Below are positions 1-28,881 of a DNA stretch of 28,881 bases, piece by piece. Position numbers and translations under genes: made by a program. The notes beneath the pieces are model-generated. The model saw only the letters and a list, made by a program, of their open reading frames with translations, did not search any database and was not told the origin of the DNA. The DNA is from a virus, in IMG/VR virus record IMGVR_UViG_3300013005_000126, positions 1-28,881 of that record; one strand, 5' to 3'. Numbering within the stretch: position 1 is the stretch's first letter; each line of letters opens with the position of its first letter.

Positions 1-253
1 AGAACTAGAAAGAAAAGAAGTTTGGAAAACTACACAATGGAATACTATCAAACAATTATTTTCTAATTTTAATATTGACGGCACGTTTGAAGATTTATTA
101 TATGATATAGTAAGAAAAGTTAAGAACACTAGATCTAGAAATAGAATTAAAGGTATATTTAAATCTATGATATCTATTAAAAGTGGAGAAGTAGGCACGC
201 CCAAAGGTGTTAATAAGCAAAGAGCATTAGATAAAGTAGCTGATGTTCTATAA
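1..253 (+). CDS. C-terminal fragment of an unknown phage protein
   Basis: The frame is open from base 2 to the TAA at 251-253, so this is the last 83 codons of a gene that begins before the window. The visible part is basic and probably helical, with a K/R-rich stretch (VRKVKNTRSRNRIKGIFK) that could contact nucleic acid, and ends in KVADVL. I do not recognise the family. The length of open frame, the AT-rich codon use like its neighbours, and the tight 42-base gap before the next gene support it as real coding sequence. Its position before the terminase block does not by itself assign a role. Confidence 0.6.
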   Translation, partial: ELERKEVWKTTQWNTIKQLFSNFNIDGTFEDLLYDIVRKVKNTRSRNRIKGIFKSMISIKSGEVGTPKGVNKQRALDKVADVL

Positions 254-258
254 AAGTA

Positions 259-266
259 TATAAATA
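259..266 (+). promoter_or_regulatory. TATAAATA late-promoter-like element
   Basis: TATAAATA lies in the 42-base gap, 30 bases before the ATG at 296. It is identical to the -10 consensus of T4 late promoters, which need a phage sigma factor (gp55) rather than a -35 box. In DNA this AT-rich the octamer is expected a few times per strand by chance, so the call rests on its intergenic position and the T4-like gene content. Confidence 0.3.
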
Positions 267-275
267 TTAACTAAT

Positions 276-291
276 CGATAATTATATAAAA
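276..291 (+). promoter_or_regulatory. CGATAATTATAT upstream motif, copy 1
   Basis: The 12-mer CGATAATTATAT followed by AAAA ends just before the start at 296. The same 12-mer precedes the genes starting at 7980 and 13984. It may be a transcription or translation-initiation signal; which of the two is not known. Confidence 0.35.
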
Positions 292-295
292 GGTT

Positions 296-910
296 ATGAC
301 AAAAAAATTACAAAACATACAAGCAATAACACAAATGCTTTCAGGGACTCATAAGTCTCAAAACAAAACTACCGTCGGATATAAATCTAAAGAAGAAGTA
401 AAAAATGTCGGAGATACGTGGATTGATTCTAACGGCGTTGAATGGGAGCAAAAAGAAGGATATCGTGTAAGCAGTTCTAAAATCTTAGATGCTATGCGTG
501 AAGCATTAAAATCGTATTTATTACCAAAGGTTTGTCCTAAATGTAATCATGAAATGGTTGATAATAAATACAATAAAAAAATGTGGAGGATTCATAAGAT
601 GTGTTTTGATTGTGTAATTGAAATGGAACATGAACATAAAATTAACGGCACATTTAATGAATATGCAAGAAATTTAATGAAGCCAAATATTGAATCATGG
701 TTATCTGATGCTAAAGTTGAAATTCAAGCTATTAAAGAATTATTAACAAAAGCAGAATTTGTAAATGGAGATGGTACTGTTGAAACATGGGAATCTCCTT
801 GGAAAGGTAAAGAAGCTGAACTAGATGAACTTTTAGACCGTGATTTTGAAAACATTAAAAACCAATTATTAGGAGAAACAATAAATGAAAATAAAACTAC
901 CGTTAATTAA
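296..910 (+). CDS. Unknown protein with a four-Cys zinc-site-like motif
   Basis: A 204-residue soluble protein. The middle holds CPKC (around residue 80) and, about 24 residues later, CFDC followed by a His-rich stretch (EMEHEHK). Together these could form a four-cysteine zinc site. The N-terminal part has a WIDSNGVEWEQKEGYR segment and the C-terminal third is acidic and probably helical. I do not recognise a function. It sits where T4-like phages may carry the small terminase (gp16), but I see no sequence evidence for that assignment. It overlaps the next gene by 26 bases, implying one transcript. Confidence 0.75.
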   Translation: MTKKLQNIQAITQMLSGTHKSQNKTTVGYKSKEEVKNVGDTWIDSNGVEWEQKEGYRVSSSKILDAMREALKSYLLPKVCPKCNHEMVDNKYNKKMWRIHKMCFDCVIEMEHEHKINGTFNEYARNLMKPNIESWLSDAKVEIQAIKELLTKAEFVNGDGTVETWESPWKGKEAELDELLDRDFENIKNQLLGETINENKTTVN

Positions 911-1214
911 TATTGTATATATACTTGTTTTTATTACAATTATCTTTTATATTAAACAATATGTTACCGACTTAAATACTAATGTAAAAGAATTAAAACA
1001 TAATATTGAATTGAGGGAAGCTCAAAACGATAGCATTGTAAAAAAATTAGATAGCATATCAGTTCAGAAAGTAGAAGTAATTAATCATATTGATAAAAGA
1101 ACAACAACTATCAACAATCTTCAAGAATCTTTAAACACGTTACCTGTATATGATACGAGCTTAGCAAATGCTCTTAGATTTTTGCATATATTCGGTAATA
1201 AACAATTAAATTAA
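885..1214 (+). CDS. Small membrane-anchored coiled-coil protein, inner-membrane spanin candidate
   Basis: A 109-residue protein with one N-terminal membrane segment (about residues 6-25, IVYILVFITIIFYI) followed by a long charged heptad-like helix (about 30-90). This N-in, periplasm-facing coiled-coil layout is that of an Rz-type inner-membrane spanin, which helps fuse the two membranes during lysis of Gram-negative hosts. The start lies inside the end of the preceding gene, and the next gene, also membrane/coiled-coil, begins one base after the stop. Family membership is inferred from topology, size and pairing only; no diagnostic motif exists. Other small membrane proteins remain possible. 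Confidence 0.6.
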   Translation: MKIKLPLINIVYILVFITIIFYIKQYVTDLNTNVKELKHNIELREAQNDSIVKKLDSISVQKVEVINHIDKRTTTINNLQESLNTLPVYDTSLANALRFLHIFGNKQLN

Positions 1215-1215
1215 A

Positions 1216-1590
1216 ATGAAACAGTTAATAATTTTTATAATTTTATCTTTAGGGCTATCTATCAATATATCAGCGCAGACAGTTGATACTTGTTTTAGCA
1301 AAAGAAAAATTATTAATATTTACAATAATATTAAAGTATTAGAACATAAAGATTCTATACATACTCAATTAATAGAAGAATATAAAATTCAATGTACTGA
1401 CTTTAAAACAGTTTTACAAATGGATAGCATTATTATTGAAGGTCAAAAAGTGCAAATTTCTAACTTAGAAGCAAATGTTCAAGATTGGAAAAAAGCATAC
1501 GAAATTTCAAAACCAAAGTGGTATGAAAAGCCATTTATAATGTTTCCGGCTGGAGCAGTATTATCTGCAATATTATTTAGTATATTATAA
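1216..1590 (+). CDS. Exported coiled-coil protein with C-terminal membrane segment, spanin-partner candidate
   Basis: A 124-residue protein with a signal peptide (residues 1-20, ending ISA-Q), a coiled-coil body (about 35-88) and a hydrophobic C-terminal segment (about 105-124, FIMFPAGAVLSAILFSIL) preceded by PKWYEKP. There is no lipobox cysteine at the cleavage site, so it is not a classical o-spanin lipoprotein. The signal plus C-terminal anchor recalls unimolecular spanins, which do carry a lipobox. It follows the previous coiled-coil gene with no gap and precedes the terminase by one base. A role in outer-membrane disruption together with its neighbour is the best guess. Confidence 0.6.
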   Translation: MKQLIIFIILSLGLSINISAQTVDTCFSKRKIINIYNNIKVLEHKDSIHTQLIEEYKIQCTDFKTVLQMDSIIIEGQKVQISNLEANVQDWKKAYEISKPKWYEKPFIMFPAGAVLSAILFSIL

Positions 1591-1591
1591 G

Positions 1592-3223
1592 ATGGCAGAT
1601 GTAAATGATTATCAAAAACAAGTAGTATCTCCGCAAAACTTAAAAGATATTATTAAAGGGGAATATAAAAAATGCGCAACAGATCCTGTGTATTTTATGC
1701 GCAAGTATTGTTATATTCAACATCCTAAAAAAGGTAAAATGCTTTTTGATTTATATCCATTTCAAGAGCAATGTTTATATGATTTTAGAGATTATGATAG
1801 AAATATTATATTAAAGTCTCGTCAGTTAGGTATATCTACATTATCTGCAGGATATATTTTATGGTTAATGACATTCCATGAAGATAAGAATTGTTTAGTA
1901 ATTGCAACCCGACAAGAAGTTGCAAGAAACTTAGTTACTAAGGTAAGAGTAATGTATGACAATTTACCTAATTGGTTAACTCAAAACGCGCAATCCACAG
2001 AAGATAATAAATTATCATTACGATTAACTAACGGTTCTCAAGTAAAAGCATCTTCGACTTCAACAAGTGCAGGTCGTTCTGAAGCAGTATCTTTGTTAGT
2101 AATAGATGAAGCTGCATTTATTGAATCAAATACAATCGAAGAATTATGGGGCGGTTTGCAACAAACATTAGCTACCGGTGGTAAATGTATTATGTTATCT
2201 ACACCTAATGGTATGGGTAACTTTTTTCATAGAATGTGGCAAAAAGCAGATGCTGGAGAAAATAATTTCCACACTATTAAACTACATTGGACGGTACATC
2301 CTGACAGAGATCAAACTTGGAGAGATGCCCAAACGGCAGAATTGGGCGATAAATTAGCAGCTCAAGAATGTGATTGCGATTTCACGACATCAGGTAATAC
2401 AGTAATTGACCCTTTAATTTTAAAATGGTATTGGGAAGAATCAGGAAGAGTTTATGATCCTTTAGAAAAAAGAGGCTTTGATGCTAATTTATGGGTATGG
2501 AAATATCCAGAAGCAGGTAAATCTTATATAGTCGTAGCTGACGTTGCTCGAGGCGACGCTGCGGATTATTCATCGTTTCATGTTATTGAAATTGAATCAG
2601 TAGAACAATGTGCTTCTTATAAAGGAAAATTAAACCCTAAAGATTATGGTAATTTTTTAGTAGCGGTATCTACAGAATATAATGATGCTTTATTAGTTAT
2701 TGAAAATTCAAATATAGGATGGGCAGCAGTTCAGCCTGCTATTGATAGAGGATATGCAAATTTATTTTATAGCAGTGCAGATTTGACAACAGTAGATGTT
2801 CAACAACAAATATCATCTGGTTATGATTTAGCAACTAAATCTAAAATGACTCCTGGGTTTTCTCAAACAACTAGAAATAGACCATTAATCATTTCTAAAT
2901 TAGTAGAATATTTTAGAGACAGATCTCCAATAATACATTGTAAACGCACAATTAGCGAATTACAAAATTTTATTTGGAATAGTTCAAGGCCTGAAGCACA
3001 ATATGGATATAATGATGACTTAGTAATTTCTTTAGCAATTGCATTGTGGGTTCGAGATACGGCATTAAAATTACGTCAACAAGGATTAGATTTGCAAAGA
3101 AAGACCTTAGGATTAGTAGGCAAATCATTACCTGTATATAATGCAACATCAAATTCTTCATATCAATCGCAATGGTCAATGAAAGCAGGAAAAGATACGG
3201 AAGACATATCTTGGTTACTTTAA
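1592..3223 (+). CDS. terL: Terminase large subunit (T4 gp17-like)
   Basis: The DNA-packaging motor: an N-terminal ATPase drives DNA into the prohead and a C-terminal RNase H-fold nuclease cuts the concatemer. At 543 residues it is close to family size. The ATPase shows a Walker A-type motif KSRQLGIST (75-83), Walker B LLVIDEA with catalytic E173, and the coupling motif LSTPNGMGN (202-210). The nuclease shows acidic residues D317 (ADVARGD), E371 (VIENSN) and D475/D476 (YGYNDDLV). The Walker A lysine of T4 (SRQLGKTT) is replaced by Ile81; K75 at the head of the motif may substitute, as in the deviant Walker A of lambda terminase. In T4, gp18 and gp19 follow; here the portal follows directly. 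Confidence 0.96.
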   Translation: MADVNDYQKQVVSPQNLKDIIKGEYKKCATDPVYFMRKYCYIQHPKKGKMLFDLYPFQEQCLYDFRDYDRNIILKSRQLGISTLSAGYILWLMTFHEDKNCLVIATRQEVARNLVTKVRVMYDNLPNWLTQNAQSTEDNKLSLRLTNGSQVKASSTSTSAGRSEAVSLLVIDEAAFIESNTIEELWGGLQQTLATGGKCIMLSTPNGMGNFFHRMWQKADAGENNFHTIKLHWTVHPDRDQTWRDAQTAELGDKLAAQECDCDFTTSGNTVIDPLILKWYWEESGRVYDPLEKRGFDANLWVWKYPEAGKSYIVVADVARGDAADYSSFHVIEIESVEQCASYKGKLNPKDYGNFLVAVSTEYNDALLVIENSNIGWAAVQPAIDRGYANLFYSSADLTTVDVQQQISSGYDLATKSKMTPGFSQTTRNRPLIISKLVEYFRDRSPIIHCKRTISELQNFIWNSSRPEAQYGYNDDLVISLAIALWVRDTALKLRQQGLDLQRKTLGLVGKSLPVYNATSNSSYQSQWSMKAGKDTEDISWLL

Positions 3224-3254
3224 AAAACGAGCCGTTATTAGGCCAACTATATAA

Positions 3255-3264
3255 TTATAATAAA
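3255..3264 (+). promoter_or_regulatory. TTATAATAAA element before the portal gene
   Basis: TTATAATAAA lies 9 bases before the portal ATG in a 50-base gap. The identical 10-mer precedes starts at 16470, 24772 and 28462. The short spacing leaves little room for a leader, so it may act in translation initiation rather than as a -10 box. Confidence 0.3.
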
Positions 3265-3273
3265 GAATAAAAT

Positions 3274-5097
3274 ATGTCCTTAATAGATAAATCTCTAGGA
3301 GCTAGATTAAACAGGTTATTTTCGAATAACGTTATAGTACGTCGTGTAGGCGGAAAAAAAATAAAAGTTCTCGATACTGATAAATTACAATCAGTAGGTA
3401 ATTTAGAGCAGTCGAAATATGTAGATCGATTTACAAGATTACATGGTATAAAACCTAGTATATCTACATATAATAATAACTACAATTATCAAAGCTCAAG
3501 GACAGAACTTTATACGGATTATGAAATCATGGATATGGATTCTATTATATGTGCAGCATTGGACATATATTCAGACGAATCTACTAGAAAAAATGAATAT
3601 GATGAAATATTAACGATTAAAAGTTCAGACGAAAATATTAAAAAAATACTTCATAATTTGTTTTATGATATTTTAAATGTTGAATTTAATTTGTGGCCGT
3701 GGATAAGAAGTATGAATAAATACGGCGATCTTTACTTGTATATGGATATTAGAGAAGATATTGGTATAGTTAACGTAACGCCTTTATCATCATATGAAGT
3801 TGTAAGAGAAGAAGGCTTAGATCCAAATAACCCATATGATGTGAAATTTTCTATCATGGGTAATAGTAACGTTAAATATAACAATTATGAAATTGCCCAT
3901 TTTCGTTTACTAACAGATTCGAATTTTTTACCATATGGTAAGTCTATATTAGAAGGTGCAAGAAAAGTATGGAAGCAATTAACAATGATGGAAGATGCAA
4001 TGTTAATCTCCAGAGTAATGCGCGCTCCTGAAAGACGAATCTTTAAAATAGATGTTGGAAATATACCGACCAATGAAGTTGATAATTATATGCAGCAAAT
4101 CATGAATAAAATGAAAAAGCAGCCATATATCAACCAACAAACAGGAGATTATGATTTAAAGTTTAATTTAATGAATATGTTGGAGGATTATTATCTTCCA
4201 GTAAGAGGTGGACAGTCAGGCACTGAAATCGACACATTAAGCGGTATTGAATGGACGGGTATTGATGATATTGAATACTTAAAAAATAGAATGTTAGCTG
4301 GATTAAAAATTCCAAAAGCATTTTTAACATTTGATGAAGGCATTGGAGGGAAAGCATTATTAGCAGCAGAAGACGTTCGTTTCGCCAGGTCTGTTGAGCG
4401 TATACAAAGAATTGTAGTGTCTGAATTAACTAAGATAGCAGTAATACATTTGTTCGCGCAAGGTTATGATAATGAAGATTTAATTAATTTTGAAATAGGC
4501 TTAACTACTCCTTCTATTGTTTACGAGCAAGAATTAATTGCTTTATGGAAAGAAAAAATAGAACTAGCTACGTCAATTCAAGAATCTAAATTATTATCAG
4601 AAGAATGGATTTATAAAAATATATTTAAATTATCTGAAGACGAATGGTTAAGGGAAAGAAATTCAATTTTAGATGATCTTAAAAATAAATTCCGTCAAAG
4701 TCAAATCGAAGACGAAGGAAATGATCCATTATTAACTGGAGAATCTTTTGGTACTCCGCATGACATTGCAACAATGCACGTTTCCACAAAAACTACAGGA
4801 CAGTCTACAGAAATGCCAGCAGGTGGTTGGGAAGGTAGCGGCAGACCTAAAAAAGGTTCATTATATGGAACTGATTCTCATTCATTAGGAAGAGATCCAA
4901 TAGGTTCAAAAGGATTTAAACCAGCAATTGATATATCTGTAAAAGAAGCAAAAGTTGCAGCATCAAAATTAGGAATTACAGGATTTAATAAAAATAAACA
5001 TTCAAATAAAAAGTTAATTTTAGAAAGTATTACATTAACTGAGAAAAAAGATTCAGATAAAGGTACGTATTTAGATGAAACGAACATTTCTGAATAA
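3274..5097 (+). CDS. gp20: Portal vertex protein (T4 gp20-like)
   Basis: Forms the dodecameric ring at one capsid vertex through which DNA enters and to which neck and terminase bind. The 607-residue protein carries the family's DMDSIICAALDIYSDES segment (87-103) and APERRIFKIDVGN (251-263), which closely matches the APERR-F-IDxGN stretch of T4 gp20. It is longer than T4 gp20 (524 residues). The extra length is mostly a Gly/Ser/Lys-rich C-terminal tail after about residue 490 that ends in ILESITLTEK-type sequence and contains an I-L-E-S site resembling gp21 cleavage sites. It lies directly after the terminase, with the expected head genes downstream. Confidence 0.95.
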   Translation: MSLIDKSLGARLNRLFSNNVIVRRVGGKKIKVLDTDKLQSVGNLEQSKYVDRFTRLHGIKPSISTYNNNYNYQSSRTELYTDYEIMDMDSIICAALDIYSDESTRKNEYDEILTIKSSDENIKKILHNLFYDILNVEFNLWPWIRSMNKYGDLYLYMDIREDIGIVNVTPLSSYEVVREEGLDPNNPYDVKFSIMGNSNVKYNNYEIAHFRLLTDSNFLPYGKSILEGARKVWKQLTMMEDAMLISRVMRAPERRIFKIDVGNIPTNEVDNYMQQIMNKMKKQPYINQQTGDYDLKFNLMNMLEDYYLPVRGGQSGTEIDTLSGIEWTGIDDIEYLKNRMLAGLKIPKAFLTFDEGIGGKALLAAEDVRFARSVERIQRIVVSELTKIAVIHLFAQGYDNEDLINFEIGLTTPSIVYEQELIALWKEKIELATSIQESKLLSEEWIYKNIFKLSEDEWLRERNSILDDLKNKFRQSQIEDEGNDPLLTGESFGTPHDIATMHVSTKTTGQSTEMPAGGWEGSGRPKKGSLYGTDSHSLGRDPIGSKGFKPAIDISVKEAKVAASKLGITGFNKNKHSNKKLILESITLTEKKDSDKGTYLDETNISE

Positions 5098-5155
5098 CTT
5101 ATTAGATAATGTAATAATTATTAATGATATATAATATATGTAGTACTAATACTGT

Positions 5156-6010
5156 ATGAAAAAAATTAAACATAACAAGCTTCGAAATACAAGTATAATC
5201 TTTGAATTATTGGTAAGACAGATTACGTCTGATATCTTAAACAATAAAGATTCAAAGGCTATTGAAATTATTAAGGAGTTTTTTGCAAAAAAATCTAGCT
5301 TATCTCACGAGTTAAAGTTATATCAAACTTTGACAACTGAAAAAATTTCAAACGAGTGGAAAGCAACGCGCCTTTTAGAAGCAGTAATATCAGCTAGAAG
5401 AAAACTAAATGAAGAATCTTTAGAAAAGCAAAAGTATAATTTAATTAAAAAAATAAGAGAAAATTATAATTTAGAAGAGTTTTTCCAACATAAGGTTAGT
5501 AATTATAAAATTTTAGCTAGCGCATACAAATTATTTGAATATGCAGAAGCAGATAATCCAGTAGAGATTGTAGATTCAAAATCACATATCTTTGAACATT
5601 TAATTAGAAAGGATGATGCTACGCCTAACATTCAAAGTTTAATTGAATCTCAATTTGGAAAAGAAGATAAGGATATTAGAATTTTATCTTATAAAATTTT
5701 AGTAGAGAAATTTAATGAAAAATATAATACTCTAAATCCAAACCAAAAACAATTATTAAAATTATATATTACAAATTCCCCGGATAATCAAAACGAATTA
5801 TTTGAATTTGTAATTTCTTCTGTAAAATTAATTAAAACAGACTTAGACAAAAACATTAAACGTTGTGATAATCAAGTTGTTCAAATTAAATTAACAGAAG
5901 TATCAAATTTATTAACGACAATAACTGAATCTAGAGTTATTAAAGATAATCACATACTTTCTTTATTACGTTATTTTGAATTAGTAAAAGAACTTAAAAA
6001 AGTAAATTAA
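5156..6010 (+). CDS. Conserved-looking helical protein of the head module, function unknown
   Basis: A 284-residue, Lys/Glu-rich, largely helical protein. It opens with KLRNTSIIFELLVRQITSDI, a segment I associate, from memory only, with uncultured T4-like phages of aquatic Bacteroidota. No catalytic motif, signal peptide or membrane segment is visible. It lies between the portal and protease genes, where T4 carries small prohead-core genes (67, 68), and the next gene starts one base after its stop. A head-assembly or core role is inferred from position alone. Confidence 0.75.
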   Translation: MKKIKHNKLRNTSIIFELLVRQITSDILNNKDSKAIEIIKEFFAKKSSLSHELKLYQTLTTEKISNEWKATRLLEAVISARRKLNEESLEKQKYNLIKKIRENYNLEEFFQHKVSNYKILASAYKLFEYAEADNPVEIVDSKSHIFEHLIRKDDATPNIQSLIESQFGKEDKDIRILSYKILVEKFNEKYNTLNPNQKQLLKLYITNSPDNQNELFEFVISSVKLIKTDLDKNIKRCDNQVVQIKLTEVSNLLTTITESRVIKDNHILSLLRYFELVKELKKVN

Positions 6011-6011
6011 T

Positions 6012-6743
6012 ATGGCCTTTAAAACTTTGTTAAAAGAAATAGAAGATAAATTTAATAAAATAAATGAATTAGATATGGAAGATACTGAATCTGAAGGTTT
6101 ATTTTATATAGAAGTAGCTGTTAGAGATGCCTTAGAAGCAATGGAAGTTGCTAATGATAATTATTATATTCGTAATTCAATTAAAAATGATGTTTTGAAT
6201 ATGGGCGGTTCTAATTATTATCAATCTAATAATAAAGACGTAATTGAAGAATTGACTACCATCTTTAATGATTATGGAATTGAAATTATAGATTCTAATA
6301 TATCTGAATTAGATGAAGCATCTACATCAGGCGGAGCAGGCGCATATTTAACTCCTAATGCTTTTGGTAAAGAAGCGCCAGAAAGCGCTATTACAGCATA
6401 CGGAATGAAACGTGCACCGAAGGTTGATAAAAATATTAAATCTTTAGAAGAATCAAACTATAAAAAATTAATTTTTGAAATGTATGATATCTTAGAAGAA
6501 GGTAAGTATAATGATATAAAAAATGATCCTAGCGTAGCGCCGAAAAAGAAAGTGAACTATGCAATTGCTGAAGTATATACTAAGTTATATGAAATAGAAA
6601 ATATAATTTCTAAAAACGTAAAACTTAAAACAGAAATAAACATGGATAACAGAATGTATTGGAAATCTACAAAAGAAAAATTATCCAAGCTTTCTGAGCG
6701 ATTAAATAGAGTTTCGAATTATTTAAAAAACTTAAGCGCATAA
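6012..6743 (+). CDS. Head/core-associated protein with an ASTSGGAGAYLTPNAFG motif
   Basis: A 243-residue acidic, helical protein with a distinctive Gly-rich insert, ASTSGGAGAYLTPNAFG (103-119), directly preceded by L-D-E (100-102). L-D-E before Ala fits the (L/I)-x-E cleavage rule of T4-type prohead proteases, so the chain may be cut there during maturation. The N-terminus (FKTLLKEIEDKF) is amphipathic like those of other proteins in this cluster. The C-terminal half is coiled-coil-like. Position between portal and protease supports a prohead-core or decoration role, but I do not recognise a T4 counterpart. Confidence 0.75.
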   Translation: MAFKTLLKEIEDKFNKINELDMEDTESEGLFYIEVAVRDALEAMEVANDNYYIRNSIKNDVLNMGGSNYYQSNNKDVIEELTTIFNDYGIEIIDSNISELDEASTSGGAGAYLTPNAFGKEAPESAITAYGMKRAPKVDKNIKSLEESNYKKLIFEMYDILEEGKYNDIKNDPSVAPKKKVNYAIAEVYTKLYEIENIISKNVKLKTEINMDNRMYWKSTKEKLSKLSERLNRVSNYLKNLSA

Positions 6744-6760
6744 TAAAAACAATAAACAAT

Positions 6761-7969
6761 ATGAGAATTTCAAATAAAATATTAATCGAAGGAGACACTT
6801 TATCAATCTTCGAAGAGACAGGCACATATAATGGCTTTAAAATAGGAGATTTTGTAAAAATAGATCCTAATGCCGCTCAACAATCCGGATTAGATCCTAA
6901 CAAAACATATCAAATACAAGACTTTAAAACATATGGTAAAGGCTTAACTGCTACTACTAATGTTATTTTAGATACAAATTTATATACTAGAACTAATTTT
7001 AGTCCAAATCCAAAAGGAGCTGTTGCAATTAATTATGTAACTAAGTCTATGGAAGAAGGTTCATTTAATCCAATGAAAGGTAAAAAACTATATTTCCATG
7101 TATTAGAAGATGGCGGTTATGGTCGTATAGGACATCAAGGATATTACAACACTGAAGAAGAGGCCAAAAAGAGAGCTGATGAATTATCTGATATGTTCCC
7201 TAAATCAGAGTTTTATGTTGAAGCTTATCCTAGTAAAAGAGAACCAGTTACAGTAACTATGGAATCGAGTACAATGAATGAATCATTAGAAAGTTTATCT
7301 GATAATGAATTAATGGATTTAGCTTACGATGAAGGGATGGAAGAACTAATAGTAAAAAATCCTGAAGGTGGTATAGAAAACCGAGGAGCTTTAATAGCAG
7401 CTTTAAATCAATCTAATGAACCTTTAAACGAAGCTAAAGAAAAGAAAGCACCAGCAGATAAAAAGAAAGCTGATAAAACTAACTACGGCAATAAAGATAT
7501 GTCTGATGTAGATATGGTTAATCCATACGAGCTTAAAAAAGGAATTCGTATTGAAATGGTTGATACTGAAGATTATGAAAAAGCAATGGATAAAGTTGTT
7601 AAGAAGTTAAAGAAAGATCCAATGTTCTACAGTAATCTAATTGCTAATGCTAAAGAAACAAAAGGCAAAAGAGCAGATGTACCTACCGAAGTTAAAGATA
7701 AGAAACTTAATAAAGTATCTGATAAGATGAAAGACAAGGCAAATGAAATGGAAGTATCTAAAAAAGATGCTACAAAGAAAAATGCTAATGATTCTTTAAA
7801 CAAAAAAGAAAAAATGTCTGGAAAGCCTAAAGGAGTAAAAGAAATGACTATGACTCCTAAAAAATCTAAAGGTATGAAATCAATGGATGTTCCAGGTAAA
7901 GAAAAGAAAACTAACTTAAAAGAAAGTTTTAATCTGTGGGATTCATTTAAAAAGAATATCTTACGATAA
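6761..7969 (+). CDS. Lys-rich multidomain head-module protein, function unknown
   Basis: A 402-residue protein in three parts. The N-terminal part (1-95) reads like a small beta domain. Residues 108-160 have an alpha/beta pattern (YFHVLEDGGYGRIGHQGYYN, then an EEEAKKRADEL helix). Residues 250-293 form a compact NPYELKKGIRIEM...DPMFYSNL unit resembling a small domain of unknown function that I know from other phages (perhaps DUF5661; not verified). The last 100 residues are very rich in Lys and Met and end in NLKESFNLWDSFKKNIL. L-I-E-G (8-11) and L-N-E-A (222-225) are possible gp21 sites. A basic, internal head protein is plausible. Its stop codon lies within the CGATAATTATAT motif before the protease gene. 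Confidence 0.75.
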   Translation: MRISNKILIEGDTLSIFEETGTYNGFKIGDFVKIDPNAAQQSGLDPNKTYQIQDFKTYGKGLTATTNVILDTNLYTRTNFSPNPKGAVAINYVTKSMEEGSFNPMKGKKLYFHVLEDGGYGRIGHQGYYNTEEEAKKRADELSDMFPKSEFYVEAYPSKREPVTVTMESSTMNESLESLSDNELMDLAYDEGMEELIVKNPEGGIENRGALIAALNQSNEPLNEAKEKKAPADKKKADKTNYGNKDMSDVDMVNPYELKKGIRIEMVDTEDYEKAMDKVVKKLKKDPMFYSNLIANAKETKGKRADVPTEVKDKKLNKVSDKMKDKANEMEVSKKDATKKNANDSLNKKEKMSGKPKGVKEMTMTPKKSKGMKSMDVPGKEKKTNLKESFNLWDSFKKNILR

Positions 7970-7979
7970 TTATATAAAA
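7964..7979 (+). promoter_or_regulatory. CGATAATTATAT upstream motif, copy 2
   Basis: CGATAATTATATAAAA runs from the last codon and stop of the preceding gene directly to the ATG at 7980. It is the same 16-mer seen at 276-291. Confidence 0.35.
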
Positions 7980-8591
7980 ATGAATATTAATAATACCTTA
8001 CTTATAGATTATTTGCCGTTTGAAGTTACGCCTCAAATGATTAACGAATCGCTAGAAAACAATGGCGGCCGATTAATTGTTAAAGGTACTTTACAACGAG
8101 CAGATTCATTTAATCATAACGGCCGTACATATCCAAAGCCTATCTTAGAAAGAGAAGCTGCGAGATATTTAAGTCAAGAAGTTAAAGAACGTAGAGCCTT
8201 AGGGGAGTTAGATCACCCAGATTCGTCAGTTATTAATTTAAATAACGTATCTCATAATATTTTAGAGATTCATTGGGATGGTGATGACTTAGTAGGAACT
8301 GTTGAAGTATTACCTACACCTAGCGGCAATATATTAAAAGCTTTATTTCAAGCTGGTATTAAATTAGGTATTAGTTCAAGAGGATTAGGTTCAGTAAAAC
8401 AAATTGACGAACAAGGACATGTCCAAGTTCAAGATGATTTTAATTTATTATGTTTTGATTTTGTATCAAGTCCATCAACTCAAGGCGCTTATTTAAAGCC
8501 AATAAATGAAGGTGTTGGTCAAAAAAATGAAATAAATAAATACTTCCCTATAGAAAAAATTATAAAAGATATAATATCGGATTTTAAATAA
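7980..8591 (+). CDS. gp21: Prohead maturation protease (T4 gp21-like, S80 family)
   Basis: The serine protease that digests the scaffold and trims capsid proteins before DNA packaging. The 203-residue protein (T4 gp21 is about 212) shows the expected triad regions: GELDHP with H79, LGISSRGLGS with S132 or S133, and LLCFDFVSSPS with D160. The spacing matches T4 H85, S140, D168. The N-terminal beta strand VKGTLQRADSFNHNGRTYP is typical of the family. The C-terminal tail contains I-N-E-G (175-178), a likely self-processing site. It lies between core genes and the scaffold, as in T4. Confidence 0.95.
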   Translation: MNINNTLLIDYLPFEVTPQMINESLENNGGRLIVKGTLQRADSFNHNGRTYPKPILEREAARYLSQEVKERRALGELDHPDSSVINLNNVSHNILEIHWDGDDLVGTVEVLPTPSGNILKALFQAGIKLGISSRGLGSVKQIDEQGHVQVQDDFNLLCFDFVSSPSTQGAYLKPINEGVGQKNEINKYFPIEKIIKDIISDFK

Positions 8592-8598
8592 TATTACA

Positions 8599-9054
8599 AT
8601 GGCAAATAACAATAAAATAAGCCTTAAAAGTCTTTTAAAAGAATCATTTGGTACCTGGGGCGTTGTGACGCATGCTCATCCAAATCGTAGAAAATTAGAA
8701 GAACAAGAACCAGGCGCACCTATACCTACAAGACCTACACCGCAAGTGCCTAGAGCTCCTGTAAGACAAGCAGCACCGGTAAGACCTCGTCAAACAAGTC
8801 AAGTTAATGATATACCAGAAGAACCAGCACAAACTCCGCCACCTAAGGATAATTTAAATTTTAAAGTTCAACCTGGATTTAAAGTACAATTTAACGGAAA
8901 GCCTGGTCAGTATTATATTATTAGAATTATGAATACTGCTATGACAAATTTTTTAGTAGTTAATGATAAAATAGGAAAGCCTATTCAATTTATAAATGTG
9001 TCAGTAGAAAAAATTGATTCAGATGAAAAAGGTAAACCATATAAAGAAATATAA
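8599..9054 (+). CDS. Small Pro-rich head-module protein, function unknown
   Basis: A 151-residue protein with three parts: an N-terminal amphipathic [14 protein letters not shown] (7-20) with an L-K-E-S cleavage-like site (13-16), a Pro/Arg/Gln-rich disordered linker (about 36-82), and a compact C-terminal beta-rich domain (about 85-150) beginning [20 protein letters not shown]. There is no signal peptide or membrane segment. It begins 7 bases after the protease stop and ends 2 bases before the next gene, so it is part of the head operon. A capsid-core or decoration role is inferred from position only. Confidence 0.7.
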
Positions 9055-9056
9055 AA

Positions 9057-9809
9057 ATGACTAAATTAATGGATATATTAAATGAAAGGCAGTTAGATTC
9101 TAATTCACAACAAAGAACAAAACTGACCAAAGAAGATAAAGCTGCTATCTTAGAAATGATTAAAAAGTTTAATGAATATGGTGATCATATCTACAGAGCA
9201 GATGAATTACGTAACATTACCAATGAAATGAAAGACGTAGTTACTAAAGCTAAAGAAATGACTTTACAAGAAACTGAAGGCAGCTTTGATAATATTACAG
9301 TAAGTCGTCATATGAAGACCTTAGAAAGTTCAATGCAATTATTTGAAAAAACGACTAATGAAATAAATACTTTACAACAAAGATTAGAAAGTGTATATGA
9401 AGATATAGGAAATGTATTAAATAAATATTATAAGATTCAAGAAACTAAATTAGATCCAGTAGGTAAAGAAGATAATGATATTAACAATGATGGTAATGTA
9501 GATAAGCAAGATGATTATTTAAAGAATCGCAGATCTGTTATTTCAAAAGAAATAAATGAAATGTCTGGAGAATTTGTAGTCTGGATACAACCAGAAGGAG
9601 AAGAAAAGCGCGAACATCATAGAGCAAGCTCAAAAGAAAAAGCAATGAGAATTGGTAGAATGGTATATGCTAACTATCAAGATGATTATAATCCTCCGAA
9701 AGTAGGAGTAATGCCAGCAGAAGAATGGCAACAGCAAGCAGGTTTAGATAATGATATACCATCGCTAACAGAGTTAGCAAAGATTAAAAAATTAGCAGGT
9801 ATTAAGTAG
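9057..9809 (+). CDS. Coiled-coil head-module protein with EF-hand-like loop and KKLAG tail
   Basis: A 250-residue protein. Residues 20-130 are predominantly helical with coiled-coil character. About residues 138-150 form a calcium-loop-like stretch ([14 protein letters not shown]). Residues 170-225 look like a small alpha/beta domain ([20 protein letters not shown]). The C-terminus, [12 protein letters not shown], closely resembles the scaffold's C-terminus (ANRFKKLAGLGK, next gene), suggesting a common binding partner such as the capsid protein or portal. It is the last gene before a strong terminator. No enzymatic motif is visible and the family is not recognised. Confidence 0.75.
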
Positions 9810-9827
9810 TTAATTAATAAAAATAAT

Positions 9828-9856
9828 AAAAAGCTCTATTAAGTTAGGGCTTTTTT
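9828..9856 (+). terminator. Rho-independent terminator
   Basis: AAAAAGCTCTA pairs with TAGGGCTTTTT (11 bp including one G-T pair) around a 6-base loop TTAAGT and runs into six Ts. It follows the stop at 9809 by 18 bases and closes the terminase-to-core transcript before the scaffold and capsid genes. Confidence 0.85.
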
Positions 9857-10038
9857 ACTGAATAAATAAAAATTTTTTAAAAATAATATTGTTTTTGTAA
9901 CATAGGTAATATATATAATAAATTCCAATATCGTATTACTAATATACGATTCGAAATATACTTAGTACCGCTATTATAGTTTTCTAAATAACTATACCGA
10001 ATCAAATTTCGCGGACAAAACAAACACATAATATATAA
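9857..10038 (+). promoter_or_regulatory. Promoter and structured leader of the scaffold-capsid unit
   Basis: A gene-free stretch between a terminator and the scaffold start, so a promoter is expected here. TATAATAAA (9914-9922) is a plausible -10-type element. Downstream are two inverted repeats: ATCGTAT/ATACGAT (9930-9936, 9944-9950) and TATAGTT/AACTATA (9975-9981, 9990-9996). GATTCG (9948-9953) can also pair with CGAATC (9998-10003), and CGAAAT (9952-9957) with ATTTCG (10006-10011). These pairings cannot all form at once. The promoter position is inferred; the repeats are read directly. Confidence 0.45.
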
Positions 10039-10962
10039 ATGACAAACTCAGATTTACTTAAAGAAGCGATTGCTGATGCAAAAGCTGTTAAGGAGACTGC
10101 TATCGCTAACGCTAAATTAGCATTAGAAGAAGCATTCACCCCTAGAATCCAGTCAATGATATCTTCAAGATTAGAAGAAGAAGAAGATGAAATGGAAATG
10201 GATTCAGAAATGGAAATGGAACCAGAAATGGGCATGGATTCAGAAATGGGTATGCCTGGTACAGATGTAGGTAATTTATCAATTGATATTGATCAAGATG
10301 GTCAATTTGATGAATTTGACATTATGCCAAAGCCTGAAGCAGCAATGCCAGGAGAAGAAATGCCGGCAGAGGAAATGCCAGCAGAAGACGAAATTGAAGA
10401 ATATGATTTATCAGAAATTTTACGTCAGTTAGATGAAGAAGATGAAATGGAAATGGAAATGGAACCAGAAATGACTATGGAAATGGACATGGAAGACGAA
10501 GAAATTGACATCGATTCTTTATTAGAAGAACTAATGAATGAAGAAGACGAAAAGGAAGACGAAAAAGATCATTCAAAAGAAAAAATGATGGAAGAAGAAA
10601 ATGAAGCATTAAAAGCAGATCTTCAAGAAGCATACAATGTAATTAAAACTATGAAAGATAGTTTAAATGAAGTTAATATGCTTAACGCTAAATTATTATT
10701 TACAAATAAATTATTTAAGGCTCATAATTTAAATGAAGGCCAAAAAATAAAAGTAATTGATAATTTTGACAGAGCTAAAACAATTAGAGAAGTTAAATTG
10801 GTATATGCTACAATAGCAGAATCATTAACTCAGAAAAAATCTTTAGTAAAAGAATCAGTAGCTTCAAAGCCTATTGCTTCTACTAAACCTAAACAAATAA
10901 TTTTAACTGAAAGCGAACAAATTGCTAACAGATTTAAAAAATTAGCTGGGTTAGGAAAATAA
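10039..10962 (+). CDS. gp22: Prohead scaffold/core protein (T4 gp22-like)
   Basis: The internal scaffold around which the capsid shell assembles; it is degraded by gp21. The 307-residue protein has the expected composition: very acidic, helical, and placed directly before the capsid gene. The centre (about 46-175) is a remarkable Glu/Met tract with EMEMEPEM-type repeats and one calcium-loop-like DIDQDGQFDEFD (83-94). The C-terminal 120 residues form a coiled coil ending ANRFKKLAGLGK. Many (L/I)-x-E sites are present, including L-K-E-A (7-10), L-E-E-A (29-32), L-Q-E-A (195-198), I-A-E-S (259-262) and L-T-E-S (289-292), which fits a protein chopped up by the protease. Assignment rests on position, composition and these sites, since scaffolds diverge quickly. 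Confidence 0.88.
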   Translation: MTNSDLLKEAIADAKAVKETAIANAKLALEEAFTPRIQSMISSRLEEEEDEMEMDSEMEMEPEMGMDSEMGMPGTDVGNLSIDIDQDGQFDEFDIMPKPEAAMPGEEMPAEEMPAEDEIEEYDLSEILRQLDEEDEMEMEMEPEMTMEMDMEDEEIDIDSLLEELMNEEDEKEDEKDHSKEKMMEEENEALKADLQEAYNVIKTMKDSLNEVNMLNAKLLFTNKLFKAHNLNEGQKIKVIDNFDRAKTIREVKLVYATIAESLTQKKSLVKESVASKPIASTKPKQIILTESEQIANRFKKLAGLGK

Positions 10963-11000
10963 TTTAATTAAAAACAAAAAAACAACATAAACATTACAAA

Positions 11001-12716
11001 ATGAGTAATTTAAATGCAATTCAAAAGATCGTATCTTCGACTCAAGATAGATCATTCCAACTTTTAGAAGAATCTAAAGGATTGGTAAACAAATGGGGCA
11101 AAACAGGTTTATTAGAAGGTGTTGATAGCGAATACGAAAAAGCAAGTATTTCTATCTTACTAGAAAATCAAGCTAAGCAGTTAATTTCTGAAGCCAGTAG
11201 AACAGGAACCGCAGCAGGTTCAGAAGAATGGTCAGGAGTAGCCCTTCCATTAGTACGTCGTATTTTCAGCGAAATCGCTGCTAAAGACTTCGTTTCAGTT
11301 CAACCAATGTCATTACCTTCAGGTTTAGTATTTTATTTAGATTTTAAATATGGTACAAACAATGCTGGTTTTGCAACAACAAACACATCACAATTCCCTA
11401 GCCAAACAGGATACCAAAACAATTCAGTGTTTGGTATAACTAATACTGCTAGCGATCCTTCAGAAGGTCTTTATGGTGCTGGTAGATTTGGTTATTCAAT
11501 TAATTCAGTATCTAGTTCAGCATTAACTACAGGTTCAGCTCCGACATCAACTGCTTATGCGACTGGTTCAATTGTAGCGTCTGATTACAATTTTGATACT
11601 CGTTGGTTTAATACTTTCTCTGCTTCAATCGCAGCTGCAGCAACAACCGTAAGATCAATTACAGTTTCTTCTGCATCAATTCCTAACTTTGACACTGAAG
11701 GTGTAAGAGCATTCGTTATTTCTGCATCAAGCGGTACAGTTACTACTTTCCCTCAATTTACGAGAGTTAATAGTGATAGTTCATTAGTAACATTTATAGT
11801 ATCTGGTTCAACTCCTGCATCAGTAGGAACATCAAATTCTTTAACAGTATTTTATGATGTACAACCTACAGCAGCCGGTCGTGGTGATTTTGAAGCTGGT
11901 GCAGTTCCTCAAGGTTCTACCTCAGTTGATACAAATATCAACATCCCAGAAATTAACGTTGAATTACGTTCTGAGCCAATCGTTGCTAAGACTCGTAAAT
12001 TAAAAGCTATCTGGACTCCAGAATTTGCTCAAGATTTAAATGCTTACCACGCAATTGACGCTGAAGCTGAATTAACTTCTATGTTATCTGAATATATTTC
12101 TCAGGAAATTGACTTAGAAATCTTAGATATGTTAATCCAAAATGCAGTGACAGTTGATGCTTGGTCTGCAGTAATTGGTCGTTCAGTAGATGTAAATACA
12201 GTTGGTGGTACAGTAGTTCCTACTTCTTATTCAACAGATGCTACAACCGGTGCATTCTACAACCAAGGTACTTGGTTCCAAACTTTAGGAACTAAAATCC
12301 AAAAGGTATCTAACAAAATTCACCAAAAGACAATGCGTGGTGGTGCTAACTTCTTAGTTTGCTCTCCTGACGTTGCTACTATTTTAGAATCTATCCCAGG
12401 TTATGCTGCAGATACTAATGGTGATAAAATGCAATTTGCAATGGGTGTACAAAAAGTTGGTTTGATGAATAATCGTTTCCAAGTATACAAAAACCCATAC
12501 ATGTTGGAAAATACAATCTTAATGGGTTACAGAGGTACTCAATTCTTAGAAACAGGTGCGGTTTATAGCCCTTATGTTCCTTTGATTATGACTCCTTTAG
12601 TATACGATCCAAATAACTTTACTCCTAGAAAAGGTGTAATGACTCGTTATGCTAAGAAGATTGTAAGACCCGAGTTTTACGGTGTAATCAGAATTATGGA
12701 TTTAAATAGAATCTAA
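11001..12716 (+). CDS. gp23: Major capsid protein (T4 gp23-like)
   Basis: Forms the hexamers of the head shell. The 571-residue protein (T4 gp23 is 521) has an N-terminal region LVNKWGKTGLLEG (28-40) matching T4 LLNKWKPLLEGEG, then LVRRIFSEIAAKDFVSVQPMSLPSG corresponding to T4 MVRRAIPNLIAFDICGVQPM. I-S-E-A at residues 62-65 predicts cleavage after E64, almost exactly the T4 site (E65/A66). An inserted Ser/Thr/Ala-rich beta domain occupies about residues 130-300. Codons look more C- and G-containing than in neighbouring genes, as expected for a very highly expressed protein. It is followed by a strong terminator. Confidence 0.97.
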   Translation: MSNLNAIQKIVSSTQDRSFQLLEESKGLVNKWGKTGLLEGVDSEYEKASISILLENQAKQLISEASRTGTAAGSEEWSGVALPLVRRIFSEIAAKDFVSVQPMSLPSGLVFYLDFKYGTNNAGFATTNTSQFPSQTGYQNNSVFGITNTASDPSEGLYGAGRFGYSINSVSSSALTTGSAPTSTAYATGSIVASDYNFDTRWFNTFSASIAAAATTVRSITVSSASIPNFDTEGVRAFVISASSGTVTTFPQFTRVNSDSSLVTFIVSGSTPASVGTSNSLTVFYDVQPTAAGRGDFEAGAVPQGSTSVDTNINIPEINVELRSEPIVAKTRKLKAIWTPEFAQDLNAYHAIDAEAELTSMLSEYISQEIDLEILDMLIQNAVTVDAWSAVIGRSVDVNTVGGTVVPTSYSTDATTGAFYNQGTWFQTLGTKIQKVSNKIHQKTMRGGANFLVCSPDVATILESIPGYAADTNGDKMQFAMGVQKVGLMNNRFQVYKNPYMLENTILMGYRGTQFLETGAVYSPYVPLIMTPLVYDPNNFTPRKGVMTRYAKKIVRPEFYGVIRIMDLNRI

Positions 12717-12740
12717 TTCTAACTTAAAATAAAATAGAAG

Positions 12741-12767
12741 AAGGCAGAAGAAATTCTGCCTTTTTTT
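12741..12767 (+). terminator. Rho-independent terminator after the capsid gene
   Basis: AAGGCAGAA pairs with TTCTGCCTT (9 bp) around a GAAA tetraloop and ends in a run of seven Ts. It begins 24 bases after the capsid stop. Confidence 0.92.
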
Positions 12768-12845
12768 ATGTCCATACGCCCCAAAATATTAACGTATATG
12801 CATTATTTATTATAATCTATAATCTTATATTATATTAATATAAAC

Positions 12846-12859
12846 GTTCGTATACGAGC
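12846..12859 (+). promoter_or_regulatory. Near-palindrome with TCGTATACGA core
   Basis: GTTCGTATACGAGC contains the perfect palindrome TCGTATACGA (12848-12857) and is followed by ATC and seven Ts. It could be a short terminator-like hairpin (GTTCG, TATA loop, CGAGC) or a protein-binding site. The half-sites TCGTAT and ATACGA also occur, 7 bases apart, in the leader before the scaffold gene. The rest of 12768-12917 is AT-rich and must hold the phoH promoter, but I cannot place it. Confidence 0.35.
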
Positions 12860-12917
12860 ATCTTTTTTTATAATTACATTTATTTATACGTAGATATTTA
12901 TTATAAATTGTTATATT

Positions 12918-13586
12918 ATGAAAGAACCTAATCGTCAAAGAAAAACAGAAATTAAAGCAATTAATGCACTTCAACTAAACGAAGAACAAAAAGAAGCAAA
13001 GCGCTTAATTATTGAAAATCAAATAGTAGTTATAACGGGAAGAGCTGGGTCAGGAAAAAGTTTGGTTTGCGCACAAGCAGCATTGGATTTTTTAAAGAAA
13101 AAACAAGTAGAATGTATTTATAATACTAGAGCTGCTGTAGAAGTAGGAAAAAGTTTGGGATATTTACCAGGAGCATTAAGTGATAAGTTTGATCCTTATA
13201 TGGAAGCATTCATAGAAAATCTAAATAAATGTTGCACTGATAAAGAAGAAGTATCTAAATTAGCGGAGCAAGGAAAAATAAAAGCTTTACCTGTTCAATT
13301 TATTCGTGGCAAAACAATAGATGATATTTTAATTGTTGAAGAAGCCCAAAACTTAACTAAAGGGGAAATGTTGGCAATATTAACAAGATTAGGTAAAACA
13401 GGTAAGATTGTTATAAATGGAGATCATGACCAAATGGATATTAAATCTACGTCAGGCGAAATAAGTGGCTTAGATTTTGTAATTGAATTATCTAAACGAA
13501 TTGAAGAAATACAATGGATTAAATTAAAAGAAAACCATCGTTCTGATTTAGTAGGTAAGATTTTAAATTATGTATATAGTAAATGA
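12918..13586 (+). CDS. phoH: PhoH-like ATPase
   Basis: A P-loop ATPase of the PhoH family, related to the helicase core of RecD-like proteins and common in phages of aquatic bacteria; its role in infection is unsettled. The 222-residue protein carries Walker A GRAGSGKS (41-48), the family segment TRAAVEVGKSLGYLPG (70-85), Walker B ILIVEEAQN (137-145, with VEEAQ in place of the more usual DEAQN) and GDHDQMD, where the family usually has GDxxQxD. It stands alone after the capsid terminator and leads a small unit: its TGA overlaps the ATG of the next gene. Confidence 0.92.
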   Translation: MKEPNRQRKTEIKAINALQLNEEQKEAKRLIIENQIVVITGRAGSGKSLVCAQAALDFLKKKQVECIYNTRAAVEVGKSLGYLPGALSDKFDPYMEAFIENLNKCCTDKEEVSKLAEQGKIKALPVQFIRGKTIDDILIVEEAQNLTKGEMLAILTRLGKTGKIVINGDHDQMDIKSTSGEISGLDFVIELSKRIEEIQWIKLKENHRSDLVGKILNYVYSK

Positions 13587-13747
13587 CACTGTCTTTATTA
13601 AATAAATACGAGCTTCAAGTAGAAACTCCGAATAGAACAATTACAATTCAAATTCAAAGACCTAACTTAGATTATATAGATCGATATATAAAAAATTTAG
13701 TTGGCGAAAATATTACATATGATATCAAATACATAAAACAATTATAA
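13583..13747 (+). CDS. 54-residue unknown protein coupled to phoH
   Basis: Starts at the ATGA overlap with the phoH stop and ends at TAA 13745-13747, which overlaps the next ATG. The translation begins MTLSLLNKYELQVETPNRT and includes ITIQIQRPN, then DYIDRYIKNLVGE and ends KYIKQL: a strand-helix-strand pattern of a small folded protein. I do not recognise it. The two start/stop overlaps are the strongest evidence that it is translated. Confidence 0.65.
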   Translation: MTLSLLNKYELQVETPNRTITIQIQRPNLDYIDRYIKNLVGENITYDIKYIKQL

Positions 13748-13926
13748 TGATGATACCAGATAAAAAAATAGCCGATGCTTTAGAAGAAATGAAAAAACAA
13801 GGATTTGAATTGGGAAAAGTTTATTCTAATCCATATGCCAGAGCATTTAAACCTCAACAAGAAGAAGATTCTTTAATAATACAAAAATTAAAAGAGTCTG
13901 ATACTCAAAATATTAAAAGTTCTTAA
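13747..13926 (+). CDS. 59-residue unknown protein in the phoH unit
   Basis: Starts at ATG 13747, sharing an A with the preceding TAA; a second ATG at 13750 is an equally possible start. The protein is charged and helical (KKIADALEEMKKQGFELGKV) with a short SNPYARAFKP segment. No signal peptide or membrane segment is present and I do not recognise it. It completes a three-gene translationally coupled unit. Confidence 0.65.
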   Translation: MMIPDKKIADALEEMKKQGFELGKVYSNPYARAFKPQQEEDSLIIQKLKESDTQNIKSS

Positions 13927-13957
13927 TATCAATATTATAATTATATTTTCTAGTTAC

Positions 13958-13969
13958 CGATAATTATAT
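13958..13969 (+). promoter_or_regulatory. CGATAATTATAT upstream motif, copy 3
   Basis: Third exact copy of the 12-mer, here in a true intergenic gap 26 bases before the ATG at 13984. It starts the fibre-gene unit. Confidence 0.35.
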
Positions 13970-13983
13970 TAAAATAATAAAAT

Positions 13984-14379
13984 ATGGCAGCCGGAAAATA
14001 TAATTTTGTTATAGAGCAAGGAACTACAGTTGATTTCGAAATTCAATATAAAGATTCAAATAATAAACCTGTAGATTTAACTGGATATTATGGAAGATTA
14101 ATGATAAGATCTAATTTTGCAGATGACAATCCTACTACATATTTAGTATTATCTAGCTCAAGAAATCCAGATGGTACTGGATTAAATTTTAGTGGAAGTA
14201 ATGGCCAATTACCTCCTACAAGTGGGTCTATTGGAATTTATATTTCATCATGCACATCATCACTTCTTACATTTGTAACAGCTAGATACGATCTAGAAAT
14301 TTATTCTGGAAGTAACTGTCCATATACTGTAAGATTATTAGAAGGACAAGTTAATATAAGTAAAGAAGTAACTAGATAA
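13984..14379 (+). CDS. Small virion/baseplate-type protein upstream of the fibre
   Basis: A 131-residue, beta-rich protein opening AAGKYNFVIEQGTTVDFEIQYKDS, then NKPVDLTGYYGRLMIRSNF. This resembles, from memory, an N-terminal Ig-like/BppU-type domain found in many phage baseplate and fibre-associated proteins: a polymer-like ordering of an offset, linear term and DLTG turn. Its TAA overlaps the fibre ATG (TAATG), so both are made in a coupled fashion, which fits a fibre connector or baseplate attachment protein. The exact role is inferred. Confidence 0.7.
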   Translation: MAAGKYNFVIEQGTTVDFEIQYKDSNNKPVDLTGYYGRLMIRSNFADDNPTTYLVLSSSRNPDGTGLNFSGSNGQLPPTSGSIGIYISSCTSSLLTFVTARYDLEIYSGSNCPYTVRLLEGQVNISKEVTR

Positions 14380-16373
14380 TGAGTGTTAATATAAATACAT
14401 CAACTAATAACATTACAATAAATAACTCTGATAGAGTAATTACTGTAAATAATAACAATCAATCTACATCAGTAAACATTACTCAACCAATAACTGATAT
14501 TGTAACTGTAGCTACGATTGGTCCCCAAGGGCCTGTAGGTCCCCAAGGTCCTCAAGCTACAGTAAATACTAGTTCATTAGCAACAACAGGTTCAAATAAT
14601 TTTATTGGTAATCAAGTAATAACTGGTTCATTAGTTGTAACACAAGGAATAACAGGGTCTTTATTTGGTACGGCATCATTTGCTACCCAAGCATTAAGCT
14701 CATCATTTGCTAACAATGCTACAAGCGCCTCGTATGCATTAACTGCATCGTTTGCTTTAAATGGCGGAGGAGGTTCTTCTTTTCCATTTACTGGTTCAGC
14801 GATCATATCTGGTTCATTAGGCATTACAGGTTCATTAAACGTAACAGGCTCAATTAATGGTTTATTAATTAGTAGAGGAAATGGTAATATATCTACAAAT
14901 GTTTCAATTGGCGCTACAACTAATTTTAGTAGTTCAGCAACAGGTACTGATAATTTTGCAGCTGGATATTTAGCTTTATCTAAACTTACAACTGGAAATC
15001 ATAACACCGCAATAGGACACCAAGCTCTACGAAATAACTCAACCGGACGATTTAATACGGCAATTGGAAATGGTGCTTTACAAAATAACGAAACCGGAGC
15101 TTATAATACAGCAATTGGAAGAGAAGCTTTACATAACAACACAACCGGATATTATAATACAGCAATAGGAAAATATGCTTTATTTTCTAACTCAACCGGC
15201 TACAGTAACACAGCAATTGGAAATTTTGCTTTATATAATAACACAACCGGAGCCTATAACACAGCAATTGGATTTAGATCTTTACAATCTAACACATCCG
15301 GATCTAATAATACAGCAATTGGAAGAGAAGCTTTACGAAATAACACAACCGGTTCTCATAACACAGCGATAGGATATCGAGCTTTACGAAATAACTCAGT
15401 TGGGCCAGGATATACTTTTTATGGGTATACTTTTGGTTACATACCTGGAGCATACAATACAGCTATTGGAAGAAATGCTTTATATAGTAATATTTACGGA
15501 AGATATAATACCGCAATTGGAATGGGTGCTTTATATAGTAACACAACCGGAACCCATAACACAGCAATAGGAAGATCTGCTTTACAATCTAATACATTTG
15601 GAAATTATAATACAGCAATTGGGGTAGATTCTTTAAATAGTAACACAGGCGGAACTAATAATACAGCAATTGGTAGACTTTCATTATCCCTAAACACAAC
15701 TGGAAATTATAACACAGCAATCGGAAGACAAGCATTACGACAAAACACAACCGGAAGAAATAATACAGCAATCGGAGTATTTTCTTTATCATCTAACACA
15801 ACTGGAAATTATAACACAGCAATTGGAAATAGTGCTTTACTTTCTAACACAATCGGAACTAATAACACAGCAATTGGATATAATGCTTTAGTTTCTAACA
15901 CAACTGGTTCTAATAACATAGCATTTGGGTTATCCGCAGGTAGATTTATAGCGGACGGAGTTACAAATAATACAGTAACCAGCGCCTCAATATTCATAGG
16001 AAGAAATACAAGAGCATTAGCAAACAATCAAACAAACCAAATCGTAATCGGTGATAGCGCTATTGGTTTGGGAAGTAATACCGTTGTGTTAGGAGATACT
16101 AATATAACTACAACAGCATTAAGAGGTAATGTTGGTATTGGAAAAACAACACCTAATGCTCGTTTAGATGTTTCTGGAAGTGCAATTATATCAGGTTCTT
16201 TAACTGTAACTGGCGGCATAACAGGTTCATTATTTACTCCTATATCAGGTACATTTGTATTACCATTAACCGCGTCTATATTACCTAATATACCTACAGG
16301 TAGTGCTTATTGGAGTGGGTCATTTTTATTTGTATGGGACGGGACGCGACACAGAAGCTCTAGTTTTTTATAA
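14379..16373 (+). CDS. Tail fibre with collagen-like stretch and NTAIG repeat stalk
   Basis: A 664-residue trimeric fibre candidate that would contact the host surface. Order: Asn/Thr/Ile-rich N-terminus (1-46), collagen-like GPQGPVGPQGPQ (48-59), SFA/TASYA-type segments and GSLxVTGS repeats (about 80-165), then 17 copies of a 17-residue NTAIGxxALxxNTTG unit (207-516) resembling the YadA-like head beta-roll of trimeric adhesins. One copy is followed by a 15-residue insertion (343-357). After the repeats come an IGRNTRALANNQTNQIVIGD segment, VGIGKTTPNARLDVSGS, and a final FVWDGTRHRSSSFL. I see no S74 intramolecular chaperone domain at the C-terminus. Confidence 0.88.
   Translation: MSVNINTSTNNITINNSDRVITVNNNNQSTSVNITQPITDIVTVATIGPQGPVGPQGPQATVNTSSLATTGSNNFIGNQVITGSLVVTQGITGSLFGTASFATQALSSSFANNATSASYALTASFALNGGGGSSFPFTGSAIISGSLGITGSLNVTGSINGLLISRGNGNISTNVSIGATTNFSSSATGTDNFAAGYLALSKLTTGNHNTAIGHQALRNNSTGRFNTAIGNGALQNNETGAYNTAIGREALHNNTTGYYNTAIGKYALFSNSTGYSNTAIGNFALYNNTTGAYNTAIGFRSLQSNTSGSNNTAIGREALRNNTTGSHNTAIGYRALRNNSVGPGYTFYGYTFGYIPGAYNTAIGRNALYSNIYGRYNTAIGMGALYSNTTGTHNTAIGRSALQSNTFGNYNTAIGVDSLNSNTGGTNNTAIGRLSLSLNTTGNYNTAIGRQALRQNTTGRNNTAIGVFSLSSNTTGNYNTAIGNSALLSNTIGTNNTAIGYNALVSNTTGSNNIAFGLSAGRFIADGVTNNTVTSASIFIGRNTRALANNQTNQIVIGDSAIGLGSNTVVLGDTNITTTALRGNVGIGKTTPNARLDVSGSAIISGSLTVTGGITGSLFTPISGTFVLPLTASILPNIPTGSAYWSGSFLFVWDGTRHRSSSFL
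14997..15908 (+). repeat. Tandem 51-bp repeats coding for the NTAIG stalk
   Basis: Seventeen in-frame 51-base units; units 1-8 occupy 14997-15404, a 45-base insertion 15405-15449, and units 9-17 15450-15908. Every unit keeps an AAcACaGCAATtGGA-type core while other positions vary. A degenerate 18th unit (NNIAFG) follows. Confidence 0.95.
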
Positions 16374-16436
16374 AAAAACATTATTATATTATTAAAAAGA
16401 TTACTTTTTGTAAAATAAATCACAACGTTTATATAT

Positions 16437-16446
16437 TTATAATAAA
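16437..16446 (+). promoter_or_regulatory. TTATAATAAA element before the exported-protein block
   Basis: Same 10-mer as before the portal, gp13-like and last fibre genes, here 23 bases before the ATG at 16470 in a 96-base gap. The gap also holds a weak A/T hairpin (AAAAAG/CTTTTT near 16396-16412) that I do not call as a terminator. Confidence 0.35.
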
Positions 16447-16469
16447 ATACAAAAGATGAATAATTAGCT

Positions 16470-17045
16470 ATGATAACAACTTCAAGTCATTTATTTAATG
16501 GCGAAACTTTAACAAATAAAAAATTAGTTGTATCATTTAAAGCATTTCCGATAAAATTTATAAAACACATATTTTTTTGTGTTCTTTTATTATTTTCATT
16601 TTCTTTTTTAAAAGCGCAAACAATATTTATTGAACCAGTATTTAATAATATTAAAGTAGGGGCTTTTGAAGGAAATAAAAACCTTGCCTTCGGCGTAAAA
16701 AATATCATTGAGGAATTAATCAATGAAGGGGATAGTTTATCCTTAATTGCAGATATCAATTCTGCTGTATATCGATTACAAGTCGAACTTATCTTTTTTG
16801 ATATAGTAACGACAAATTCAGGTATCGGTATTTTCCATGAAGACAAAGTAACAACCATTATTAGGATGAAAGGCATCTTATATAAAGGCAACAAAAAAAT
16901 CAAGCAAGTATATTCTGAAGGTAAGTCTACTGAAATATCGACCTCTACTTTAATCGTTGATGAAGGCGGGAATTTTAATCAACAATCTGCTAGTTCTGCT
17001 ATCAAAAAAACAACCCAAACACTTATAACTAAATTAATGCAATGA
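16470..17045 (+). CDS. Exported protein of unknown function, periplasm or outer membrane
   Basis: A 191-residue protein with a hydrophobic segment (about 33-47) and a K-A-Q junction at 48-50, a Bacteroidota-style signal peptidase site. The stretch before it is unusually long for a signal peptide (about 32 residues), yet no other ATG, GTG or TTG in frame offers a later start. The mature part (AFGVKNIIEELI, YRLQVELIFFDIVT, then TTIIRMKGILYKGNKKIKQ) has an alpha/beta pattern like the CsgG/LpoB type of periplasmic fold, but I cannot assign a family. Its TGA overlaps the ATG of the T9SS-cargo gene, so the two are coupled and may work together. Confidence 0.7.
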   Translation: MITTSSHLFNGETLTNKKLVVSFKAFPIKFIKHIFFCVLLLFSFSFLKAQTIFIEPVFNNIKVGAFEGNKNLAFGVKNIIEELINEGDSLSLIADINSAVYRLQVELIFFDIVTTNSGIGIFHEDKVTTIIRMKGILYKGNKKIKQVYSEGKSTEISTSTLIVDEGGNFNQQSASSAIKKTTQTLITKLMQ

Positions 17046-18949
17046 AAAAATTAATCTTTATCATTATCGGAGTGCTATTTACCATCTCCGGTTTTACCCA
17101 GGAAATTGGTAACTTCCAACAATTAGCTACGATAAAAAGAAATGACACAATTGATATAATCTTTCAGTATAAACCAGATACTACAAAAGATATTAGATCA
17201 TTTCAAATCGACTTTCAATTTAAAAAAGAATTATTAACGCATGTATCTACTACAGTTGATAATATTGTAAGTACGATGACCCCTGCAATATCATACAATG
17301 AATTTGACAATTACAAGTATGATTCGTATAATTCAGCCACAGGCGTGTATAATTATACTACGGATACTAATTGGACCGTTTCTAGAAATTATTTATTATT
17401 ATCAAGCGGTAATAAAATAATAAATGATATATACATTATACATAATAAATTTATTATTAATAATGTTCGTCCGAACTTTGATGAAGATAGCGTACATGTT
17501 AATTGGGCTAGATTATTTAAAAAGGACGGTACATCTATTGGAGATAATGTAGCTACATTAACATACAAGAAAATGGACTTAGAATTACTAGGTAACTTAG
17601 TTATTAGTGGTAATGTAGAATTACCTCCGACAATGAAAGGAAACGGAAAAAGACCTACAGTAATTTGTACTAAGTTAAATACAGGCCAATTTGTTTCATC
17701 AGCATTGTGTGATACTGCAGGTAATTATTCTTTAATTAATGTAGATAAAAATACTAAATATAAATTATTATTAAGATTCCCAATCGACAGTATGGAAACC
17801 TTCCGTGATTATGCCGTGACAATATCAGATGCTGTTAAAACATATGACGAATTTACATTAACAGACGTTAATCAAAACTATTCTAAGCAGTATTTAAAAT
17901 ATGGGTTATCTTATTTAATTGCTGATATGAATCAAAATGGTAAGCTTGATGGTGGTGATCCTTATTTAATTTATGCTAATGTAAGTGGATTACAAAAAAT
18001 AAATACATCTACTATGATAAGAACATTCCATGCAAATACATATGATTCATTAGTTTTAGGCGCTAATCAATGGAATGAATGGGCTAATTACTTAACTGCT
18101 TCTGATTTTATTACTGATACTATTAATACGACAAATCTTATTGTTAATATTAAATACTTTATACAAGGAGATGTTGATAGAACTTATTCATCTAGAATAT
18201 GGAATAATTCAGGCGCTATAGTTGCAAACGCAGTATTTAAAGGACGATTAGACGTTGACATACCAAATACCTATGCAGCTGGAAATCAGCCCTTATACGT
18301 GCCGTTTAATATAAATACAAACGGAGATAATAACTATGGTCTACAGTTTGAAATGAAGTATGATAAAGATAAAGTTAAGTTCGAAGAAATTATATCTAAC
18401 TTTAATGGAGGTCCTTGGTTACAATATGTTACGCATGACGAAGCAGCAGGGACTATTAGATTTGGCGGTATGAATAATCAATTTAAAAATGGTCTAAATG
18501 GACAAGCTACGCCATTTAAACTTAGATTTTCACCTGTAGGTAACTCTGATATCGTATCTAATATACAAGTAAGACAATTAATGGATGCTTCTGATGAAAA
18601 TGGAGATCATTTAAATATTAACTTAACTAATCAAATAGCTGTTTTAATGTATAAAAAAGCACCATCAATATCAGCTCCTTTAGAAGAAATAACAGCATCT
18701 ATCAGACCTAATCCAACAACAGGATGGTTTGAATTAGAAGTTAAATTCCCTGAGCCAGATATGGCAATGAATGTATCTATATATGATGTTAAAGGCAGAT
18801 TAGTACAAAATGCAGGAACAGTTGAAACTAACCTTACTGAAACAATTGCATATAAGCAAATTGACTTAACATCAGCAACAAACGGTAATTATTATTTAAT
18901 ACTAAATAATTATAATAAACAATTAACTAAACAATTTATAAAAGTGTAA
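17042..18949 (+). CDS. Multidomain secreted protein with a T9SS C-terminal sorting domain
   Basis: A 635-residue exported protein. Residues 1-20 are a signal peptide ending GFTQ. About 25-175 look like a cohesin-type beta sandwich (IKRNDTIDIIFQYKP). About 185-250 are a carboxypeptidase-regulatory-like sandwich (VISGNVELPP ... DTAGNYSLINV). Residues 294-316 are dockerin-like (ADMNQNGKLDGGDPYL). About 390-535 form a second cohesin-like sandwich. The last 85 residues carry the type IX secretion sorting domain: SIRPNPTTGWFELEV, VSIYDVKGRLVQ, IDLTSATNGNYYLIL, KQFIKV. In Bacteroidota that domain directs transport across the outer membrane and surface anchoring or release. Coupled to the preceding gene. 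Residues 294-379 are homologous to the C-terminus of the 22940 gene product. Confidence 0.88.
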   Translation: MKKLIFIIIGVLFTISGFTQEIGNFQQLATIKRNDTIDIIFQYKPDTTKDIRSFQIDFQFKKELLTHVSTTVDNIVSTMTPAISYNEFDNYKYDSYNSATGVYNYTTDTNWTVSRNYLLLSSGNKIINDIYIIHNKFIINNVRPNFDEDSVHVNWARLFKKDGTSIGDNVATLTYKKMDLELLGNLVISGNVELPPTMKGNGKRPTVICTKLNTGQFVSSALCDTAGNYSLINVDKNTKYKLLLRFPIDSMETFRDYAVTISDAVKTYDEFTLTDVNQNYSKQYLKYGLSYLIADMNQNGKLDGGDPYLIYANVSGLQKINTSTMIRTFHANTYDSLVLGANQWNEWANYLTASDFITDTINTTNLIVNIKYFIQGDVDRTYSSRIWNNSGAIVANAVFKGRLDVDIPNTYAAGNQPLYVPFNINTNGDNNYGLQFEMKYDKDKVKFEEIISNFNGGPWLQYVTHDEAAGTIRFGGMNNQFKNGLNGQATPFKLRFSPVGNSDIVSNIQVRQLMDASDENGDHLNINLTNQIAVLMYKKAPSISAPLEEITASIRPNPTTGWFELEVKFPEPDMAMNVSIYDVKGRLVQNAGTVETNLTETIAYKQIDLTSATNGNYYLILNNYNKQLTKQFIKV

Positions 18950-18952
18950 ACT

Positions 18953-19297
18953 ATGAGCGACGAATCAAACGTACCAGAATCAGACGGAACTTGGTCTGGA
19001 TTAAAGAAAACAATTATCACAACAATTTCAACGGCAGTATTAGCTGGCGGTGGATGGTTGACTACAACATTATTTAATGGCGGTGGAGAAGAAGTAAAAG
19101 AATCAGCACCTATGCAACAAGCTGCTCCAGTAATAAATTTAAATGTTGATAATTCATCACAAAACAATTCATCTAATAATGGCGGCGGTACAACCACAAT
19201 CATTAAAGAAAAAGTAATTGAAAAGCCGGTTATAAAAGAACCTGCTAAAACTAAAAAAGAAGGCGACGAATTTAAAGAAAAGGAGCCACTATGGTAA
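18953..19297 (+). CDS. Small single-span membrane protein in the lysis cluster
   Basis: A 114-residue protein with a polar acidic N-terminus, one membrane segment (about 18-40, KTIITTISTAVLAGGGWLTT) and a hydrophilic Asn/Gly- then Lys/Glu-rich tail (IIKEKVIEKPVIKEPAKTKK). No signal peptidase site. It overlaps the two-span holin candidate by 7 bases and lies two genes before the endolysin, so a lysis-regulating role (antiholin or holin partner) is a reasonable guess but not shown by any motif. Confidence 0.65.
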   Translation: MSDESNVPESDGTWSGLKKTIITTISTAVLAGGGWLTTTLFNGGGEEVKESAPMQQAAPVINLNVDNSSQNNSSNNGGGTTTIIKEKVIEKPVIKEPAKTKKEGDEFKEKEPLW

Positions 19298-19866
19298 ACA
19301 ATCAACCAACAGGATTTAAAGATCTTCTTAGCTCAATGATGAAAAGAAGATGGTTTATAACTGCTATTGTATTAGGCGGTTTTATGTTAATAATGGGAGG
19401 TATATTTCTTGCTATATTTAAAAGTAATGAAATTAGTGGAGAATGGAAAGAATTATTACTTCTTTTATTAGGAGCATTTATTGGCTCTTATGGTAAAATT
19501 ATTGATTATTGGTTTAGCGATACTGATAAAGATAAGATGCTAGTTCAAAAAATGGACGAAGAAGATGGAATGACATTATCGAGTACTTTAGATATGCCTC
19601 CGCCGACACCAGCACCGACACCTAAAGTTGACCCGATTATTACCCCAACTATAACACCTCAACCAACAGAAAAAGTAGGTGTAGAAGTAGATGAAGATGG
19701 TGATGGGATAATGGATGGTTTAGATTTTGACGGAGATGGTATTATTGACGAATATTTTGCTCATAGACAATGTGAACATGTATGGGGCGATTTAGATGGC
19801 GATGGTATAGAAGAATGTTTAAAGTGCGGTAAAATAAAAGACGAAGAAGCTGAACAAGCAGGCTAA
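19291..19866 (+). CDS. Holin candidate with calcium-loop and Cys/His tail
   Basis: A 191-residue protein with two membrane segments (about 21-43 and 52-68), the usual make-up of a small phage holin, placed 17 bases before the endolysin gene. Unusually it continues for about 115 residues: a Pro/Thr linker (103-126), calcium-loop repeats DEDGDGIMDGLDFDGDGIID (134-153) and DLDGDGIEE (167-175), and C161-x-H163...C176-x-x-C179, a possible zinc site. By the family role it would form membrane lesions that release or activate the endolysin; the tail could sense divalent cations. The holin call rests on topology and context. The start overlaps the preceding stop, and GGAG lies a few bases upstream, the only Shine-Dalgarno-like stretch I noticed. 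Confidence 0.7.
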   Translation: MVNNQPTGFKDLLSSMMKRRWFITAIVLGGFMLIMGGIFLAIFKSNEISGEWKELLLLLLGAFIGSYGKIIDYWFSDTDKDKMLVQKMDEEDGMTLSSTLDMPPPTPAPTPKVDPIITPTITPQPTEKVGVEVDEDGDGIMDGLDFDGDGIIDEYFAHRQCEHVWGDLDGDGIEECLKCGKIKDEEAEQAG

Positions 19867-19883
19867 AATTAAATAAAAATATT

Positions 19884-20720
19884 ATGTTACTAAAAAAAGG
19901 AGATAACAACGAAAACGTAAAGTTAATGCAGCAAAAATTAGGCATCGAACCTGCTGTAACTAGCTTTGGACCTAAAACAGAAGCCGCTGTCAAAGCTTGG
20001 CAAGCTGCTAATGGGTTAACAGCTGATGGTATTGTAGGCCCTTCGACTTGGGCAAAGATAATGGGAGAAGGAGTACCTAAACCTGTAGCACCTGCTAAGT
20101 CGGTAGCCACTGTTAGCGGATTAAAATTAGATAAGTTAAAAGGACATATTCCTGAATCTGTAATTCAAATGATTCCAGATACAGCAGCAAAGTTTCAAAT
20201 CAATACACCATTAAGATTGGCGCATTTCTTAGCTCAATGCGGACATGAAAGTGGAGGCTTTAGAGCAACTCAAGAAAATTTAAATTATTCAGCTAAAGGA
20301 TTAAATGGTATATTTAGAAAATATTTCCCATCTGAAGCAGCTGCAGCATCTTATGCTAGAAATCCTCAAAAGATTGCTAATAAAGTATATGCAAGTAGAA
20401 TGGGTAATGGAAATGAAGCTAGCGGAGAAGGATTTAAATTTAGAGGAAGAGGCTATATACAATTAACAGGAAAAGAAAATTATACTGCATTTGGTAAAGC
20501 AATTAACGAAGATATATTATCAAATCCTGATAAAGTAGCTTCTACTTATGCTTTATTATCTGCTGCTTGGTTTTTTTCTAAAAACGGGTTACATAGAATG
20601 GCTGATGAAGGAGCAACAGATGCAGTAGTTACTAAAATTACTAAAAGAGTAAATGGCGGTACTATTGGATTGGCAGATCGAATCAAGCATTTTAAAGAAT
20701 ATTATCACTTATTAAGTTAA
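19884..20720 (+). CDS. Endolysin: peptidoglycan-binding domain plus GH19 glycosidase
   Basis: Cuts host peptidoglycan at the end of infection. The 278-residue protein starts with a PG_binding_1 domain (1-60: LKKGDNNENVKLMQQKLG ... FGPKTEAAVKAWQ, DGIVGPSTW), followed by a glycoside hydrolase family 19 (chitinase-like lysozyme) domain (about 85-278). Key features are AHFLAQCGHESGGF with predicted catalytic E122, a second acid E131 in ENLNYSAKGL, and FKFRGRGYIQLTGKENY. It has no signal peptide, so export should depend on a holin, which fits the gene just upstream. A terminator follows the stop. Confidence 0.94.
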   Translation: MLLKKGDNNENVKLMQQKLGIEPAVTSFGPKTEAAVKAWQAANGLTADGIVGPSTWAKIMGEGVPKPVAPAKSVATVSGLKLDKLKGHIPESVIQMIPDTAAKFQINTPLRLAHFLAQCGHESGGFRATQENLNYSAKGLNGIFRKYFPSEAAAASYARNPQKIANKVYASRMGNGNEASGEGFKFRGRGYIQLTGKENYTAFGKAINEDILSNPDKVASTYALLSAAWFFSKNGLHRMADEGATDAVVTKITKRVNGGTIGLADRIKHFKEYYHLLS

Positions 20721-20733
20721 TAAGTTTTAATAT

Positions 20734-20763
20734 AAAGCCCTTACATTTTGTGAGGGTTTTTTT
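20734..20763 (+). terminator. Rho-independent terminator after the endolysin
   Basis: AAAGCCCTTACA pairs with TGTGAGGGTTTT (12 positions, two of them G-T) around a TTT loop and runs into a seven-T tract. It begins 14 bases after the endolysin stop. Confidence 0.9.
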
Positions 20764-20790
20764 ATTTAATGACATAAAACATAATAACAT

Positions 20791-21513
20791 ATGAAAAAAT
20801 TATCTTTATTAATAAGTTTCTTTTTATTAAGCAGCATTATAGTTAATGCTCAAACAATAGGTAAAACTCAAACAGAACAATATAAAGCTTCTTTTGAAAC
20901 GGGAGTTAATATTGATTCATTAATGGATTATAATGGTCCGCAAATACCTATTCAAATATTAAAAATTGGTATTAGTGATGAAGTATATGAACAATATCCT
21001 GAACTTAAAGAAAAGAAAGTAGGATTAGGTGTTGCAAATATTACATTAGAGTATTTAGAAAATTTAAATAGATTTACATTTACTGAAGACAAAACAGAAA
21101 TAAAAAATAGAATGGTTAAGCAATACCAAGCATCGAAGGCTGGTATTTCAGCAGATACCTTAGATGGTAAAGGTAAAATTCGTTTAGCTCATTATTTTGT
21201 TACAGTTGAAGTATATGATTTTTCTATTAGCGAAGACGAAACTGTAAATTTAAGTAACGGTGTAAAAAATAAAGTTGTTACGAGATTAGGTCTGCAAGTT
21301 AGATTTACAGACGCAGAAACAAATCAAATTATTGCTGCTAGTGGATTAGGAGAAGCAATTACAGTAAGAGAATTAAGTTTGTTGAATAATGATAATTTAA
21401 GTGATGTTAAATTTAATCAATCGACAATAGGTATAAGTACTAAAAAAGCATTAGATATTGCATGTTCTAGAATTCTTCTAAGAATGATTAAAAAGGGAGT
21501 TTTTCCAAAATAA
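20791..21513 (+). CDS. CsgG-like exported protein
   Basis: A 240-residue protein with a signal peptide (1-20, ending VNA-Q). The mature part follows the CsgG/curli-assembly pattern: KKVGLGVANITLEYLENLNRF (75-95) like the conserved start of the CsgG fold, a helix with KTEIKNRMVKQY, AHYFVTVEVYDF (133-144) in place of the D-Y-L-V-x-G-x-V/I-x-x-F strand, and RLGLQVRFTDAETNQIIAASG (165-185). CsgG forms an outer-membrane export channel for curli subunits. CsgG itself is a lipoprotein; here no lipobox cysteine is present, so anchoring must differ or the protein is periplasmic. It lies between two terminators, hence its own transcript. Fold call is from pattern; channel function is not shown. Confidence 0.7.
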   Translation: MKKLSLLISFFLLSSIIVNAQTIGKTQTEQYKASFETGVNIDSLMDYNGPQIPIQILKIGISDEVYEQYPELKEKKVGLGVANITLEYLENLNRFTFTEDKTEIKNRMVKQYQASKAGISADTLDGKGKIRLAHYFVTVEVYDFSISEDETVNLSNGVKNKVVTRLGLQVRFTDAETNQIIAASGLGEAITVRELSLLNNDNLSDVKFNQSTIGISTKKALDIACSRILLRMIKKGVFPK

Positions 21514-21531
21514 CCACATTAATAAACAATT

Positions 21532-21556
21532 AAAGGGGAGCAATCCCCTTTTTTTT
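21532..21556 (+). terminator. Rho-independent terminator after the CsgG-like gene
   Basis: AAAGGGGA pairs with TCCCCTTT (8 bp) around a GCAA tetraloop and ends in eight Ts. It lies only 7 bases before the next ATG (21564), so any read-through message would have its start codon beside this hairpin, while a promoter for 21564 must overlap or lie upstream of it. Confidence 0.9.
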
Positions 21557-21563
21557 AATATAA

Positions 21564-22943
21564 ATGAAAATAAGTAGTATTAAACAAATTTTATTGGTAT
21601 GGTTTATTACGCTTTTTTGTAATATAAGTCATGCACAAATATCCACATATACATTTATCGACCCATGTACTAAAGAAGTAACAAACTTTAGTATACCTTT
21701 ACAAGGTGGCAAAACAATGTTTATCTTTTTAGATAATGTTAATTATTTTGATGCAAATGATTTAGCAAACGGCACCTTTGCAAATTGGGTAAATCAATCC
21801 TATAAAAAATACAGACTAACAAATCCATGTTCGCAACAACAAGGCCAAGTAACCCAAAATCAATTAACGACGCAAATAATAAGCGGAACAGTTCAGTCTT
21901 TGGTAAGTTCGATATTATCAAGTAACCAATCTCAATCATCTAGCACTGAAAGTAGTAGCGCATCTGGAAACGGTAATAATAGTTCTGAAAATAAAGATAA
22001 TAAAAGTTCGGAAAAAACATCTTCATCTCAAACTACAGGAGAACAGCAACAACAACAATCAACTACGGGAAGTAATAATGGGCAAGGGGGCGGTTCATCA
22101 TCTGGAGGTTCATCATCAGGTAGCGGCACAGGTAAAACATCAGGACAAAATGGTACAGGTACTGGGTCAGATAAAGATAATTCTTCTAAACAAGAAAATG
22201 GTGAAGAAGTAGGGGCTACGATTGCTATGAATACTGATGCTCAAAATGATAAGGGTGGAAGTAAAGGTTCTTCGGGCAGAGCAGGTAATTCGAGATCTAA
22301 TCCATTAATAGTGTCTTCCGACATTACTTCAGCACAAAATTTAAATGGGACATTTACTGCTATTGTTAATGTCGGTACAAATAAATCATCAATGACTGGA
22401 TTATCAAGTTATGGAGTAACGGGGATGGTATGGATGAACTTTAGACAATTTGCTATATCAACTAAGTATACTAAGATACATTTTAATAAATCTAAAAAAA
22501 TAAAATTCATTCATAACTTTAATTTAACGGGTGTATATACATATGAAAATTACTTAGGATTCATAGGTTATAGCGGCATAATGAATGGAGGTAAATATGG
22601 TATTGCGGGATTCAATATAAGTGCAGCAGCGACTGTAATAGCTATGGAAAAGAGCGGATATTATTCTCCATCGATTACGGGATTTTATACCAAACCTTTT
22701 AAAGTAGGCAAGAAAATTATAGTTTCTCCAGAATTATATATTATATCAACACCACTAATTTATTCAACAAAAGAAAGAGTTTCAATATCCGATAGATATA
22801 TTAGCGGATTTGTGGGAAGTGGATTTGATTATCAAATATCTAAAAGATTTAAGGTAAATTTAAATTATAAGGCAAATATGAGTACTAACCCAGATTTCCC
22901 TATATTATCATTTTTCTTAATCGGAAGTAAAGTTAATTTATGA
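21564..22943 (+). CDS. Outer-membrane beta-barrel candidate with low-complexity linker
   Basis: A 459-residue exported protein. Residues 1-25 are a signal peptide (ending SHA-Q). Residues 26-95 are a compact domain with two cysteines (FIDPCTKEVTNFSIPLQGGK ... LTNPCSQQQ). About 105-235 are a Ser/Gly/Asn/Gln linker with no predicted structure. About 245-459 look like an outer-membrane beta-barrel: alternating hydrophobic and polar strands rich in Tyr, Gly and Lys (KIKFIHNFNLTGVYTYENYL, GFVGSGFDYQISKRFKVNL), ending in a strand FFLIGSKVNL. It overlaps the lectin-like gene by ATGA. The CsgG-like gene just upstream, also exported, suggests a shared envelope function. The barrel call is by pattern only. 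Confidence 0.65.
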   Translation: MKISSIKQILLVWFITLFCNISHAQISTYTFIDPCTKEVTNFSIPLQGGKTMFIFLDNVNYFDANDLANGTFANWVNQSYKKYRLTNPCSQQQGQVTQNQLTTQIISGTVQSLVSSILSSNQSQSSSTESSSASGNGNNSSENKDNKSSEKTSSSQTTGEQQQQQSTTGSNNGQGGGSSSGGSSSGSGTGKTSGQNGTGTGSDKDNSSKQENGEEVGATIAMNTDAQNDKGGSKGSSGRAGNSRSNPLIVSSDITSAQNLNGTFTAIVNVGTNKSSMTGLSSYGVTGMVWMNFRQFAISTKYTKIHFNKSKKIKFIHNFNLTGVYTYENYLGFIGYSGIMNGGKYGIAGFNISAAATVIAMEKSGYYSPSITGFYTKPFKVGKKIIVSPELYIISTPLIYSTKERVSISDRYISGFVGSGFDYQISKRFKVNLNYKANMSTNPDFPILSFFLIGSKVNL

Positions 22944-24694
22944 AAAATTTAGTTGTATTTTTGTTAATTTTTTTGCCGTTTCTAGGAATTTCACAATCAG
23001 TGAATTCTCCTTCGGCATCTTCATACAGCCAAAATACAGCTAATCAATTAGTTTCGGGATTTTCATTATCAAATTTTAATTTGAGCTCGACATTATTAGT
23101 TACGATTGGATTAGTAAATCCTCCGATAGGTACAACATTAAGATTAAACGTAACAAGCAATGTTACTGCAAGTACGGGATATTCACTTACGTCTAATTTT
23201 ACTCGCGTTAGTTTTACCGGCACACAAGCTAATATAAATACAGTGCTTTCTTCTTTACGCATTAACACAGGGTCAGCTCCTGGCAATGTTTATATTGCTG
23301 TAACAGCTACTGTTAATCCTACTGGTTATTTTTATTTTCCGCCTAATGGTCATTTTTACAGACCTTTAACTTGGCCAGCTGGAGCTAGTTATACGGGTAC
23401 GAGTAGTAATGTATATACAAATATTAAAACATTAGCATCTCAACAAAGTTTTAAAGGGCAATTGGGTTATTTATTAACTATCACTTCTCAGGACGAACAA
23501 AACTTTGTTCAAGCAAATGTACCTGGTAATAATATTTTATTTGCTTTGACAGATGCAGGTCAAGAAGGCAGATGGAGAATTGATGCCGGCCCAGAAAATG
23601 GCACTATAATAAAAACAAGTAATTCAGGCGGACTTGTAGCTGGAAAATATAATAATTGGTGTAGTGGCGAACCAAATAACTGGGGGTCGGGTGAAAATTA
23701 TGCCGTTACTAAATGGGGTGGAGGTAATTGTTGGAATGACTTTGGACCACCTGCTTCTTCATTTCCTGGTTCAGTCAGTGGATATGTTGTTGAATACGGA
23801 ACATGGTCAGATCCTGCAGACCAAACCTTTACAGATTTTTATACTGGATTTGTAACGCATCAAATTTCATGTACTGCATTACAAACACCTAATTCTCCGA
23901 CTGCTGTTAATAATTCTAGAACAAGTCCAGGGCCTGTTACATTATCTGCTACTGCTACCTCGGGCCAAACTATAGATTGGTATGCTAATCCTTTTGGAGG
24001 AAATCCAATAGCAACAGGTACTTTTTCATATACTACACCGTCAATATCAACTACAACAAAATACTATGCCCAAGCAAGAAATATAACTACGGGCTGTTTA
24101 AGTAATACTAGAACTGAAGTAACAGCATCTATAGGTATTAGTGAAAAAATAACTGGAGTAGTTAAAATACCTGTAGGGCTAGTTAACAGACCAATTCTTA
24201 AACTTTATATTGTAGAAGGCGGTATAGAAACATTAATCGAAACTGTAACTGTAAATTCTGACGGAACATATACATTAAGTCCGACAAAGCATAATGTAAC
24301 ATATAAAATTATTCCAGAGTTTAATTTATATTCATTATCTTTAACTGATTTTAATAATGTTTTTTCTGAAGCACGTAATCAAAATACACCTAATAATTTA
24401 CCAATTGGCTTAGTTTTAAATAATGGATTAAAGTTAAAAGCCGGAGATATTGATAATAACGGATATATTAATATTGCAGATGCGTATCTTATAGGCGCTA
24501 ATTTAACTGGTATGGTTTTATTTAAAAAAGTATTGTGGTTTACAGCATCCAACTATGATTTAATTAACATAGTAAATTTTAATACTATCCAATCTCAAGA
24601 ACATTTTACTATTAATTTTACAACTACAAATATAGTTCTTAACATAAAATATATTATTAAAGGAGATGCAGATTTATCGTCATCATCTAATTAA
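22940..24694 (+). CDS. Secreted C-type-lectin/Ig/dockerin-like protein, apparently C-terminally truncated
   Basis: A 584-residue exported protein. Signal peptide 1-19 (GIS-Q). Residues 30-125 are a beta-rich domain. About 130-287 are a C-type lectin-like domain: ALTDAGQEGRWRIDAGPENG, NNWCSGEPNNWGSGENYA, CWNDF and GYVVEYG. About 315-395 are an Ig-like domain ending in Cys (TKYYAQARNITTGCLS). About 400-460 are a carboxypeptidase-regulatory-like sandwich. Residues 503-525 are dockerin-like (GDIDNNGYINIADAYLIGAN). Residues 503-579 match residues 294-379 of the 17042 product, which then continues into a cohesin-like domain and a T9SS signal; this protein stops ten residues after GDADLSSSSN begins. 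Carbohydrate or surface binding is the likely role. Coupled to the preceding barrel gene. Confidence 0.82.
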   Translation: MKNLVVFLLIFLPFLGISQSVNSPSASSYSQNTANQLVSGFSLSNFNLSSTLLVTIGLVNPPIGTTLRLNVTSNVTASTGYSLTSNFTRVSFTGTQANINTVLSSLRINTGSAPGNVYIAVTATVNPTGYFYFPPNGHFYRPLTWPAGASYTGTSSNVYTNIKTLASQQSFKGQLGYLLTITSQDEQNFVQANVPGNNILFALTDAGQEGRWRIDAGPENGTIIKTSNSGGLVAGKYNNWCSGEPNNWGSGENYAVTKWGGGNCWNDFGPPASSFPGSVSGYVVEYGTWSDPADQTFTDFYTGFVTHQISCTALQTPNSPTAVNNSRTSPGPVTLSATATSGQTIDWYANPFGGNPIATGTFSYTTPSISTTTKYYAQARNITTGCLSNTRTEVTASIGISEKITGVVKIPVGLVNRPILKLYIVEGGIETLIETVTVNSDGTYTLSPTKHNVTYKIIPEFNLYSLSLTDFNNVFSEARNQNTPNNLPIGLVLNNGLKLKAGDIDNNGYINIADAYLIGANLTGMVLFKKVLWFTASNYDLINIVNFNTIQSQEHFTINFTTTNIVLNIKYIIKGDADLSSSSN

Positions 24695-24751
24695 AGTAAT
24701 TCTATTAATATAAGTATAGATATTTTAGAAGATATTGACTCTCCTACATAA
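24695..24751 (+). pseudogene. Possible in-frame remnant of the lectin gene's lost C-terminus
   Basis: Directly after the TAA at 24692-24694 the same frame stays open for 18 codons, reading SNSINISIDILEDIDSPT, to a second TAA at 24749-24751. In the homologous 17042 product the matching position leads into strand-like FKGRLDVDIPNT. This may be leftover coding sequence after truncation, or chance in AT-rich DNA. Confidence 0.25.
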
Positions 24752-24761
24752 TTATAATAAA
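24752..24761 (+). promoter_or_regulatory. TTATAATAAA element before the neck genes
   Basis: Fourth gene-proximal copy of the 10-mer, 10 bases before the ATG at 24772. It begins the neck and tail-completion transcript or marks its translation start. Confidence 0.3.
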
Positions 24762-24771
24762 TAGAATTATA

Positions 24772-25935
24772 ATGAGCGGATTAACAATAGATATTCCAAT
24801 TTGGTCAGGGACATGTACATTTGCCCCAGGTCAGACTCCTTTTGGATATTATGATTATGATTATCAATTTTCAATTACTGCTCCTAAGGTAGCAGACTTT
24901 TGTGCTAGAAGATTAGGATATCCTATGATGGACGTAGAACTTCAATCTGGGTCTTTTTTTGCATGCTTTGAACAAGCCACAACAGAATTTGGAAATATTA
25001 TTAACGAATATAATGTCGTTGATAATTTTATTAATTTACAAGGTGGTGCAATTGGTTCTAATACAAATTTATCACAAACAACGATAGCGCCTAGTTTAGG
25101 ACGTGTACTTCAAATAGCTAAAGAATATGGAAGCGAAGCAGGTGTAGGTGGTCGAATTACATGGAGATCAGGTAGTATAGCAGTATATACAGGACAGCAG
25201 AATTATAATATCAATGCATCGTTTAGAGATGTTGAGCATCCAAATGAAAATATCGAAATAAAAAGAATTTTTCATGATGGCCCTCCGGCGATTGTAAGAT
25301 ATTTTGACCCCTTTGTAGGAACAGGTATGGGTTCGCAACAAATGCTTCAGTCTTTTGGATGGGGAAGTTATTCTCCAGGCGTTTCATTTTTAATGATGCC
25401 AATGTATTCTGATTTATTAAGATTACAAGCAATTGAATTTAATGATACAATAAGAAGATCATCTTATTCATTTGAATTAATTAATAATCAATTAAAATTA
25501 TTTCCTATACCGACATATAATTTTAATTTATATTTTCAGTATATTTTAGAATCGGACAGAAATTCATTAGATAATATTATTACAACGGGCGTTGTTTCTG
25601 ATATGAGTAATGCTCCTTATAATAATATACAATATAGTGATATAAATGATATAGGTAAACAATGGATATTAAAATATACATTAGCATTAGCTAAAGAAAC
25701 GTTGGGCAATGTACGAAATAAATATTCATCAATACCAATTCCAAACTCAGAAATAACATTAAATGGTGCTGATTTAGTTAGTCAAGGAAGAGAAGAACAA
25801 ACAACATTAGCAACAGATTTAAGAGGTGCATTAGATAAGATGTCTAGGAAAGTTCAACTAGAAAATCAACAAGCAGAAAGTATTGCAATGCAAGATACAT
25901 TAAGTAAGATACCTCTTAAAATTTATGTAGGTTAA
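24772..25935 (+). CDS. gp13: Neck protein (T4 gp13-like)
   Basis: A head-completion protein that binds below the portal and makes the filled head ready for tail attachment. The C-terminal region GKQWILKYTLALAKETLGNVRNKY, followed by PNSEITLNGADLVSQGREE, closely follows T4 gp13 (RWVKKYTTALFKKQWGTNLKKYEG..LPGGVTLNGQ). The LFPIPTYNFNLYFQYI strand region and the final KIPLKIYVG also fit. At 387 residues it is longer than T4 gp13 (309). The N-terminal 60 residues include YPMMDVELQSGSFFACFEQATTEF, the usual early helical segment. It opens a gp13, unknown, gp14, gp15 cluster. Confidence 0.92.
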   Translation: MSGLTIDIPIWSGTCTFAPGQTPFGYYDYDYQFSITAPKVADFCARRLGYPMMDVELQSGSFFACFEQATTEFGNIINEYNVVDNFINLQGGAIGSNTNLSQTTIAPSLGRVLQIAKEYGSEAGVGGRITWRSGSIAVYTGQQNYNINASFRDVEHPNENIEIKRIFHDGPPAIVRYFDPFVGTGMGSQQMLQSFGWGSYSPGVSFLMMPMYSDLLRLQAIEFNDTIRRSSYSFELINNQLKLFPIPTYNFNLYFQYILESDRNSLDNIITTGVVSDMSNAPYNNIQYSDINDIGKQWILKYTLALAKETLGNVRNKYSSIPIPNSEITLNGADLVSQGREEQTTLATDLRGALDKMSRKVQLENQQAESIAMQDTLSKIPLKIYVG

Positions 25936-25946
25936 TAAGATATCAT

Positions 25947-26306
25947 ATGAAAAATACAAAAATAATTAAAGAAGAAGAATTACCATTTTACGAATGTTTT
26001 GTAGTCGTGAAAATAAAAAAAGAAAAAACGTCCTTATCCGATGCATATGACGAAATTAGAGCAATACCTTATATTGTAACGGCTCAACCAAAGCATTCGG
26101 ATATTATAGATTCTAGAAGTAGTGATATATTTGAATATGCTCAATTGCAAATTAAATTTTTATCAAATCTTCAAGCACCTGAAGAAACATTAAACATGAT
26201 TAAAACGGCAGCATTACACGGTGTAGGAGATTCATTAAAATATAAAGTTACTGGATTAGTTGGTTTAATTTTAAGGCCAAATTCACTTAAATTATTAGAA
26301 AAATAA
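25947..26306 (+). CDS. Small ferredoxin-like-fold candidate between gp13 and gp14
   Basis: A 119-residue protein with strand-helix-strand-strand-helix-strand order: YECFVVVKIKKEK, LSDAYDEIRAIPYIVTAQP, then FEYAQLQIKFLSN and a final helix/strand. This reads like a ferredoxin-type small domain. No motif assigns an enzyme activity. It starts 11 bases after gp13 and ends one base before gp14. A structural role at the head-tail joint is inferred from that position; T4 has no gene between 13 and 14. Confidence 0.7.
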   Translation: MKNTKIIKEEELPFYECFVVVKIKKEKTSLSDAYDEIRAIPYIVTAQPKHSDIIDSRSSDIFEYAQLQIKFLSNLQAPEETLNMIKTAALHGVGDSLKYKVTGLVGLILRPNSLKLLEK

Positions 26307-26307
26307 A

Positions 26308-26832
26308 ATGGCATTATTTGGTTCAGCTCGTGACGTTTCTATTATAACGAAATTTAACAGAGAATTAGTATATAAGTTAGTTGATACTGAAGTAGGATAT
26401 TATAAGTTCGCTTTAGACCAATCGCGTGTTAATTTATACGGAGAAGGAGTATCTAGAGTATATTATCAGCCAGTAAGAACACCTATATATATTAATAGAA
26501 ATCAAACAGATGCAATACAAACAGACGCTGGTGTTGACGTAGAAGTAAACTTAGAATTTTATTTATTAAGAGATACAATGCTAACATTAAACATTGTACC
26601 TGAATTGGGAGATGTTATTAACTGGGATAATACTTACTATGAAATTGATACTGTTACAGAAAATCAATACTTTGGCGGTAAAAATCCTGATACATGGATT
26701 AAAGGTGATACTTTCGGAACGTCATTATCATTTATTTGTAATGGCCATCAAATAAGAGAAAGTCAACTTCAATTATTAGATCTTAATTTTGGGACTAATT
26801 CTGAAGATTATGATTTACCACTTAACATTTAA
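26308..26832 (+). CDS. gp14: Neck protein (T4 gp14-like)
   Basis: A head-completion protein that, with gp13, forms the collar where the tail docks. The 174-residue protein is shorter than T4 gp14 (256). It has the family's beta-rich layout: an early helix (IITKFNRELVYKLVDTEVGYY), NLYGEGVSRVYYQPVRTPIY, a central VDVEVNLEFYLLRDTMLTLN and GDVINWDNTYYEIDTVTENQY. The last segment describes a strand-turn-strand also seen in T4 gp14 (LEIYLETNQQYGG-type context). Position between gp13- and gp15-like genes strongly supports the call. Confidence 0.85.
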   Translation: MALFGSARDVSIITKFNRELVYKLVDTEVGYYKFALDQSRVNLYGEGVSRVYYQPVRTPIYINRNQTDAIQTDAGVDVEVNLEFYLLRDTMLTLNIVPELGDVINWDNTYYEIDTVTENQYFGGKNPDTWIKGDTFGTSLSFICNGHQIRESQLQLLDLNFGTNSEDYDLPLNI

Positions 26833-26837
26833 ATTTT

Positions 26838-28004
26838 ATGGCAAAGGAAATATTTAAACGTCAAAATCAATACAGAGATAATATTAAGCCCGATGTAAGA
26901 GTTAATCAAGTTGCAAATACTGAAAATTTGCGAGCTGTTAGATTAGGTTTATATGACGTAGATAATGCAATTAAATGGCACTTGGAAAATGTAGTTAATC
27001 TGCAAATAGATTCAAGTCAAGGATTAAAACAAGTACCAGTAATATTTGCTACGCCAGAAAAATGGGTATCTGCTCAAACCCAAGGATTTATTAGAGATAA
27101 TAACGATAAGATAATGACGCCTGTAGTTGTTTTAAATAGAACGGGTGTTGATCAACGACAAGATTATGTAAAAAATGAAGTATTAAAGAACGAAGGAAAT
27201 CAGTGGTTATTTGAAAAAAAATATTCACAAAAAAATAAATATACTCCTTTTAATGTTTTAACAAACACGACCCCTTTAAGAGAATTTTATTTATTAGATA
27301 TACCTAGATTTATTAATGTAACATACAATGTAATTGTTTGGACTGAGTTTATCGAACAAATGAATGACCTAGTAGAACAAATAATGTTTTTTAACGGCAC
27401 TGCATTTGGGGATACTCAAAAATATCCAACAACAATATCATCACCTTCATTTGAATTAAGTAATGATATTGGGAGTGATAGATTCGTAAAAACAACATTT
27501 GAATTTACTGTTAAAGCATATTTAATAAACGAAGACGCTAGAAATAGACCAACCGTTCAAAAAATAATACCTGCAAATAAAGTAGTTATTAATTTCTTTG
27601 AATCAAGTAACTTATTAGATAGTATGACATCGGGTACGGGCAAGACATCTGTTATATCTGGTAATATTATAGGTTCTCCAACAGAAAGAAGTAGCCAAAG
27701 CGGAAATGCTTTAAATGAAGAATCGTTAGTATATATTAATTCAAATAAAACTAAAATAGCGGTATATTTAACAAACGACTCTGCTATAATAAATAATGCA
27801 ACAATATTAGAAGCGCCTCCAGCATTAACGCCGACAACTAAAAATTCATTTTATTATTTTATTAACGGGCAAAATATACCTTCGACATATATAATATCAT
27901 TTACGCAAGTTGGAAATAATATTGTAATAATATTTGATATAGCATCTTTAGGGTATGGACTTTCTGCTACGGATGAAATTTTTATAATTGGTAAATTTTT
28001 ATAA
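26838..28004 (+). CDS. gp15: Tail terminator/sheath stabiliser (T4 gp15-like) with extra C-terminal domain
   Basis: Caps the tail tube and sheath and joins the tail to the neck. Residues about 40-250 follow T4 gp15: NLQIDSSQGLKQVPVIFATPEKW (like RVPITYASKEHF), IMTPVVVLNRTGV, then FINVTYNVIVWTEFIEQMND and LVEQIMFFNGTAFGD (like MIYELSIFTRYEDDMFQIVEQILPYF), and RFVKTTFEFTVKAYLI. T4 gp15 ends at 272 residues; here about 120 more residues follow after PTVQKIIPANK, ending in a beta domain FYYFINGQNIPSTYIISF ... SATDEIFIIGKF that looks like an added surface or connector domain. The gene follows gp14 by 5 bases. Confidence 0.85.
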   Translation: MAKEIFKRQNQYRDNIKPDVRVNQVANTENLRAVRLGLYDVDNAIKWHLENVVNLQIDSSQGLKQVPVIFATPEKWVSAQTQGFIRDNNDKIMTPVVVLNRTGVDQRQDYVKNEVLKNEGNQWLFEKKYSQKNKYTPFNVLTNTTPLREFYLLDIPRFINVTYNVIVWTEFIEQMNDLVEQIMFFNGTAFGDTQKYPTTISSPSFELSNDIGSDRFVKTTFEFTVKAYLINEDARNRPTVQKIIPANKVVINFFESSNLLDSMTSGTGKTSVISGNIIGSPTERSSQSGNALNEESLVYINSNKTKIAVYLTNDSAIINNATILEAPPALTPTTKNSFYYFINGQNIPSTYIISFTQVGNNIVIIFDIASLGYGLSATDEIFIIGKFL

Positions 28005-28013
28005 TTATAATAT

Positions 28014-28400
28014 ATGGCATTAAAAATAAAAAATGATCAACTATTATATCCACTATCAGGCGGGTTTTCTGGCTCATTTAATGGAGACGGTAGTGGGCTT
28101 ATTAATTTATCAATAAGTGAATTTCAAATATCTTCTGGGAGTGTTAGTGCTAGTGTCAATATAATTGGGGATTTATTTTTAATTAAATCTGCTAGTGCTG
28201 AATTTATGTCTATAACTTCAAATACTACTACAATAACGAATGATATATTTATAATAAAAAATAATAATAATATACCTGTATATACTGTAAGTGAAAGTAT
28301 AGTTTATCTTGCTACTCAATCAGCTGAACTAACCGGGCCTACAATAGCCGGTGGGATGTACTTTACTTCTTCGTCTTTTTATGTAGGTTTAGAAAATTAA
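28014..28400 (+). CDS. Small fibre-like structural protein
   Basis: A 128-residue Ser/Ile/Asn-rich protein with GGFSGSFNGDGSGLINLSIS near its N-terminus, the same GSFxGSFxGDG-type unit used at the start of many phage fibre modules, and SGSVSASVNIIGDLFLIKSASAEFMSI afterward. No enzyme motif, signal peptide or membrane segment is visible. It starts 9 bases after the gp15-like gene and precedes another fibre-type gene, so it probably belongs to the tail or neck appendages; the exact role is unknown. Confidence 0.65.
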   Translation: MALKIKNDQLLYPLSGGFSGSFNGDGSGLINLSISEFQISSGSVSASVNIIGDLFLIKSASAEFMSITSNTTTITNDIFIIKNNNNIPVYTVSESIVYLATQSAELTGPTIAGGMYFTSSSFYVGLEN

Positions 28401-28435
28401 TATAAGTTGTGATAAAATTAAAAACAGTAACATAT

Positions 28436-28445
28436 TTATAATAAA
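28436..28445 (+). promoter_or_regulatory. TTATAATAAA element before the last gene
   Basis: Copy of the recurrent 10-mer, 16 bases before the ATG at 28462 in a 61-base gap. Confidence 0.3.
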
Positions 28446-28461
28446 TTAATAATAAAACAAC

Positions 28462-28881
28462 ATGGCAACTTGGAAAAAGGTCATTGTCTCTGGTAGTGCG
28501 GCTAATCTATCAACATTATCTGTAGACAATTTAACATCCGGGCAAGTAGTAATAGGCGGCGGAACGAGTAATTTATCTACTACGGCTATTAATGGTACCG
28601 GAAATATAGTCGCGACAACAGGGGCTACAGGATTAGTAGCATCAGGTTCATTCAGTGGATCATTTCAAGGTAATTTTGTTGGAACGACAGATTTGCCTGA
28701 TTTAACTCATGGTACTGGTATATCAGCATTTACATATGATGGTGCTACAACAGCAACGGTAGCAGTTAGTGGTGCAGCTACATTAAGTGTAAATAATATT
28801 TCAAAATGGACGGGCGCAGCATTTGCCAATTCATCGTTAACAGACAATGGTACTACTATTACTGGTGCTACTTCAATACAA
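28462..28881 (+). CDS. N-terminal part of a fibre/tail structural protein (runs off window)
   Basis: The ATG at 28462 opens a frame that stays open to the last base, giving 140 codons of an incomplete gene. It begins MATWKKVIVSGSAANLSTL, a start I associate, from memory, with large fibre-type proteins of aquatic T4-like phages, then continues in Ser/Thr/Gly/Ala-rich repeats including GSFSGSFQGNFVGT and LPDLTHGTGISAFTYDG. The same GSFSGSF unit is in the preceding small gene. The full length and the C-terminal domain are outside the window. Confidence 0.85.
   Translation, partial: MATWKKVIVSGSAANLSTLSVDNLTSGQVVIGGGTSNLSTTAINGTGNIVATTGATGLVASGSFSGSFQGNFVGTTDLPDLTHGTGISAFTYDGATTATVAVSGAATLSVNNISKWTGAAFANSSLTDNGTTITGATSIQ

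Follow-up and report, generated by a model that had tools for sequence, protein, structure and literature searches.

The window analysed in this study is the whole of a virus record, 28,881 bases in length. Genes for terminase, portal, head maturation protease, major head protein and PhoH are located upstream of the main gene (17042-18949) and a head-tail adaptor gene lies downstream, in agreement with the preliminary description, which had placed it among phage genes and coupled it to its upstream neighbour. The coupling was found as an ATGA overlap between the main-gene start and the upstream stop, and the next gene starts 3 nt past the main-gene stop. At 14379-16373 the window also encodes a tail-spike/fibre-like protein with many TGxxNTAIG repeats, resembling trimeric-adhesin head repeats. 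The features of the locus are given below, and genes are referred to by their first coordinate; L numbers designate related loci.

16470-17045, + strand: upstream coupled gene (4-nt overlap) for a secreted 191-aa protein, a probable distant CsgG-like relative (hhalign to the 20791 family 81%, E 1e-5); present in 22 of 22 contigs
17042-18949, + strand: main gene, for a 635-aa cohesin-scaffold protein with a Sec signal peptide and a T9SS type A sorting domain (profile searches, alignment, structure model; full-length orthologs in 22 viral contigs)
17042-17101, + strand: signal peptide, residues 1-20, MKKLIFIIIGVLFTISGFTQ (from sequence; pattern kept in 16 orthologs; hydrophobic segment 1-22)
17129-17611, + strand: N-terminal beta domain, about residues 30-190 (strands at moderate pLDDT; a separate gene, gp014, in phage immuto)
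17924-17959, + strand: EF-hand/dockerin-like loop DMNQNGKLDGGD, about residues 295-306 (from sequence; D295, N297, D303, G304, G305 and D306 invariant)
18245-18661, + strand: cohesin domain, residues 402-540 (VIA comparison with 4uyp_C; cohesins among the top Foldseek matches)
18689-18946, + strand: T9SS type A sorting domain (CTD), residues 550-635 (PF18962, TIGR04183, AlphaFold2, conservation, dN/dS, host matches)
18953-19297, + strand: small protein with one moderately hydrophobic stretch, below the hydropathy threshold; comes after the CTD gene or the lipoprotein gene in related loci
19291-19866, + strand: two-TM inner-membrane protein (TM 20-45 and 55-71, by hydropathy) with an acidic, D-rich and Cys/His tail and holin-like topology
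19884-20720, + strand: endolysin, peptidoglycan-binding plus GH19-type (PF01471, PF00182; phrog_181, E 2.8e-72)
20734-20760, + strand: terminator-like hairpin directly 3' of the endolysin gene (weak evidence: 6 sites found against 3.0 expected)
20791-21513, + strand: CsgG-like secreted protein, the most conserved cassette gene (best Foldseek match CsgG 4uv2, E 6e-4, model pLDDT 44)
21564-22943, + strand: secreted protein with a low-complexity linker and a presumed outer-membrane beta-barrel C-terminus, about residues 247-459 (by sequence pattern only); conserved in the cassette
22940-24694, + strand: secreted C-type lectin/Ig_7 protein with a dockerin-like module at its end (Ig_7, E 1.5e-16; Lectin_C-type profile, E 1e-13)

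The signal peptide of the main protein, which had been proposed earlier together with cohesin/dockerin-like domains, was read from the sequence, and its pattern (MKK, a hydrophobic core and FAQ, FSQ or YSQ) was kept in all 16 aligned orthologs. The cohesin half of the proposal was borne out and the dockerin half was not. The cohesin fold of residues 402-540 aligned to 4uyp_C with a VIA Z score of 14.3 and an rmsd of 2.7 over 136 residues. PF00963 gave a weak match on the window protein (13.7 bits against a cut-off of 24.1, E 0.07), and the Pfam cohesin model was above cut-off in the relatives L001, L106, L098 and L067. Instead of the two F-hand repeats of a dockerin, a single EF-hand-like loop was present; Dockerin_1 (PF00404) was not reported by Pfam for the window proteins, and was below cut-off in the relatives (best 15.8 bits against 22.9, E 0.016, in L003; E 0.05 in L061). 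The region of this loop was modelled by AlphaFold2 at pLDDT <50, and the middle of the protein was poorly modelled. The dockerin-like part of the main protein is putative. The N-terminal beta domain (residues ~30-190) may possibly be a second cohesin-like domain.

The T9SS type A sorting domain expected at the C-terminus was recovered with both curated models: PF18962 matched residues 556-633 at 35.1 bits (E 1.7e-8; gathering cut-off 27), and TIGR04183 matched residues 556-634 at 27.6 bits (E 2.1e-6; cut-off 23). The main gene gave the sole PF18962 match in the whole window. The C-terminal sandwich that had been suggested as a structural check was also predicted, as AlphaFold2 placed seven strands within residues 551-634 of 635 at pLDDT 86-89, the same number as described for the RgpB CTD (PMC4804311). 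A search of related phages, also suggested previously, detected PF18962 above cut-off at the main-gene ortholog in 23 of 23 ortholog-carrying records (22 viral contigs and the phage immuto), with a second, sub-cut-off match elsewhere in one of the 22 contigs. Of 50 additional records with a 20791-family gene, 20 also had the domain above cut-off, and both it and cohesin were above cut-off in the distant L106. A generic CTD query against deposited phages (tblastn) returned one unannotated record, which says little about prevalence.

Among 18 domains, down to 22% identity, the residues PNP, D..G, G.Y.L and T..F.K were invariant or near-invariant. These are the residues that dominate known type A tails. 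The CTD is under purifying selection, with dN lower than dS in 10 of 10 pairs. A chance match and an Ig-like virion domain were both rejected in view of the curated cut-offs, the conservation and the signal peptide. The location of the main gene, between the tail-spike-like gene and the head-tail genes, might suggest a tail or fibre protein whose Ig-like C-terminal domain resembles a T9SS tail, but this is highly improbable: the signal peptide is conserved, both curated HMMs were passed, and in immuto the cassette comes after nuclease and nucleotide-metabolism genes.

Full-length orthologs of the main gene were found in 22 IMG/VR contigs of up to 311 kb, at 53-77% identity. The same run of genes (16470, 17042, 18953, 19291, 20791, 21564 and 22940) was present in these 22 contigs; the genes flanking the cassette in the window had no nearby counterparts there. 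At least 386 viral relatives were found for the 20791 family, but just 2 matches in 84,980 cellular species genomes; each of the two lies on a phage-like contig, together with a phage-type endolysin and genes of the cassette. A diverged and rearranged cassette was found in the cultured Flavobacterium phage immuto, where gp015 comprises a signal peptide, cohesin and sorting domain, both domains being above cut-off; the N-terminal half of the window protein has its counterpart in gp014. Because of this correspondence, the window gene is apparently a fusion of gp014-like and gp015-like genes. As the cassette recurs in viral contigs and a cultured phage and is nearly absent from cellular genomes, there is good support for the earlier claim that the main gene belongs to the phage rather than being a stray piece of host DNA, and host contamination was rejected on the same grounds.

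Host genomes were searched with the main protein in 101 genomes of the genus of a Flavobacterium MAG. Seven of these matched it, at the CTD alone (residues 540-634), and each of the three matches that were inspected had a signal peptide and a C-terminal tail. Outside the CTD, no match was found in the 101 genomes except on the phage-like contig of the MAG itself. The sorting domain is the sole part of the main protein that matches genuine host proteins. SprA_N was present in 61 of 61 genomes of this genus, which is named as the host genus of immuto. The resemblance of the CTD to host tails would also be expected if a host T9SS adhesin had been acquired by chance, as an ordinary moron with no specific function. 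This is hardly credible, however, given that the rest of the protein lacks a cellular homolog in these genomes apart from the phage-like contig, and that the gene is conserved at full length with six neighbours in the 22 contigs and is under purifying selection.

The other cassette genes encode predicted envelope proteins. The 20791 protein may have a CsgG-like fold, a low-confidence assignment based on the structure model. It had no Pfam CsgG match, and its signal ends in NAQ, without a lipobox Cys. Searched against the sequences of solved structures, the 20791 family profile gave chance-level matches only and the 16470 family profile gave no match. A relative of the 19291 protein matched phrog_38564 (function unknown) with E 3e-7. 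The tail of the 19291 protein combines a D-rich, calcium-binding-like repeat with a Cys/His motif; in L058 and L059 this C-terminal half alone remains, as a separate ORF. The cassettes of these two loci (L058:6016-6761 and L059:9186-9928) have apparently decayed, with a truncated 16470 homolog (64 aa) and no CTD gene between this homolog and 20791. The N-terminal binding domain of the 22940 lectin protein was swapped between phages (C-type lectin/Ig_7 in the window, GEVED in L019:12981-14084), and the dockerin-like end was kept. In L057, a 148-kb viral contig, a TonB-dependent-receptor-like protein is encoded near the cassette (12688-15171), with Plug, carboxypeptidase-regulatory and OMP_b-brl_3 domains all above cut-off.

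The main functional rival to surface display is a role at the lysis stage, in which proteins of the inner membrane, the periplasm, the outer membrane and the cell surface would jointly disrupt the envelope, with the T9SS protein as the surface element. This competes with the display reading on purpose and is compatible with the T9SS route. The endolysin gene of the window is located within the cassette, before the terminator-like hairpin, and an endolysin homolog was present within the fetched locus for 22 of 52 dereplicated loci, at several positions and in both orientations. For the CsgG of phage Melnitz, too, a part in lysis has been suggested (PMC9004378). However, no homologous endolysin was nearby in the other 30 loci, and the annotated endolysin of immuto lies ~6 kb beyond the cassette. 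The swapped lectin/GEVED domains and the cohesins, moreover, suggest binding and not breakage, and a joint lysis machine is considered less likely than not. Small proteins, probably with two TM segments, were observed near the cassette at L061:7553-7834, L069:9625-9879 and L088:12542-12820, directly before the endolysin in L088, and are candidate holins.

Among the relatives found through the 20791 family, the slot directly before the 18953 homolog was filled in two ways. Type A loci encode one large protein with a fused tag, and in type B loci one or two untagged large proteins, whose ends resemble the cohesin region, precede one or two lipoproteins of ~110-126 aa. Lipoproteins and untagged large proteins were equal in number in all dereplicated loci counted (49 of 49): 21 loci have one tagged protein and no lipoprotein, 20 have two untagged proteins and two lipoproteins, and 8 have one of each. 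The count was made by a script whose plain motif criteria for tag and lipobox were set once the pattern was already known from these loci, so it describes a regularity among the fetched loci and does not amount to an independent test. Since there is one lipoprotein for each untagged large protein and none when the tag is fused, the tag and the lipoprotein look interchangeable. At least four switches between the two states were counted on the 20791 tree, in which the long branches L001 and L106 meet and the root state is unsure. As the large cohesin proteins of type B lack a tag, the cassette does not need the T9SS in general. The idea that type B marks a host without T9SS was unsupported: the type B locus L105 is on a contig binned with the SprA-bearing Flavobacterium MAG, the binning of a phage contig being weak host evidence. 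Many type B2 loci (L055:7300, L061:4917-5816, L077:7044) encode an additional protein of ~297 aa between the large proteins and the lipoproteins; it has NFQF at its end and no Pfam match, and is presumed to be an outer-membrane barrel.

Many of the lipoproteins have Lys or acidic residues right after the Cys, and in about one third of them positions +2 to +6 include two acidic residues. The surface-export signal of Bacteroidetes lipoproteins is C-X-K-(D/E)2 (PMC5080379), and the resemblance of the lipoprotein N-termini to it is suggestive only. In L079, L080, L083 and L084 a CTD-like domain was detected within a 116-aa lipoprotein (hhalign 97.5%, E 8e-12), where it cannot act as a normal export tag for the large protein. 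A CTD common to all type B lipoproteins was not supported, as the match was confined to the L079/L080 and L083/L084 type; the others gave hhalign probabilities of <3%, some with weak PF18962 scores.

Because some cassette lipoproteins carry such a domain, a CTD-like domain alone does not prove T9SS export. The CTD might descend from a T9SS tail and now be an interaction domain in a phage envelope complex, in which case export, if any, would go through the CsgG-like and barrel proteins of the phage and would not depend on the host T9SS. The occurrence of the homologous domain in lipoproteins at the same cassette position, its complete replacement by other lipoprotein families, and the constant proximity of CsgG-like and barrel genes are all in keeping with this scenario. 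It nevertheless seems unlikely in view of the T9SS hallmark residues, which are near-invariant in the fused form and lost in most lipoproteins, and of the placement of the domain, invariably at the very C-terminal end of a protein with a signal peptide.

The reading preferred here, with a probability of roughly 0.7, is that the main protein is a cohesin-type scaffold exported by the host T9SS to the surface of the infected cell, where it would alter what sticks there around lysis. The protein would enter the periplasm via Sec; the host T9SS (SprA translocon and PorV shuttle) would then recognise the C-terminal type A domain and carry the protein across the outer membrane. Export by this route for surface display is likely. 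The protein would stay on, or be released from, the surface of the infected cell, and its cohesin might there hold partners, probably including the 22940 lectin protein via its dockerin-like end. Together with the CsgG-like proteins, the inner-membrane pair and the presumed outer-membrane barrel, it would make up a cassette-encoded envelope complex and form its outer part. The most likely purpose would be a changed stickiness of the infected cell, by which other phages are blocked, or cells and debris tethered, around the time of lysis. The roles named in the preliminary description, superinfection exclusion, aggregation and polysaccharide binding, are guesses. A wider generalisation, put forward tentatively and at somewhat below even odds, is that many Bacteroidota phages have a mobile, phage-specific display system for cohesin/lectin scaffolds, which switches freely between two routes for getting to, or staying on, the outer surface: the host T9SS (fused tag) and a phage-encoded lipoprotein partner with an export-signal-like N-terminus.

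If this is true, remodelling of the infected cell's surface by phages through a host secretion machine would represent a little-explored layer of phage-host and phage-phage interaction. It is testable, as immuto, a cultured phage that infects a Flavobacterium strain, has the same cassette, and T9SS genetics are available in F. johnsoniae. The one-for-one replacement by lipoproteins gives a handle on what use the sorting domain has for the phage.

Proteins with a T9SS type A sorting domain were described in Cryophage by Bellas et al. 2020 (PMC7468147), who proposed use of the host system. Their cargo consists of variable-island enzymes (endoglucanase, GH39) and a PA14 protein, whereas in the window it is a cohesin scaffold in a cassette conserved across many phages. 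Proteins with the sorting domain, encoded near BACON ORFs, were also reported by de Jonge et al. 2019 (PMC6949934) in crAss-like relatives; the proteins and their context differ from those of the window, and the parts of that report consulted mention no CsgG-like cassette. Pelagimyophages and phage Melnitz carry a curli-like operon (CsgG, CsgF and others) of unclear purpose (PMC7029224, PMC9004378). They share with the window a CsgG-like gene in a cluster of envelope proteins, but their hosts are Proteobacteria and no T9SS cargo, cohesin or lectin is reported for them; conversely, no CsgF was identified in the window, and its CsgG-like protein differs in having no lipobox Cys. With host type A cargo (RgpB CTD, PMC4804311; PorV-dependent substrates, PMC12618676) the main protein has in common the Sec signal, the seven-strand Ig-like CTD and similar conserved residues, but it is encoded by a virus and no cellular homolog of its remainder was found. 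No report of CsgG together with T9SS cargo, of this cassette or of the lipoprotein exchange was found in the searched literature, most subscription papers and preprints lying outside the search. The cassette and the exchange between tag and lipoprotein appear to be new, whereas T9SS cargo in phages was already reported in 2019-2020. A further close counterpart is the same cassette in Immutovirus immuto (gp013-gp019, NC_055915), where gp014 and gp015 stand apart as two genes that appear to have been fused in the window; the products are annotated only as hypothetical, lectin and cohesin proteins.
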